This document shows positions 1 to 62,151 of a stretch of 62,151 nucleotides of DNA, piece by piece (within the stretch, counting starts at the first letter, position 1; every line of letters starts with the position of its first letter). The notes under the pieces are model-generated. The model searched no databases. It was not told the DNA's origin and saw only the letters and a list, made by a program, of their open reading frames with translations. The position numbers and the translations under genes were made by a program. The stretch comes from Gammaproteobacteria bacterium (lineage in GTDB: Bacteria > Pseudomonadota > Gammaproteobacteria > Ga0077554 > Ga007554), in contig JAKFXX010000016.1 of the NCBI GenBank assembly GCA_021731145.1, forward strand, positions 1 through 62,151. The letters run 5' to 3'.

Positions 1-111
1 GCGGCCATAGCGAACGGGAACCACCCGATCCCATTTCGAACTCGGAAGTGAAACCGTTCAGCGCCAATGATAGTGTGGGAGTTCCCATGCGAAAGTAGGA
101 CACCGCCAGCC
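1..111 (+). rRNA. rrf: 5S ribosomal RNA, 5' end cut by window
   Basis: The first 111 bases match bacterial 5S rRNA: the GCGGCCATAGC start of helix I/II, the conserved CGAACTCGGAAGTGAAAC loop, and the GATAGTGTGGG and CATGCGAAAGTAGG segments. The closing strand CCGCCAGC at about 103-110 would pair with about six 5' bases lying outside the window. A terminator follows directly, so this is the end of an rrn operon whose 16S and 23S genes lie upstream. Confidence 0.95.
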
Positions 112-121
112 TTTATATTCG

Positions 122-157
122 AACCCCGATAGACGAAAGTTTATCGGGGTTTTCTTT
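122..157 (+). terminator. Rho-independent terminator of the rrn operon
   Basis: A stem AACCCCGATA (122-131) pairs with TATCGGGGTT (142-151) across a short GACGAAAGTT loop and is followed by TTCTTTT. It sits about 10 bases after the 5S rRNA. Confidence 0.9.
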
Positions 158-257
158 TGGGTGATATTTAACTCCAGCACTGTTGCCCGTCATTGGCAAT
201 GAAGATAGTGCCGGCATCTCATTTCAGATTCATGTCGGGCTGCGCGAGGGGGAACGT

Positions 258-1133
258 CTATTCCGATCTGGTCTCGGCGCTCGCTTCTGCTGTTTTATGG
301 GACCCATAACGATGAGCGTATAGCTTGGTGAATTCCGCGCCGAGAAAGAAGATTTGTGCGGAATAGTAGACCCACAGCAGCCCTGCAATCGCCGATCCCG
401 CCGCGCCGAATGCAGAGGTGAGGGGGGTGTTGGCGAGGTAGAGGGCGATCACCGATTTGCCGAGGGTAAACAGCAGTGCAGTGATCGCGGCGCCGATCCA
501 GACATCTTTCCAGGCGATTCTGATGTCGGGCAACAGTTTGTAGATGGCGGCGAACAGCACTGTGATGGTGCCGGAAAACAGGGCGAAATTCAGAACCGTT
601 ACCACATGGGTCTTTTCCGGCAGCAAATCGGTGTGTTGTTCAATCGCGGTGAGCGCGGTGCTCACCGCGAGGGACGCAAGCAGCAGCAGGCCGATGATTA
701 CAATCATGCCGAACGATAACAGCCGCGTTTCGAGCATGTCCAGCATGCCCCTGCTCGAAGGCACCCTGACGCCCCAGATGTGATCCAGACTGTTCTTGAG
801 TTCAACAAAGACCGTGGTTGCGGTAATGAACAATGTGGCCAGGCCCACTATCACTGTGGCAAGCCCTGCCATAGGGTTGCGGGCGCTTTCGATAATCGCC
901 TGGATGGTGGTGGCGCCCTGTTTGCCGATCAGTCCTTGGATCTGGGCGACGAGTTGCCCTTCCGCCGCTTGCTGGCCAAAAAAAACACCGGCGATGGCGA
1001 TGACGATGATCGATAGCGGCACCAGCGAAAACAGGGTGTAAAACGCCAGCGCCGCACCCATGCTCGGTGCCCGGTCGTCGAGCCAGGCGAGGAAGGTGTC
1101 GCGCAGCAGGTGCCATATTTCGTGGTAGGGCAT
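258..1133 (-). CDS. YihY/BrkB family inner membrane protein
   Basis: A 291-residue integral membrane protein of the YihY family (formerly mis-assigned as ribonuclease BN). Several long hydrophobic helices are visible, the first starting in the APSMGAALAFYTLFSL segment, which is typical of the family, and another in the VVGLATLFITATTVFVELK segment. The ATG at 1133 is preferred because the family begins just before this region. An in-frame TTG at 1148 would add five residues, and neither start has a clear ribosome binding site. The biochemical role of the family is unsettled. The gene is divergent from purD. Confidence 0.85.
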   Translation of the reverse strand: MPYHEIWHLLRDTFLAWLDDRAPSMGAALAFYTLFSLVPLSIIVIAIAGVFFGQQAAEGQLVAQIQGLIGKQGATTIQAIIESARNPMAGLATVIVGLATLFITATTVFVELKNSLDHIWGVRVPSSRGMLDMLETRLLSFGMIVIIGLLLLASLAVSTALTAIEQHTDLLPEKTHVVTVLNFALFSGTITVLFAAIYKLLPDIRIAWKDVWIGAAITALLFTLGKSVIALYLANTPLTSAFGAAGSAIAGLLWVYYSAQIFFLGAEFTKLYAHRYGSHKTAEASAETRSE

Positions 1134-1170
1134 AGGGGGGATTATCAATCGCTGTTTTTAGGATTATAGA

Positions 1171-1190
1171 TCATCTGCGGGTTCAGATGA
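1171..1190. repeat. Short inverted repeat in the yihY/purD divergent region
   Basis: TCATCTG (1171-1177) and CAGATGA (1184-1190) form a perfect 7 bp inverted repeat with a 6-base spacer in the only intergenic space between the divergent genes. It could be an operator or may have no function. There is no T-run. Confidence 0.35.
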
Positions 1191-1290
1191 CCTGGAATAG
1201 TCTGATAGGTTATCCTTGCACATCCAAAATACAAATGGTTTTTCCTGGCTGCACGGGTACGGCGGCGGGTGTTTATGCAAGGGCAGGATA

Positions 1291-2577
1291 ATGAAAGTTT
1301 TAATCATCGGTAACGGCGGGCGTGAGCACGCGCTGGCGTGGAAAGCGGCGCAGTCCGCCAGCGTAGAGCAGGTGTATGTCGCGCCCGGCAATGCTGGCAC
1401 AGCGCGCGAGCCGAAGGTAGAGAATGTAGCGATTGCAGTGGATGACATTGCAAGGTTGCTGGCCTTTGCGCGGGATAACAATATCGGGTTGACCATTGTC
1501 GGTCCCGAGGTGCCGCTGGTGCTGGGGGTGGTGGACGCCTTCCGCACTGACGGGCTGCGCTGTTTCGGACCCACGCAGCAGGCCGCGCAACTGGAGGGCT
1601 CCAAGGCTTTTGCCAAGGATTTCATGGCGCGCCATGAAATCCCCACGGCAGCCTATGGCAAATTCACCGATGTGACAGAAGCCATTGCCTATATCCACCA
1701 GCTAGGCGCACCTTTGGTGGTCAAGGCCGATGGCCTGGCGGCGGGCAAGGGCGTGATCATCGCCCAGACCATTGAGCAGGCCATCGATGCGGTGCGCGAT
1801 ATGCTGGCGGGCAATGCCTTCGGCGCGGCGGGCCATCGGGTGGTGATCGAGGAATATTTACAGGGTGAGGAAGCCAGCTTTATCGTCATGGTGGACGGCG
1901 AGCACATCCTGCCACTCGCCACCTCGCAGGATCACAAGGCGCGCGACAACGGTGACCACGGCCCCAATACCGGCGGCATGGGCGCCTATTCCCCTGCTCC
2001 GGTAGTGACGCCGGAAATCCACGCGCGCATCATGCGCGAGGTGATCGAACCCACGGTGCGTGGCATGGCGCAGGAAGGTGTGCCCTATACCGGCTTTCTC
2101 TATGCCGGCGTGATGATTGCCCCCGACGGCACTCCCAAGACGCTCGAATTTAATTGCCGCTTTGGCGACCCGGAGACGCAGCCGGTGATGATGCGGCTGC
2201 GCTCGGATCTGGTGGCATTGTGCGAGGCGGCGCTTGATGGGCGTCTGGACCAAGTGCAGGCTGAATGGGACTCGCGCCCCGCGCTGGGCGTGGTGCTCGC
2301 GGCGGGTGGTTACCCGGACGACTATCGCAAGGGCGATGTGATCTTCGGCCTGAATAAAAAAGAGCCGGACGACAGCAAAATCTTCTACGCCGGTGCTACG
2401 GAAAGTCACGGTGATGTCATCACGGCGGGGGGGCGGGTGTTGTGCGTCTGCGCGCTTGGCTCCAACGTTTCCGAGGCCCAGGCGCGTGCGTATAACCTTG
2501 TGCAACAGGTCTCCTGGAAGGATATGTATTACCGCACCGATATAGGTTATCGCGCCATGGCGCGCGAAAAGCCTTGA
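1291..2577 (+). CDS. purD: Phosphoribosylamine-glycine ligase
   Basis: PurD joins glycine to 5-phosphoribosylamine using ATP, the second step of purine biosynthesis in the cytosol. The 428-residue product starts with the typical KVLIIGNGGREHALAWK and carries the ATP-grasp signatures VVKADGLAAGKGV and the GGMGAYSPAP and FNCRFGDPETQ segments. The ATG at 1291 follows AGGGCAGGATA, which supplies a Shine-Dalgarno sequence; reading frame upstream of it is open but not PurD-like. The next gene, tsaC, starts at a TTG overlapping the purD stop, so the two are probably translationally coupled. Confidence 0.97.
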   Translation: MKVLIIGNGGREHALAWKAAQSASVEQVYVAPGNAGTAREPKVENVAIAVDDIARLLAFARDNNIGLTIVGPEVPLVLGVVDAFRTDGLRCFGPTQQAAQLEGSKAFAKDFMARHEIPTAAYGKFTDVTEAIAYIHQLGAPLVVKADGLAAGKGVIIAQTIEQAIDAVRDMLAGNAFGAAGHRVVIEEYLQGEEASFIVMVDGEHILPLATSQDHKARDNGDHGPNTGGMGAYSPAPVVTPEIHARIMREVIEPTVRGMAQEGVPYTGFLYAGVMIAPDGTPKTLEFNCRFGDPETQPVMMRLRSDLVALCEAALDGRLDQVQAEWDSRPALGVVLAAGGYPDDYRKGDVIFGLNKKEPDDSKIFYAGATESHGDVITAGGRVLCVCALGSNVSEAQARAYNLVQQVSWKDMYYRTDIGYRAMAREKP

Positions 2578-3131
2578 GTTTCTGGCGTCTCAAACAAGCC
2601 GCGCGCGAACTGCGCCAGGGCGGGGTCATCGCCTATCCCACCGAGGCGGTGTACGGTCTGGGGTGCGACCCGCTCAATGCGCAAGCGGTGCTGCGCCTGC
2701 TGACGCTGAAAAATCGCCCCATGGAAAAGGGGTTGATTCTGATCGCCAGCGACTTCCAGCAACTCACGCCGTTTGTTTGCCCGCTCGATCCCGCCATCAT
2801 GGACAAAATCGGCCACACCTGGCCTGGCCCCGTCACCTGGCTGCTGCCCGCTACACCCGAAACCCCGGTCTGGCTGCGCGGCGCACACGACACCTTGGCG
2901 GTGCGTGTTACCGCCCACCCGCAGGCGGCGGCGCTGTGCAGGGCATTCGGCGGCGCTATTGTCTCCACGAGCGCCAATCCGGGCGGACGCAAACCCGCGC
3001 GCAACGCCTTGCAGGTGCGCGGGTATTTCGGTGAGTCCATTGATTGCATCCTGTCCGGCGCGATAGGCCCTCGGAGAAAGCCCAGCGAGATCCGCGATGC
3101 CTCAACCGGCAAGATTGTCCGGCCGGGGTAG
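2574..3131 (+). CDS. tsaC: Threonylcarbamoyl-AMP synthase (Sua5/YciO/YrdC family)
   Basis: This 185-residue YrdC-type protein makes threonylcarbamoyl-AMP from threonine, bicarbonate and ATP for the t6A37 modification of ANN-decoding tRNAs. Family signs are GVIAYPTEAVYGLGCDP near the N-terminus, the LTLKNRPMEKGLI lysine-arginine segment, PGPVTWLLP, and VSTSANPGG. The length fits the short TsaC form without the Sua5 C-terminal domain. The TTG start at 2574 overlaps the purD TGA. Confidence 0.93.
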   Translation: MSFWRLKQAARELRQGGVIAYPTEAVYGLGCDPLNAQAVLRLLTLKNRPMEKGLILIASDFQQLTPFVCPLDPAIMDKIGHTWPGPVTWLLPATPETPVWLRGAHDTLAVRVTAHPQAAALCRAFGGAIVSTSANPGGRKPARNALQVRGYFGESIDCILSGAIGPRRKPSEIRDASTGKIVRPG

Positions 3132-3162
3132 ATGTGCTATTCCCTGCCGTTTTTAGGTCCGT

Positions 3163-3966
3163 TCACTCCGCCCACCCTGGCACATGGCGGCGCGCTGTGC
3201 GCAGTTCGGCATCGAGGACTTTGTAGCCGGGTTCTTTTTTTTCCACCAGCGCCCAAAACTTCGACGAATGATTGAGCTGGACGGTATGACACAGCTCATG
3301 GACAAGCACGCAACGCACCAGGGGTGCGGGCAGGAACAGCAGCTTATAGTTGAGATTGATATTTTTTTGGCGGGAGCAACTTCCCCAACGGGTCTTTTGC
3401 CCTCGGATACGCGCTTGGCGAAAGGATAAGCCGGTTTCACGGCTGATCTGCTCCAGCCAGGGCCGCAGATGAGTCTGGCCTTTTTCCGCCAGCCACCGCC
3501 GCAGCACGGACTTGCACAAGGAAGCATTGTCCACTGCGCCACGCACTACCAGCCGTGCATCGTGACTTTGCGACAATGTTACGCGGTTTGAATCAACGGC
3601 CTGGTATTCGACCTGCCAGATCTCATCAATGGCATGTAGCGTTATCGTGTCGGGAAGGGTGTCGTGGGCGTTAGGTACTAGCCATTGCCGTTGTTCATTG
3701 ACCCGTTGCAGGGTCTTGTTAATCCATGCCTGTTTCTCATGCACCAGGGCCGGAATGCGCCGGTGATCAAAGCCGCGCGGCACCACCACTTCCACCAGCC
3801 CCAGCGGCGAAATCTTCAGGCAGACGCGCATTGCCTTGGCACTTTCCCGAATGGAGTATGCGGTTGGCTCTTTCGAGAGTATGGCCGCTCTCTGGCATCC
3901 TGCCATCGCGGCACTCGTGCATCCATGCACATCGGATGCACGAGGTAGAGCAATTGCCGGAATCAT
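3163..3966 (-). CDS. YgjP-type (M48-like/DUF45) metallopeptidase domain protein
   Basis: The product has the YgjP/DUF45 architecture: a YSIRESAKAMRVCLKIS strand region, the TRWGSCS motif, and a zinc-binding HELCH motif followed by NHSSKFW. Substrate is unknown for the family. The ATG at 3966 lies two bases after the stop of the upstream cytochrome gene and gives 267 residues; the recognisable domain starts only near residue 38. Residues 9-25 are encoded by a copy of a dispersed hairpin repeat (3894-3940), so the annotated N-terminus may be repeat-derived and the true start may lie further in. Confidence 0.8.
   Translation of the reverse strand: MIPAIALPRASDVHGCTSAAMAGCQRAAILSKEPTAYSIRESAKAMRVCLKISPLGLVEVVVPRGFDHRRIPALVHEKQAWINKTLQRVNEQRQWLVPNAHDTLPDTITLHAIDEIWQVEYQAVDSNRVTLSQSHDARLVVRGAVDNASLCKSVLRRWLAEKGQTHLRPWLEQISRETGLSFRQARIRGQKTRWGSCSRQKNINLNYKLLFLPAPLVRCVLVHELCHTVQLNHSSKFWALVEKKEPGYKVLDAELRTARRHVPGWAE
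3894..3940 (+). repeat. Dispersed hairpin repeat, copy 1
   Basis: The element begins GGCATCCTGCC, continues GCGGCACT, and contains the central hairpin GTGCA-TCCA-TGCAC, ending in CGGATGCA. It aligns with the tandem copies at 18076-18177 and with 20729-20790. The central stem differs between copies but stays paired. It lies inside the 5' end of the YgjP-type gene. Confidence 0.7.
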
Positions 3967-3968
3967 TA

Positions 3969-5300
3969 CTACCGCAGCGCCTCGCGTGGATGCTTGATCT
4001 TCGGCCAATAGGTGTCGACATTGAACGATGGGCTATGGGCTGGAGTGTGGCATTGCGCGCACATCTTTTCGCGCGGCCAATCGGCGTTTCCTACAGGCTT
4101 CACGCCACTTGATGCAGCGTGCGCCTGGGCAGGGCCATGGCAGGACTCGCACTGCACATTGCTCAGATTGCCGGTAGTGTCGTCGTCGATGAAGCCGCCG
4201 GGCTTGTTGAACCCCACGGTGTGACAGACGATGCAGTTGGGATCAAATGCCTTGTTGACCCGGCGCAGCGTGCCATAGGCATGGGCGTGACGGCTGGCGT
4301 GCCAGATCTTGTGCTGCTCGCCATGGCAGCTTTGGCAGGCTTGCGCCCCCGCATATGGGCTCTCCCCCGCCTGCTGCGCCTTGGTGATCTTTACGCTCTT
4401 TTGGTAATCCGCCTCGACCTGGGTGTTGTATTGCTTGTACCAGGCCTTCAGGCGCGGCGCATCGGGGGTGGTTTTGGGCAGCGGGATGATCTTGTGCTTC
4501 CAGGACTGAATCGCCCCTGCGCTGTCCAGCGCGATGTCGAGCCGTCCCAGGCGCATGCCGCGCGACCCCGGTTGCAACACCAGTGTGTTGTCCACCTTTT
4601 TCGGTTCGCTGTATTTTTCGTAGGCGGAGCGGATCAGCAGGATGTCCACCTGCTGTAACGGCAACAGACGGCGCGCGTCATCCGGCGTCAACGTGGTGGC
4701 CAGCACCGTGAGCGTACCGCTTTGTTTGGCGTGTTGCAGGGCTTGGGCCAGTGCCTCGCCGTCGCTGCCCGGCGCTGTCATCGTGTGGCTTCCTCCCATC
4801 TGCTGGAGGGGCGACTCACGGGGGTCTATCCAGCTAAAAAAGGCCAGTGTCCTGCCGTTGCGCGTGATGTTCCGTTCAGTCTGGAAGGTGGCACCACTCC
4901 AGTTGCTCGCCACCCACGGCAGCGTGTCATGCGTGATGAAATCCGTGCCGTAGGCGAGATCGGCCCATTGCACGCCAATGGCGTCATAATTGAGCGTCTT
5001 GACGCCCTTGAGTATGTATTCCCCGGTGAGACGGTCATGCACCGACTCGCTGCGCATGAAACCACCGGACGAGATCAGGAACAGGCCCGGTTTTTCCTTG
5101 CGCAAACGGTCAATCATGGTGGCCTGACGCCGGATGCCGCCAAAATCCCCCTCCAGACTGCACCCGCAGGGCTCCAGCTCGCCGTCGAGATTGCCGGTGT
5201 AGATGAGGGTGATGCCGTTCTTCCCCGCTGTGGCGGCCTGGCTGCTGAACAGCAGCACAAATGCCAGCCCGAAGAAGATAGCCATGACGCTTTTTTTCAT
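3969..5300 (-). CDS. UshA-like domain fused to tetraheme cytochrome c
   Basis: A 443-residue exported protein. Residues 1-26 form a signal peptide (MKKSVMAIFF start, cleavage near ATA-GKN). The N-terminal half resembles UshA/5'-nucleotidase-type metallophosphatases, with the opening LIYTGNLDGELEPCGC and FLISSGG segments, but it lacks an obvious full set of metal ligands. The C-terminal part has four heme-binding motifs, CQSCH (322), CIVCH (356), CESCH (384) and CAQCH (414). It is probably a periplasmic electron-transfer or sensor protein; the reaction is unknown. The start at 5300 is chosen for the signal peptide. It lies between the DUF1566 gene and the YgjP-type gene on the same strand. Confidence 0.85.
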   Translation of the reverse strand: MKKSVMAIFFGLAFVLLFSSQAATAGKNGITLIYTGNLDGELEPCGCSLEGDFGGIRRQATMIDRLRKEKPGLFLISSGGFMRSESVHDRLTGEYILKGVKTLNYDAIGVQWADLAYGTDFITHDTLPWVASNWSGATFQTERNITRNGRTLAFFSWIDPRESPLQQMGGSHTMTAPGSDGEALAQALQHAKQSGTLTVLATTLTPDDARRLLPLQQVDILLIRSAYEKYSEPKKVDNTLVLQPGSRGMRLGRLDIALDSAGAIQSWKHKIIPLPKTTPDAPRLKAWYKQYNTQVEADYQKSVKITKAQQAGESPYAGAQACQSCHGEQHKIWHASRHAHAYGTLRRVNKAFDPNCIVCHTVGFNKPGGFIDDDTTGNLSNVQCESCHGPAQAHAASSGVKPVGNADWPREKMCAQCHTPAHSPSFNVDTYWPKIKHPREALR

Positions 5301-5385
5301 GATGTTCCCGCAACCCAAGAGTTAGAGCCCTATCAGCCAGTCACTCTATTATCGGTGTTAACGGCGGGGGAGGGAAGGGAGGCGA

Positions 5386-5925
5386 TTAGTGTTGTGTGCC
5401 TTTTCCGCCACGCACCAAGCGAACGAAGCGTGCTTCCCCTTTGTCACCGGGAGTTGCGCCCTCCGGGCCGAAACTCAGGATATAGGCGTCATTGTCAAAG
5501 CCCTTGCGCGGGGTGGCGGACCAGAACGGGGCGGCGGGGGTGGCCGGGAAGAGCGTCAGGTTGATGCGGGGATCAGTGCATTGCCGCTCCGCGATCATGG
5601 CCAGTTCGGGGATGTGGGGGACGCGCCAGTCGCCATGCTTTGCATAGCCCCCCTTTTTGTTGAGTTGATTGGCCGCGTCCAGGGCGCCCTGCCAGGTATA
5701 GCCGCCCGGCGTGCCCTTGCACGTCGCGCCATCCCAGCTTTGATCCAGCGCGCAACGCATCCAGGTCAGCCCCGACTGGCTATCGGTTAGCGTGCCATCA
5801 CCATTATCCTTGAAGCGCTCGGTGGGTGTGGACATGGGACGGGACCCAGTATCGCAGGTGTAACTCCAAGCTGGCGCAGCACAAGCCATTGCCGCGCACA
5901 GAAAAAAAAAGTGTTTTGCCGCCAT
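5386..5925 (-). CDS. Exported DUF1566 (Lcl C-terminal-like) domain protein
   Basis: The 179-residue product starts with a signal peptide (MAAKHFFFLCAAMACAAPAWS) and then shows the DUF1566 pattern: RFKDNGDGTLTDSQSGLTWM, the WQGALDAANQLN helix, GDWRVPHIPELAMI, and FWSATPRKG near the end. Such domains occur in secreted and surface proteins with no single known function. AAGGAG precedes the ATG at 5925 at good spacing. It is part of the minus-strand run of exported proteins from 7516 to 3163, 75 bases after the cytochrome gene. Confidence 0.85.
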   Translation of the reverse strand: MAAKHFFFLCAAMACAAPAWSYTCDTGSRPMSTPTERFKDNGDGTLTDSQSGLTWMRCALDQSWDGATCKGTPGGYTWQGALDAANQLNKKGGYAKHGDWRVPHIPELAMIAERQCTDPRINLTLFPATPAAPFWSATPRKGFDNDAYILSFGPEGATPGDKGEARFVRLVRGGKGTQH

Positions 5926-6004
5926 AATCCGACTCCTTGGTGTTTTGTTCTTCAAGAAAAAGGCCGCCCCAGGTTGAAGCGGGCGGCCTCTTGGTTTGGC
6001 AGGA

Positions 6005-6487
6005 TTATGGATAGCCCGCGCCGCTACGCACTTCGACCGGCGGATGCTGCCTGGTATTCTCGCCTGGTTTGAGCTTGAAGCCACGGTGCATGTAGAAGGA
6101 ATAGGCCTCCAGCGCCTTCATTTCCTTGCTGTTGGCGTCCAGCGCCTGTCCTTCCAGCGGCACCTGAATGCACCAGTTGATCATATCGCGCAGCGGAATC
6201 ACCTGTCCCAGATTGGCCTGCCACTTGGGGAAGGTGTGGGGGTTGGACGCCGCCGCATCCGGGTGGCAATTGGCGCAGGCCAGCCCGTTCTTGCCGAGCT
6301 TGGCGCTATGCCACAGGTCATCCCCCTCCTTTACAGTTGCCATAAGGTCTTTGTATTGGGCGGCCAGCTCGTCCTGGGTAAACGGTTTTCTGGCCTGCGC
6401 GGGTTCGATGGCAAGAAAGGCAAAGGAGACGATAGCAACAGTGGTGCCGGTGAACGTGAATAAACGGCTTTTGATATTTGATTTCAT
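6005..6487 (-). CDS. Periplasmic monoheme cytochrome c
   Basis: The 160-residue product has a signal peptide ending near residue 32 (AQA-RKP) and one heme motif, CANCH at 71-75, followed by a pattern (PKWQANLGQVIPLRDMINWC, then MKALEAYSFYM) like SoxA/TsdA-class cytochrome domains. The substrate is not evident. AAGGAGG is 7 bases before the ATG at 6487; an ATG six bases earlier is too close to it. The gene follows the metallophosphoesterase by 12 bases and is almost certainly co-transcribed with it. Confidence 0.88.
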   Translation of the reverse strand: MKSNIKSRLFTFTGTTVAIVSFAFLAIEPAQARKPFTQDELAAQYKDLMATVKEGDDLWHSAKLGKNGLACANCHPDAAASNPHTFPKWQANLGQVIPLRDMINWCIQVPLEGQALDANSKEMKALEAYSFYMHRGFKLKPGENTRQHPPVEVRSGAGYP

Positions 6488-6499
6488 TGACATGCCTCC

Positions 6500-7516
6500 T
6501 TAAAGTTTCACGCCTTTCTTGACGCCTTCCGGCAGTAGATCCGCCCACGCATCATAGTGCAGCGCACCGCTGAACTCCTTTTCCAGGTCGATGTATTGCG
6601 TACCCAGGCCGTCCAGAATGTCGCCTGGATCGACGCGATTCATCTTGATGTCGGGGAAGGGCAGCTCGATGCCAGGGTAGGGCCAGGGCCAGGAGGTAGA
6701 CAGGGTGCCGATGGAGGACAGGTTGCCTATCCGGTTATACACTACCTGATGCACGTGACCGTGGAACGCCATCACCCGCTCGAAGCCGGAAAGAATCTCG
6801 CGGATTTGCGGCGCGTCCTCGGTTTGAAAGTTCCAGCGCGGGTAATAATCCCACAACGGCGAATGAGTGAAGACAACCACCGGGGTATCGGGCTTCAGTT
6901 TTTTAACGTCTTTCTTCAACCATTCAAGCTGCTCTTCACGGACGCCCCACAGGCCGCAATGATGGCACTCCAGTTCTTCCATGAAGCCCATTCTTTCATC
7001 CGGCGTCAGACCCTTCATCGTCCAGAAATCGCGCACCAGAATAGAGTTCATGCCGATGAAGTGAACCCCTTTGTGATCGAAGGACCACGTCGGACTGCCG
7101 AACATATCACGCCATGCCTGACCCATGTCCAGATACCAGTCGTGTTCGCCGGGGATAACCTTGAGTGGCACTTTCAGCTTGGAGAGTATTCGCTTACCCT
7201 TCTCCAGCTCCGCACGCTTGCCTGATTGGCCGATGTCGCCGAGATAGACGACAAAATCCGGCAGGGGATTCATGTTGTTGACGTCATCGACAGCCTTTTT
7301 CAGGATGCCGTCGAACTTGTGGTCAGGGATGTCGTAGAGATGTGCATCGGTCAGAATCGCAAACCGGAACGGTGTAAGCCGGCTGTTGCCCGCCGCCTCC
7401 GCGACCTGCACCATGCCGAAGGAAACCCCCGCAGCGCTGGCTACCAGCGTCGCCAGCCCCGCCTTGCCCGTGATGCCCAAAAATTCCCTTCGATTCATTT
7501 TGCTGAAATCAGTCAT
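6500..7516 (-). CDS. Tat-exported calcineurin-like metallophosphoesterase
   Basis: A 338-residue protein with a twin-arginine signal (NRREFLGITGKAGLATL). The metal-binding motifs of the superfamily follow in order: LTDAHLYD, YLGDIGQSG, GEHDW (a variant of GNHD), THSPLW and FHGHVHQ. It should act as a phosphatase or phosphodiesterase in the periplasm; the Tat signal suggests that it folds and binds its metals before export. GAGGAGG precedes the ATG. It is the first gene of a probable operon with the cytochrome and DUF1566 genes. Substrate unknown. Confidence 0.9.
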   Translation of the reverse strand: MTDFSKMNRREFLGITGKAGLATLVASAAGVSFGMVQVAEAAGNSRLTPFRFAILTDAHLYDIPDHKFDGILKKAVDDVNNMNPLPDFVVYLGDIGQSGKRAELEKGKRILSKLKVPLKVIPGEHDWYLDMGQAWRDMFGSPTWSFDHKGVHFIGMNSILVRDFWTMKGLTPDERMGFMEELECHHCGLWGVREEQLEWLKKDVKKLKPDTPVVVFTHSPLWDYYPRWNFQTEDAPQIREILSGFERVMAFHGHVHQVVYNRIGNLSSIGTLSTSWPWPYPGIELPFPDIKMNRVDPGDILDGLGTQYIDLEKEFSGALHYDAWADLLPEGVKKGVKL

Positions 7517-7754
7517 TGCAGTGCTCCTCCTCTATGCTGTGGGGTGTAAATCCGTTTTCGGCATCTTTGTGTTTAATCTTTAGTCTTGGTCTTAATCTAT
7601 ATATATTTTTCATCGAAAAACAGTGATGCCACCACCGCTCTATCTTGGGGTAGATGATGGTGAAAAAATGTTCCGGCAAGTTGTTGAGCCCGCCGAACCC
7701 ATTAGAGGAACCTCTGATTTATTCAAAGTCTCCTAAAATTAAGTGCGGTTTTGA

Positions 7755-8447
7755 CTATACGCTTTTTTTGCCGGTCGTCAATAAACCATCAAAAGTCGCA
7801 ATCTGCCTATGTCCCGCCGCCGCATCCAGGGCACCTTCGCGTACCAGCCACACCGTCTGCATCCCCGCCGCGTGAGCCGCATCGAGCTCTTCCTTGATGT
7901 CGGAGAGGAACAGGATTTCGCTGGGATCGGTGTCGATGGCCTCTGCGATGGCGTGATAGGAGGCCACCTCTCGTTTGTTGCCAACTGTGGTGTCGAAATA
8001 CCCGGAAAATAGCGGCGTCAGGTCGCCAAATCCGGTGTGTGCGAAAAGCAGTTTTTGTGCATGAACGGAGCCGGAGGAATAGACACAAAGCCTTATGCCC
8101 TGCCCGTGCCATGCTTTGAGATTGCGCACGGCGTCTTCATAGACATGGCCCTTGAATGCGCCACGCCGGTAGCCGTCCTCCCAGATCATCCCCTGCAGAG
8201 CCTTGAGGGGAGTGATCTTTTTGTCCTCATCAATCCAACGGATGAGTTGCTCGGTGATCTGGTTGTCGCTGAAGTCGCGCTCCACAATATGCGTTACATC
8301 GTTCAGCAGCGTGCGCACTGCCGCATCATGCGCATGATCGCGCACAAAATCCGCCATGCGTTCCCTGGCATAGGGAAAGAGCACATCTTTCACGAAGGAC
8401 AGTGAGGAGGTAGTGCCTTCGATGTCGGTGAGGATGGCTTTGATCAT
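7755..8447 (-). CDS. mtnC: Acireductone synthase (enolase-phosphatase E1)
   Basis: MtnC enolises and dephosphorylates 2,3-diketo-5-methylthiopentyl-1-phosphate in methionine salvage. The 230-residue HAD-family product begins with the diagnostic IKAILTDIEGTTSSLSFVKDVLFPYA (the nucleophile Asp is in TDIEGTT), and has VYSSGSVHAQKLLF and FLSDIKEELDAA. No other methionine-salvage gene is in the window. An 11 bp inverted repeat lies in the upstream region (8452-8537). Confidence 0.95.
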   Translation of the reverse strand: MIKAILTDIEGTTSSLSFVKDVLFPYARERMADFVRDHAHDAAVRTLLNDVTHIVERDFSDNQITEQLIRWIDEDKKITPLKALQGMIWEDGYRRGAFKGHVYEDAVRNLKAWHGQGIRLCVYSSGSVHAQKLLFAHTGFGDLTPLFSGYFDTTVGNKREVASYHAIAEAIDTDPSEILFLSDIKEELDAAHAAGMQTVWLVREGALDAAAGHRQIATFDGLLTTGKKSV

Positions 8448-8451
8448 CGGT

Positions 8452-8537
8452 GATTCCTGAATTTCAAAATGACGGATACGGACATTTTTGCAGCAGCGCA
8501 GCTATTTGCAAAGTTTTTAGCAAGTCATTCAGGAATC
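8452..8537. repeat. Spaced inverted repeat upstream of mtnC
   Basis: GATTCCTGAAT (8452-8462) and ATTCAGGAATC (8527-8537) are perfect 11 bp complements separated by 64 bases, directly before the mtnC start. They could close a long stem in an mtnC leader. I do not recognise a known riboswitch between them. Confidence 0.45.
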
Positions 8538-8580
8538 GGCGGAACTTCACCCGCTTGGGTGCGTCGCCGGATTGAAAAAA

Positions 8581-8657
8581 TGGTGGCTACGGGTGGACTC
8601 GAACCACCGACCTCAGCATTATGAGTGCCGCGCTCTAACCAGCTGAGCTACGTAGCC
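8581..8657 (-). tRNA. tRNA-Met (CAU), elongator type
   Basis: On the minus strand the 77 bases fold as a standard cloverleaf: acceptor GGCTACG pairing with CGTAGCC, D-arm AGCTCAGCTGGTTAGAGC, anticodon loop CTCATAA with anticodon CAT, and T-arm GGTTCGAGTCC. The 3' CCA is encoded. The sequence resembles the E. coli elongator tRNA-Met, although a lysidine-modified tRNA-Ile(CAU) cannot be fully excluded by eye. Confidence 0.93.
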
Positions 8658-9074
8658 TTATTTGGGAGGGCAAAAGATACAGGATTTAGGGGGTAAGATT
8701 CAAGGAAAAAATGGTTTTGAGCCATTTTTTCCTTGAATCTGGTGGTATATCTGCCTGACAGCCTGCCCGGGCCTGGAGGCTGTTAAGTGAGAATGGTGAA
8801 TACAGGCTGGGTTATGCCAGGTAAGAAACAATGCCGGGGGAGTGATGAGCCAGCCGCTGGTGTCCGACTGTATAGAATGCCAGGCACTCCTGATGCTCTG
8901 CATCGCTAAGGTATACAGGCTTTGCAGGGTCAAAAATTGCTGTGCGCCGGGGGGCGCTTGTGCGCGAAGATCTTTGATCACCTGTTCCAGTCCCCTGCCT
9001 TCAACTGCTCGGCCATAGACACCATCATTTTCGTCAACTGATTGAACTGTTCTGTTTTTTTTGTTATTCCAGGT
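8658..9074. other. Gene-poor stretch upstream of tRNA-Met
   Basis: About 415 bases between the tRNA and the zeta-associated small gene. I see one strong hairpin (8698-8738) and no convincing gene. Two short minus-strand reading frames here are discussed under rejected items. Confidence 0.6.
8698..8738. terminator. Perfect 17 bp stem-loop, possible bidirectional terminator
   Basis: ATTCAAGGAAAAAATGG pairs perfectly with CCATTTTTTCCTTGAAT around a 7-base TTTTGAG loop. The A/T-rich arms make it a plausible terminator for the accessory island transcribed towards the tRNA gene. Confidence 0.6.
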
Positions 9075-9260
9075 TCATTTATCGCGCTCTTTGCGCAATA
9101 CTTCCGCAGTTAGCCGAACAATTTTATGGCCCTTTACTACGACAATGGCTGTGTCAGTCTGTATTGCCTGCTTGCGTGCCAATGCTGCTGCACGCTTTAT
9201 CGCCGCCAGGGAGGTGATCAGATCTTTGTCTTTCGCGGCATCAAGTTCTTGCTGGATCAT
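9075..9260 (-). CDS. Small protein coupled to the zeta-like kinase
   Basis: A 61-residue charged, probably helical protein (IQQELDAAKDKDLITSLAAIK, then KRAAALARKQAIQTDTAIVVVKGHKIVRL). Its ATG overlaps the stop of the upstream zeta-like gene as ATGA, which implies translational coupling. Its position and size suggest a partner or antitoxin of the kinase, but no family is recognised; epsilon antitoxins normally precede zeta and look different. Confidence 0.6.
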   Translation of the reverse strand: MIQQELDAAKDKDLITSLAAIKRAAALARKQAIQTDTAIVVVKGHKIVRLTAEVLRKERDK

Positions 9261-9772
9261 GGTCTTTCCCCCCACTCAATCATTACAGGCTCGCCGCCCG
9301 CGTTGTCATATAGCGCCCAAGCATCGACTGCAGCTCGATAATGACGCTCAAAGTTTACCCGCCCTGCCGAAAAACGTCTGCGGATCACATGCTCGGGAAT
9401 GTTATGTCCGCCTTGCCGAACCCATTCGGCTACTCGGGCAATCGCCACCCCGGCTGATGGCAGACCGAGGAAGAACAAACTGATGTGATAGCCCAGCCCG
9501 CGCCACTCACGAATGTGGCGCAAATAGCCCAAACCGGACAAGGTGGTTTCAAATGCGAAACTTTCCCCGCTTTCGGCACAAGCGGCGATCTCCTGCAACA
9601 TCAACCGTCCGGCTTTGATTGCCTCAGCCTCAGGGGCAAAGGGTGACAAGCCAGCGGCAATAAGGTCGGCGTTGATAAAACGCGGACACTGTGCTTCTTC
9701 CGGCAAAAATGCGCGGGCAAAAGTCGTTTTTCCCGCCCCATTTGGCCCTGCAATTATAATGATTTTTTTCAT
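9257..9772 (-). CDS. Zeta-toxin-like P-loop kinase
   Basis: The 171-residue product starts with a Walker A motif (IIIAGPNGAGKTTFA), followed by FINADLIAAGLSP, with the Asp expected to act in phosphoryl transfer, and a conserved ESGESFAFETTLSG segment, as in chromosomal zeta-like proteins. Zeta toxins phosphorylate UDP-N-acetylglucosamine, but many short chromosomal homologues are uncharacterised, so toxicity is an inference. The ATG overlaps the stop of a methyltransferase/RhuM remnant upstream, and the 61-residue gene follows with an ATGA overlap. Confidence 0.8.
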   Translation of the reverse strand: MKKIIIIAGPNGAGKTTFARAFLPEEAQCPRFINADLIAAGLSPFAPEAEAIKAGRLMLQEIAACAESGESFAFETTLSGLGYLRHIREWRGLGYHISLFFLGLPSAGVAIARVAEWVRQGGHNIPEHVIRRRFSAGRVNFERHYRAAVDAWALYDNAGGEPVMIEWGERP

Positions 9773-10045
9773 GATCGTACCCCATGAAAAGCCGAATTAA
9801 TCGAACATCGCTCGCTTACCTGGGAAACTATTCGGAATTTCCGATGATACAACTCGGCCAACTGTTTTTGCGTCAGCCACAAGGCCTCATCCCCAAAGAT
9901 AAGCTGGCTGTCGAAAATGTCACCTTCTGTCACACGATGCTTGGCGTGATAGCTTTTTTCCGGGTCTTCCAGATAAATGCGCGACTCCAGCTTTGGCTGG
10001 TTCTCTTTGCCAATCCATATGAGCTCGATTTTTTGTTTTTTAGTC
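9769..10045 (-). pseudogene. Mod-type methyltransferase 5' fragment joined to a RhuM fragment
   Basis: Reading from the REP sequence, this frame encodes KKQKIELIWIGKENQPKLE and LEDPEKSYHAKH, the N-terminus of Mod-like site-specific adenine methyltransferases, then GDIFDSQLIFGD. The next expected methyltransferase segment is missing; instead the frame continues ALWLTQKQLAELY, the start of RhuM/Fic-associated winged-helix proteins, and then unrelated sequence up to a stop overlapping the zeta gene. It is a two-part remnant, without catalytic motifs of either family. Confidence 0.75.
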
Positions 10046-10074
10046 GTAGGTCGGGTTAGCGTAGCGTAACCCGA
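10046..10074. repeat. REP palindrome, left flank of RAYT
   Basis: GTAGGTCGGGTTAGCGTAGC continues into GTAACCCGAC; the arms GTCGGGTTACGC and GCGTAACCCGAC form a hairpin. It is the inverse complement of the element at 10649-10680 apart from one base. Confidence 0.85.
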
Positions 10075-10099
10075 CATTTCCCCGCAAGCCATGACGCAA

Positions 10100-10642
10100 T
10101 CACTCAGCACCCACCCCCTCCAACTCCACCGCATCACGTCCCCAATCCGCCGCATAAACACCCGCGTCCACAAAGCGCCGAAAACTCGAATACGGCCATT
10201 CCAGCGGTGAAGATGCCAAACCATGCTTCACGGGGTTGAAGTGGATGTAATCAACGTGGCGGGCAAAGTCCTCCTCATCACGGATCTGATGTTCCCAGTA
10301 GCGGTGCTGCCATACCGCCTGTTCACGCCTCCTGGTTTGGGAGGCATTAGCCACGCCACGTAACGCCGGATCGCAATCCTTGGTGAACCGGGTTTTGATT
10401 AATCGCCACCGTGTTGCAAAGTCTGCATCATCTGGTGGCATTGTCCAGATACAGTGCAGATGATCAGGCAACACAACCATCGCATCAAGTGTGAATGGGC
10501 GTTGCGAACGTACTTTTCGTACCGCCTCGCGCAACACCCCCACCGCCCCCGCCGAGGCCAATATCGGCCGCCGTTGCTCCGTCACAACGGTGAAGAAAAA
10601 TGAACCGCCGGGCATGAAAGATCGCCGATATCTCATTGCCAT
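10100..10642 (-). mobile_element. REP-associated tyrosine transposase (RAYT)
   Basis: A 180-residue Y1/HUH transposase of the TnpA-REP group. It has the opening MRYRRSFMPGGSFFFTVVT, the metal-binding HUH motif in LPDHLHCIWTMP, and the catalytic tyrosine in HVDYIHFNPVKHGL followed by WPYSSF. These enzymes cut and move REP hairpins, and REP elements flank the gene on both sides. Length and motifs are complete, so the gene may be functional. The unit sits within remnants of a methyltransferase gene and separates two versions of its 5' end. Confidence 0.93.
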
Positions 10643-10648
10643 CCCCCT

Positions 10649-10680
10649 GTCGGGTTACGCTGCGCTAACCCGACCTACGG
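10649..10680. repeat. REP palindrome, right flank of RAYT
   Basis: GTCGGGTTACGCTGCGCTAA followed by CCCGACCTAC; the arms pair as in the left copy. The two copies are inverted relative to each other, a BIME-like arrangement around the transposase gene. Confidence 0.85.
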
Positions 10681-10682
10681 AC

Positions 10683-10732
10683 TGCACATCTTTACCAATC
10701 CAGGTGAGTTCTAGTTTTTGCTTCTTAATCAT
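10683..10732 (-). pseudogene. 5' stub of a second Mod-type methyltransferase gene
   Basis: After the subtilisin gene an AAGGGGA ribosome binding site precedes ATG at 10732, which opens IKKQKLELTWIGKDVQ and then runs into the REP sequence and a stop (25 codons). The start is homologous to, but about 30% different at DNA level from, the fragment at 9769-10045. It indicates that a Mod-type methyltransferase gene once followed ietS in the operon. Confidence 0.75.
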
Positions 10733-10740
10733 GATTCCCC

Positions 10741-13056
10741 TTACACACGGACACGCGCTCGTTCACGAGCCTGCAATCGGGCATTGATCTGGGTGTAAAG
10801 CCGTGCCTCCTCGTTCTCGCGGTCGCTTAGGCGAATGACCAGCGCGTAACGCTCTTCGGCATCCTGTTCAGCCCATCCAAAGTCATTGCGAGTTACCACT
10901 ACAAAAAGGCGTTTCTGCCGAGCCCGCTTGATTACCCAAGTAGAGGCTTGCACTGTCCCCTTGGAACGCTTCTTCGCGCCGTAGAAAGCCTTGCTGGTGT
11001 TCAACTCTTTTAGGTTCTGGTACTCATCTTCGGGGGTATCCCTGTCGAACATGGTCGAGCACGCATTAAGCGAATCGGCTTCCACCAGGCGAAATTCCAG
11101 ACGGGCAGCCTTGTAGTCCAAGCGCGTTGTTTTCACAGGCGGGTAATGGGCAAGGGCCACGGTAATTTCCCGCTTGCGGGATCGTCGGCTACCGCCATAG
11201 AAGCTCTCAGGAACAGGAATTTCATAGAAATGATGGCGCTTGTTGCCGAGTGCAGCCTCCGCAATCAGGATCACCTGTTCCTCTGTGGATCGATATAGGC
11301 CAGCGGTATCTACCATGCCGTATCCCACGGTTTGCGCCAGCTTATCCTCGTCATTCCCGAAGAGCTCGATGCTTGCATGAGGCGTTCTTGCATTTGCCAC
11401 CAGAAGCGCCCGTACCAAATTCATACTGGCATCGACTGGCAATTCGTCGAGTAGCCGGGCTGCGACATGGGCAATATGGGGGGCAGCAAAACTGGTGCCT
11501 GACTTTTCTGCGAGCACGCGGCCTTCGGCAAAATCCTTGCATGTGGAAAGTTCGCCCAAGCCCCTCTCGATAATTTGCCCAGTGACCTGATGCAACGCCC
11601 AGTTGCCGCCGTGGGCTACCAGTTCGGGTTTGATAGCTCCCTTGACGGACGCACCACAACGGCTGAAAGGGGAAGGCTGATCTCTTTGTGCGATGGGCTG
11701 CTCACGCGGATCATGGGGCCACCGTATGGAATTTGCTGTTTGGTCCCAGCGAGCGATGCCGCCTACGGTCAATACATTCAATGCCGGGGCCGGATCAAGC
11801 AGTCGTGCTTCCGGTTTTAACAGATAAGCCGGATATTCGTGCTGTAACCAGTCCAACGGTACATCGGGGAAATTACCGGTCGGAACAATAAACAGAATAT
11901 CCAGTTCGCGGGACAATCTATCAAGGGTATAGGCAAGGCCACGTTGACGGCCACCATGGTATGGCTTGTTGAGGTCGCCGTAGGAAAGATTGAACACCCG
12001 GCAACGGTATTGCTCATGAAAATACCGAACCGCCTCTTCCACTACGTTTTCGATGAGGCGGGTATTAGCATCGGCATTACCGTCCAGAATGCGTCCAGAA
12101 AGCAAACGCAGGCCGGGCGCGAATATCTGCGACTGGTAACATTCCTCGACATCTCCATAGAGGGCGATACCAGCTACGTGTGTGCCGTGCCCTGCATTAT
12201 CGTGCGCCTCCCTGTCAGGCGGAAGAAATCCTTGTGCATCCGCCAGTGCGGAATTCAGAAGTGGATGACTAGCTGCGATACCACTGTCGAGTATCGCGAC
12301 AAAGGGAGCAGCGTTGGGAGGAGACGGAATATCAGGAAGGTCTTTGATATCAAGTCGAAGTGCTTGCAGTTCCAGTCCGAAGCGCGGTGGAAGGTCAACG
12401 GTCCTGGCATCCCGATGCCTCAACAGTTGTTCGGCTTGATCTCCGTTCAGGCGCACCCGATACAATACCAAACTGTCAGTGTCGATTTTGTCCAACCGGG
12501 CAATGTCGGCTTGTTCCAGCCAATTTTCGAATGCGCCCACCATCGCTTTGCGTTCAGCCTGAAAGCGGATAGGCCATAACTCCACGTCCAGCATAAAGGA
12601 ATCATGTTGCGGTAGCCCATCGCGCTTGAGCGCCCAGCCTTTCCGGTCTTCGGCTGTCCAGCGGTCGAAGGCTTGTAGTGCGTAGAGAATACCTGGGTAT
12701 TTCGGGGTCTCGCCATCAGCAAGGGTAGCGAGCCGCGCCTCGAATTCACCAAGCGCATCTTGAGTAGCGAAGGCTAGCGCATAACCCCCATCTTCCTGGC
12801 TAACGACTTCCACTCCCGGAAAACCCTGTTCAACCTGCTCCGGGCTGAATTGTCCGATCTGCAGTTTAAACAACGGTCGGGCATCGAATCCCCCAACATC
12901 CTGCCGAACCGCCTCACGTGCCCGAGCAAGACTATGCTGGAGGCGACGGGCATGTCCGCGAATGTCGGCGGGAGGTGGCGGTGGGCGATACTGTCCCGGG
13001 CGTTTCTCGTTGACCGGTTGCTCCCGCTCAATCCGCAGATGAGGATATACGTCCAT
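10741..13056 (-). CDS. ietS: Subtilisin-like S8 serine protease of an IetAS-type defence pair
   Basis: The 771-residue protein has the S8 catalytic triad: Asp257 in FVAILDSGIAASHP, His293 in GHGTHVAGIA, Ser522 in EKSGTSFAAPH, with Asn395 (VPTGN) for the oxyanion hole. There is no signal peptide, so it should act in the cytosol. A roughly 240-residue N-terminal region and a 230-residue basic C-terminal region flank the protease. It overlaps the upstream AAA ATPase gene by 29 bases. AAA ATPase plus S8 protease is the composition of the ietAS system, reported as antiviral in a systematic defence screen and earlier as a plasmid-borne toxin-antitoxin-like pair; assignment here is by composition and order. 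Confidence 0.87.
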   Translation of the reverse strand: MDVYPHLRIEREQPVNEKRPGQYRPPPPPADIRGHARRLQHSLARAREAVRQDVGGFDARPLFKLQIGQFSPEQVEQGFPGVEVVSQEDGGYALAFATQDALGEFEARLATLADGETPKYPGILYALQAFDRWTAEDRKGWALKRDGLPQHDSFMLDVELWPIRFQAERKAMVGAFENWLEQADIARLDKIDTDSLVLYRVRLNGDQAEQLLRHRDARTVDLPPRFGLELQALRLDIKDLPDIPSPPNAAPFVAILDSGIAASHPLLNSALADAQGFLPPDREAHDNAGHGTHVAGIALYGDVEECYQSQIFAPGLRLLSGRILDGNADANTRLIENVVEEAVRYFHEQYRCRVFNLSYGDLNKPYHGGRQRGLAYTLDRLSRELDILFIVPTGNFPDVPLDWLQHEYPAYLLKPEARLLDPAPALNVLTVGGIARWDQTANSIRWPHDPREQPIAQRDQPSPFSRCGASVKGAIKPELVAHGGNWALHQVTGQIIERGLGELSTCKDFAEGRVLAEKSGTSFAAPHIAHVAARLLDELPVDASMNLVRALLVANARTPHASIELFGNDEDKLAQTVGYGMVDTAGLYRSTEEQVILIAEAALGNKRHHFYEIPVPESFYGGSRRSRKREITVALAHYPPVKTTRLDYKAARLEFRLVEADSLNACSTMFDRDTPEDEYQNLKELNTSKAFYGAKKRSKGTVQASTWVIKRARQKRLFVVVTRNDFGWAEQDAEERYALVIRLSDRENEEARLYTQINARLQARERARVRV

Positions 13057-14059
13057 GCTCTGTCATTCCCCCTTCCAATTTTTTTATTCTGGCGACTTCT
13101 CGTTCCCGTGCTTTTGTGAGATGACGTAGCTGGAGAAACTCCTGTCCCTTGAGAATCATGTCTTTTATGGCGCGGCGTAGAATGCGTTCAACATCCGCGT
13201 GTGACATGCTTGAAAACAGCGTCAGAACTTGTTCATTATCCACTTCGAAGTCGCGCCGAACGCCGCGTAACTTGATATTGAGTAGCTGTGTCAGCTCTTC
13301 CCGATTTGGCGGCGAGAAGACCAGCACTTCCTCAAAGCGGCGCCAAATAGCTGAGTCGAGAATGCCTTCATGGTTTGTTGCGGCGATGATTAGACTCTTG
13401 CCTTGGTAGGCGTCCAGCATTTGCAGCACTGCGTTGACCACGCGCTTAAGTTCCCCGTGCTCGCTGGCATCCGCCCGTTCCTTGCCAAGGGCGTCGAATT
13501 CATCGAACAACGCCACCGTCGGGACAGATTCGATGAAATCGAAAACCTTGCGCAGGTTTGAGGCAGTTTCGCCGAGATAGGACGAAACCACGCTGTCCAG
13601 GCGAATAAGTGCGAGAGGGCGATCCAGTTCCGTTGCAATAACTTCGCCTGTCAGTGTCTTGCCGCACCCCGGTGGCCCGCAAAACAGCACCCTGTCGGCA
13701 GGGCGTAGCCCGTAGCTCCTCAGTACATCGCCACGATGATGCTGTTCCAAAAGTTCTTCGATTGCCTGTCGCCCCTCTTGGGACAGCACGACTTCATCCA
13801 GCCTGCGTGTCGGCTCCCGTAGTGTAAGAAGGGGCAAGCCCCGTTCCTGATCAGTCGGGATGCGCTCTTTTAGACCGTGCCGTAACGGTTGAGCCTGATA
13901 AATGTCCCCATGAAGAATGCGTTCTAGGTCATTTGCCAATAGGTGATGCTGCTTTTGACGCTCTTCCTGGATAATGGATTCTGAGGCGTCCTTGAAAGCC
14001 GCGAGGTCGCCGCTGGCTCCCGCCCGGATCAATTGCCTTAATATCTTTCCGCTCGCCAT
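13028..14059 (-). CDS. ietA: AAA+ ATPase of an IetAS-type defence pair
   Basis: A 343-residue AAA+ protein with Walker A CGPPGCGKT (about 127-135), Walker B VALFDEFDALG, sensor 1 IIAATNHEGILD, and an arginine pair in AIWRRFEEVL, giving the FtsH/spastin-like classical AAA pattern. An N-terminal helical region of about 90 residues could contact the protease. ATG 14059 follows a G-rich stretch and gives the family-like MASGKILRQLI start. The 3' end overlaps ietS by 29 bases, which supports stoichiometric expression. It is about 70 bases downstream of the DUF2130 gene. Confidence 0.88.
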   Translation of the reverse strand: MASGKILRQLIRAGASGDLAAFKDASESIIQEERQKQHHLLANDLERILHGDIYQAQPLRHGLKERIPTDQERGLPLLTLREPTRRLDEVVLSQEGRQAIEELLEQHHRGDVLRSYGLRPADRVLFCGPPGCGKTLTGEVIATELDRPLALIRLDSVVSSYLGETASNLRKVFDFIESVPTVALFDEFDALGKERADASEHGELKRVVNAVLQMLDAYQGKSLIIAATNHEGILDSAIWRRFEEVLVFSPPNREELTQLLNIKLRGVRRDFEVDNEQVLTLFSSMSHADVERILRRAIKDMILKGQEFLQLRHLTKAREREVARIKKLEGGMTEHGRISSSAD

Positions 14060-14128
14060 AATACCCCCCAATTTTCGTAATTCTACCCTATTCGCAGGCT
14101 CATTAGATGAGCCTTATGTGCTTCAATG

Positions 14129-15409
14129 CTATAAGGTTCCTCCATCTTCAAGCGCCGGGAGCTCCAACCCCTCAATCTCCTGCAACGACTTCCCCGCAAT
14201 CCCCTGCAAATCCCCATACATACCCACCGTTGCCCCCATCACGCGCATAATCTGTTCTTCGCGTTTGGCCCATTGCTTCATGATGACTTTTCTTTCCTTA
14301 TCCAGGTCTTCCTGCATGGTGGAAAACGCTTCGACAATCGCCTCCACGCGCTGGCGGAAGCGTGGGCCGGTGAGGTATTGATAGACCATTTCGGTTTTGG
14401 TCTGCTGGCCTTCTGAGGTCTGCCGCGCAAGGGCAAGCTCCAGTAATGACTGGCGCAAAATCATGGCTACCGGCAATGCAGCGCGCGGATGCGTTACCCA
14501 GACGCCCTCTACCATTTCAAAGGTTTCAACGCCTTTTGGTAATGTGTGACTCACGATCACGGCGATTTCCGCCTTTGCAGTCCGCTGATCACCGCGAAGT
14601 TTTATCAGCCAGGCGTCGCTCCAGTTTTTGGTGCGTTTGAACTCCCACAAAATAGTGCCGCCGTGCTGACCACCTGAGCTGACAACGCGGTGCAGCACAT
14701 CGCCGCCATATTCGCCTTTGGGGACTGGCTCAATCGCATCGAAAGGGAATTTGGTGCGCAACAGGTTTTCAAGCTCCAGCTCTTGCACTTCGCCCTGTAA
14801 TTGTTGTGAGCCTTGTTCGGCCCGGCGCTTGAGGTCTTCGATCTGCTTCTGCATCGCGGCAATGGTCTGTTCTTTTTCCATTACTTTGAGTTTTTGTTCG
14901 TCTTCGGCTTCTTTTTTGGCTTGTTGGCGGGTGGCGTCTAGCCCTTCCTGCACCCGCTTTTCAACGGTGAGTTCCAGCTCACGCTTGGCATCATCCAGTT
15001 CGCGCTGTTTTTTGATCAGATCGGCCTGCGCCTTTTGCGCCTCGGCAAGCTTTTCTTCTCGGCTTTTCAGCACTTCTTGCAGGTCGGCCACTTCACGGGT
15101 TTTCTGTTCGAGGTCTGTTGCCGCCGCCTGTTTGGCTTTTTTGGACTCTTCTGCGGCGATTCTGCCGCGATCTTTTTTCAGTTGCTCTTCAACCTGATCG
15201 GCCACTTGCTCATCAAGCGTGTTTTTGGCGTCGGCAAGTTGTTTTTCCTTTTCACGCATGGCCTGTTCGCGCGTGGCAATATCGCTGTCTTTCTGCGCCA
15301 GTTGCTGCTCAAACTGCCTGCGGGTGGATTCAATCAGTGGCGCAGCCAGCGATTCGGTGAGTTTGATTTCCGTTTTGCAGTTCGGGCAGGTGATGGTTGG
15401 TTCTGTCAT
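14129..15409 (-). CDS. DUF2130 coiled-coil protein
   Basis: The 426-residue protein starts with a small zinc-ribbon-like element (TCPNCKTEIKL), followed by about 200 residues of charged coiled coil rich in Gln, Glu, Lys and Ala, then the conserved DUF2130 domain with ELENLLRTKFPFDAIEPVPKGEYGGDVLH, ILWEFKRTKNWSDAWL and KLRGDQRTAKAEIAVIV. That WEFK-type core is reminiscent of PD-(D/E)XK nucleases, but the function is unknown. AGGAG precedes ATG 15409. It shares strand and spacing with ietAS downstream and MntA/HepT upstream, so it could be part of the same defence transcript. Confidence 0.88.
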   Translation of the reverse strand: MTEPTITCPNCKTEIKLTESLAAPLIESTRRQFEQQLAQKDSDIATREQAMREKEKQLADAKNTLDEQVADQVEEQLKKDRGRIAAEESKKAKQAAATDLEQKTREVADLQEVLKSREEKLAEAQKAQADLIKKQRELDDAKRELELTVEKRVQEGLDATRQQAKKEAEDEQKLKVMEKEQTIAAMQKQIEDLKRRAEQGSQQLQGEVQELELENLLRTKFPFDAIEPVPKGEYGGDVLHRVVSSGGQHGGTILWEFKRTKNWSDAWLIKLRGDQRTAKAEIAVIVSHTLPKGVETFEMVEGVWVTHPRAALPVAMILRQSLLELALARQTSEGQQTKTEMVYQYLTGPRFRQRVEAIVEAFSTMQEDLDKERKVIMKQWAKREEQIMRVMGATVGMYGDLQGIAGKSLQEIEGLELPALEDGGTL

Positions 15410-15431
15410 GCCAGTTTTCTCCTGAGCGCGA

Positions 15432-15782
15432 TCAAATGGGGGAGCGCCAAAAGTAGGCGCCTCTAGGCGAGGTGGGAATGTCGCTACGGATGATGCTCCA
15501 CAAGGTGTCGTTGTCGATGCCGAGATACCCATGGATCAGCCGGTTGCGGGTGGCAATAATGAGTCGCCAGGATATTTGTGGATTAGCTTGGCGAATGTTA
15601 TCTGGAACATGGGTGGCCGCCCCGCCGATTAGCTCCAGGTTGCGCACAGCAGCGTCGTAATTTAGCCCGCTGGCGGCGAAACCGTCTTGATCCAAGCCTT
15701 GGATATAGGCAACGACTTTTTCGGCAAAGCCGATCATGTCATCAAGGTAAAACCGCCATTCGCGCTGTGCGGAATCAGACAT
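15432..15782 (-). CDS. hepT: HEPN-domain toxin HepT
   Basis: A 116-residue DUF86/HepT protein. The HEPN RNase motif RX4HXY is intact as R79-NRLI-H84-G-Y86. HepT toxins cleave RNA or tRNA and are neutralised when MntA adds AMP to the motif tyrosine. The start overlaps the mntA stop by 8 bases, so the pair is coupled. The gene lies 22 bases before the DUF2130 gene, on the same strand. Confidence 0.9.
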   Translation of the reverse strand: MSDSAQREWRFYLDDMIGFAEKVVAYIQGLDQDGFAASGLNYDAAVRNLELIGGAATHVPDNIRQANPQISWRLIIATRNRLIHGYLGIDNDTLWSIIRSDIPTSPRGAYFWRSPI

Positions 15783-16065
15783 GCACTGCCTCCTTTTCAA
15801 TATATGGACGCAGTTCCGCGCGCAGGGCCTTTTCGGTGACCAGATCGACCGGGCAGCCAAACAGGTCTTCGAGATAGAACTGGACGCCGAAGTAGCGTTC
15901 CGATGTGGCTGGCCCGTCGAACGCGACCAGGATGTCGATGTCGCTATCGCTCCGTGCGGTGTTGCGTGCGGTGGAGCCGAACAGGGCAAGATGCGTCACT
16001 CCATATCGGGCCGCCAGCATTGGTTTGCTTTGGGCGAGCAGATCAAGGGCGCGTGATCGGTTCAT
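15775..16065 (-). CDS. mntA: Minimal nucleotidyltransferase antitoxin MntA
   Basis: The 96-residue protein has the MNT signature GSX10DXD in LALFGSTARNTARSDSDIDI (Gly30-Ser31, Asp42, Asp44), and ends in the usual VDLVTEKALRAELRPYIEKEAV helix. It should AMPylate HepT and so act as its antitoxin. GGAGG lies seven bases before the ATG at 16065. Confidence 0.92.
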   Translation of the reverse strand: MNRSRALDLLAQSKPMLAARYGVTHLALFGSTARNTARSDSDIDILVAFDGPATSERYFGVQFYLEDLFGCPVDLVTEKALRAELRPYIEKEAVHV

Positions 16066-16084
16066 TGCAGCCTCCATTCAAATG

Positions 16085-16192
16085 TCAGTATCGTTTGTTC
16101 ATCTGTTGCTGTAGTTGCTTTTTCAGCGTATCGATCAGATTATCACGCTTAGCTTGAATTTCATCCTGCCTTTGGAGCAACTCTCGACGCAT
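16085..16192 (-). pseudogene. C-terminal remnant of a large protein, possibly a helicase
   Basis: A 35-codon frame RRELLQRQDEIQAKRDNLID and TLKKQLQQQMNKRY ends just before mntA. It reads like the charged C-terminal helix of SNF2/DEAD-type helicases found in defence loci (pattern DEI-AKRD-LI--L). An in-frame stop lies immediately upstream of the ATG, so the rest of the gene is gone. The identification rests on a short helix and is tentative. Confidence 0.4.
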
Positions 16193-16212
16193 TCATTCGC
16201 GTTACCAAAAGA

Positions 16213-16258
16213 AAAAGCCCGGCGTCCCCCCCAACAAGTAGGGGAGGACGCCGGGCTT
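16213..16258 (-). terminator. Terminator of the pth/ychF transcript
   Basis: AAGCCCGGCGTCC and GGACGCCGGGCTT form a 13 bp GC-rich stem. On the minus strand it is followed by TTTTTC. It lies 60 bases after the ychF stop and separates the core block from the accessory island. Confidence 0.9.
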
Positions 16259-16318
16259 CGCGGTTCTTAGGGCATAAGGGACACCTGCTAATTTAATGCC
16301 CCATACTTAGCACAAGTC

Positions 16319-17410
16319 TCAAACATTAAACCTGAAATGCATGACATCGCCATCCTGCACGATGTAGTCCTTGCCTTCCAGGCGCCACTTGCCGGCCTCT
16401 TTGGCGCCTTGTTCGCCCTTGCCAGCGATAAAGTCGGCATAGGCAATCACCTCGGCGCGGATGAAGCCTTTTTCAAAGTCGGTGTGGATCACGGCCGCTG
16501 ATTGGGGTGCGGTGGCGCCGATGGAGATGGTCCAGGCGCGTACTTCTTTTACCCCGGCGGTGAAGTAGGTTTGCAGGCCGAGCAACTGGTAACCGGCGCG
16601 GATCACGCGGTTCAGGCCTGGCTCCTCCAGTCCCATGTCTGCAAGAAAATCGCCCTTTTCGGCGTCGGAGAGTTCGGCAATCTCGGACTCTATGGCGGCG
16701 CATACGGGCACCACTGTGGAGCCTTCCTGTGCCGCGAAGGCGCGTACCTGGTCGAGATAGGGGTTGTTCGCAAAGCCGTTTTCCGCGACATTGGCGATGT
16801 ACATGGTCGGTTTTACGGTGAGCAGGTGCAGGTCACGCAACAGCCGCTGCTGATCGGCATCCAGCCCGAGCGAGCGTATCGGTTTGGCCTCGTTGAGGCA
16901 GGCGAGCACTTTTTCCAGCACAGCCTTTTGCGCGACGGCCTCCTTGTCACCGCCCTTTGCCGCCTTGGCGCAGCGCAGTAATGCCTTTTCCGCCGTTTCC
17001 ATGTCCGCCAGCGCCAACTCGGTGTTGATCACCTCGATGTCGCTGAGCGGATCAACCTTGCCCGCCACATGCACCACGTCGCTGCTTTCAAAGCAGCGCA
17101 CCACATGGGCGATGGCCTGGGTTTCACGGATGTTGGCGAGGAATTTGTTGCCCAGTCCCTCACCCTTGGACGCGCCAGCCACCAGGCCCGCAATGTCCAC
17201 GAATTCCATGGTGGTGGGGAGTATACGCTGCGGCTTAACAATGGCCGCCAGTGCGTCGAGGCGCGGATCGGGCATCGCCACCACGCCGACGTTTGGCTCG
17301 ATGGTACAGAACGGATAGTTTTCCGCCGCAATGCCCGCGCTGGTCAACGCATTAAAGAGGGTGGACTTGCCTACATTGGGTAGGCCGACGATGCCGCATT
17401 TGAAACCCAT
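16319..17410 (-). CDS. ychF: Ribosome-associated ATPase YchF (OLA1)
   Basis: A 363-residue Obg-family P-loop protein that hydrolyses ATP rather than GTP and is linked to ribosome function and oxidative stress. It begins [21 protein letters not shown] (Walker A), has [19 protein letters not shown], the NVAEN segment replacing the GTP-specific NKxD, and the C-terminal TGS domain ending [14 protein letters not shown]. Normal length. It follows pth as in many gammaproteobacteria. Confidence 0.97.
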
Positions 17411-17477
17411 AAGTTTTCCTTTAAGCCATGAAAAGCAAAAGCACGGAAGGGTTGCTGAAAATTAAAAAATTCTGAAT

Positions 17478-18056
17478 TTATTCAGCAGGTGATTTGCTAT
17501 GCAACTGGTTCATTGCCCGCTGCGCTTCGCCGCATAGCAGTTCCGGCATCACGGCCAGAGCGGCGTCGATGGCCGAGTCGATCTGCTGCCGGTCCGCCAG
17601 CGAGGGGCGTTGCAGCACATAGTCGACAACCTGTTCCTTGCTGCCGGGATGACCGATGCCGATGCGCAGACGCATAAAATCAGCGCCTAGCCGAGCGATA
17701 ATATCGCGCAGGCCATTGTGCCCGCCATGCCCGCCCCCCTGCTTGAGGCGCGCCACGCCCGGCGGCAGATCAAGCTCGTCGTGTACCACCAGGATGTTTT
17801 CAGCAGGTGTTTTGTAAAAACCGGCCAGGGCAGCCACCGATTGCCCGCTACGATTCATGAAGGTGGCGGGCTTGAGCAGCCAGCAATCGTGACCCGCGAG
17901 GGAGATCTTGCAGACGTCTCCCTGAAATTTGGACTCGGGCCTGAATGTGCCGCCCCGACGTGCCAAGGCGTCAACAAACCAGAAACCGGCGTTGTGCCGT
18001 GTCTGTTCGTAATTACCGCCAGGATTACCCAGGCCGACAATCAGATCAATCGGCAT
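17478..18056 (-). CDS. pth: Peptidyl-tRNA hydrolase
   Basis: Pth releases tRNA from peptidyl-tRNA dropped by the ribosome. The 192-residue product begins [24 protein letters not shown], with catalytic His in RHNAGFW and Asp in [11 protein letters not shown], plus [10 protein letters not shown]. The ATG at 18056 gives the standard N-terminus. Upstream in-frame sequence is a tandem repeat with no Pth character and is excluded. Confidence 0.97.
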
Positions 18057-18075
18057 CGACAACACCCTTCTTTCC

Positions 18076-18126
18076 GACGCACATGGATGTGCTAGTGCCG
18101 CTAGAGGCAGGACGCCGGTCGCGGCC
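18076..18126 (-). repeat. Dispersed hairpin repeat, copy 2a (tandem)
   Basis: First unit of a perfect 51 bp tandem duplication just upstream of pth. On the minus strand it contains GGCGTCCTGCC, AGCGGCACT and the hairpin GCACA-TCCA-TGTGC. Confidence 0.85.
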
Positions 18127-18177
18127 GACGCACATGGATGTGCTAGTGCCGCTAGAGGCAGGACGCCGGTCGCGGCC
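18127..18177 (-). repeat. Dispersed hairpin repeat, copy 2b (tandem)
   Basis: Second unit, identical to 18076-18126. Being perfect, the duplication is probably recent. It lies between rplY and pth. Confidence 0.85.
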
Positions 18178-18249
18178 ATGGTTATGCAATAGCACTTTGG
18201 CCCTGCTTGATGACCGATGTTACGCGCTTACTTCCCTCTCCCCAACCCT

Positions 18250-18277
18250 CTCTCCCGCAAGCGGGAGAGAGGGAAAA
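18250..18277. repeat. Intergenic palindrome after rplY
   Basis: CCCTCTCTCCCGC and GCGGGAGAGAGGG pair perfectly across two bases. This type of purine/pyrimidine palindrome is a common dispersed element in proteobacteria and may also act as an attenuator between rplY and pth. Confidence 0.7.
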
Positions 18278-18288
18278 GTATGGGAAAA

Positions 18289-18921
18289 TCAACCTGCGGC
18301 AGGTTTCGCAGCCGCAGCCGCCGCCGCTTCTTCCACACTGCCGCGTGGCACATGGATAGAGGCTACTGGCAGGTCATGCTCGGCACCGTGAGTCAGCGCA
18401 ACGACTTCAACGCCCGTTGACAGTTTGAGATCGGACAGATGCACTGCCTCGTTCACATGCAGGTTTTTCAGGTCAACTTCAATGAATTCCGGCAGATCCT
18501 TGGGCAGGCAGGTAATTTCCACGTCAATCATGAGATGGGAGACAATGCCGCCACTCTGCTTCACGCCCGGCGCGATGTCGGCGTTAATAAAGTGCAAGGG
18601 AACGTGCATGCGGATTTTTTCGTTTTCGTTAATGCGCAGGAAATCCATGTGCATGACGCGTGGCTTGCTGGGATGCCTTTGCACATCCTTGAGTACGGCG
18701 CGCTCCGTCTGCCCATCGATGTTGATGGTCAAAACGTGAGAATAAAACGCCTCGTGCGCCAGGCTCTTGAGAACCTCATTATGATTGAGGTTGATATAGG
18801 TGGCGTTTTTGCCCACGCCATACAGCACGGCGGGTACTTTGTTGTCATGACGCAGGCGGCGGCTCGCACCTTTCCCCAGGTCATGACGCGCTTCGGCGAC
18901 CAGTTCAAAATTGATGCTCAT
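18289..18921 (-). CDS. rplY: 50S ribosomal protein L25, CTC form
   Basis: L25 binds 5S rRNA. The 210-residue product is the long form: an N-terminal L25 domain (LGKGASRRLRHDNKVPAVLYG) followed by the C-terminal beta domain (VPLHFINADIAPGVKQSGG and DLPEFIEVDLKNLHVNEAVHLSDL), with an Ala-rich tail. It lies in the conserved prs-rplY-pth order. Confidence 0.96.
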   Translation of the reverse strand: MSINFELVAEARHDLGKGASRRLRHDNKVPAVLYGVGKNATYINLNHNEVLKSLAHEAFYSHVLTINIDGQTERAVLKDVQRHPSKPRVMHMDFLRINENEKIRMHVPLHFINADIAPGVKQSGGIVSHLMIDVEITCLPKDLPEFIEVDLKNLHVNEAVHLSDLKLSTGVEVVALTHGAEHDLPVASIHVPRGSVEEAAAAAAAKPAAG

Positions 18922-19006
18922 AGTGTTTCTCCACAGTTGCTGAAAACGCCCTCCCTTGCGACCAGGGAAGGCAAAGTGCAGGGGCGAACCCCAACATAAC
19001 TTAAAA

Positions 19007-19957
19007 CTAATCCATATAAAGCGAGCTGACCGATTCTTCCGCGCTGATGCGGCGCATGGTCTCGGCGAGCATGGTGGCGACGCTCATCTGGCGGATCTTG
19101 TGGCACGCACGGGCTTCGGGCTTGAGCGGGATGGTGTCGGTGACTACCATCTCATCCAGTACGGAGTTCTCGATGTTTTCCAGCGCGCGTCCCGACAATA
19201 CCGGGTGCGTGCAATAGGCCACCACTTTGGTGGCGCCGTGCTCCTTGAGCGCCAGCGCAGCCTGGCACAGCGTGCCTGCGGTATCCACCAGGTCGTCAAT
19301 CAATACGCAGGTGCGGCCTTCCACCTCGCCGATGATGTGCATCACCTTGGCCTCGTTGGGACGCGGGCGGCGCTTGTCGATAATCGCCAGATCCACTTCC
19401 AGATGCTTGGCCATGGCGCGTGCCCTGACCACGCCGCCGACGTCGGGTGATACCACCATCAGGTTCGGGTGCTCCTGACGCCAGATATCGCCAAGCAGTA
19501 TCGGCGAGGCATATACGTTATCCACTGGCAGATCAAAAAACCCCTGGATCTGATCGGCGTGGAGGTCAATGGTCAGCACCCGGTTCACCCCGACGCTACT
19601 GATCATATTCGCCACCACCTTGGCGGTGATCGGCACACGCACCGAACGGGGGCGCCGGTCTTGCCGCGAGTACCCGAAATAGGGAATCACTGCGGTGACC
19701 CGGTACGCCGAGGCGCGGCGCATGGCGTCCGCCATCACCAACAGCTCCATCAGGTTGTCGTTGGTCGGTGCGCAGGTCGGCTGGACGATGAACACATCCT
19801 TGCCGCGCACGTGCTCCATGATCTCGACCATGATCTCGCCATCACTGAAGCGGCCCACGTTGGCTTTGCCCAAGGGCATGTTCAGGTGGCTGACAACATC
19901 CTCCGCCAGGCGTGGATTGGCGTTGCCGGTGAAGACCATCATCCTGCTGTCGGTCAC
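19007..19957 (-). CDS. prs: Ribose-phosphate pyrophosphokinase
   Basis: Prs makes PRPP from ribose-5-phosphate and ATP for nucleotide, histidine and tryptophan synthesis. The 316-residue product has [16 protein letters not shown] at the start, the [10 protein letters not shown] segment, [10 protein letters not shown], and the PRPP-binding loop [13 protein letters not shown]. The GTG at 19957, after GAGAGGG, gives the usual length. It lies between tRNA-Gln and rplY. Confidence 0.96.
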
Positions 19958-19988
19958 AGTAGGCCCTCTCGCAACATTAAAGCATGTA

Positions 19989-20063
19989 TGGCTGGGGTGC
20001 CAGGATTCGAACCTGGGAATGCCGGGATCAAAACCCGGTGCCTTACCGCTTGGCGACACCCCA
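19989..20063 (-). tRNA. tRNA-Gln (UUG)
   Basis: On the minus strand TGGGGTG pairs with CACCCCA as the acceptor stem, the anticodon loop TTTTGAT contains TTG, and the T-arm is CCAGGTTCGAATCCTGG. The CCA end is encoded. Its place between ispE and prs is conserved in gammaproteobacteria. Confidence 0.95.
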
Positions 20064-20067
20064 ATAA

Positions 20068-21060
20068 TTAGTTCAACTTAAACAACGGGGATTGATTCAT
20101 CCCTTTCGCAACAAAACCCTGCCAGGCTGGCGGCAGGTGTTCCAGCGCCCGGTGGGCGGCTGCTTCATCTTCAAAAGATACGAATACGCACGCCCCAGTG
20201 CCGGTCATTCTGGCCTGCCCGAACTGCGACAGCCAGCGCAATGCCTCGGCGACCTGCGGATAGTGTTCACACACTACCGGCTCACAGACGTTTATGCCTT
20301 CGCCAGGGAGAAAGCCGCTTATTTTGATGGCTGGGAGGTTCCGTGTCAATTCCGGGGCGGAAAATATCTTGGCGGTTGAGACGTGACAAGGGGGTGCGAC
20401 GACCAGATACCAAGGTTCTTCCACGTCTACCGGTGTCAATTGCTCGCCTACACCTTCGGCCCAGGCGGCGTGACCAAGCACAAATACCGGCACATCCGCG
20501 CCGAGTTGCAGGCCCAGTGCCGCAAGCCGTTCAACCGGCAGATTCAGCCCCCACAGCTTGTTTAAGGCGACGAGGGTGGTGGCGGCGTCGGAACTGCCCC
20601 CGCCCAGTCCGCCGCCCATTGGCAAATGCTTTTCGATGTGGATATCAACGCCGCGCAGGGACGTGCCAGTGCAGCGAGAGGGCCGCTCCAGCGCATCCGG
20701 CAACTGCTCCCTGCGTTGCTCTACCTCCGGCATCCATGCCGTCGCCTGCTCTCGCGGCACTTGTCCATCCCTGGACGGCGCAGGATGCCGGGAGTCGCCG
20801 CCCAATGCCAGATCCAATAAGGGCGCCCCCGCTTCCCGCAACAGATGCGCGGCGCGCACCGTCAGATCATGCTCTGGGGGCACGCCGGGCACATCGGTGA
20901 TGCGCCGGATCACGCCATCGTCGCGGATAATGAAATACAGCCAGTCACAGCGATCAATAAACTGGAATACCGTCTGAAGCAGGTGATAGCCGTCAGCACG
21001 ACGCCCGGTGATATGCAGGAACAGGTTGAGCTTGCCCGGCGCGGGCCATGCCGTCGTCAT
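20068..21060 (-). CDS. ispE: 4-diphosphocytidyl-2-C-methyl-D-erythritol kinase with an internal insertion
   Basis: IspE phosphorylates CDP-methylerythritol in the MEP isoprenoid pathway. The GHMP-kinase signs are [21 protein letters not shown], the ATP loop [15 protein letters not shown] and [11 protein letters not shown]. The product is 330 residues, about 45-50 more than usual, because of an extra segment at about residues 80-136, between the LLREAGAP helix and [11 protein letters not shown]. The extra segment is rich in Arg, Pro and Gln and is encoded partly by a copy of the dispersed hairpin repeat. The flanking motifs are intact, so activity is plausible. The ATG at 21060 overlaps the lolB stop. 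Confidence 0.95.
20729..20790 (+). repeat. Dispersed hairpin repeat, copy 3 (inside ispE)
   Basis: Begins GGCATCC and ends GGATGCC, which can form an outer stem. The inner part has CGCGGCACT and the hairpin GTCCA-TCCC-TGGAC. It aligns with copies at 3894 and 18076. It is read in frame within ispE. Confidence 0.7.
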
Positions 21061-21680
21061 CAACCCAAATCCCAACGGTCGATCACCAGCCGTACTTGCA
21101 GGTGGGGGTTGTTTATTGTCAATTTGTGCGGCAGGTCAATGCCATTGACCCGGGCATAGCGCGCATACTCGATGTGCCAGCCGGATTGTTCGAAAAACAA
21201 TGGGCGGCCTGCCTCATCCAGGCCTTTTTGCGCGGTGGTGCGCGGATCGGGCAGCCCCCGCACCCAGTAACGCAAGCCCGTTACCGGCACGCTCCAGCCG
21301 GCGTGTTCGCGCAACAGGGTTTCCGCATCGTTCGCGGTAAAAGACTGGCCGTCGGCGAGCCGCATTAACACGCTGCCCCGATCCCCTGTAATTTGTACCG
21401 CGCCTTGGCCCAGCGGGCCTATCAGGTTGAGGGTATAGGCTTCTGCCTGCTGCGCCCAATGCAGGGTCGCGCTCCAGTTTTCATTCTCGTTATGCACGGC
21501 GATGCGGCCCGTCAGCGTCCAGTCATGTAACGCTGCAAGCGTCTGCTGCCGCGCCTGTTCTAGCGCGGCAAGGTCCGCTGGCGCGGCGACGGGGAGGCGA
21601 GGCGGGGTGGTGGCGCAGGCCACCAGCGCAACCGCAAGGCCGCACATTGACAACCAATGGATCGCCGCGGTTGATTTCAC
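21060..21680 (-). CDS. lolB: Outer membrane lipoprotein LolB
   Basis: LolB accepts lipoproteins from LolA and places them in the outer membrane. The 206-residue product has a lipoprotein signal ending [11 protein letters not shown], then [29 protein letters not shown] and [18 protein letters not shown], all LolB-like. The GTG at 21680 overlaps the upstream TPR stop as GTGA. A longer upstream frame exists but would place the signal peptide internally. Confidence 0.93.
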
Positions 21681-23404
21681 TGCCCAAAACGTCGCATTGT
21701 TTCGAGCAATACCTTGTGATCGGGTGCCGTCTTGGCGGCGCGCTGCCATACATCCTTTGCGCCCTGCTGATCGCCCGCCACCCACAGCACCTCGCCCAGA
21801 TGCGCGGCAACCTCCGGATCCTGGCCCTGCTCGAAGGATTTGCGTAGCCATTTGATGGCTTCTTCGTTATTGCCCAGCTTGTGCTGCACCCAGCCCATGC
21901 TGTCCATGATGGCGAAGTCCTGGGGGCGCAGCTCCAGGGCGCGTTTGATGTAGCCCAGCGCCTCCTGGTAACGGTTGGTGCGGTCGGCCAGCGTGTAGCC
22001 CAGGGTGTTGAGCACAGGCGCATTATTTGGTTCGCGCTTGATGATGCTGGTCAGGTCGCGCTCCAGAATGTCCAGCCTGTCGAGTTTTTCCGCCGTCAGT
22101 GCGCGGCTATAGAGCAGCTCGGGATTGTCCGGTATTTCCGTCAGTGCTGCGTCATACAGCTCCATGGCCGGGGCGTACTGCCCGGCCTGGTATAGGATGT
22201 TGCCTTCCGCCAGGTAAATGCGCAGCTTCTGGCTGGGATCGGCAAAGCCCAGGCCGCGCAAATGGTCGCGCGCGCCCTCAATGTCTCCCTGCCGCGCCAT
22301 TACTTCGGCGATGCGGATCTGTGCGGACAGATAATTTTCCCCCGGCGGCACGGCGGCGTACCATTGCTTTGCGGCGTCATAGTCTTTTTTCTCTTCCGCG
22401 ACCACCCCAAGATAAAAGCCAGCCTCACCGCTGCGTTTCGGCTGTTTGTTCAGTTGGGTCAGATAGCCTTCCGCCTTGTCCATATTTTTGAGGTCGATAG
22501 AGAGCAGGGCGGCGCCTAGCAGCACGTCGGCGTTGTCCGGCGCCTGTTTTAGCAGCGCCTCAAATTGGGTGAGCGCATCCGCGTGGCGGTTGGCGCTTAT
22601 CAGGGCGCGGGCGTAGGCCAGGCGCAGGGGTATGTCGTTAGGCTGCTGTTTGATGACGGCATCCAGGATCTGTAGAGACTGGGCGGTATCGCCGCTCAAT
22701 TGCAGGATACGCGCCTTCAGAACCAAGGCGTTGGGCCATTCCGGCTTGAGGCGCAGGGCTGCCTCCACGGCGCTGCGTGATTTGTCCAGCGCTTCTGCCC
22801 GTAGCGCAAGCTGGCTGTAGTTAAGTTGGGCAAATGGGTCATCCTTGTGCTTGCTGACGAGTTTTTCCATGGTTGCAAGCGCGGGCTTGTTGTCCGGGAG
22901 GTTGGCAAGCAGCGTGGCGACCATGCCAAATCCGTGATCCGGGGTGGTGGCTTGTTCAGCCACCACCGTCTCCAGGTGTTCCACGGCGGCGTCTATTTTC
23001 CCCTGCTTGATGAGCACTGCGGCGATCAGCAGTCGTGCCTCCAAGTTGCCAGGGTCCTGCTCCAGCCATACTTTGGCGGATTCCAGCGCCCTTTTGTCGT
23101 CGCGGGTAAAAACCGCGATGCGCGTGGCGCGTTCGGCGATTTTTGGGTCGTTGGTCGTGCGAGCCAGGCGCTGATAATATTCTGCGGCGACATCGTAATA
23201 GCCGCGTTGCGCTGCCATTTCGGCCACGAGCGCCTGATAGATCGCTTCCGGCGGCGCGGGTAGGGTTTTTGGTAGCGGTTTGGCGGTTTTGGCCGCGGGT
23301 GTGTCGCCCGGTGCCGCTGCTGCAGCGCCCGGACGGGCTGTCGCACAACCTGTCGCGAGGGTGGATATTCCAAGTACAGCCACAAATAAAGACAGGATTT
23401 TCAT
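21677..23404 (-). CDS. Tetratricopeptide repeat lipoprotein
   Basis: A 575-residue envelope protein with a lipobox (LGISTLATGC) and at least ten TPR-like helical pairs, for example YYDVAAEYYQRLARTTNDPK, GNLEARLLIAAVLIKQGK and NRYQEALGYIKRALELRPQD. It resembles the large TPR protein commonly upstream of lolB, which probably serves as a scaffold in envelope assembly. It starts the lolB-ispE transcript and is divergent from hemA. Confidence 0.9.
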   Translation of the reverse strand: MKILSLFVAVLGISTLATGCATARPGAAAAAPGDTPAAKTAKPLPKTLPAPPEAIYQALVAEMAAQRGYYDVAAEYYQRLARTTNDPKIAERATRIAVFTRDDKRALESAKVWLEQDPGNLEARLLIAAVLIKQGKIDAAVEHLETVVAEQATTPDHGFGMVATLLANLPDNKPALATMEKLVSKHKDDPFAQLNYSQLALRAEALDKSRSAVEAALRLKPEWPNALVLKARILQLSGDTAQSLQILDAVIKQQPNDIPLRLAYARALISANRHADALTQFEALLKQAPDNADVLLGAALLSIDLKNMDKAEGYLTQLNKQPKRSGEAGFYLGVVAEEKKDYDAAKQWYAAVPPGENYLSAQIRIAEVMARQGDIEGARDHLRGLGFADPSQKLRIYLAEGNILYQAGQYAPAMELYDAALTEIPDNPELLYSRALTAEKLDRLDILERDLTSIIKREPNNAPVLNTLGYTLADRTNRYQEALGYIKRALELRPQDFAIMDSMGWVQHKLGNNEEAIKWLRKSFEQGQDPEVAAHLGEVLWVAGDQQGAKDVWQRAAKTAPDHKVLLETMRRFGQ

Positions 23405-23692
23405 TTAGCTACTCCGCAACCAATCATTGGCACAAGTGTCACATATTATGGTCCGCAAGTCTGCACCCCCCTTTCCCATGCGAAGGATAGCCTGCTATAT
23501 TAGCCGTTTGCATGTGTTCAGGGTCTGTTCATCAATTAAGTGTTACATTTGCCCTATCTTCGACGGAGGGCTCTGCCGTGTAATCCCGTGAGCGGCATTC
23601 GGATGCAGCACTTGATTCTATACAGACTCTTTAACCAGGCTGGGTAATTGTCAGCCGCAAGGTGTTTGTTTTCATAGGGGCGGATAAGTTCA

Positions 23693-24955
23693 ATGCGCCT
23701 TTTGGCCGTCGGTATCAATCACAAGACAGCGCCCGTGAATATACGGGAGAAAGTCGCGTTCGCGCCTGAGCGCCTGCCCGAGGCGTTGCGCGACCTCACG
23801 ACAGGTTGCCGTGCCAACGAGGCGGCGATCCTCTCCACCTGTAACCGCACCGAGCTGCTGTGTTGCGCCAATCAGGCCAACGAGGATGAAATCGTTGACT
23901 GGCTGGGGCATTATCACCATCTCAGAAGGGATGAGGTCGCCCCCTATGTGTATCTTTACCCGGAGCAGGACGCAGTGCGGCATATCCTGCGCGTCGCCAG
24001 TGGCCTGGATTCGCTGATCCTTGGCGAGCCGCAGATTCTCGGTCAAATCAAAACCGCCTATGCCACCGCCATGCAGGCCGGCACCGTCGGCACCACACTG
24101 GGCAGACTGTTCCAGCACACCTTCTCCGTTGCAAAGCAGGTGCGCACCGATACGGCCATCGGCTCCAGCCCGGTATCCGTGGCGTTTGCGGCCGTCAGCC
24201 TGGCGAAACAAATTTTCGGTGACCTCTCCAAGCAGACCGTGATGCTGATCGGCGCGGGCGAGACTGTCGAGCTGGCGGCGCGTCATCTGTATGAAAACGG
24301 CGTTGGCCGCATCATCATCGCCAATCGCACACTGGAAAAAGCGCACGCGCTGGCCAGCGAATTCAATGGTTATGCCATTGAGCTTGGGGAGATACCCACG
24401 CATTTGGCGGAGGCCGATATCGTCATTTCCTCCACCGCCAGCCCCTTGCCGATTCTGGGCAAGGGCGCCGTGGAGCGGGCGATCAAGGTGCGCAAGCACC
24501 GCCCGATGCTGATGGTCGACATAGCCGTGCCGCGCGACATCGAACCCGAAGCGGGCGACCTGCGCGACGTTTATTTGTATACGGTCGATGATTTGCAGGA
24601 GATCATCCAGGAGGGCCTTAAATCCCGCCAGGAGGCCGCCAAGCAGGCTGAAGAGATTATTGATGTTCAGGTGACACACTTCATGGGCTGGCTGAAATCC
24701 CTGGAGGCCGTCTCCACCATCCGCGCCTATCGGGAGCAGGCCGAACGCATCCGTGATGACGAGATTGAAAAGGCGCGCCGCCTGCTGGCGCGCGGCGGGT
24801 CACCCGAAGAGGCGCTGCAACTGCTGGCGCGCGGCCTGACCAACAAGCTCGTCCACACCCCCAGCACGCAAATGAAGCAGGCCGGTTTCGAAGGCCGTAC
24901 CGGGTTGCTCGACGCGGCGCGCGAATTGTTTGATCTAAAAAGTCTGGATACCTGA
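23693..24955 (+). CDS. hemA: Glutamyl-tRNA reductase
   Basis: HemA reduces glutamyl-tRNA to glutamate-1-semialdehyde, the first step of the C5 tetrapyrrole pathway. The 420-residue product starts [20 protein letters not shown], has the catalytic Cys in [12 protein letters not shown], the NADPH-binding [17 protein letters not shown], and [11 protein letters not shown]. Supply of heme suits the cytochrome genes elsewhere in the window. It is followed four bases later by prfA. Confidence 0.97.
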
Positions 24956-24959
24956 CCCC

Positions 24960-26042
24960 GTGAAACCTTCCATACGCAGCAAGCTCGAAGGTCTTTCCGA
25001 ACGCTTGCAGGAGATTAGCGCCCTGCTCGCCGATTCCGGCACCATCAATAACCAGGATCGGTTTCGCGCGCTCTCCATGGAATATGCTGAAATCAACCCG
25101 GTGGTGGCGTGTTTTGACCGCTACAACGCCGCGCTCGATGACATTGCCGCTGCCCAGGGAATGTTGCGCGACAAGGATCCTGAAGTGCGGCAGATGGCCG
25201 AGGAGGAAATCAAGGACGCGCGCGCCCGGCAGGAGACGATGGAGCAGGAGCTGCAAAGGCTCCTGCTGCCCAAGGATCCCCATGACACCAGCAACATCTT
25301 CCTTGAAATTCGCGCCGGGACTGGCGGCGATGAGGCCTCCATCTTCGCCGGCGACCTGTTCCGCATGTATGCGCGCTACGCCGAAAAACAGCGCTGGCAG
25401 GTGGAAATCCTCAGTGAAAGCCCTGGTGAGCACGGCGGATACAAGGAAGTCATCGCGCGCATCATCGGTCACGGCGCCTATTCGCGCCTCAAGTTTGAGT
25501 CCGGCGCGCACCGCGTGCAGCGCGTGCCCGAGACGGAGGCACAAGGGCGCATCCACACCTCCGCCTGCACCGTGGCGGTCATGCCCGAGGTCGCCGAGAT
25601 CGACGAAGTGGCAATCAACCCCGCAGATCTCAAGGTCGACACCTTCCGCTCTTCCGGCGCGGGCGGCCAGCACGTCAACAAAACCGACTCCGCGATTCGC
25701 ATCACGCACTTGCCCAGCGGCATCGTCATCGAATGCCAAGAAGAACGCTCCCAGCACAAAAACCGCGCCCGCGCCATGTCGTTGCTGCAAGCCAAACTAT
25801 TGAGCACGCAACGTGAAAAACAGCTCGCAGAACAGGCCCAAACTCGCCGCCTGCTGGTCGGCAGCGGCGACCGCTCGGAACGCATCCGCACCTACAATTT
25901 CCCCCAGGGCCGTCTCACCGACCACCGCATCAACCTCACCCTGTACAAGCTCGCCGACATCGTGGAGGGTGACCTTGATCCGGTGCTCAATCCGCTGAGC
26001 AGTGAATACCAGGCGGATCTGCTGGCAGCGATGGGGGAGTGA
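24960..26042 (+). CDS. prfA: Peptide chain release factor 1
   Basis: RF1 terminates translation at UAA and UAG. The 360-residue product has the GGQ motif in [17 protein letters not shown], the [21 protein letters not shown] segment, and a domain 2 anticodon-like region. GTG start. The methylase gene prmC, often next, is absent here and a signalling pair follows instead. Confidence 0.97.
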
Positions 26043-26213
26043 AGCTTCTGTGGCGTGCCGGGTGACCGGCTCAATGCCTCAGTATATTTGTTTCTCTCCG
26101 GCTGAGTGGGTGTTGCAGGCTGATTGCAATTGCCCCGCACCAGGGATAGTGTAAAAAGACCTTTATCTTCTTGAGTTGCATCATCAGCCGGCCATAAAAC
26201 CAGGGAGGGCGCT

Positions 26214-26261
26214 ATGTCTGTCAACTGTGCGGATTGTGAGATGAGTGGGGCAGGCTTGTGA
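26214..26261 (+). CDS. Short leader ORF coupled to the histidine kinase
   Basis: A 15-codon frame (MSVNCADCEMSGAGL) starts after a strong CAGGGAGGG ribosome binding site and ends at a TGA that overlaps the GTG start of the kinase gene (GTGA). The kinase start itself has a weaker site, so the leader could couple or regulate its translation. The peptide contains a CxxC pair. Not a recognised family. Confidence 0.5.
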   Translation: MSVNCADCEMSGAGL

Positions 26262-28015
26262 GTCGTGGCGCATCACGGATGGCGTTACGCATCAGCGTGT
26301 TTTATGTCGTCATTGCGGGACCGTGGATCTTTTTTTCCGACAGACTGCTGGGCAGCTATGCTTCCGATGCCCAGCACCTGACGCAATTGCAGACCCTCAA
26401 GGGCTGGGGATTCATTCTCGTCACTGCACTGGCATTGTATTTCCTGATACGCCACGAACAACGCCAGATCATGCAGGCAGATGCCGCGCGCCGTGTCAGC
26501 GAAGCGCATCTTGCGGAAGTGGTCAATATCGCCGCTGACGCCATCATTACAATAGATGAAGAACAACGCATCATCATGTTCAATCAGGGTGCGGAACATA
26601 TTTTTGGCTATCGTGCCGCGGACATGATGGGACAGCCGCTGGACCTGCTGTTGCCGCTGCGTTTTATTGATGTCCACCGCCAGCATATCCATGACTTCGC
26701 CGCTACTTCTGATATCACTCGTTGCATGACAGGGCAGCGGGAGGTGTTTGGGCGCCGCAGGGGCGGCAGCGAGTTCCCCGCCGAGGCGAACATCTCCAAA
26801 CTGGTTCAAAACGGACATACCCTTTTTACGGTTATCCTGCAAGACATCACTCAACGTAAACAGGCCGAACAACGGCTGCGCGAGAGCGAGATCAAGTTTC
26901 GCACACTGGCCGAGAGCATGGCAGCGGCGATCTTCATTTACCGTGGCGGGACACTGCTGTATGTGAACCGTCAGGCGGAAACAATCAGCGGATATTCGCG
27001 GACAGAATTGCTGGCAATGGATTTTCTGGATGTGGTGCATCCTGATTTCAGGGAGCGTGCAATACAGCAGGCGATGGCGCGCCGCGAAGCTGAAGTTGCT
27101 TCCGCCCGTTACGAATTCAAAATTCTCACAAAGAATGCCGAAGAGCGCTGGCTGGACATCACGGCGGGCACCATCGAATTTGAGGGGGCGCCGGCGGGGT
27201 TGGGTACGGCGTATGACATTACCGAGCGCAAGCGGGCCGAGGAGGCGTTGTGCAAGGCGAAGGACGAACTGGAAAAGAAAGTAGCTGAACGTACGGCGGA
27301 GTTAAGCTGCGCCAATAGCGAGCTGGAAGCCTTCTCCTATTCCGTGGCGCACGACTTGCGTGCCCCGCTACGCGCCATGCAGGGTTTTTCGCAGGCATTG
27401 CTGGAGGATTGCGGGGAGCAGCTCGATGCCGTGGCTCAGGATTATGTCCGGCGTGTCACTGCCGCTGCGCGGCGCATGGATGAGTTGATCAAGGATCTGC
27501 TCGCCTATAGCCATGTCAGCCGTGCTGCGCTTCCACTCGCAGTCGTCGATTTGACGGGGATCATGGCGGGTGTGTTGACGAACCTGGAGGCAGAAATCCG
27601 CGAACGCCAGGCTCAAGTGATCATTGCAACACCTTTGCCCTCCGTGATCGGGCACCGTGCCACATTGCAGCAAGTGATGGCGAATCTGATTGGCAATGCT
27701 GTCAAATTCGTGCCCGCCGGAATTGAATCGCAAGTGAAGGTATGGGCCGAAGAGCACGGGGAATGGGTGCGCGTATGGGTGGAAGACAATGGCATTGGCA
27801 TCGCCCTGGATAATCAGGCGCGTGTCTTCCGTGTTTTTGAACGGCTGCATGGGATTGAGCATTATCCAGGCACCGGCATTGGCCTTGCGATTGTGCACAA
27901 AGGGATAGCACGCATGGGTGGGCGCGCCGGCGTGGAATCAGTGCTTGATAAGGGTAGCCGGTTTTGGGTAGAGTTGCGGGGGGCTTCCTCGTCACAATTA
28001 GAGGTTGTTCCATAA
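26258..28015 (+). CDS. Membrane PAS-domain sensor histidine kinase
   Basis: A 585-residue kinase with two N-terminal hydrophobic segments (about 12-30 and 50-66), two PAS domains (about 83-205 and 212-335, each ending in an ITQRK or ITERK junction), a coiled coil, and a phytochrome-kinase-like catalytic core. H365 lies in YSVAHDLRAPL; the N box is NLIGNAVKF, G1 VEDNGIGI and G2 GTGIGLAI. It begins at a GTG coupled to the leader ORF; an ATG at 26279 is an alternative. The next gene encodes a response regulator and is its likely partner. The signal is unknown. Confidence 0.92.
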   Translation: MSRGASRMALRISVFYVVIAGPWIFFSDRLLGSYASDAQHLTQLQTLKGWGFILVTALALYFLIRHEQRQIMQADAARRVSEAHLAEVVNIAADAIITIDEEQRIIMFNQGAEHIFGYRAADMMGQPLDLLLPLRFIDVHRQHIHDFAATSDITRCMTGQREVFGRRRGGSEFPAEANISKLVQNGHTLFTVILQDITQRKQAEQRLRESEIKFRTLAESMAAAIFIYRGGTLLYVNRQAETISGYSRTELLAMDFLDVVHPDFRERAIQQAMARREAEVASARYEFKILTKNAEERWLDITAGTIEFEGAPAGLGTAYDITERKRAEEALCKAKDELEKKVAERTAELSCANSELEAFSYSVAHDLRAPLRAMQGFSQALLEDCGEQLDAVAQDYVRRVTAAARRMDELIKDLLAYSHVSRAALPLAVVDLTGIMAGVLTNLEAEIRERQAQVIIATPLPSVIGHRATLQQVMANLIGNAVKFVPAGIESQVKVWAEEHGEWVRVWVEDNGIGIALDNQARVFRVFERLHGIEHYPGTGIGLAIVHKGIARMGGRAGVESVLDKGSRFWVELRGASSSQLEVVP

Positions 28016-28035
28016 CGTAGCCGTCAGAGGAAGAA

Positions 28036-30168
28036 GTGGATGCTGATCATTGGGCTTGCCTCGGTAAAACTCACGCCGGGAAAATGGATGTTATGACCGC
28101 TCGCCCCTTGCATGCCTTGCTTGTTGACGACAACCCTGACGACCGTGCGCTGGTAATGCGCGTCCTGGGACGTGAATATCCCGATTCCCGCGTCCGTGAA
28201 ATCACCGGTGCGCCAGGGCTGGATCAGGCGCTGACGGAAGGTGGCTTCGATCTGGTCATCACGGATTACCAGATCCGCTGGACGGACGGCCTGACCGTAT
28301 TACATGCCGTCAAAAAGCGCTGGCCGCATTGCCCCGTCATCATGTTTACCGCCACCGGCAGTGAGGAGATCGCCGTAGCGGCGATGAAGGCGGATCTCGA
28401 TGATTACATCATCAAATCCCCCGATCATATCGGCCGATTGATTGTTGCGGTCAATGCCGCCCTGAATCAGGCACGGCAGCAGCGAGCTTTGCTGGATGCC
28501 GAGCTGCGTTATCGCGGCCTGTTTGATGGTGTGCCCGTGGGGTTGTATCAAACAACCCCGGATGGACAAATACTGGATGCCAATCCGGCCCTTCTGCAGA
28601 TGCTTGGTTATCAGGATTTGGATGCCTTGCGCACACATGATGTGCTCAATTTGTGTGTGCATCCCGAGGGTTTTCAGAGGCTGCAGGACAAAATGCTGCA
28701 GCAAGGGGGGAAAACGAGCGGTTTTGTGGCGCAGTTGCGCCGCCATGATGGCGGTATTATCTGGGTCGAGGTTAGCAGCCGGGTGGTTAATGATGCCACC
28801 GGCCGTGTGCTGTACCATGAGGGCGCAATACAAGACATCACCGAGCGCAGACACGCCGAGGCACGCATTCATCACCTCGCCCATCACGACGATCTGACCG
28901 GCCTGCCCAACCGTGTGATGTTCAAGCACCGTCTGGAACAGGCCATTATTGAGGCTGAACGGCGCGGCAGAGTGCTCGCAGTGTTATTGCTTGATATGGA
29001 TCGCTTCAAGACCATCAATGATACGCTGGGACATGGCGTCGGCGACGGGTTGATCCAGGTGGTCGCCGACAGGCTGAGAGCCTGCGTGCGCGAGGTGGAT
29101 ATGGTCTCGCGTCTGGCAGGCGACGAGTTTGCGGTGATCGTGCCGGATCTCGCGCACGCGGAGGATGCGGCGCGTGTTGCGCAAAAGATTCTGGACAGTT
29201 TCGCCTATTCCTATCGTGTTGGCGAGTACGAGTTGTTCATGAGCGCCAGTATCGGTATCGTACTTTTTCCGCTCGATGGCGCCACACCGGAGGCGTTGCT
29301 CAAAAATGTGGATACCGCCATGTACCACGCGAAGGAACAGGGACGCAGCGCCTATCAATTTTACGCCGCGGCGATGAACGCCAAGGCCTTCGAGCGGCTG
29401 GCGCTGGAGAATGCCCTGCGTCATGCGCTGGAGCGAGATGAATTCCTGCTGCATTACCAGCCGCAGATAGACCTTGAAAGCGGTAAAATTATCGGCATGG
29501 AGGCGCTGATACGCTGGCGGCATCCTGAGTTGGGCATAATTTCTCCGCTGCAGTTTATTCCCATTGCCGAAGACACCGGCATGATCGGTTCGATAGGCGA
29601 ATGGGTACTGCGCACCGCCTGCCTGCAAAACAAGGCGTGGCAGAATCAGGGCCTGCCACCGGTGTGCATGGCGGTTAATCTCTCGGCGCGCCAGCTTCGG
29701 CAGTCCACTTTGATTTACACCGTTGCGCAGATATTGCAGGAAACGGGGCTGGAGCCGTGTCATCTGGAGTTGGAACTGACAGAGACCATGCTCATGCAGA
29801 ATGCCGAGACCGCCATTATCACCCTCAAGGCTTTGGATGCCATGGGAATAGATATCAGTATCGACGACTTTGGCACCGGCTATTCCAGTCTGGGCTATCT
29901 CAAACGCCTGCCGATCAGCACCCTGAAAATTGACCGCTCATTTGTGAACGACATCCCCACCGATCATGATGACGCGGCAATTACCATGGCGATCATCGCC
30001 ATGGCGCACAACCTGGGTATCCGGGTGGTTGCCGAGGGCGTGGAGACCGCAGAACAAAGGGCATTTCTGATCGAGCATCACTGTGACGCGATGCAAGGCT
30101 ATTATTTCAGTCGGCCACTGCCCGCCGATGAAGCTGCGCGGCTTCTCGTTTCCTCCCCGGCAGGGTAA
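28036..30168 (+). CDS. Response regulator with PAS, GGDEF and EAL domains
   Basis: A 710-residue cyclic-di-GMP enzyme. A receiver domain comes first (HALLVDDNPDDRA, phospho-acceptor Asp77 in VITDYQIRW), then a PAS domain (about 158-280), a GGDEF domain with the signature RLAGDEF near 360, and an EAL domain (Glu489 in MEALIRWRHP, then ELELTETMLM, IDDFGTGYSSLGYLK and VAEGVET). AGDEF is a variant often found in active cyclases, and the EAL metal-binding residues look complete. Both activities may be possible. The GTG at 28036 has a near AGAGGAAG site; ATGs at 28084 or 28093 would also give a full receiver domain. Confidence 0.93.
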   Translation: MDADHWACLGKTHAGKMDVMTARPLHALLVDDNPDDRALVMRVLGREYPDSRVREITGAPGLDQALTEGGFDLVITDYQIRWTDGLTVLHAVKKRWPHCPVIMFTATGSEEIAVAAMKADLDDYIIKSPDHIGRLIVAVNAALNQARQQRALLDAELRYRGLFDGVPVGLYQTTPDGQILDANPALLQMLGYQDLDALRTHDVLNLCVHPEGFQRLQDKMLQQGGKTSGFVAQLRRHDGGIIWVEVSSRVVNDATGRVLYHEGAIQDITERRHAEARIHHLAHHDDLTGLPNRVMFKHRLEQAIIEAERRGRVLAVLLLDMDRFKTINDTLGHGVGDGLIQVVADRLRACVREVDMVSRLAGDEFAVIVPDLAHAEDAARVAQKILDSFAYSYRVGEYELFMSASIGIVLFPLDGATPEALLKNVDTAMYHAKEQGRSAYQFYAAAMNAKAFERLALENALRHALERDEFLLHYQPQIDLESGKIIGMEALIRWRHPELGIISPLQFIPIAEDTGMIGSIGEWVLRTACLQNKAWQNQGLPPVCMAVNLSARQLRQSTLIYTVAQILQETGLEPCHLELELTETMLMQNAETAIITLKALDAMGIDISIDDFGTGYSSLGYLKRLPISTLKIDRSFVNDIPTDHDDAAITMAIIAMAHNLGIRVVAEGVETAEQRAFLIEHHCDAMQGYYFSRPLPADEAARLLVSSPAG

Positions 30169-30216
30169 AATCCGCTTAGCCACTATTTTTTCCTAACCAC
30201 ATTCAGGATGCTCCCT

Positions 30217-31983
30217 ATGAAACACCATCTGGAACACCTGCTTTCGAGCTCCCTCGTTGGCCTGCAACAGGGTGGCGGATTGGCTGCCGATATCGAGCTG
30301 CCGTCGCATATCCCCGTTGAGCGCACCCGTGACCGGAGCCATGGCGAATTTGCCAGCAATGTCGCGCTGACCCTGGCCAAAACTGTCCGCCGCAAACCCA
30401 GGGAACTGGCCGAACACATCGTCGCCGCGCTGCCCGCTTCGGATAAAATCGCCAAGGTCGAAGTCGCGGGGCCGGGTTTCATCAACTTCTACATGACCCC
30501 TGCTGCCTTTCAGAGCGTCATCACCGATATCATGGCAGAAGGCCCGCACTATGGCCGCAGCACTCTTGGCGGGGGGCGGCTGGTGCAAGTGGAATTCGTG
30601 TCGGCCAATCCCACCGGGCCACTGCATGTCGGTCATGGACGCGGTGCCGCCTACGGCGCGGCAGTGGCCGATTTGCTGGAGGCAGTGGGTTACAAGGCGC
30701 ACCGTGAATACTACGTCAACGACGCCGGGCGCCAGATGGACATCCTCGCCACCAGCGTCTGGCTGCGTTATCTGGAGCTGTGCGGCGCAACCTTTGCCTT
30801 TCCGTCCAATGGTTACAAGGGCGACTATGTGCGTGATATCGCCGCCGACCTGCGTACCCAGCACGGCAACACCCTGCATCATCCCATTGCGCAGGTGATG
30901 CAAGACCTGCCGCCGGACGAGCCGGCAGGCGGTGACAAAGAGGCGCACATCGACGCCCTCATCGCCCGTGCCAAGCAATTACTGGGCGTGGCCGCCTACC
31001 GCCAGGTATTTGATCTGGGGCTGAATGACATTTTGGAGGATATCCGCGAGGATCTGCGCGAGTTTGGCGTGATCTATGAAGAATGGTTCTCGGAACGCTC
31101 GCTGTTCGAAAGCGGCGCAGTGGATCGTGCGGTGGCCCGTCTCCAGGCCAGCGGCCATCTCTATGAAAAGGATGGCGCGCTGTGGTTCCGCTCCACGGAT
31201 TACGGCGACGAGAAGGACCGCGTCATCGTGCGTGAAAATGGCCAGAAGACCTATTTCGCCGCCGACATTGCCTACCACATGGACAAGATGGAGCGCGGCT
31301 TTGATCGCGTGATCGACGTGTGGGGCGCAGATCACCATGGCTATGTGCCGCGCGTCAAGGCCGCGCTCGCCGCAGTGGGTGATGATCCTTCGCGGCTGGA
31401 TGTGCTGCTGGTGCAATTTGCCACCCTGTATCGCGCTGGCGAAAAGGCGCAGATGTCCACCCGCTCCGGCGAGTTTGTCACCCTGCGCGAACTGCGTCAC
31501 GAAGTCGGCGACGACGCGGCACGCTTTTTCTACGTGCTGCGCAAGTGTGAGCAGCACATGGATTTTGATCTTGACCTTGCCAAGTCACAATCCAGCGATA
31601 ATCCTGTCTACTACATCCAGTACGCCCATGCGCGCGTGTGCAGCGTGATGCGCCAGTTGCAGGAAAAGGGCCTGCATTGGGATGAGGCGCGCGGGCGCGC
31701 CAATCTGCATCTGCTCACCGAGACGCACGAGCAGGCGCTGATGCTTGGCCTGTCGCGTTATCCCGAGATCGTCGAGACGGCGGCACTTAATCACGAGCCG
31801 CATCAACTGGCCCACTACCTGCGTGATCTGGCGAACGATTTCCACACCTATTACAACGCCCACACCTTCATCGTGGATGACGTATTGCTGCGTGACGCGC
31901 GTCTCAATCTCATCATGGCCACCCGTCATGTGCTGCGCAATGGCTTGACCCTGCTCGGTGTATCCGCGCCCGAAGCCATGTAA
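30217..31983 (+). CDS. argS: Arginyl-tRNA synthetase
   Basis: ArgRS charges tRNA-Arg. The 588-residue class I enzyme has [19 protein letters not shown] with the HIGH motif as HVGH, the [14 protein letters not shown] segment, and a C-terminal anticodon-binding domain ending [15 protein letters not shown]. The ATG at 30217 has CAGGA at good distance; an ATG nine bases earlier overlaps that site. Confidence 0.97.
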
Positions 31984-31985
31984 CC

Positions 31986-32594
31986 GTGGCACGCGATTAC
32001 AAAAAACCCTCGGGCACCCTGAAGGGCATCAAGAGAAAATCCCCGGCACGCAAGGCTGTACCCGGCTGGATGTGGCTCGCCGCCGGTCTGGCCATCGGGC
32101 TGTTCGTTGCCTTTCTGATCTGGCTGGAGAAGCGTCCTTCCACCGATCATGTCCCCGAACCTGCCGTCAGCGCCGAACCGGCACCGACGGCGAAACCACA
32201 ACAACAGAAGCCAGGTACGAAAGAGAAAAATACCGCCAGCGCAGCAACACCTCCAAAGCCGCGCTTCGACTTTTATACCATCCTGCCGGAGATGGAGGTC
32301 ATCATCCCCGACAAAGAGCTTAAAAAACGTGCGGCAAGTGATGCGCAGGCAGGCAAAGCAGAGTCCTACTTCCTGCAGGCCGGATCATTCAAAAATCTGG
32401 CGGATGCCGACGCACTCAAGGCAAGCCTTGCCCTGCTTGGTATCGAGGCCAAAATCCAGTCTGTCACGGTTGAAAATGACACCTGGCACCGCGTGCGCAT
32501 GGGGCCGTATAGCGGCATGGATGAGCTCAATAAAGTACGCGCCCAGCTCCGGCAAAACAACATTAATGCCATTCCGCTCAAAGCCAAGGGCTAA
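31986..32594 (+). CDS. SPOR-domain cell division-type protein
   Basis: A 202-residue bitopic membrane protein: a basic cytoplasmic tail, a transmembrane helix (WMWLAAGLAIGLFVAFLIW, about 28-46), a Pro/Ala/Gln-rich linker, and a C-terminal SPOR domain (YFLQAGSFKNLADADALKA, then WHRVRMGPYSGMDELNK). SPOR domains bind denuded septal peptidoglycan. Position after argS and the architecture match FtsN-like genes. GTG start, two bases after argS. Confidence 0.88.
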   Translation: MARDYKKPSGTLKGIKRKSPARKAVPGWMWLAAGLAIGLFVAFLIWLEKRPSTDHVPEPAVSAEPAPTAKPQQQKPGTKEKNTASAATPPKPRFDFYTILPEMEVIIPDKELKKRAASDAQAGKAESYFLQAGSFKNLADADALKASLALLGIEAKIQSVTVENDTWHRVRMGPYSGMDELNKVRAQLRQNNINAIPLKAKG

Positions 32595-32634
32595 TCGCTT
32601 ATCCGTGAATTATCAAATGGAGAGGAAGATACAC

Positions 32635-33501
32635 ATGCCAATTTACACACTTCAATCCGACACCCTGTCCGTGGCGGTTTCCACCCAAGGCGCAGAATTA
32701 CAGTCACTCAAGACAGCGAATGGGCAGGAGCTGCTCTGGCAGGCCGATCCCGCCGTGTGGGCGCGCCATGCGCCGCATTTGTTTCCCATTGTTGGCCGTC
32801 TTAAAAACGATGCCCTGGTGCATGAAGGCAAAAGCTATCCCATGACGCAGCACGGCTTCGCGCGTGACTTGCCGTTTGAGTGCGAGATCGCCTCCGCTGC
32901 CAGTTGTACCATGCTGCTCAAGGATGATGCCGAGACGCGCCGCCGTTATCCATTCGCGTTCGAATTGCGCATCACCCATACCCTGCGCGGCAACGGTCTG
33001 GAGATTGTCTATGCCCTGCGCAACCCAGGCTCGACTGACCTGTTGGCGAGCGTCGGCACGCATCCGGCCTTCGTCTGGCCGCTCAGCACGGGCGCGGAGC
33101 GGCTGCAACACAAAATCATTTTCGATAAGAATGAACCCGCGCCGATCCGCCGTCTTGCAGGCGGATTGGTGAAGCCGGAAGCGTACGCCACGCCAGTGCA
33201 GGGGCGGGAGCTATCGCTGTGCGATGAGATTTTTGTCGATGACGTGATCTTTTTCGACCAACTGCAAAGCCGCTCCCTGCGCTACACCGCGCCCGGCGCA
33301 CCCACTGTTCGCGTGGATTTTGCAGATTTCCCCCATCTGGGAATCTGGACCAAACCCGGCGCCGGATTTATCTGCATAGAACCCTGGCAAGGGCATGCCA
33401 GCCCGCAGGAGTTTGATGGAGAATTCCGTGGCAAGCCAGGTGTGGTGAGTATTGCCGCCGGAGAAGAGCGGGTATGGCGTTATACTATAGCCATCGAATA
33501 A
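32635..33501 (+). CDS. Aldose 1-epimerase family protein
   Basis: The 288-residue galactose-mutarotase-fold protein has VSTQGAELQSLKTANGQELLW, HLFPIVGRLKND and THPAFVWPLS, typical of the LACX/YihR-like subgroup that epimerises the anomeric carbon of sugars. Its substrate is not known. GGAGAGGAAG precedes ATG 32635. A longer frame running back through the SPOR gene has no family character. Confidence 0.88.
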   Translation: MPIYTLQSDTLSVAVSTQGAELQSLKTANGQELLWQADPAVWARHAPHLFPIVGRLKNDALVHEGKSYPMTQHGFARDLPFECEIASAASCTMLLKDDAETRRRYPFAFELRITHTLRGNGLEIVYALRNPGSTDLLASVGTHPAFVWPLSTGAERLQHKIIFDKNEPAPIRRLAGGLVKPEAYATPVQGRELSLCDEIFVDDVIFFDQLQSRSLRYTAPGAPTVRVDFADFPHLGIWTKPGAGFICIEPWQGHASPQEFDGEFRGKPGVVSIAAGEERVWRYTIAIE

Positions 33502-33521
33502 ATGAATAAGGTTCACAGTCA

Positions 33522-35828
33522 ATGATCATCCGTATCACCCAACGCATCGCAAACGAGCTGTCAGTTCAGGAAAGGCAGATTGAAGCCGTCGTGCAACTGC
33601 TCGACGAGGGTTCCACCGTGCCATTTATCGCCCGTTACCGTAAAGAAGCGACAGGCGGCTTGGACGATATCCAGTTGCGCTTTCTGGAAGAGCGGCTGCG
33701 ATATCTGCGCGAAATGGAAGATCGCCGTGCGGCGATTTTGAAGAGCATCGGGGAACAGGACAAGCTCACCCCAGAGCTGGAAAAAGATATCCTCGAAGCC
33801 GAAACCAAGACGCGTCTGGAAGATTTGTATCTGCCCTACAAGCAGAAACGCCGCACCAAGGCGCAAATCGCGCGCGAGGCGGGGCTGGAGCCGTTGGCGC
33901 TGGCGTTGCTGGGCAATCCCACGCTCACGCCCGAGACAGTGGCGGCGGAGTATGTCGGCGCGGATAAGGGCGTGGCGGATGTGAAGGCGGCGCTGGAGGG
34001 CGCGCGTCATATCCTGATGGAACGGTTCGCCGAAGACGCGGAGCTGCTGGGCCAGTTGCGCGAATTCCTGTGGGAAAACGCCAAACTCGTCTCCCGCAAG
34101 GTCGAGGGCAAGGGCGATGAGGGCGAAAAATTCCGCGACTATTTCGAATACAGCGAACCGCTCAAGACCATTCCCTCGCACCGTGCGCTGGCATTATTCC
34201 GTGGCCGCAACGAAGGTTTTTTACAGATTAATATGGTGCTGCCGGACGAGGAAGAAAGCCCCGATAGGGGCGCCCAGCCCAACAGGTGTGAGTCCATGAT
34301 CGCACAACGTTTCAACGTCTCCGATCAGGGCCGCCCGGCGGACATCTGGCTGCGCGAGACGGTGCGCTGGGCATGGCGGGTGAAAATCTTCCTGCATCTG
34401 GACCTTGATCTGATGACGCAGGTCAGGGAAAGCGCCGAGGGCGAGGCGATCAAGGTGTTCGCCCGCAATATGCACGACCTGCTGCTGGCTGCCCCGGCAG
34501 GGCCACGCGCCGTGATCGGCCTTGATCCCGGCCTGCGCACCGGCGTGAAAGTGGCGGTAGTGGACGCCACCGGCAAGTTGCTGGATACCGCCACCATCTA
34601 CCCCCACGCCCCGCGCAATCAGTGGGACGCCTCGATCCATGTGCTGGCGGAGCTGGCGCGCAAACACAAGGCGGAACTTATCAGCATCGGCAACGGCACG
34701 GCCTCGCGCGAGACCGACAAGCTCGGCGCCGATCTTATCAAGCGTCATCCCGATCTGGGTTTGCAGAAATTGGTGGTGTCCGAGGCCGGTGCGTCGGTGT
34801 ATTCTGCCTCCGAGTTTGCCTCCAGGGAGTTTCCTCAACTGGATGTCAGCCTGCGCGGCGCGGTGTCCATCGCGCGGCGGCTGCAAGACCCACTGGCGGA
34901 ACTGGTCAAGATTGACCCCAAGGCCATCGGCGTCGGCCAGTATCAACATGATGTCAGCCAGACCGAACTGGCCCGCTCCCTGGATGCGGTGGTGGAAGAC
35001 TGCGTCAACGCCGTGGGCGTGGACGTGAACACCGCCTCCGTGCCGTTGTTGGCGCGCATTTCTGGCCTGAACCAGACGCTGGCAAAAAATATCGTGGAAT
35101 TCCGCGACCACAATGGCCCGTTCAAGAATCGCCGCGACCTCAAGGGCGTGCCACGCCTGGGTGAAAAAACCTTTGAGCAGGCGGCGGGATTTTTGCGCGT
35201 CATGAATGGCGACAACCCCGTCGATGCCTCCGCCGTGCATCCGGAAAGCTATCCCGTGGTGCAGCGCATCCTCGCCAAACTTGGCGTGGACATCGGCTCA
35301 ATCATCGGCAACGGCGCCGTGCTGAAGACGCTCTCCCCCAAGGAGTTCACCGACGAACGCTTTGGCCTGCCGACGGTAAAGGATATCCTCGCCGAGCTGG
35401 AAAAGCCGGGCCGCGACCCGCGTCCTGAATTCAAGACAGCAGCGTTCCGGGAAGGCGTAGAAGATCTCAGAGACCTGCAACCCGGCATGATGCTGGAAGG
35501 GGTAGTGACCAATGTCACCAACTTCGGCGCGTTCGTGGATATCGGCGTGCATCAGGACGGACTGGTTCACATTTCCGCCCTGGCCGGCAAATTCGTCAAA
35601 GACCCGCACAGCGTGGTGAAGGCCGGCGATGTGGTCAAGGTCAAGGTGTTGGAGGTGGATGAAAAACGCCGCCGCATCGCCCTCACCATGCGGCTCGACG
35701 AACAGGCAGCAGCCCTCCCCGCCCAGCCCAAAGCGGACCATGCCCCACGCAAGCCCAAGATAAAGCAGGAATCCAGGCCGCAGATGGACGGCGCGATGGC
35801 GGCCGCTTTTGCCAAGCTGCGACAGTGA
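33522..35828 (+). CDS. tex: RNA-binding transcription accessory protein Tex
   Basis: A 768-residue Tex protein: N-terminal helical region with [19 protein letters not shown], the YqgF/RNase H-like core ([20 protein letters not shown]), helix-hairpin-helix motifs, and a C-terminal S1 domain ([34 protein letters not shown]). It binds nucleic acid and is implicated in transcription and RNA turnover. The next gene, slyX, starts at a GTG overlapping its stop. Confidence 0.96.
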
Positions 35829-36058
35829 GTGACAGAGAAATGACAAGCGGTGTGGACGAAATGCGCGTCATTGAGCTGGAAACCCGCCTCACCTACCAGG
35901 AGGCGGCGATGCAGGAGCTGAGCGACGCCCTCGCGCATCAGCAGAAGGTGATCGACCGGCTCGGCGCGGAACTTGACGCGCTAAGGCAGCAGGTGCGCGC
36001 CCAGGCCCAGTTCAACATTGCCTCCAGTTCCGAGGAAACGCCACCGCCGCATTATTGA
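35825..36058 (+). CDS. slyX: SlyX family protein
   Basis: The 77-residue protein is a short coiled coil ([20 protein letters not shown] and [20 protein letters not shown]) ending in PPPHY, the SlyX hallmark. Function unknown. It overlaps tex by four bases (GTGA). Confidence 0.9.
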
Positions 36059-36200
36059 TGCTACTTGAAAAAATCTCGTTCCCATCGCTGTGTTTTTTTC
36101 GTATGATCGGGCGATTACAGCTTTATTTGGGCCGGGTGGTTGTTTTACGGCGGCAATACCCTCATTATAAGTGATGGTATTGTGTTGCGAATAATCGTCA

Positions 36201-36230
36201 TTGACGTTTGGCGAGTGTCCAGCGTATATT
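36201..36230 (+). promoter_or_regulatory. Sigma-70-type promoter of the desaturase gene
   Basis: TTGACG (36201-36206), an 18-base spacer and TATATT (36225-36230) lie about 78 bases before the desaturase ATG. Confidence 0.6.
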
Positions 36231-36307
36231 AACCATAAGTTTTTTATGACAATGGAGTGCCGTGCATCACTTGCAGCACCCCAACTCTCTTGGAGGTTTC
36301 CTACCGT

Positions 36308-37513
36308 ATGTTTGACTGGGTCTTGAATCTACTGGCTAATGGCTTGCTGGGCTTTTCCGTATGGGGGTACATCGCCGCTGCGTTGATCATGACCCACATC
36401 ACAATCGCGGGCGTGACCATCTATCTGCACCGTAACCAGGCGCATCGCGCGCTGGACCTGCATCCTATTATCAGCCACTTTTTCCGCTTCTGGCTGTGGC
36501 TGACCACCGGCATGGTCACCAAGGCGTGGGCGGCGATTCACCGTAAGCATCACGCCAAGTGCGAGACTGCGGAAGATCCGCACAGCCCGCAGGTTCTTGG
36601 AATCAAAAAGGTTTTTTGGGAAGGCTCCGAGCTCTACCGGGCAGAGGCCAAAAACCAGGAAACCTTGGAGAAATACGGTCACGGCACCCCGGATGACTGG
36701 ATAGAGCGCAATCTCTACACCAAACACAGCCGATACGGCATTGTGCTGATGTTTATTATCAATGTGCTGCTGTTCGGTGCTGCGGGCATCAGCATCTGGG
36801 CGGTGCAGATGATATGGATCCCCATCACGGCCGCCGGGATCATCAATGGCATTGGCCACTACTGGGGATACCGCAACTACGAGCCGGCGGATGCGTCTAC
36901 CAACATCTCCCCCTGGGGCATCATCATCGGTGGCGAAGAGCTGCACAACAACCACCATGCCTTCCCAGGTTCCGCCAAACTTTCCTCCAAGCCGTGGGAG
37001 TTCGATATCGGCTGGATGTACATCCGCCTGTTTGAGATATTCGGGCTGGCTCACGTAAAGAAAGTGGCGTCCGAGCCGGTCATTGTCCCCGGCAAGCAGG
37101 CCGTGGATATGGAAACATTGCGTGCAGTGATTGTCACCCGTCTTCATGTGCTCTCCAATTATGGTCAGGATGTAATGCTGCCCGTACTCAAGGATGAATT
37201 GCATAAAGCGGATGATTCCTGCCGTGCGCTGTTCACGCGCGCCAGGAAACTGTTGGTGCGGGATGAATCCCTGATGGACGATGCGGCGAAGAGCAAGTTG
37301 AATACTGTGCTGGATCGCAGCGAGGCTCTGAAGACCGTTTATCAGCACAAGCTGAGCCTGCAGGATATCTGGAAGCGTTCGACGCTGACACAGGAGAGTC
37401 TGCTGCACAGCTTGCAGGAATGGTGTAAGCAGGCAGAGGCGACCGGCATCAAGAGCTTGCAGGATTTCGCAAAATCACTGCGGGGTTATACCCTGCACGC
37501 ATCCGTAACCTGA
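36308..37513 (+). CDS. Membrane fatty acid desaturase (DesA-like) with C-terminal extension
   Basis: A 401-residue desaturase with the three histidine boxes HRNQAHRALD, HRKHHA and ELHNNHHAFP and four hydrophobic segments. It should introduce a cis double bond into acyl chains of phospholipids or acyl-CoA and help maintain membrane fluidity. About 130 C-terminal residues (from METLRAVIVTRLHVL to the end) are soluble and helical and are not part of the catalytic core. TTGGAGG precedes ATG 36308. It is flanked by its own promoter and terminator. Confidence 0.93.
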   Translation: MFDWVLNLLANGLLGFSVWGYIAAALIMTHITIAGVTIYLHRNQAHRALDLHPIISHFFRFWLWLTTGMVTKAWAAIHRKHHAKCETAEDPHSPQVLGIKKVFWEGSELYRAEAKNQETLEKYGHGTPDDWIERNLYTKHSRYGIVLMFIINVLLFGAAGISIWAVQMIWIPITAAGIINGIGHYWGYRNYEPADASTNISPWGIIIGGEELHNNHHAFPGSAKLSSKPWEFDIGWMYIRLFEIFGLAHVKKVASEPVIVPGKQAVDMETLRAVIVTRLHVLSNYGQDVMLPVLKDELHKADDSCRALFTRARKLLVRDESLMDDAAKSKLNTVLDRSEALKTVYQHKLSLQDIWKRSTLTQESLLHSLQEWCKQAEATGIKSLQDFAKSLRGYTLHASVT

Positions 37514-37530
37514 CCAGTCTGTAGTTATTA

Positions 37531-37569
37531 GACACAAAAAACCCACCTCAAAGGTGGGTTTTTTGTGTC
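37531..37569 (+). terminator. Terminator after the desaturase gene
   Basis: GACACAAAAAACCCACC and GGTGGGTTTTTTGTGTC form a perfect 17 bp stem with a TCAAA loop. The A and T tracts make it functional on both strands. Confidence 0.95.
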
Positions 37570-37586
37570 TTTGCCCCCATATCGGG

Positions 37587-37592
37587 TATAAT
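37587..37592 (+). promoter_or_regulatory. Candidate -10 element of typA
   Basis: A perfect TATAAT with G upstream lies 68 bases before the typA ATG and just after the terminator. I see no good -35 at 16-18 bases. Confidence 0.45.
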
Positions 37593-37659
37593 GCTTCGTT
37601 TATATTGGGTCCACGCGCAGATTCGTTGGCCATCACCACCACCTCTTGAGTACCGTACT

Positions 37660-39486
37660 ATGGATTCCATAAAGAATTTACGCAATATCGCCATCATTGC
37701 TCACGTCGATCATGGCAAAACCACACTTGTGGACAAGCTGATGCAGCAGTCCGGCACTTTCGGTGCGCGGCAGGTTGTCGCCGAGCGCGCCATGGACTCG
37801 AATGATCTGGAGCGTGAGCGCGGTATTACCATCCTGGCGAAAAACACCGCGATTCGCTGGCGCGATTACCGCATCAATATCGTAGACACCCCCGGTCACG
37901 CCGATTTCGGTGGCGAGGTGGAGCGCGTGCTGTCGATGGTGGATTCCGTGCTGCTGCTGGTGGACGCAGTGGATGGCCCCATGCCGCAGACCCGCTTTGT
38001 TACCCAGAAGGCGTTTGCCTGCGGCTTGAAGCCGATTGTGGTAATCAATAAAGTGGACCGCCCGGGTGCGCGTCCGGATTGGGTGCTGGACCAGACCTTC
38101 GACCTGTTTGACCGCCTCGGTGCCACAGATGAGCAGTTGGATTTTCCGGTGATCTACGCCTCGGCATTGCAGGGTTACGCAGGTTTGACCTCGGATGTCC
38201 GTTCCGGCGACATGACCCCGCTGTTCGAGGCGATCATACAGCATGTTAGTTGTCCTGCTGTTGACCCCGAGGGGCCATTTCAGATGCAGGTCAGTTCGCT
38301 GAGCTATTCCAGCTATGTCGGTACGATCGGTGTTGGGCGTATCGCGAGGGGGCGGGTCAAGAGCAATTCGCCGGTGGTAGTGGTGAGCCGCGACGGCAAA
38401 CGCCGTAATGGCCGCGTGTTGCAGATCTTTGGCTTTTTGGGTCTTGATCGCGTCGAGGTACCCGATGCCCAGGCGGGCGATATCATTGCCTTTACCGGTA
38501 TTGATGATCTGGGTATTTCCGATACCCTGTGTGATCCGGCTAATGTAGAAGCATTGCCCGCGCTGTCAGTGGACGAGCCTACCGTGAGCATGACCTTTCA
38601 GGTCAATACCTCGCCATTTGCAGGCAAGGAAGGCAAATTCGTTACCAGTCGCCAGATTCGTGATCGCCTGCAAAAGGAGTTGATCCACAACGTGGCATTG
38701 CGTGTTGAAGATACCGAAGACCCCGATAAGTTCAAGGTGTCCGGGCGTGGCGAGCTGCATTTGTCCATTTTGATTGAAAACATGCGTCGCGAGGGCTTCG
38801 AGCTGGCGGTATCACGCCCGCAGGTGATTCTCAAAGAGATCAATGGCGAGATGTGCGAGCCTTACGAGATGTTGACCGTGGATGTCGAGGAACAACATCA
38901 GGGCGCAATCATGGAAAAGCTCGGCATGCACAAGGGCGACCTGCTCGACATGGTGTCGGACGGTAAGGGCCGGGTGCGATTGGAGTACCGGATTCCGGCG
39001 CGTGGCTTGATTGGTTTCCACACCGAGTTTCTCACCATCACATCCGGCACCGGCTTGATGCACCATGTGTTCGACAACTATGCCCCGATCAAAAAGGGTA
39101 ACATCGGCGGGCGTATCAACGGTGTGCTGATCTCCAATGGCATGGGCAAGAGCGTGGCCTTTGGCTTGTTCAATTTGCAGGATCGCGGCAAGCTGTTTAT
39201 CGGTGCCGGCGAAGAGCTCTACGAGGGTATGATCGTTGGCATCCACTCGCGCGATAATGATCTTGTTGTTAATCCGCTCAAGGCCAAGCAGCTCACCAAT
39301 ATGCGTGCCTCTGGTTCGGATGAGGCCGTAACGCTCATACCGCCGATTCGCCTTACCTTGGAGCAGGCGCTTGAGTTTATTGAGGATGATGAATTGGTCG
39401 AGGTAACACCCAGCAGTGTCCGGCTGCGCAAAAAGTTTTTGCTGGAGCACGAGCGCAAGAAGGCCTCGCGCAGTTCGTCGATGTAG
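37660..39486 (+). CDS. typA: Translational GTPase TypA/BipA
   Basis: The 608-residue GTPase acts on the ribosome, mainly in 50S assembly and stress adaptation. Motifs are [15 protein letters not shown] (G1), [10 protein letters not shown] (G2), [15 protein letters not shown] (G3), [10 protein letters not shown] (G4), then EF-G-like domains and the TypA-specific C-terminal domain. The ATG at 37660 gives the usual [15 protein letters not shown] start. Confidence 0.97.
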
Positions 39487-39499
39487 TTGATTGATGTTT

Positions 39500-39572
39500 T
39501 GCTACGGAGACGCGGAGAACACAAATGCTTCAAACGCTCTGTGTTCTTCGCGCATCTGTGGTTAATATTGGT
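39500..39572. repeat. Dispersed repeat of the ACGGAGACGCGGAGAA type
   Basis: Between typA and pip, GCGGAGAACACA and TGTGTTCTTCGC form an imperfect stem, followed by ATCTGTGGTTAATATT. Related GTGGTTAAC and TTCGTGTATTTCGTGG sequences occur at 55379-55401 and 54083-54112 inside the hsd locus. Confidence 0.55.
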
Positions 39573-39583
39573 TTTCAGGATCC

Positions 39584-40537
39584 ATGTATAAACTCTATCC
39601 AGAGATCAAGCCTTACGCAACGCACCGGCTCCCGGTCGCGTCGCCGCACCAGATCTATATAGAGGAATGCGGCAACCCGGACGGGCTGCCGGTGGTGTTT
39701 GTGCATGGTGGCCCCGGCGCGGGCTGTGAGGCGTATCATCGCCGTTTTTTCGACCCCAACGTGTACCGTATCGTGCTGTTCGATCAGCGTGGCTGCGGGC
39801 GTTCTACGCCGCATGCTGAGCTGGCGGGCAATACTACGCAGGCTCTGGTGGCCGACATGGAGACGATACGTCAGCACTTGAACATCGACCGCTGGGTAGT
39901 GTTCGGCGGTTCGTGGGGTTCAACGCTGGGGTTGGTCTATGCCCAGAGCCATCCCGAGCGCGTGCAGGGGTTGATTCTGCGCGGCATTTTTCTGTGCAGA
40001 CCGCACGAGATCGAATGGTTTTATCAACAGGGCGCAAGCCGCATCTTCCCGGACTATTGGGAGGATTATTTGCGCCCTATCCCCGAGGCCGAGCGCGGCG
40101 ACATGGTGCGTGCCTACTACAAACGTCTTACCGGCGATGACGAGGTGGCGCGCATGGCCGCCGCCAAGGCGTGGTCGGTATGGGAAGGGCGCGCCGCGAC
40201 CTTGCGTCCCAGCAAGTCGGTGATCGATCACTTCGCCAACCCGTCCACGGCGCTCAGCCTGGCGCGTATCGAGTGCCACTACTTCATGAATGACAGCTTT
40301 CTTGAGCCTGATCAAATCCTGCGCGATGCGCGGCGTCTTGCCGGTATCCCCGGCATTATTGTGCATGGCCGCTATGACATTGTTTGCCCGGTTGAGAATG
40401 CGTGGTCATTGCGCCGCGCCTGGCCGCAGGCCCAGCTTAATATCATCCCCGATGCCGGACACTCCGCCAGCGAGCCTGGCATCACCGACGCTCTCGTCAA
40501 AGCCACAATGATGATGGCAAACAATCTTCAGCAATGA
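39584..40537 (+). CDS. pip: Proline iminopeptidase
   Basis: A 317-residue alpha/beta hydrolase of peptidase family S33 that removes N-terminal proline. It has [24 protein letters not shown] and the nucleophile Ser in [16 protein letters not shown], with His in the terminal [11 protein letters not shown]. Normal length. dtd follows with an ATGA overlap. Confidence 0.95.
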
Positions 40538-40986
40538 TCGGCTTGCTGCAGCGGGTTCGTGCTGCGCAGGTAGTTGTGGAAGGGGAGGTTGTTGGCGCCA
40601 TCGGTCACGGCCTGTTGGTGCTGATAGGTGTGGAACAGGGTGATACCGAAGTGCAGGCCGACCGATTGCTTGAGCGCCTGTTAGGTTATCGCGTGTTTGC
40701 CGATGCCGACGGCAAAATGAACCTCAGCTTGCGCGATGTTGGTGGTGGCCTGCTGCTGGTGCCGCAGTTCACCCTGGCCGCCGATACCCACAAGGGCATG
40801 CGCCCGAGTTTCACCCCCGCAGCCGCACCCCAGGCAGGGCTACGGTTATTCAATCACCTCGTCCTGCAAGCGCGCAATCAATACCCCAATGTTGCTAGCG
40901 GCCGTTTTGGCGCGGACATGCTGGTGACGCTCACCAATGACGGTCCTGTGACTTTCCTGCTGCGAACTGCGGCGGGCACCCAATAG
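40534..40986 (+). CDS. dtd: D-aminoacyl-tRNA deacylase
   Basis: Dtd removes D-amino acids from mischarged tRNA. The 150-residue product has [40 protein letters not shown] and [10 protein letters not shown], the last carrying the Gly-cisPro active-site element. It overlaps pip by four bases. Confidence 0.96.
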
Positions 40987-41120
40987 AAACAGAGTACATT
41001 TGTTAGCCCTGCGACGCGGAGTCATCCAAGCGCGCGCATGCTCGTCTAAACCTTGCTTTTTTGGGACTTCTGTTTAATGCTTGGCCTACAAGGCTTTTTA
41101 GCATAAATAGGGAGAGTTTC

Positions 41121-42326
41121 ATGAGACGGCTGTATCCGCTGCTTGGCTTCGCATCGCTGGGAATAATGATAAGTGTGAACGCCCATGCGTCAGGTTTTCG
41201 CCTGCCAGAGGCGTCCATCGCTGGTGTGGGCACAAGCAATGCCTTGGTTGCCAATTACAAGGAGCTTGGCGCGGTAGCCTACAACCCCGCCGCCATGTCT
41301 TTTCATGAGGGCACGAATATCGTGGCGGGATTGGTGTTGATCGACCACAAGGCCAGCGTTACACCGGCTGGCAAGACAGATAAAATAGACAGTGATCATA
41401 ATAGTCCAGCATACATACCCAATCTCTCTGTGATAAACCGGCGCAGCCCACAGTGGAGCTGGGGGATCAATATTAATGCACCGTTTGGCCTGGAAACCAA
41501 CTGGCCAAAAAATACCTTTCCACTCCCTGCTTCGATGCATCCCGCAGAAACCAGGATCGAGCTGGTTAATTTTAACCCCAATGTTTCCTACAAGATTAAC
41601 GCCAATACCAGCGCTGCCGTTGGCCTGGATTATTACAGAGTGAGAGAGGTGAAACTCAATACCCAGGCTGGCACCATCAAAGGCGATGGGGGTGATTTCG
41701 GCTGGAATGCGGCGTTGATGCATGTGGCTGGTCCCTGGAGTTTCGGCGCGTCGTACCGTTCGGCTATCAGCGTGGGTGTTAACGGGAATTTGACCTCGCC
41801 GTTAGGCTCGGCGGGTGTCGCTGCTGATGTTAATTTGCCTTGGATGCTGCAAATTGGCGCGCGCTATCAGGCCACGGATAAACTGGGTGTCGAATTTGAT
41901 TACGAACGTACCGGGTGGAAGAAATTCAATCAGATTATTGTCGCCACGAGCACGGGCAGCCCGCTCGTAATCAATTCCAATGGCTGGAGTAATGCCGATG
42001 CGTACCGGTTGGGGATGACCTACGATTTAAATGCCAACAACCAGTTGCGCGCCGGTTATTCACGCGATCTCACGGGCCAGGGCGATGCGCATTTCAGTGC
42101 GCGCGTATCCGATGCCGACAGAAATCTTTTTAGTGTGGGTATCAGGCACAAAATTGCCGGAGGCTGGGAACTCGAAGGCGCATACATGTACGTAAAATTC
42201 GACGACAGGAATTACGCCTCGACGACGCTTGTTTCTTCGCCGGACCCGAACGGGACAGCGGCGTATAACGGCAAATACGAGAACAGCGCACATCTGTTCG
42301 GCTTGGGTGTGACGAAGCGGTTTTAG
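41121..42326 (+). CDS. OmpP1/FadL/TodX family outer membrane protein
   Basis: A 401-residue outer membrane beta-barrel. It has a signal peptide (cleaved near NAHA-SGF), the FadL-type hatch start SGFRLPEASIAGVGTSNAL, and AVAYNPAAMSFHEGT, and it ends in a C-terminal Phe (VTKRF). Members transport long-chain fatty acids or hydrophobic compounds. GGGAGAG precedes ATG 41121. A strong terminator follows. Confidence 0.93.
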   Translation: MRRLYPLLGFASLGIMISVNAHASGFRLPEASIAGVGTSNALVANYKELGAVAYNPAAMSFHEGTNIVAGLVLIDHKASVTPAGKTDKIDSDHNSPAYIPNLSVINRRSPQWSWGININAPFGLETNWPKNTFPLPASMHPAETRIELVNFNPNVSYKINANTSAAVGLDYYRVREVKLNTQAGTIKGDGGDFGWNAALMHVAGPWSFGASYRSAISVGVNGNLTSPLGSAGVAADVNLPWMLQIGARYQATDKLGVEFDYERTGWKKFNQIIVATSTGSPLVINSNGWSNADAYRLGMTYDLNANNQLRAGYSRDLTGQGDAHFSARVSDADRNLFSVGIRHKIAGGWELEGAYMYVKFDDRNYASTTLVSSPDPNGTAAYNGKYENSAHLFGLGVTKRF

Positions 42327-42358
42327 TTGGCCGGGAGGGGGGCATCCCTTTTATTATC

Positions 42359-42402
42359 AAACCGCTATGCGCCAATGAATGGCGCATAGCGGTTTTTGTT
42401 TT
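42359..42402 (+). terminator. Terminator after the FadL-like gene
   Basis: AAACCGCTATGCGCCA and TGGCGCATAGCGGTTT pair perfectly around ATGAA and are followed by TTGTTTT. It separates this gene from convergent fdxA. Confidence 0.95.
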
Positions 42403-42461
42403 ATGAGGAGCGTTGGCGCGTTAATGCGGCGTAGGCTGCTAGATCGCGCCCTACCAAAGAA

Positions 42462-42785
42462 TCAGCGCTCAAGGTATTTGAGCTTGTCCTTCACGTCCTT
42501 CCATTGATCGGCATCCTCGGGGGCATCAATCTTTTCGGTGATCACCGGCCAGTCCTTGGCGAGTTCCGCATTCAGCGCAAGAAAGTGCTTCTGGTCCTCG
42601 GGCAGATCATGTTCAGAGAAAATAGCCTCCGCCGGGCACTCCGGCTCACACAGGGTGCAGTCTATGCACTCATCAGGGTCGATCACCAGAAAGTTGGGGC
42701 CTTCGTGGAAACAGTCCACCGGACACACTTCGACGCAATCGGTGTATTTACATTTAATGCAGTTATCAACGACGATGAAGGTCAT
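42462..42785 (-). CDS. fdxA: Seven-iron ferredoxin (3Fe-4S/4Fe-4S)
   Basis: The 107-residue ferredoxin resembles Azotobacter FdI. Cys9, Cys17, Cys21 and Cys25 ([17 protein letters not shown]) and Cys40, Cys43, Cys46 and Cys50 ([12 protein letters not shown]) hold the two clusters, followed by a C-terminal acidic region. It transfers electrons in the cytosol; the partner is unknown. Confidence 0.96.
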
Positions 42786-43497
42786 GCAATTCTCCTAACA
42801 GAAAAAGGGTCGGATGGGCGCGCCATCGCTTGTGCAATATGTTAATCGGTCTGCGGGTTTATGGCGAGTATCAGCCGTAAATTTATCGGCAAATTAGTGA
42901 TGTCCACTTTCTCTCAGGCAGAAATGCTCGCTCGAAACGAGCGGCAAGCCCTGTCACGATTGTGATGGTGACGCAATGAGCAATCCCCAAGAAGTAAGAC
43001 CGGCACTGCACCTTATAGAATGTTTGGGAGGGAGCTGGATATCTCCTGAAATCGCGGTGCTTTCCGTTCCTGTGGATTTATGATCGGGATTGTAAATGTA
43101 CTGTCGAAAAATTTTACATTACCAAGCCTGTGTTTGGGCCGGTACTGGCCCCACGCTTATGTATTCTTTGAATAGTATTATTAATCAATTAGATGGGAAG
43201 ATATTCGGTTGATTTCATCCTTGCCGAAACTAAAGAGATCAGCTTGATAGTGATTAGACATTAACCATAATCCCTCCAAATTTTGTCGTAAAAATTTACA
43301 CCCATTTTTTGTGAGTGGCCGCCGGAGATGAGTTAAGTCATTGTTGTATCTCATTATTGTTTTTTATATCAAGTATTGGAGCACTTATTGCTTAGAAATG
43401 GCTGGATTAACATTGTTCGAAGGGATGTTGTCATGCCCGGCGTGGGAGCACGGCAATACTTCTGTAAACGACGATTATCGGGGAGTAGCCAAACGTT
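42786..43497. other. Long intergenic region between fdxA and the LuxR-type gene
   Basis: About 710 bases, clearly more AT-rich in the second half. A small stem GCTCGCTCG/CGAGCGGC is seen near 42930. I find no convincing gene or known riboswitch. It presumably holds the promoters of both divergent genes. Confidence 0.6.
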
Positions 43498-44631
43498 ATG
43501 GATGGCGAACATTACGACGAGCTGGTAGAGGCGATCTATGATGCTGCACTTGAACCGGCGCGCTGGGATGTGACCGTTTCCGGTTTGAAGGATGCGTTTA
43601 ACTCCATCGCCGCCGGTTTTTTTGTGCAGACCGCCGATCAGGGGCTGGATGTCTGCTTTGTCCAAGGACCCGACAATGACGAGATGGAGGTTCACGGAAA
43701 GCACTTCGCCAGCAACAATCCCTGGTTCACTATTCTTGGGTTGATGAGGTCGGAGCGGACTCTCACCGATCCCCCGCTTGAAAAAATCCACAATGACAGG
43801 CGTGCCTTCATCAGGGCCGAATTTAGCCAGGACTGGTGCAGAAAGCAGAACTTCCGCTATTCCATGGGAGGGAGCCTGCTGGATCGGCATGGCAACCTCT
43901 TGAACCTCACCTTTTTTCGCTCGCAGCAAGCGGGCCACTACACCGGCGCCGAGATAAAGCGTTATCAGGCCCTGTGCCGTCATTTGATGAAGGCCGTCGA
44001 GATCAACGCCAGGATGGCAGCTCTGGCACCAGAGATGGGTGGCCAGAATAGCCCCTTTGATTGCCTGCGTTTTGGCGTGATTACGCTCGATGGCTGCGGA
44101 CGCATTGTGTTCAAGAATAAATATGCGGCTGCATTGCTTAACAGCAAGCAGGGAATGCACGAAAAAGAGTCGCGCCTAAAAACAACAGATCACAATTTCC
44201 AGGGCATCCTTGATTGCGTGATTGACCAGGCCTTCAGAGGGCAAAAAAGCGCAATTCTGACACTGCCCAGACCAGCGGTGGCAGGGTTGTCACTCTGTGT
44301 GATCCCCTCCTCTGACAAACGTAACTTTCTTGGCATACCGAACCGCTCCGTGACGATCTTTATCTGCGATCCCGACGACAAAGAGATCACCAGCGCCGAT
44401 TACATCGCCAGACGCTGGCAGTTGTCGCCGCTGGAGGCCCAGTTTGCCTTGCACCTGCTCAAGGGGTACAACATTAAGGAGATTGCCACGGTACTGGAGC
44501 TTACCCATAACACTGCGCAATGGTATTGCAAACAGATCATGCAGAAGCTGGATGTCAAGCGTCAGCCTGAACTTATCCTCAAGCTCATGAATGATTTTGT
44601 GTTCTTTTTGGACTCTAATTCTGTGGGGTAG
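43498..44631 (+). CDS. LuxR-family transcriptional regulator
   Basis: The 377-residue protein ends with a LuxR-type helix-turn-helix (about 308-365: WQLSPLEAQFALHLLKGYNI, then KEIATVLELTHNTAQWYCKQI and MQKLDV). The N-terminal 300 residues are a possible PAS/GAF-like sensing region with no clear ligand motif, similar to large orphan LuxR regulators. GGGGAG lies 12 bases before the ATG. Its targets are unknown; two envelope genes follow on the same strand. Confidence 0.85.
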   Translation: MDGEHYDELVEAIYDAALEPARWDVTVSGLKDAFNSIAAGFFVQTADQGLDVCFVQGPDNDEMEVHGKHFASNNPWFTILGLMRSERTLTDPPLEKIHNDRRAFIRAEFSQDWCRKQNFRYSMGGSLLDRHGNLLNLTFFRSQQAGHYTGAEIKRYQALCRHLMKAVEINARMAALAPEMGGQNSPFDCLRFGVITLDGCGRIVFKNKYAAALLNSKQGMHEKESRLKTTDHNFQGILDCVIDQAFRGQKSAILTLPRPAVAGLSLCVIPSSDKRNFLGIPNRSVTIFICDPDDKEITSADYIARRWQLSPLEAQFALHLLKGYNIKEIATVLELTHNTAQWYCKQIMQKLDVKRQPELILKLMNDFVFFLDSNSVG

Positions 44632-45092
44632 TGTGTACTGCGTATGTGATTGGCACTGCAGCGCCCTATCGTAAGGTTAAGGAGTGCGCCGCTTTTGGCG
44701 CGTCCCGCCGGAACGAGAGGTTGGGCTGGACGATAGAGTGGGCACGTCTTCTGTGCCCATGTGGACAAGTATCGACTATATGATGAGGCAATTAATGAAT
44801 TCCAGCGCAGCAGACACCTCCCACTTGGGAGGTGTGAAAAAAATACAACCTCAATAAACTCCAGAGATTCATTGTGCAAAGGATTGGGGCGACGGAACCT
44901 GCGTGAGCGGGGCGCGCCGGATTACAAAAATAAAAAATAGATGGAACGCCAGAATCTCCTTATCTGAGTTCCGTAACTTAACGCCATGTCAAAGCCAAAA
45001 CTGCCGGTTTGGCTGGGCGGAGACCGTGCGCACGCTTTAGCCGTGGGGTTGTTATCCAGAGATTTATTGTCTGATCATGAGGAGGGGAAGAC
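44632..45092. other. Intergenic region with a small hairpin
   Basis: About 460 bases without a convincing gene. ACACCTCCC (44814-44822) and GGGAGGTGT (44827-44835) form a 9 bp stem followed by A's rather than T's on the plus strand, so it is not a plus-strand terminator. It may be an operator or RNA element. Confidence 0.55.
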
Positions 45093-45416
45093 ATGAAAAG
45101 AGCGATTTTATCGGTAGTGATTATGGCGGGGCTGTCTTTCGTTCCGGCGGTTTTCGCAGGCGATGCGGAGGATATGGCAGAAATGCAGCGGCAGCTCAAT
45201 AAGGAGGTCTTGGAAAAACCTTTTTCGGTAGCGGATCAAGCCAAGATCGACGCCTATGTCCAGGATGCGGCGAAAAAGAATCTCAAGCCTATTGAGCAAC
45301 CGCCAGCGAACTGGAACTGGCAGCCGGGGTACACATGTGCCTCGATATACAATTACGGGTGGCGTGCGTACAGCGATTGCGCGTATTACCACCGATATTA
45401 CGGACGTTATTGGTGA
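45093..45416 (+). CDS. Small secreted protein of unknown function
   Basis: A 107-residue protein with a clear signal peptide (MKRAILSVVIMAGLSFVPAV, cleavage near VFA-GDA), a charged helical middle and an aromatic tail with several Tyr, ending YYHRYYGRYW. No family recognised. GAGGAGGGGAAG precedes the ATG. It lies 80 bases before traT on the same strand. Confidence 0.75.
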   Translation: MKRAILSVVIMAGLSFVPAVFAGDAEDMAEMQRQLNKEVLEKPFSVADQAKIDAYVQDAAKKNLKPIEQPPANWNWQPGYTCASIYNYGWRAYSDCAYYHRYYGRYW

Positions 45417-45497
45417 TAGACGCAATAGACACTGCTGGTGATGGGCGATTCATTTTGTGAGTGATCGTTTTGATAATGATTACAGGGAGGAAATATC

Positions 45498-46256
45498 ATG
45501 AAGGTTACTGCAAAAGGTTTGAGAAATACCATCGGTGCTGTTTCGGTTATCGCTTTATTGGGTGGTTGCGCCGCAACACAGGTGGCGCTGTCCAAGAAAG
45601 ACCTCGATGTTCAGGCCCGTACCAGCACGGCGATTTTCGTCGATCCGGTGCCGCGTGAAAAACGCACGATCTATCTGGAAATTAAAAGCGGTGTCATGGA
45701 ATTTAACCGTGGCAAGTTCAAGCAATTTGTCTTGGAACAGTTCGCGCAATTCAGCGACGGTTACAAGGTCATAGACGACCCTGATGCCGCCCAATTCCAG
45801 ATGGTGGTGTACGTATTGAATCTGGAGAAGGCAAGCCCAACCGCCGCGCAGGCCGCCCTGAATCAAGGGTATATGGGTGGCGCGGTCGTCGCGGGGGCGA
45901 CAGTGGGCGCAATGACCAGCAACAATCCCTGGGCGGGTGGGGTGGTAGGGGGTGTGGCTGGAGGCGCCGCAGAGTTCATAACTGGCAATCTGGTGAAGGA
46001 TGTGACCTACATGCTGGTGAGCGATGTGCAAATCAAGGAAAAAGCGGCCAAGGGCGTTATCGTGAGAAAAGACTCCAAAATCGACACGAAGATTTCCGAT
46101 GCTGGCGCCAGCCAGCAAACCGTTTCAGAGGCCACCAACAAGAAGGAATACCGCACGCGTATCGTCACCACAGCCAATCAGGTGAATTTAAAGATTGAAG
46201 AAGCGGAACCATTGATGTTCAAGAAAACCGCTTATGCCATGGCGGGCTTTTTTTGA
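45498..46256 (+). CDS. traT: TraT-like outer membrane lipoprotein
   Basis: A 252-residue lipoprotein with lipobox LLGGC and the TraT features ATQVALSKKDLDVQARTSTAI, QFVLEQFAQFSDGYKV, and the glycine/alanine-rich segment near 125-165 (GGAVVAGATVGAMTSNNPW). On F-type plasmids TraT mediates surface exclusion and serum resistance; a chromosomal role is unknown. No transfer genes are nearby. Confidence 0.92.
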   Translation: MKVTAKGLRNTIGAVSVIALLGGCAATQVALSKKDLDVQARTSTAIFVDPVPREKRTIYLEIKSGVMEFNRGKFKQFVLEQFAQFSDGYKVIDDPDAAQFQMVVYVLNLEKASPTAAQAALNQGYMGGAVVAGATVGAMTSNNPWAGGVVGGVAGGAAEFITGNLVKDVTYMLVSDVQIKEKAAKGVIVRKDSKIDTKISDAGASQQTVSEATNKKEYRTRIVTTANQVNLKIEEAEPLMFKKTAYAMAGFF

Positions 46257-46296
46257 GTGGCACGATTACAGTGCAGATCGCGAATTAATTAACCAC

Positions 46297-46321
46297 GCAG
46301 GGTGCGCGAGACGCATCCTGC
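46297..46321. terminator. Possible terminator between traT and mutS
   Basis: GCAGGGTGCG and CGCATCCTGC form a stem with one G-T pair across a short loop, between convergent genes. There is no clear T-run, so the call is weak. Confidence 0.35.
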
Positions 46322-46373
46322 AATTCCACTCAGTTGATTTAGGAGTGGAATAAAATACCCTCTGAATCCCACG

Positions 46374-48929
46374 TTAATTCTTCAACAAATCCTTCAGCCG
46401 GTACAGCACCTCCAACGCTTGCTTTGGGCTGAGATTGTCTGGGTTGATCGTGTTCAGCTCATCCACCACGGGATGATCGGCTACGGGCGGGAAGAGTGAA
46501 ATCTGTTGTTCGGGCAAGGGCGTCGGGCGCTGGATGCTGCCGTTCTCCAGCTCTTTCAGCCGCCGTTTAGCCTGTTCGATGACGGTACGCGGCACGCCGG
46601 CCAGGGCGGCGACTTGCAGGCCGTAGCTCTGGTTGGCGGGGCCGTCTTTTACCGCGTGCAGGAACACGATGCTGTCGCCGTGCTCGACGGCGTCGAGGTG
46701 GGCGTTGGCGGTGCTGTCGATGCGGCTGGGTAATTCGGTGAGTTCGAAATAGTGGGTGGCGAACAGGGCGAAGGCGCGCACCTTGCGCGCCAGATGCTCG
46801 GCGCAGGCCCAGGCCAGTGATAGGCCGTCGAAGGTGCTGGTGCCGCGTCCGATCTCATCCATCAGTACCAGGCTGTGTTCGGTGGCGTTGTGCAGGATAT
46901 TGGCGGTTTCGGTCATTTCCACCATGAAGGTGGAGCGCCCGCCTGCCAAGTCATCCGAGGCGCCGATGCGGGTGAAGATGCGATCAATGGGTCCGAACAC
47001 GGCGCGGTTGGCGGGCACGAAGCTGCCGATGTGGGCGAGCAGGGTGATCAGCGCCGTCTGGCGCATGTAGGTGGATTTGCCGCCCATGTTGGGGCCGGTG
47101 ATGATGAGCATGCGCCGTGCGTCGTGCAGGTCGATGTCGTTAGGCACGAACGGGCCGTCCAGGGTCTGTTCCACCACCGGGTGGCGTCCGCCTTCGATGT
47201 GCAGCAGGGGCGTGTCCAGCAGTTCCGGCGGGCTGAGGTTCAATGTGTCGGCACGCTCGGCCAGGGTGGTCAGTACATCCACCTCGGCAAGCGCCGCTGC
47301 CGTGGCCTGTAGCTTCGGCAGATGGGGCAGCAGGTCGTCCAGCAACGCGTCGTAGAGCATCTTCTCTCTTGCCTGAGACCGGTCACGCGCGCTGAGCGCC
47401 TTATCCTCGAATGCTTTCAATTCCGGGGTGATGTAGCGCTCCGCCCCTTTCAGGGTTTGGCGGCGCTGGTAGTCGTCGGGCACGTGCTCGGATTGCGCGC
47501 GGGTGACCTCGATATAGTAGCCATGTACGCGGTTGTAGCTGACCTTGAGTGTGTTGATGCCGCTGCGTTGCCGCTCGCGGATCTCAAGACCAAGCAGATA
47601 CTGTCCGGCGTTTTCGCTCAAGCCCCGCAGCTCGTCCAGTTCGGCGTCAAAGCCGGGCGCGATCACACCGCCGTCGCGGATCAGCATCGGCGGTGCTTCG
47701 ATGATGGCGCGCTGCAACAGCGCGTGAATCTCAGGATGTGTGCTGATCTGATCACGCAGCGTATGCAGCAGCGGCGAGTCTTTGTCTTGCAATAGATTGT
47801 GCAGGTCGGGCAGCGCGCCCAGCGCCTCGCGTGTGTGCGCCAGATCGCGCGGACGCGCCGACTTGAGCGCCACGCGCGCCAGGATGCGTTCGATGTCGCC
47901 GATGCCGCGCAGTAGGGTATGGAGGGCGGTGTGGCTGTTGTCATCAAGCAGGGTGCTGATGCTGTGATAGCGCTGGCGCAATACGGCGTGATCGCGCAGT
48001 GGACGGTTGAGCCAGCGCCGCAACAAACGGCTGCCCATTGCCGTGGCGGTGTGGTCCATGACCCAGCTCAGGGTGTTGTCGTGACCGCCCAGCAGGTTGG
48101 TTTCCAGCTCCAGATTGCGGCGGCTGGCGGCGTCGAGCAGGATGGCGTCCTCGCGCCGTTCCACCCTGATGTCCTGGATATGCGGCAGCGCGGCGCGCTG
48201 TGTGTCACGCGCGTATTGGAGCAGGCAACCTGCCGCTGCAATCGCTGCAGGCAGACCTTCCGCGCCGAAGCCGGACAGGTCGCGCGTTCCCATCTGCGCT
48301 GTGAGCAGGCGCGTGGCGCTGTCTGTTGCGAAATACCACGGTGGCTGGTAGCGCACGCCACGGCGGCCTTCGAGCAGCGCGCGGCTGGCAGAGTCCTCGC
48401 TTACCAGCAGCTCGGCGGGTTTGATTCTCTCCAGTTCGTCAAGTGCGGCATTTTGTCCCTGCACTTCCAGGATGGTGAAGCGCCCGCTGGTGATGTCGAG
48501 CGTAGCGAGGCCGAATGTCTCGCCGCGCTGGTGCAGGGCGGCGAGCAGGTTGTCGCGGCGTTCATCGAGCAGCGCCTCGTCTGTGATGGTGCCGGGCGTG
48601 ACGATGCGCACCACCTTGCGCTCTACCGGCCCCTTGGAGGCCGCCGGATCGCCGATCTGTTCGCAGATCGCCACCGATTCGCCCAGCTTCACCAGCCGCG
48701 CCAGATAGCCATCTGCGGAGTGATAGGGCACGCCCGCCATGGCGATGGGTTCTCCCGCCGACTGGCCGCGCGTGGTGAGGGTGATGTCGAGCAGCCGCGC
48801 CGCCTTGCGCGCATCGTCGAAGAACAGCTCGTAAAAATCCCCCATGCGGTAGAACACCAGCATGTGGGGGTGTTCGCTCTTGATGCGCAGATACTGCTGC
48901 ATCATCGGCGTGTGGGCGGCGGTGTTCAT
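46374..48929 (-). CDS. mutS: DNA mismatch repair protein MutS
   Basis: MutS recognises mismatches and starts repair with MutL. The 851-residue protein has the mismatch-binding Phe-X-Glu region ([19 protein letters not shown]), the ABC ATPase Walker A in [15 protein letters not shown], Walker [17 protein letters not shown], and a C-terminal dimerisation tail ending [15 protein letters not shown]. Full length. suhB lies 15 bases upstream on the same strand. Confidence 0.98.
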
Positions 48930-48944
48930 CCTGGCGAGGCGAGT

Positions 48945-49742
48945 TTACTTGGACAGATCCGGGGTCAAATGAGGCTGTATGGTTTTTAACATTTCCTGCA
49001 ACATTTTGGGATTCCCGGCGACTACATTGCCGGTCTGCATGAAATCCTGGCCACCCGAGAAGTCGTTGACGATGCCTCCGGCCTCCTGAATCAGCAGCGC
49101 ACCGGCGGCCATGTCCCACGGATTAAGGCCGATCTCCCAGAAGCCGTCGAGGCGGCCGGCTGCCACGTAGGCCAGGTCCAGCGCGGCGGAACCGGCGCGG
49201 CGAATGCCGGCAGTGGGTGGAATAAAGTCCTTGAACATACCGAGATAGGCATCAAGGTGCCGCAAATCCTTGAACGGAAAGCCGGTGCCGAGCAGCGCGC
49301 CTTCCAGCCCCTTGGCTTTGGTCACGCGCATGCGGCAGTTATTGAGCTGTGCTCCTTCGCCGCGTGAGGCGGTGAACAGCTCCTGGCGCATCGGGTCATA
49401 GACCACGGCCTGGGTCAGGATGCCTTTGTGCTGGAGCGCAATGGAAACCGCAAACTGGGGGAAGCCGTGCAGGTAGTTGGTGGTCCCGTCGAGCGGATCG
49501 ATGATCCACAGATATTCATCGCCATCGCGGCTGCCACCCTCTTCGGCGAGGATGCCATGGCTGGGGTAAGCCTTGCGCAGAATCTTGATGATTTCATTTT
49601 CGGCCTGGAGGTCTACCTCGCTGACGAAATCGTTGGGCGTTTTGGAGGTGACGGTCAGCGAGTCGAGCCGCCCGGCGGAGCGCGCGATAACGGTGCCTGC
49701 GGCCCTGGCCGCGCGTACCGCGATATTAAGCATGGGATGCAT
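48945..49742 (-). CDS. suhB: Inositol-1-monophosphatase family protein SuhB
   Basis: The 265-residue product has the lithium-sensitive phosphatase motifs LAEEGGSRDG, WIIDPLDGTTNYLHGFP and the late WDMAAGALLIQEAGG. In enterobacteria SuhB also works in rRNA antitermination with the Nus factors. It is divergent from trmJ, which is a common gammaproteobacterial arrangement. Confidence 0.95.
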   Translation of the reverse strand: MHPMLNIAVRAARAAGTVIARSAGRLDSLTVTSKTPNDFVSEVDLQAENEIIKILRKAYPSHGILAEEGGSRDGDEYLWIIDPLDGTTNYLHGFPQFAVSIALQHKGILTQAVVYDPMRQELFTASRGEGAQLNNCRMRVTKAKGLEGALLGTGFPFKDLRHLDAYLGMFKDFIPPTAGIRRAGSAALDLAYVAAGRLDGFWEIGLNPWDMAAGALLIQEAGGIVNDFSGGQDFMQTGNVVAGNPKMLQEMLKTIQPHLTPDLSK

Positions 49743-49852
49743 GATGGAAGTCCCGGGATTGGCGTATATAGATAGTAATTAGCGATTAATTCAACTCAGT
49801 AGGATATCACAAATGTTAATATCGCTTCCTTGTCCCTATTTGATTAACAGGC

Positions 49853-50590
49853 ATGCTGGCGAATATTAGAGTTGTTTTAGTCAATACCACCCACCCCGGA
49901 AATATCGGCGCCGCAGCGCGGGCCATGAAAACCATGCGTCTGGAAAAGCTGTATCTGGTGCAGCCGGAGAAATTTCCCTGTGCCGAAGCCACCGCGCGCG
50001 CCTCGGGGGCCGATGATATTCTGGCGGCGGCGCACGTGTGTGATTCGCTGGACGCCGCGCTGGCAGGTTGCAGTCTGGTATTCGGTGCCAGCGCCCGGTT
50101 GCGGACGATTGCGTGGCCTCAAGTCGGCCCCCGCGAATGTGCCCAACTGGCGGTGGCGGAGAGCGCAAGCGGCGAAGTGGCCTTGGTATTTGGCCGTGAA
50201 GATTCCGGATTGACCAACGCCGAGCTGGAACGCTGCCACTATCTGATGCATATTCCCAGTAATCCCGCCTATTCCTCGCTTAATCTGGCAGCAGCGGTGC
50301 AAGTGATGGCCTATGAGGTCATGATGGCGTATGACATGGGTGCGGTGGGTGATGCAAGCCTTGTCCGCGTCCCGGGTGAGTACATGGAGCGTGTCACAGC
50401 GGATGAAATGGCGCAGTTTTATGAGCATTTGCGGCAAACAATGATCGACATCGAATTTTTCGACCCCGCCAAGCCGCGCCGCTTGATGCGCCGCATGCAC
50501 CGCATGTTTAACCGCATCCAGCTCGACAGGAATGAGTACAACATACTGCGTGGCATTTTGACGGCGGTGCAGAAAAAACATTCGAAATAG
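49853..50590 (+). CDS. trmJ: tRNA (cytidine/uridine-2'-O)-methyltransferase TrmJ
   Basis: A 245-residue SPOUT-class methyltransferase for position 32 of tRNA. Signs are VVLVNTTHPGNIGAAARAMKTM, ALVFGREDSGLTNAELERCHY, and IPSNPAYSSLNLAAAVQVMAYE forming the trefoil knot. The iscR-iscS genes that often follow are absent; a defence island begins instead. Confidence 0.95.
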   Translation: MLANIRVVLVNTTHPGNIGAAARAMKTMRLEKLYLVQPEKFPCAEATARASGADDILAAAHVCDSLDAALAGCSLVFGASARLRTIAWPQVGPRECAQLAVAESASGEVALVFGREDSGLTNAELERCHYLMHIPSNPAYSSLNLAAAVQVMAYEVMMAYDMGAVGDASLVRVPGEYMERVTADEMAQFYEHLRQTMIDIEFFDPAKPRRLMRRMHRMFNRIQLDRNEYNILRGILTAVQKKHSK

Positions 50591-50866
50591 CGTTTCTCCT
50601 GAAAACGGCGATTCACCGCAGGGGGCGCGGAGAATGCAGGGGAAAAACAATGCCTTGGCAAGATTCGCCAAATCACCCGCCGGGTGGGTGCGCATATTAT
50701 GCTAGCCCCCCTGAATTTCTTTGCGTCCTCAACGAGTCTGCCCAGGACGGCATTAGCGTACTGGAGCAGGCTTTAAAAAAATCAGGTTGGCGAGGTCCGT
50801 ACCAAACAGGGGCGCAACGCATTGACAAGCTTTTTAATCGCAAGCGCTCCACAAACCCCAACCTAT
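50591..50866. other. Junction between trmJ and the IS66/RhuM remnant
   Basis: About 275 bases without a gene. The part near 50837-50850 (TCGCAAGCGCTCC) could be an eroded IS66-type terminal repeat, judged only by its GCGCTT-like end. No target duplication is visible. Confidence 0.35.
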
Positions 50867-51274
50867 TCAGGTTGTCATTTCGTTGGTTAAATCCAGCGTA
50901 TGCAAATTCCACGGCAACAGGGCCTCAACTTCTTCCACCGTCTTGGCGGCGGGCAAGTCACGCATGACGCGGCGCAACCAGGTGTATGGCTGATTGACAT
51001 CTGTGGCAGCTATTCGAAAATTTCGAATAACTGCATCTTCCTCCAGCTCACTGTCGGCAAACACCTTTTTCAGGTGGTAATTGATAGTATGGGTTTCAAC
51101 GTCATAGAGCAGCCCCGTCATCTTCTGGGTGAGCCAGACGTTTTCATCAGCGTAAATCGCTTCGACGCCGCCATGGCCGCTGGCCGCGACAAAGGTCAGA
51201 TATTCAGCCGCTGATGAACGGACAGGTGAGACCTCATTTTTCTTGGGAACTTGCGGTTGCTTATTCTTGCTCAT
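50867..51274 (-). pseudogene. RhuM N-terminus fused to an IS66 transposase C-terminus
   Basis: Residues 1-93 match RhuM-family proteins (SAAEYLTFVAASGHGGVEAI, ENVWLTQKMTGLLYDVETHT, INYHLKKVFADSELEEDAVI, RNFRIAATD). The rest, VNQPYTWLRRVMRDLPAAKT and VEEVEALLPWNL, is the C-terminal signature of IS66 TnpC transposases. The join is in frame and gives a 135-residue chimera. It probably arose by IS66 insertion followed by deletion. It overlaps the DUF1016 fragment upstream by 14 bases. Confidence 0.8.
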
Positions 51275-51707
51275 TCAAACCCCCCTCTTCCGGGAGATCT
51301 TGTGTGGCATAGCTTTGGGCCGCTTCGTGCATATACCACTCCCGCGCGCGGCCATCGTCCACGCGCAGCAACAGACGGTAGTGCGTCCAGCTCAATTCGG
51401 AACGCAGTGCGTTCCAATTCGGGAAGGCCAGGAAAAATGCCCGCATATTGCGCAAGTTGCGTTCGTCAAAGCCCTTACCGAATTCGTGGCTGAGCGTTTG
51501 GGCCAGTTGCGGCAGCAGTTTGGCACCGTATTCGGCGCGTGCTTGCCCGCCCTGCTCGAACTCGACAATGTGGCGGCCGACTTCCCAGCAGGTTTGCACC
51601 TGCACCATATCCACAGCGCGCAACACCTGCTGTCGGCCTTGCAGGATCAACTCACGCAGAGCAGATAACAAGGGTTGCGGGAGGGTGGACTGAGCAGGGG
51701 TGTTCAT
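51261..51707 (-). pseudogene. DUF1016 (YhcG) N-terminal fragment
   Basis: The 148-residue frame carries the DUF1016 N-terminal domain (VQTCWEVGRHIVEFEQGGQA, LAQTLSHEFGKGFDERNLRN, LSWTHYRLLLRV and REWYMHEAA), then ends in an unrelated tail before the PD-(D/E)XK nuclease domain. A complete homologue is at 55398-56522. The fragment would lack catalysis. Its start overlaps the stop of the RhuM fragment upstream. Confidence 0.75.
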
Positions 51708-51826
51708 GTTTGGCGCTCCAAAGTGGGCGTTTCATCATTAGCAGAGCATGGTTCACCTGCATGACCGGTAAAGATCAGGAACTCGGCGGCGCTGTTGCGG
51801 ATCAGCTTGTTGCTGCTATCCGTCAT
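51704..51826 (-). pseudogene. 40-codon RhuM N-terminal fragment
   Basis: The ATG overlaps the ATPase stop as ATGA. The frame SSNKLIRNSAAEFLIFTGHA followed by GEP is the typical opening of RhuM-family proteins, but the winged-helix part is missing and a short tail (NDETPTLERQT) follows. The stop overlaps the next ATG, so translation could couple through it. Confidence 0.7.
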
Positions 51827-54030
51827 GGTGCAGCTCCTGTGATTCCCTCGGCTAAGCTACCGACCTCCTTGTAAAGATTGATAAGGTGGTCAATCGTAAG
51901 GTCAAGGATTGGCTCATACATGAATGAATTGAGGTGAATGTTCGAGCTGACAGTGATACTCACCTTTTCCAGTGTGCGCATCTCCGGGGCTGTCGGAGCC
52001 AGGGATGCGAATTCCTTCATTAAATTACCGAATTGATTGCAGGACTGGCACCAGTAGTCCTCTTCGTTTTTGAGATGTCGAATTTTTTCGGTAATAAGAA
52101 TTTCGGCTTGCAGGCGTATTGCTATGGACAGTAGGATCTTGTCTTCCAGATTCAAGCCATCATGTGTTGTTTGAGCACCGAGTCCATTGGCTTTATTGAA
52201 CAATAGGGCTTTCACTGATTGGGTGTTACTGGTGTCGTAACTTGTGCCAAAAAGCCGATTGTAAATGTCCAGATAGTTTCCAACAGTGATTTTATCGGTG
52301 TCCCTCTTCCAGTGCAGCAAGCTGGTGAGCTTCAAGTAATCTGAATCTGCCTCGCCTCTTGTGTATTCGATCAGATTCCGGGTGAACGGGATGGTGGCGC
52401 AAAGAATGCCGTCATCGGTGGATACCCTGTCTTTCAATTTCCCGATGAAATAATTTTTGACGCCGTCTGCCTTTTCGAGAGCGATGGAGCCCACGCTCTT
52501 GTTGGCCATGAGGCATCTGCTGTAGGGGACAAAGTTATTGTTGAGCGTTCTGAAGAAATCAAAGTTGTGAGTCAGGATGATTTGGTGGAAATTATCTATT
52601 TTGCTGATGTCATCTAAGTACTGGACGATTGCGTGCTTGTTCTTGTAGTCGAAGGAATCGGCAACATCATCGATGATGAAAAGTGTTTCCTGGTTGGCCA
52701 ACTTTCGAGATTCCACCTCAAAAATAAAGTTTAGAAGATAGAGCGCACGTTTTTCGCCTTGGCTTAGGGTTTTGATTTCAGATCGTGACCATTCGACGGT
52801 GTCGTTGCCATCGCTGAAGGTAAACTTAAGCTTGGCTGTGGCTGTGGCTTTGCCGAGTGCAGCCTGTGCTTGATTGGCAACAGAAAGAGAAAATGGCATA
52901 TCCACGAACCGGTCATTAAAAAGATCGACAGCCATGGTCCATCTGGGGGCAGCCTGTGCAGAATCGGCTTCAATGCGCTCGATTTCGTCTTTGCTTGAGG
53001 TATACGACTCCAAGTAAGCCGCTGCATCCGTGTTGTTCTGGATGTAGTAAGTCCAGAGGTCCTTGCGAAATTGATCCTGGTTTTCTGGTTTGAGTTTTTC
53101 AAGAAGAAATTCAATATGAGTCGATGAAAGGTTTTCAATGAGATCGGTCAGGGCCTGAGTTTGGGCGTTTTTAGCGAGACTATCGCGCAGCTTTTTAAGC
53201 ATTTCATCGCCATCAATGCTCGCATGGATAGCTTGTAGTTTTTGATCCAATTCCGCCTTGTCGATGGAAGAGTGCTCGCCTCGCATGTGGACGCGGTGGC
53301 CACCAGCAAAGAACCCTTGTTTGTCCAGCGCTGAAAATGATGTTTCTGCCTTCGCTGGATTAAAAACACCTTTCTGGTAAATCGTTCCCGCCTGATTGAA
53401 AAGCTCTTGGTAGCGCTCGTTGAATTCGCTCGCCTTTGCTATGAATTCCCGGCTTTTTAGAACTTCAATAGCTTTGGGGTCGAAAATGGTCGCATATTCA
53501 TAAGGACTTAGGTCATCCTCAATAGTGGTTTCTTTGATTGTTCCAATGCAGGCAGGAAAGGCTGTCACATGCCAGTCGTCGAGAACTCTTTGTTCAACAT
53601 CGTTCTTTTTTATTTTTGATGATTTTTGAAGTGAGCCGATGAATTTGTTTTTCAGTTTGTCGAGATCAACAAGCAGTTCATCGTATCTGGCCTTGTTTCC
53701 AGGATTGACAAGAATATTTGTGATGGCTGGGTTATCGGAGCTGATGTCAATTTCTGCCTTGAGGACATAAATCATCTCTTTTGAGATAGCGGTTCCGTCC
53801 GATTCGACCACATGCGTGGCGGTGCGGTTGTAGCGCTCTTCTCTTGGTTTTTCGTCTTTAGCAAGCGCCTCAAAGACCTTGGCGAAGGAAGACTTCATTA
53901 GCCCATTGGGCGCGTAGATGGCATATGCCTTGGCCATTGGTCTGGTCGGCTGGTTAGAACCGAAATCGAATTCGTGATCCAAAGACTGGATGCCGTAGCA
54001 GTTTTGGAAGCTGACTTTGAGCCTGTTCAT
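51823..54030 (-). CDS. Large ABC/SMC-type ATPase of the type I RM locus (AAA_13-like)
   Basis: A 735-residue protein with a split ABC ATPase. The P-loop position reads A40-PNGLM-K46-S-S, so both Walker A glycines are replaced; then a coiled region (about 100-370), a signature LSQGE at 422-426, Walker B FIIDD at 451-455 followed by ADSFD, and an H-loop His488 (ILTHNFDFF). The C-terminal domain (about 510-735) has RNLIE at 551-555, His573, and a CQSC pair at 661-664. It lies directly after hsdS with an ATGA overlap. In E. coli prr, the tRNA anticodon nuclease PrrC lies beside hsdS and shares this ATPase class; whether this protein is a nuclease is inference. Confidence 0.85.
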   Translation of the reverse strand: MNRLKVSFQNCYGIQSLDHEFDFGSNQPTRPMAKAYAIYAPNGLMKSSFAKVFEALAKDEKPREERYNRTATHVVESDGTAISKEMIYVLKAEIDISSDNPAITNILVNPGNKARYDELLVDLDKLKNKFIGSLQKSSKIKKNDVEQRVLDDWHVTAFPACIGTIKETTIEDDLSPYEYATIFDPKAIEVLKSREFIAKASEFNERYQELFNQAGTIYQKGVFNPAKAETSFSALDKQGFFAGGHRVHMRGEHSSIDKAELDQKLQAIHASIDGDEMLKKLRDSLAKNAQTQALTDLIENLSSTHIEFLLEKLKPENQDQFRKDLWTYYIQNNTDAAAYLESYTSSKDEIERIEADSAQAAPRWTMAVDLFNDRFVDMPFSLSVANQAQAALGKATATAKLKFTFSDGNDTVEWSRSEIKTLSQGEKRALYLLNFIFEVESRKLANQETLFIIDDVADSFDYKNKHAIVQYLDDISKIDNFHQIILTHNFDFFRTLNNNFVPYSRCLMANKSVGSIALEKADGVKNYFIGKLKDRVSTDDGILCATIPFTRNLIEYTRGEADSDYLKLTSLLHWKRDTDKITVGNYLDIYNRLFGTSYDTSNTQSVKALLFNKANGLGAQTTHDGLNLEDKILLSIAIRLQAEILITEKIRHLKNEEDYWCQSCNQFGNLMKEFASLAPTAPEMRTLEKVSITVSSNIHLNSFMYEPILDLTIDHLINLYKEVGSLAEGITGAAP

Positions 54031-55316
54031 AATGCACCTCCCAACAGCTTAGCCTCAGCATGAGTTTGAACGATTCTCTTTTCGTGCCTTTCGAGTGTTT
54101 CGTGGTTCACTGCTTTGATCTTTAAGGACACGCGCGACAAATCCAGCTCGCCCTTGAACGCCTGCTGGCTCAGCGCGCCGTAGAGGGCTTCCAGATCGGC
54201 GAGGCTGTGCTGGTAGCGGGATTTAATGCCTTCGACCTTTTCGACGATGGCAGCGAATTGGTTCTGGCTATTGATCGGCGGAATAACCGTGGGAAAGTTC
54301 TTTAGTTGGGTGGAATTTATCGATGCTATTCCCGTCGTCTGCTTGGCCGACTTCATGAAATAGGCTTTCCCATAACGCGAGGCGATGAGTGCGCTCAAGT
54401 AGTAGGGATTGACTTCTGATTGGTCGTTGATTCGGACTCGGAAAATATGATTTTGGTGAATACAGTTTGGTATTTGGCCCTCCCAAACAGAACCTCGACC
54501 GAGTTTGTCAGGATCGCCGCCCTCCGTTAGCAGGAGATCGCCTCGCACAAGCTGATATTGGGCAACCTCTTTTTTGGTGACCGCGATTGTTTTTACTTCA
54601 TCAAAAACAAAGTGACCATCTTGAACATTTGCAACACGCATATACGGAACATTGATCAACTCCTCGGAGGCATATTTTTTCCCCTTTGTGACGCCGGAGA
54701 CCACTTCGGTATACAGAGCCAATCTAGCAACTGGCCATCGAGAGTAAGTCTGATCACGGAAGCCAAACATCTCCAGAAACACGCTTTTGAGCAGGTCGTC
54801 GAGTTGTTGCAGGTGTTGTTTGCGTTGGGCGATCAGCCCTTCCACTTTGCCGAGCAGATGGGCAATGCGGATTTGGTCGTCGAGTGGAGGGAATGCAATC
54901 TCAAGCTTGTATAGCTCATCTTGAGTAATTCCCTTGACCGTTGCCCCAGAACCTTTTCTGATAATTTCGTCCTTCAGGGACAAAACGGCATGCAACAAAA
55001 ATCGCGCATCCAATGGCACGTTGGGAACTAAAGCGCGCAAGTCTTGATTGATAGCCAAATCGATTTCGTTGATCGCAGCTTTCCCCAAAGACATTCTTGT
55101 GGGGATAATCACATGACCTTTCGGTATTAGATTCGCTGCGCTATTTTTGAGGCCTTCTTGGCTGATGAAATCTTGAGTCGCAGATAGTGCGGTGGACGTA
55201 AAGTCTTTAACGGTCGCCCACGGAATATTGCCATTCCAGTATTCGACAACTTGTTTTGAAGGCGTGCCACCACCTTTGAATGTAATGATGTCGCGCAGCG
55301 ATTTGAAGGAAATCAT
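54027..55316 (-). CDS. hsdS: Type I restriction-modification specificity subunit
   Basis: HsdS determines the bipartite DNA target of the methylase and nuclease. The 429-residue product has two target-recognition domains, each followed by a conserved helix (DDQIRIAHLLGKVEGLIAQR near 135-155 and NQFAAIVEKVEGIKSRYQHS near 350-370). The last about 20 residues (VNHETLERHEKRIVQTH) look like a translated dispersed repeat. The start overlaps the stop of an hsdM remnant, and the stop overlaps the ATPase gene. Confidence 0.93.
   Translation of the reverse strand: MISFKSLRDIITFKGGGTPSKQVVEYWNGNIPWATVKDFTSTALSATQDFISQEGLKNSAANLIPKGHVIIPTRMSLGKAAINEIDLAINQDLRALVPNVPLDARFLLHAVLSLKDEIIRKGSGATVKGITQDELYKLEIAFPPLDDQIRIAHLLGKVEGLIAQRKQHLQQLDDLLKSVFLEMFGFRDQTYSRWPVARLALYTEVVSGVTKGKKYASEELINVPYMRVANVQDGHFVFDEVKTIAVTKKEVAQYQLVRGDLLLTEGGDPDKLGRGSVWEGQIPNCIHQNHIFRVRINDQSEVNPYYLSALIASRYGKAYFMKSAKQTTGIASINSTQLKNFPTVIPPINSQNQFAAIVEKVEGIKSRYQHSLADLEALYGALSQQAFKGELDLSRVSLKIKAVNHETLERHEKRIVQTHAEAKLLGGAL
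54083..54112 (-). repeat. Dispersed repeat read into the hsdS C-terminus
   Basis: On the minus strand GTGAACCACGAAACACTCGA then AAGGCACGAAAA resembles the ACCACGAAATACACGAAA sequence at 55379-55401. It encodes the odd NHETLERHEK tail of HsdS. Confidence 0.5.
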
Positions 55317-55405
55317 CCCGCCATCCCCTTCAGCTCCAACAACTCGCGCACGATGCCGTTTTGCACATCCACCAAAACATTTTCGTGTATTTCGTGGTTA
55401 ACATT
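55313..55405 (-). pseudogene. Leftover 3' end of an hsdM gene
   Basis: A 30-codon frame ends VDVQNGIVRELLELKGMAG, homologous to the HsdM C-terminus at 56519 (KVQSGIVRELLALREMLP) but clearly different in DNA. Its stop overlaps the hsdS ATG (ATGA), as in ordinary hsdM-hsdS junctions. Its 5' part is the TTAACCACGAAA-type repeat. It shows that the DUF1016 gene was placed between hsdM and hsdS later. Confidence 0.75.
55379..55401 (-). repeat. Dispersed TTAACCACGAAATACACGAAA-type repeat
   Basis: Minus strand TTAACCACGAAATACACGAA lies at the junction between the DUF1016 stop and the hsdM remnant. Similar sequence is seen at 54083-54112 and, in part, at 39560-39570. Confidence 0.5.
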
Positions 55406-56522
55406 CATCCGCGCCCCCTTGCCCTACCTGCTTCAACTGCTCATCCATAAACCGCTGCATCTCTTCCTTCTTCGGCAACTCCAATTGGTATTTGGAGATA
55501 AATAATTGGTTGTCCATGCCCGCCAAGGCGTATTCCGCCAGTGCATGGTTTTTGTCGGTGCAGAGCAGCAGGCCTACGGGTGGGTTGTCGCCGGGTGTCA
55601 TCATGTGCTGGCGGTACCAGTTGACGTAGGTGTTGAGCTGGCCGAGGTTCTCGTGGCTAAAGGCTTGCAGCTTGAGTTCAAGCAGTACGTGACATTTGAG
55701 AATGCGGTGGTAAAACACCAGATCGACAAAAAAATGTTCGCCGCCTATCAATATGCGTTTTTGCCGCGCTTCGAAACAGAAGCCGTGGCCGAGTTCCAGC
55801 ATGAAGGCTTGCAGTTTGTCGGTGAGCTGTTGTTCCAGGTGCGATTCGCTCATGACTTCGGCTGCTTGCAGGCCGAGGAATTCAAAAATATAAGGGTCGC
55901 GAATATTAAAACCCTGCTGAACGTCTGCGTTGGTGTTGGCGAGTGTCGAGAGTTTTTGTGGGTCGTGCGACAAGCCTGCGCGCTCGTAATAAAGGCTATT
56001 GATCTGGCGTTTGAGCTCGCGCACCGACCAGTTGCCTTGAATGCACTCAATTTCGTAGAAGCTGCGCTTGGTCGCGTCGGCTATGGTGAGTAGTTGTTCA
56101 AAATGCGTATACGACAGGGCGCTCAACAGTTTTTGCGGTTCTATTTGCGAAAGTGCAGTCGCTGACCGCACTTTCTTCTGCGTGTTTGCGAGGGCATCCA
56201 TCACGCTGGTGTGAAATTGTGCGGGCAGTGACCGCACAATTTGCGGGTAGGCCTGATAGAAGCCCAGATAAGCGTAAAGTTGCCGCTTGCCGCATGAGGC
56301 CACGCCTGTCTGGGCGAGTGCCTCGGCTACGTTTGCAAACAGGCTTTCTCCATAATTTGCCCTATCCGTGCCGTGTAATTCGTACTCGGCAAGGTAGTAA
56401 CCTATTAACCAGTTCCTTAAAGTGAGGCTGACATTGACCGCTTTGCTCGCCTGTGTCGCCAGCTCATGGTGCGCGCGCGCTATCGAGGCAATGACGGCCG
56501 TGAAAGTCGTGGTGTTTGTCAC
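55398..56522 (-). CDS. DUF1016 (YhcG) PD-(D/E)XK nuclease family protein
   Basis: A complete 374-residue member: an N-terminal DUF1016 domain (TLRNWLIGYYLAEYELHGTD, GKRQLYAYLGFYQAYPQI) and a C-terminal PD-(D/E)XK nuclease domain with GGEHFFVDLVFYHRILKCHV followed by LLELK, containing the Asp and Glu-X-Lys. The family occurs widely in type I RM loci and is presumed to act on DNA; its role is not established. The GTG start overlaps the hsdM stop (GTGA). Its insertion separated hsdM from hsdS. Confidence 0.9.
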   Translation of the reverse strand: MTNTTTFTAVIASIARAHHELATQASKAVNVSLTLRNWLIGYYLAEYELHGTDRANYGESLFANVAEALAQTGVASCGKRQLYAYLGFYQAYPQIVRSLPAQFHTSVMDALANTQKKVRSATALSQIEPQKLLSALSYTHFEQLLTIADATKRSFYEIECIQGNWSVRELKRQINSLYYERAGLSHDPQKLSTLANTNADVQQGFNIRDPYIFEFLGLQAAEVMSESHLEQQLTDKLQAFMLELGHGFCFEARQKRILIGGEHFFVDLVFYHRILKCHVLLELKLQAFSHENLGQLNTYVNWYRQHMMTPGDNPPVGLLLCTDKNHALAEYALAGMDNQLFISKYQLELPKKEEMQRFMDEQLKQVGQGGADEC

Positions 56523-58219
56523 GGTAACATCTCCCGCAATGCCAGCAGCTCACGCACGATACCGCTCTGCACCTTGGCCAGATCGGCATCCTCCACGTCA
56601 CCGACCTCGGCCTGAATCAGTCGATCCAGAATCAGCGCCGGGGCGTCGTAGTGCACTTCCTCGAATACGTCCTGCTTGTAGCGGCTTAGAGATAGGTCAT
56701 AGCCCTCGGCTTCGATCTCGGCACGCGGCACCATGAAGCACTTGGCGGTGCGGTCGGTGTCAGCGCCTGCACTGCGGGCGTGGTAACGGGCAATGATGTC
56801 TTGCAGGTCGCCATTGCCATCCTGCTTGCTGCGTTTGTCATCCAGGCTGTAGCCGTCGGCCGCCATCTCATAAAACCAGACCTGTTCGGTGGCGGGTTGG
56901 GTGATTTTGTCTTTGGGACCCCATACCTTGGTGAACAGCAGAATAGCGGTGCTCACCCCGGCATAGGGTTTGAATACACCGCTCGGCAGGGTAATTACGG
57001 CTTTCAGGTCGCAACGCTCGACCAGTAACTGGCGCAGGGTTTTGAAAGCGCCGCCAGAGCCGAACAGCACGCCTTGCGGCACGATGACGCAGGCGGTGCC
57101 GCCTTTTTTCAGCAGGCGATAAATGTTCTCGACGAACAGCAGCTCGGTTTTGGTGGTGCCCAGTTGCAAGCTCTCGTTGATGTCGCCCTTGTCGATGCTG
57201 CCGGTAAAGGGCGGGTTGGCCATCACGACGTCGTATTCGGATTCTTCGATAAAACTCTTGCTGAGTGTGTCTTTGTAGTCGATGTGTGGCTCGTCGATGC
57301 CGTGCATCATCAGGTTCATCAGCCCCAGGCGCACCATGGTGGCATCGATGTCGTAGCCCCAGAGTGAACTGGAGAGAATGGCTTGCGCTTTTTCGGTAAG
57401 GGCGGCGGCGACCGAGGTGCGCACGAAACCGTCTTCGTCGGGAACCAGATTCTTGGTGCCTGCCTTGATGGCCAACTGGGTGACGATGTACTGGTAAGCG
57501 CCGAGCAAGAAGCCGCCAGAACCGCAGGCGGGGTCGGCAATCTTGTGGCCCAGTTGCGGCTGTACCAGATCGGCCATTAGCTTGATGATGTGGCGCGGGG
57601 TGCGGAACTGGCCGTTTTTGCCGGCGGTGGCGATTTCAGACAGCAGCATTTCATAGACATCGCCCTGGATATCCTGAAATGCTTGGCCCTTCTCCCGGGA
57701 GTCTCTCTCCATCACCTCGAAAATTTCGTCGATGGTCTTCACTGCCTCCACCAGCAGGGCTGGCTTGGGGATGATGAACACGGCGTTTTTCATGTGATGG
57801 GTGAAATTGGATTCGGCGCCGTTCAGGTCTTTGAGGAAGGGGAACACCTTGCCCTGCACGTGTTGCAGCATCTCTTCCGCTTGCATGTGTTTGAATTCGC
57901 TCCAGCGCAGGCTGCGTTTGTCGATTTCGTACATTTTTGCGTCGGCGTGCCTTTTGCTGGTTTCTTTCTGGGTGTCGTCGTCCCTTGCTTTGGCGCGATA
58001 TTCCGGCGGTATCCATTTCCCTTCAAATTTGGCTGTGTACTTTTCACCCGTGAATTCGGCATCCGCCTGTTTTTTCTGATCCAGCTCATCCAGCTGCTTC
58101 ATGAATAGCAGGTAGGTGATCTGCTCGATGGCGGTGAGCGGATTGCTGATGCCGCCGCTCCAGAATTTGTTCCAGAGCTGATCGATTTTGCTTTTGAGTT
58201 CGGGGTTGTTTTGCAGCAT
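56519..58219 (-). CDS. hsdM: Type I restriction-modification methylase subunit
   Basis: HsdM methylates adenine N6 in the HsdS target. The 566-residue product has the helical HsdM_N domain (WNKFWSGGISNPLTAIEQIT), SAM-binding motif I in IADPACGSGGFLLGAYQYI, and the catalytic NPPF in VVMANPPFTGSIDKG. It is full length and should be active with HsdS, even if HsdR is broken. It starts three bases after the AlbA_2 gene. Confidence 0.95.
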   Translation of the reverse strand: MLQNNPELKSKIDQLWNKFWSGGISNPLTAIEQITYLLFMKQLDELDQKKQADAEFTGEKYTAKFEGKWIPPEYRAKARDDDTQKETSKRHADAKMYEIDKRSLRWSEFKHMQAEEMLQHVQGKVFPFLKDLNGAESNFTHHMKNAVFIIPKPALLVEAVKTIDEIFEVMERDSREKGQAFQDIQGDVYEMLLSEIATAGKNGQFRTPRHIIKLMADLVQPQLGHKIADPACGSGGFLLGAYQYIVTQLAIKAGTKNLVPDEDGFVRTSVAAALTEKAQAILSSSLWGYDIDATMVRLGLMNLMMHGIDEPHIDYKDTLSKSFIEESEYDVVMANPPFTGSIDKGDINESLQLGTTKTELLFVENIYRLLKKGGTACVIVPQGVLFGSGGAFKTLRQLLVERCDLKAVITLPSGVFKPYAGVSTAILLFTKVWGPKDKITQPATEQVWFYEMAADGYSLDDKRSKQDGNGDLQDIIARYHARSAGADTDRTAKCFMVPRAEIEAEGYDLSLSRYKQDVFEEVHYDAPALILDRLIQAEVGDVEDADLAKVQSGIVRELLALREMLP

Positions 58220-58222
58220 GGG

Positions 58223-59581
58223 TTAATTACCTTGGTCTAATTTTTTGAGCAGCACCTGGCCTTTATCGGTTAGGCGGTATTTCTGCAAACGGCTGTTTGG
58301 TTTGTCGGGGATGGTGTAGGCCACTTGACCCGCTTCCAGTAGTTTTTTCATCAACTCATTGAGATGGCGGGTTGGCTTCTGTTTACCAAGGGCGCTGGCC
58401 ATTTCGGTTTTGGATAGTGAGGAAGACATAAGCAATATCATGATTTGCAAAGCCATTTCTGACTCTACCCCTGACTCTACCCCTGTATCTACGACCTGTT
58501 CATCAAAAGGCTTTTCATAGCGGAAAATGATCCGCAAAAAATTGGGCCGAATCTCAAAAGCATCTCGCCCATATTTCTCAAGGATACGAGGAACACCTGA
58601 GCCGAGTTGTTCGACAATTTCGAGGTCGCGAAAAACCCGCATGATCTCTTTATTGCGGGGAGATGAATAGCCATTAAAGAAATCCTCGTTAGTGACCCCA
58701 TATGGCAGCCCACCAGCCGAAGTGATTTCGAGCCGGTCAGAGAAAAATTCGAATTTTGGGCACGCCCCATTGGAGTAATCGTTGTGTACTATCGCGTTGA
58801 TAACCGCTTCACGCATTGCCTTGCCATGGATCATCTCGCGCTCCTCCCGCAGTGGATAACCGATGCGCGTGTAGATAGTGTTTTCGACATCCATGCGTTC
58901 CAAAACACCTTTTAGCGCCTTGACCAGGGAGCAGCGGCCAAAGTCTCTATTCTCAATGAGGCTTACGCGTGTGGTGTCGGCGTATTTAGCAACCTGGATA
59001 GAAACACCATTTTCATCGGCCAAGAGGTAGGCTGCGTAGTTAGGCTTACCGTCGGGAGTCAACAACTCCAGATTTTGCATGAAGGCTGCGTTCAGGTGCA
59101 ATCCCTTGGCTTCGTAGTAGATTTTGAGCTGCTCAAAGGTCAGGTTCTGGCGGGTAGACTCCATGCTCCCGATGGTGTTGCGGATTCGGCGACTGTAGAG
59201 GGAGTCGATCATTTCCTGCTGCATGGGTTCCGACGCGCTGTCCACCCGTAAAAAACAGCCCTTTTCGGTCATGCCGTATTTTTTCAGGTAGTAGGGCTTT
59301 TCCAAACCGCCTGCCACGGTTAATCGGATGATGTCCTTGCCATCACGCTTTTCATGGGCAATATCAAACAAGCCCATGATGGAGGGTTGAATGTTGTTCT
59401 TGAGGCGATCTTTAATGGCGAGTTGGGCTGCGTCGATGTTCGCTACGCCATACGCCATTCCATCCTTGTCGATGCCGATGTAAATCACGCCGCCGTCCCT
59501 GTAATTGAGGAAGGCGACAACTTCCTTCTCCAATCCGTCGGTTAGTTCGCGTTTGTATTCGATGCGGTTGTTTTCTGCCAT
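58223..59581 (-). CDS. AlbA_2/HATPase_c_4 domain protein in the hsd operon
   Basis: The 452-residue protein has an N-terminal AlbA_2 (Schlafen-like) domain (IEYKRELTDGLEKEVVAFLN, GGVIYIGIDKDG), a HATPase_c_4-like domain (REAVINAIVHNDYSNG, then IVEQLGSGVPRILEKYG), and a C-terminal winged helix (LSKTEMASALGKQKPTRHLN). Such proteins are called RecG-like or transcriptional regulators; function in RM loci is unknown. The start follows the hsdR stop by one base. A linker has two GVES units (58455-58490), reflecting a short DNA duplication. Confidence 0.88.
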   Translation of the reverse strand: MAENNRIEYKRELTDGLEKEVVAFLNYRDGGVIYIGIDKDGMAYGVANIDAAQLAIKDRLKNNIQPSIMGLFDIAHEKRDGKDIIRLTVAGGLEKPYYLKKYGMTEKGCFLRVDSASEPMQQEMIDSLYSRRIRNTIGSMESTRQNLTFEQLKIYYEAKGLHLNAAFMQNLELLTPDGKPNYAAYLLADENGVSIQVAKYADTTRVSLIENRDFGRCSLVKALKGVLERMDVENTIYTRIGYPLREEREMIHGKAMREAVINAIVHNDYSNGACPKFEFFSDRLEITSAGGLPYGVTNEDFFNGYSSPRNKEIMRVFRDLEIVEQLGSGVPRILEKYGRDAFEIRPNFLRIIFRYEKPFDEQVVDTGVESGVESEMALQIMILLMSSSLSKTEMASALGKQKPTRHLNELMKKLLEAGQVAYTIPDKPNSRLQKYRLTDKGQVLLKKLDQGN

Positions 59582-59582
59582 A

Positions 59583-62030
59583 TCAAGCCGCCAGTCGCTC
59601 GGTGAGCTGCAGGATTTCGTTGATCTCGGCCGGGCTGAACACGCCGCGTATGCCCTGCGGGTGAATGACAGTAAAGGGCGTGTTGATGAGGTCCCGTTTT
59701 TCCACCTTTTCGCGCTCAACAATGAAATTCTTCAGCAGGCTGAGAAACTCCAGCTGGCGGCTGTTAAGGGTGGTGTGTGCGCGGATGAATTGATCAAAAG
59801 CTGCGCTGACGGTATCGGGAAAGCTTTGCAATACCTCGATGCCGAGAATGTGGCGGATGAACTGGATGAAGTGCGCTTTGCGGTTTTTGTAGACCTGGCG
59901 CAGCAGGGCTTCAGTGATGTGCGGGTGCTCCTCAATCAACAGCGCTGCCAGTTCTGCAGCTTCATCAGCACTCACAGTTTCGCCATTTTTGATCTTGAGC
60001 AGGATGGGGTTGTGCTCGGTTAGCTCTACGATCAGCGCCTCGACCATTTCACGGTAACGGCTGACGCTAACGGCCTCGTGCTGCGGGCCGAATTCCACCC
60101 ATTCTTTCTTGTGAAGTTCATCAGCTAGATCAAGATGTGTTTGGTCCTGGCCGGTGGTTTGCTCGCGAAACTTCATCAGCGGACCAAGTTTTATAGTGAG
60201 CTCGTCGAAGGCGTCTTCGTCCGCCTTGGCCCAATAGTGCGTGGTTTGCGCAGCGCGGATTAGCGCCTCTTCCTGTTTAACAAAACTGACTGAGAGTGGC
60301 AGCTCGCTGATTTGCTCCACGATACCTTCCTTGAGCGTGTCGGCTTGTTCCTTGTCTTCATTGAGCAGGGCGAGGGAGTATTCCAGTAGGTCGCGTTCAA
60401 AGCGCATGGCTTTGAAGTCGGCTTCCGAAACGGTGCGGAACAGCGGCTTGATCTCGGCGCGCAGGAATTCCAGCTTCGGGTGCGTGAGGCTGATCCAGAA
60501 GTTTTCTTCTTCCAGCCGCGCCAGTGCAGCGGCTGCTTCCTTGATGACCACCGACTCTTTGGGCAGCGTGGCAATCTGCAGGCGGAGCCTGGCGATGTCA
60601 CGCGCGGCGATCTCCGCATGGCCACTGTCGCTGGCCTTCTCGATCTTGTCCAGGCGCAGGCCAACCAGCCGCACAGGCAGCGGCAATTGGGGCTTGAGCT
60701 CTTTGCCCTTGGGGTTCAGCTTGAAGTATTCAAAGTTGTCCCAGCAATCGAGAATCAGGAACACGTCCTTGTCGGTACACCAGGGCTTGGGTTTGCTGGT
60801 TTCCAGCAGGCGCGTGCCGCGCCCGACCATCTGCCAGAACTTGGTGTAGGAATACACCGGCTTGGCGAACACGAGGTTGACGATCTCGCGCACGTCGATA
60901 CCGGTGTCGAGCATGTCCACGCTGATGGCAACGCGCGGCATGTCATTGTTGGTGAACTGGTCAAGCAGGCCACCTTTGCCATAAACGCGCGGATCATCGG
61001 ATACGAGCACCTTGGCCAACTCGCCTTTGTGTTGTGGGTAGAGCTTGTCGAAAATTTCTTCCATGCGCCGGGCGTGCGCCTTGGTTGCGCAGAAGAAGAT
61101 GGTCTTACCCGGCAACACACCGTTGGCGTCCTTGATGGATTCCTCCATGAATTCCCGGACGATCAAGGTATTAGTGCCTTTGTTGATCACCTGCTTTTCG
61201 AGCTGAGAGCCTTCGAAGTTGATCTCTTCAACCTCTTTACCTTGCAGGATCAGCTTTTTCTGATCGTCCAATGAAATGGTGCGCTTGCTGATGCCCTCCA
61301 TCTGGAATTTGGTCTGAATTTTCATGACCTGAAAATTGCAGAGGTAAGGCGGCACGTTGTTCACGGCCTCTTCATAGGTGTAGGCAAAGGTCGGCAGGCC
61401 ATCTTCGCAATGGAAAAGCTGGAAGGTGTTGTGATCGATGATGTCAGTGGGTGTTGCCGTCAAGCCGAGCGTGATGGTTTTGAAATAGTCGAGCACTTCG
61501 CCGTAGGTGTTATAGATGGAGCGATGACTTTCATCGACCACGATGAAATCAAAAAAATGTGGCGAGAGGCTCCGGGACTCATCGCGAATGATGTTGAGCA
61601 TCGTCGGGTACGTGGCAACGTAGATGCGACGGTCTTTGGCAATCAGTTTTTCGCCAACATTGGGCCAGCGCGGTTCGTTGGGCAGATGTTCCTTGAAGGC
61701 GGCCAGCGCCTGCTCCCGCAGTGCGATACGGTCCACGAGGAACAGGATTTTCTCGGCATGGCCAGCGCGCATCAGTGCATCTGCCATGGCAATGCAGGTG
61801 CGGGTTTTGCCGGTGCCGGTGGCCATGACCAACAGAAAATCGCGTTTCTGTTGTTCGATGCCTTCCAGTACCGCACGAATAGCGCGAATCTGGTAGTCAC
61901 GTCCGGCGATAGAGGTGTTGATGAACTCCTGCGTCAGCGGCTTGCGATTGCGGCGGATATAGGCGAAGCGCTCCAGATCATCTCTCGTCGGGAAACCAAC
62001 GACTTTGCGCGGTGGGTAGCTCTCTAAATA
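59583..62030 (-). pseudogene. hsdR: Type I restriction subunit, 5' end lost to an IS element
   Basis: About 810 residues of an EcoEI-type HsdR remain: FLLVMATGTGKTRTCIAMAD (Walker A), VDESHRSIYNTYGE (DEAH-like DESH), helicase motifs TLGLTATPTD and VGRGTRLLE, and the EcoEI_R C-terminal domain. The normal N-terminal nuclease domain of about 200-300 residues is absent; upstream the frame runs into an IS630-type transposase tail. Without the PD-(D/E)XK domain the subunit could not cut DNA. An unseen distal piece may lie beyond the element. The exact boundary near 62000-62037 cannot be fixed. Confidence 0.85.
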
Positions 62031-62037
62031 TAGCGTC

Positions 62038-62151
62038 TTAAATAATGCCGCATAATCTACGCAGCACAGAATTGGGTTTCCGCCATCGCTCGAAGCATTC
62101 TTCGACGGCCACGAGCACATCGGCCAGGGTAGCGAAGTACCGATTGTGGGT
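62038..62151 (-). mobile_element. IS630-like transposase, 3' end only
   Basis: The last 37 codons of a minus-strand frame read HNRYFATLADVLVAVEECFE, RWRKPNSVLRRLCGII and stop at TAA (62038-62040). This is the C-terminal signature of IS630-superfamily DDE transposases. The rest lies beyond the window. It lies at the truncated start of hsdR. Confidence 0.75.

Follow-up and report, generated by a model that had tools for sequence, protein, structure and literature searches.

The window analysed here (62,151 nucleotides of contig JAKFXX010000016.1, from a Gammaproteobacteria bacterium) carries, on the minus strand at ~5380–7782, a cassette of ~2.4 kb that appears to be a hitherto undescribed periplasmic unit for sulfur oxidation, able to dispense with classical SoxB. 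The functional unit comprises a Tat-exported metallophosphoesterase (MPP), a monoheme SoxA/TsdA-type cytochrome, and a DUF1566/Lcl_C protein. The features of the region are as follows:

3163–3837, minus strand: YgjP-like metallopeptidase (PF01863, 162 bits), bystander; its start is uncertain, with 4008 as the first position of the mechanical ORF
3969–5300, minus strand: UshA-like protein with a PCGC motif and four C-terminal hemes (NF041198, 246 bits), bystander
5380–7782, no strand assigned: cassette extent, by comparison with the cassette-free site in genome G001
5386–5925, minus strand: exported DUF1566/Lcl_C protein (PF07603, 101 bits), which in Proteobacteria joins the cassette as its third gene
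5964–5982, minus strand: terminator-like hairpin with a T-run between the cytochrome and DUF1566 genes; similar hairpins occur in relatives
6005–6493, minus strand: monoheme SoxA/TsdA-type cytochrome c (PF21342) with a Sec-type signal, C73xxC76H77, and axial-ligand candidate Cys108
6500–7516, minus strand: MPP, Tat-exported calcineurin-like metallophosphoesterase of GpdQ/PAP fold, signature GEHDWYLDMG (PF00149, 48 bits)
7755–8447, minus strand: HAD hydrolase, enolase-phosphatase-like (PF00702), flanking the upstream edge of the cassette and adjoining UshA in cassette-free relatives

Cassette Boundaries and Bystander Genes

In the window, the cassette lies between the HAD gene and the UshA-like gene. 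Positions 3962–5379 and 7783–8457 match sequences only 30 bp apart at the cassette-free locus L105 (blastn), and in G005 the cassette is found on a different contig. The UshA-like gene, when considered as a member of the unit, was ruled out because HAD, UshA, and YgjP stand together without the cassette in four related genomes (G001, G004, G006, and G007); the family synteny of the YgjP gene likewise persists where the cassette is lacking. This leaves the UshA-like tetraheme gene and its YgjP neighbor as bystanders outside the unit. The former contains four CxxCH motifs and the PCGC motif, has G-N-L-D where D-x-H is usual for the metal motif, and scores below the cut-off of 275 bits against the UshA-like PCGU (seleno)protein model. 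The first-pass annotation had drawn an exported redox cluster across 3163–7516 and had named the Tat phosphoesterase, the SoxA/TsdA-like monoheme cytochrome, the DUF1566 protein, and the UshA-like tetraheme protein. All four genes are real and lie on the minus strand, and the MPP–cytochrome–DUF1566 core holds, but the UshA-like gene and the proposed boundaries do not, 3163 being simply the end of the YgjP-family gene. A putative −35/−10 pair at 7781–7754 was discarded as being at chance level (three sites found, 2.5 expected).

Linkage and Operon History

MPP adjoins the cytochrome in 85 of 86 loci from ~9 phyla, the sole exception stopping at a contig edge. When 398 genomes of Pseudomonadota and 246 of Planctomycetota were sampled, the two were adjacent at 15 of the 16 loci found (the remaining locus ends directly past MPP). 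Only three of the 398 Pseudomonadota genomes carry MPP, and just these three give cytochrome matches above 150 bits (the next scores 88). MPP and the SoxA-type monoheme cytochrome are an obligatory gene pair. It had been proposed earlier that a lack of conserved linkage in other genomes would refute the cluster; this linkage is essentially absolute for MPP and the cytochrome and strong in Proteobacteria for DUF1566, but nonexistent for the UshA-like tetraheme gene.

The remaining neighbors vary by lineage. DUF1566 adjoins the pair at 46 loci, which form one clade (98% SH-aLRT), while a CCP/MauG-type gene precedes MPP at 35 of the 86 loci and at 12 of 13 Planctomycetota loci in an independent draw. 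Cupredoxin-type genes occur at 15 loci, HiPIP adjoins the module at 28, and in rhizobia, genes for a cbb3-type oxidase, SCO, a cupredoxin-type protein, and a P-type ATPase lie nearby. The original operon was probably MauG/peroxidase–MPP–cytochrome; the peroxidase was swapped for DUF1566 once, in Proteobacteria, and a dedicated SoxY clade, SoxZ, HiPIP, and PufC were gained by purple-sulfur and burkholderial lineages. Since these acceptor-type neighbors (peroxidase, cupredoxin-type protein, HiPIP, PufC, and cbb3-type oxidase) are exchangeable, the previously suggested link to electron transfer is supported.

Hairpins like that at 5964–5982 occur in the cytochrome–DUF1566 gap of several Gallionellaceae (L015, L017, L020, and L024); in several Burkholderiales, the two genes overlap instead. 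The hairpin in the window may perhaps tune the cytochrome:DUF1566 ratio.

The Metallophosphoesterase

MPP bears an RR-x-F-L Tat signal and scores well above the PF00149 cut-off (21.5 bits). Residues D57, H59, D94, E124, H125, H218, H252, H254, and H256 are invariant or nearly so, the canonical Asp/His metal ligands among them (D57, H59, D94, H218, H254, and H256) being conserved at 99–100% in the alignment. The Asn of the usual GNHD motif (Asn80 in GpdQ) is missing, with E124 occupying this position in 81 of 81 aligned sequences (GEHD). By alignment, MPP keeps the dinuclear-site ligands, save for an invariant Glu replacing the usual Asn. The structural model (pLDDT 81) has GpdQ as its best match in the PDB (Z 25.8); MPP shares its fold and most metal ligands with GpdQ, Rv0805, and purple acid phosphatase (Z 19–26) but differs from them in the GEHD substitution, Tat export, the WPWPY and WNF motifs, and the fixed cytochrome partner.

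MPP as a SoxB homologue was ruled out, there being no match to the SoxB family model (TIGR04486, cut-off 550 bits); SoxB is also absent among the structural matches listed, which means only that others rank higher. The score against the cAMP phosphodiesterase CpdA model (NF008359) was 37.4 bits, below its cut-off of 225. As a signature of pairing with the cytochrome, GEHD alone was rejected, since it also appears in Tat-exported MPPs from Burkholderia, Streptomyces, and Gemmatirosa that lack a nearby cytochrome match; GEHDW[YF]LDMG is the better mark.

The Monoheme Cytochrome and Its Sulfur Context

The 162 a.a. cytochrome matches the SoxA/TsdA domain PF21342 (49.7 bits, cut-off 27) and contains a single CxxCH, one short of the two c-type hemes of TsdA. 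It scores 45.3 bits against the SoxA equivalog TIGR04484 (cut-off 110). Cys108 aligns with the ligand Cys96 of TsdA and is invariant across all homologues aligned, and the best structural matches are SoxA (1h31, Z 9.9) and TsdA (Z 9.6), with the next family at Z 5.

SoxYZ is encoded inside the operon at 19–20 related loci, where the module SoxY forms one clade (support 99/97) ending in GGC-X, not GGCGG. In Sinorhizobium pSymA, SoxYZ–cytochrome–flavoprotein genes and a TauE/SafE exporter lie near the module. The earlier suggestion of phosphoester or sulfur chemistry survives in its sulfur half, which is favored because of the TsdA/SoxA-type Cys-ligand position and fold and the adjacent, dedicated SoxYZ. 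The phosphoester/nucleotide half is disfavored because it was based largely on the bystander UshA, in which the metal motif is altered to G-N-L-D and a PCGC motif is present.

The host genome (99.99% complete) has no SoxY and no PF13501 match, and its best TIGR04486 score is 23 bits (the UshA-like gene), so dependence of the host on Sox was ruled out. A search of the host for DsrA and flavocytochrome-c sulfide dehydrogenase likewise gave no match above cut-off; therefore, among the sulfur genes covered (SoxB, SoxY, and these two), nothing else found in the host supports sulfur oxidation. Several further observations count against a sulfur reading. True SoxB is also present in 25 of 50 module-bearing genomes outside the family of the window, and the operons of Planctomycetota, Acidobacteriota, and Myxococcota carry a MauG-type peroxidase in place of SoxYZ. 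As groups, the carriers in these three phyla are not known to oxidize sulfur. Moreover, soxYZEF-like genes occur in only a few strains of Sinorhizobium (PMC4053727).

Proposed Function

Our leading interpretation, to which we give a little less than an even chance, is that the cassette is a horizontally mobile periplasmic unit for reduced-sulfur oxidation, in which the cytochrome performs SoxA/TsdA-like chemistry and MPP the SoxB-like hydrolytic part. The most likely substrate would be thiosulfate or a thiosulfonate adduct. The cytochrome would attach thiosulfate to the Cys ligating its heme (or to SoxY, if present) and draw off electrons, and MPP, as a water-activating dinuclear metal enzyme, would split off the terminal sulfonate as sulfate, the task of SoxB in Sox. 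Electrons would then pass to a host-specific acceptor (peroxidase/cupredoxin, HiPIP–PufC, or cbb3-type oxidase), with DUF1566 probably helping in folding or docking. In the host of the window, which lacks SoxYZ, sulfur may stay on the cytochrome Cys or exit as polythionate or zero-valent sulfur. More speculatively, and with considerable doubt, the module may represent a phylum-crossing, SoxB-independent thiosulfate/thiosulfonate system, where the Glu-site GpdQ-type MPP is an S-sulfonate hydrolase, the Cys-ligated monoheme cytochrome is the conjugating oxidase, the wiring to peroxidase, cupredoxin, HiPIP–reaction center, or cbb3 oxidase is set by the host, and SoxYZ was recruited secondarily.

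The module resembles Sox (SoxAX, SoxYZ, and SoxB) in its SoxA-type heme domain with a Cys ligand position, its Tat-exported dinuclear metallohydrolase, and, in some lineages, SoxYZ in the operon; it differs in having one heme and a GpdQ-type hydrolase, and in a host without SoxY or SoxB. A precedent is Erythrobacter flavus 21-3, in which thiosulfate is oxidized by TsdA and SoxB via tetrathionate (PMC7608252). There, too, a Cys-ligated thiosulfate cytochrome is combined with a hydrolase of metallophosphatase fold, and the target is tetrathionate and not a SoxYZ adduct, although the hydrolase is SoxB and the TsdA is diheme. In Sulfurimonas, SoxH is cited as making up for missing SoxB (PMC11237559).

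Alternative Explanations

An unlikely alternative is a peroxide or electron sink, where the cytochrome (with the cupredoxin-type protein, if present) feeds the MauG/CCP-type diheme peroxidase or another acceptor while MPP handles an unrelated phosphoester. The frequent CCP/MauG-type gene, the cupredoxin-type genes, and the rhizobial cbb3-type oxidase and SCO genes fit such a role; however, no CCP gene lies beside the pair anywhere in the DUF1566 clade of Proteobacteria, which nonetheless keeps the pair with the same invariant residues, and a Cys in the axial position is unusual in a simple electron carrier.

We consider it distinctly unlikely that the cytochrome is a one-heme, TsdA-like thiosulfate dehydrogenase/tetrathionate reductase and MPP not a sulfonate hydrolase but, for instance, an enzyme cleaving organic phosphoesters or sulfate esters. 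TsdA is among the closest folds and shares the catalytic-heme domain and its Cys, and the module has HiPIP as a neighbor in phototrophs; in purple sulfur bacteria, HiPIP has been reported to accept electrons from TsdA. Nonetheless, the second heme domain of TsdA is missing here, and this explanation does not account for why the MPP subfamily never occurs without the cytochrome, with which it is always paired.

It is very unlikely that the module serves cofactor maturation or copper handling, with MPP being modified (e.g., at a Trp) by a MauG/MbnH-like diheme enzyme and the cupredoxin, SCO, and P-type ATPase neighbors pointing to metal homeostasis. The upstream gene of CCP-type operons does belong to the MauG/MbnH superfamily, but it scores 258–260 bits against both models, under both cut-offs, and has no counterpart in the window. 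MPP position 324 is Trp in 32 of 32 CCP loci and mostly Phe elsewhere, a suggestive column; MauG-type modification of Trp324 was nevertheless set aside as Trp also occurs at CCP-less loci, including the window and Sinorhizobium, and CCP is missing from the whole DUF1566 clade. Lastly, the nucleotide/phosphoester pathway of the first-pass annotation, with MPP and UshA acting jointly and the hemes accepting electrons, is highly improbable: both hydrolases and both cytochromes are neighbors in the genus of the window, but UshA, with its altered metal-site motif, is a bystander of the insertion, and the cassette-free sites and >80 loci without UshA largely refute it.

If the sulfur-oxidation reading is true, the role of SoxB has been assumed by a second metallophosphoesterase family, and SoxB-less genomes scored as thiosulfate-negative (many Gallionellaceae, Planctomycetota, and Acidobacteriota) need re-reading. 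GEHDW[YF]LDMG together with CxxCHP...NWC offers a clean diagnostic of the redox module. In open-access PMC full text, we found no description of the cassette, in agreement with its initial assessment as no described operon, and the co-mentions of metallophosphoesterase and thiosulfate examined there were unrelated. At present, the module is annotated merely as 'metallophosphoesterase' and 'hypothetical protein', including the copy on Sinorhizobium meliloti pSymA, which is open to knockout.

The metallophosphoesterase-cytochrome cassette and its boundaries

The Tat-exported metallophosphoesterase (MPP) and the SoxA/TsdA-type cytochrome lie in a run of minus-strand genes:

7516–6500, minus: MPP, metallophosphoesterase with a twin-arginine signal
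6493–6005, minus: monoheme c-type cytochrome
5925–5386, minus: DUF1566/Lcl_C protein
5300–3969, minus: UshA-like protein carrying four CxxCH motifs at its C-terminal end
ending at 3163, minus: YgjP metallopeptidase

Only 6 bp separate the MPP and cytochrome genes, and a purine-rich ribosome-binding site precedes each gene. The gap between the cytochrome and DUF1566 genes contains a hairpin followed by a T-run; given that like hairpins recur in this gap in several Gallionellaceae, and that the two genes overlap in several Burkholderiales, we assigned DUF1566 to the operon.

The first-pass annotation had grouped the phosphoesterase, both cytochromes and the DUF1566 protein as one cluster (3163–7516). 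In four relatives lacking the MPP, one from the host's genus (G001) and three from its family (G004, G006, and G007), the HAD hydrolase, UshA-like, and YgjP genes directly adjoin, and window positions 5380–7782 have no match in an alignment to G001, where the two flanks lie 30 bp apart. In another member of the family (G005), the cassette and the UshA-like gene are on different contigs. This arrangement is most simply explained if MPP, cytochrome and DUF1566 entered together as one block next to UshA, a bystander. The cassette-free sites and the alignment gap thus divide the proposed cluster into two things adjoining by chance; the three-gene unit holds, with its boundaries fixed, and the UshA-like gene is excluded.

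In the UshA-like protein (3969–5300, minus), GNLDGELEPCGC replaces the usual D-x-H metal motif; the protein has a tetraheme tail, and its score falls just under the cut-off of the NCBIfam UshA-like PCGU (seleno)protein. Its gene keeps its place beside the YgjP and HAD genes in the host's family. Judged by eye, two further minus-strand ORFs resemble a zeta-toxin-like P-loop kinase (9257–9772) and a REP-associated transposase (10100–10642).

Conservation of the MPP-cytochrome pair

MPP and cytochrome form an obligatory pair. An MPP scan with one genome per species gave 180 relatives, and the best 80 of 180 loci, together with six other loci, were used to count pairing. The SoxA-type cytochrome adjoins MPP in 85 of these 86 loci, the lone exception (L030) ending at a contig edge; loci occur in Pseudomonadota, Aquificota, Spirochaetota (Leptospiraceae), Planctomycetota, Acidobacteriota, Myxococcota, Nitrospirota, Nitrospinota, and Binatota. 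As this sample was centred on the query, a second, independent sample was drawn; its counts take in the host of the window as well as the seed genome for Planctomycetota. Among 398 Pseudomonadota, MPP occurred in 3 genomes only, and the same 3 alone gave cytochrome matches above 150 bits (next match, 88 bits). Among 246 Planctomycetota, 13 carried MPP, with the cytochrome adjacent in 12 and the 13th locus stopping just past MPP. The MPP family is rare, and the pair does not split.

Another SoxA/TsdA-domain subfamily, scoring up to 88 bits, was seen in the phylum sample (L170–L176, family f66) and recurs in one family of small, MPP-less proteobacterial genomes.

Operon forms and probable electron acceptors

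Three operon forms were distinguished. The first comprises a MauG/MbnH-type diheme peroxidase, MPP, and cytochrome, preceded in Aquificota by a putative cupredoxin-type protein (CNIHGWM motif, CarboxypepD_reg domain). The second, found in the window, comprises MPP, cytochrome, and DUF1566 and forms one clade (98% SH-aLRT); a divergently oriented LysR gene often accompanies it. Peroxidase and DUF1566 never share a locus. The third adds SoxY, SoxZ, HiPIP, and a PufC tetraheme protein to the second (Thiocapsa, Thiohalocapsa, and Burkholderiales). The rhizobial pair is plasmid-borne with SCO, a cupredoxin-type protein, cbb3-type oxidase subunits, and a TauE/SafE exporter, and in one S. meliloti strain is followed on the opposite strand by soxYZ, a cytochrome gene, and a flavoprotein gene. 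The pair probably yields or takes electrons, with each lineage coupling its own acceptor.

The Sinorhizobium pair offers a tractable model. In the one record inspected (L116; CP130049.1, S. meliloti pSymA), it occupies 9100–11549, adjoined by cbb3-type oxidase, SCO, and TauE/SafE genes; 35 Sinorhizobium records from large plasmids annotate it just as a metallophosphoesterase and a hypothetical protein. MPP residue 324 (window about 6547–6545) is Trp in 32 of 32 loci with the MauG-type peroxidase and mostly Phe without it, yet Trp in the window and Sinorhizobium.

Possible role in sulfur metabolism

The cytochrome matches the SoxA/TsdA domain (PF21342) and can be aligned to PDB chains of SoxA and TsdA; its predicted model retrieves both at Z 9–10, with the next family at 5. 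In the alignment, Cys108 falls on Cys96 of A. vinosum TsdA, whose numbering was verified via the CxxCH His at position 53. Cys108 is invariant in the aligned cytochromes, as are C73, C76, H77, P78, M104, and W107. In SoxA and TsdA, the equivalent cysteine ligates the heme and bears the sulfur substrate. Alignment and predicted fold clearly indicate a Cys-type heme site.

The module SoxY proteins form one clade (support 99/97) separate from any further SoxY in their genomes, and end in GGC-X rather than GGCGG, which argues for a dedicated carrier over a chance neighbour. Within the clade (L127, L129, L135, L138, L141–L143, L145, L147, L150, L152, L158, L161, and L163), the swinging arm ends in GGC plus one residue, with SGC in one locus. 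In two burkholderial MAGs (G071 and G073), which may be incomplete, the module SoxY is the sole SoxY, and no SoxB scored above the cut-off.

MPP (PF00149) has the GpdQ/Rv0805/purple-acid-phosphatase fold (Z 25.8 to GpdQ) with the dinuclear ligands kept. SoxB is likewise a dinuclear metallophosphatase-fold enzyme, which hydrolyses S-sulfonate; by analogy, with homology not claimed, MPP might do the same. Precedents for this idea are TsdA with SoxB in Erythrobacter flavus, with tetrathionate as substrate (PMC7608252), and SoxH in Sulfurimonas, cited as making up for missing SoxB (PMC11237559).

In the host genome, SoxB, SoxY, DsrA, and flavocytochrome-c sulfide dehydrogenase all gave no match above the cut-off. 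Because SoxB is present in about half of the other carriers, the module is no mere substitute for it. Carriers of the peroxidase form are, as groups, not known as sulfur oxidisers. Sulfur oxidation is therefore proposed tentatively as the module's function, and the stronger claim of a SoxB-independent thiosulfate pathway seems rather unlikely.

MPP has Glu at the metal-binding Asn position of the GpdQ GNHD motif. Since Burkholderia and Streptomyces Tat MPPs (28–32% identity) share this Glu and have no SoxA-type match nearby, GEHDW[YF]LDMG better marks the cytochrome-paired MPPs. On a Streptomyces plasmid (L164, 3441–5360), a GEHD-type Tat metallophosphoesterase lacking a SoxA-type cytochrome directly follows a cupredoxin gene, perhaps reflecting a wider redox-linked MPP family.
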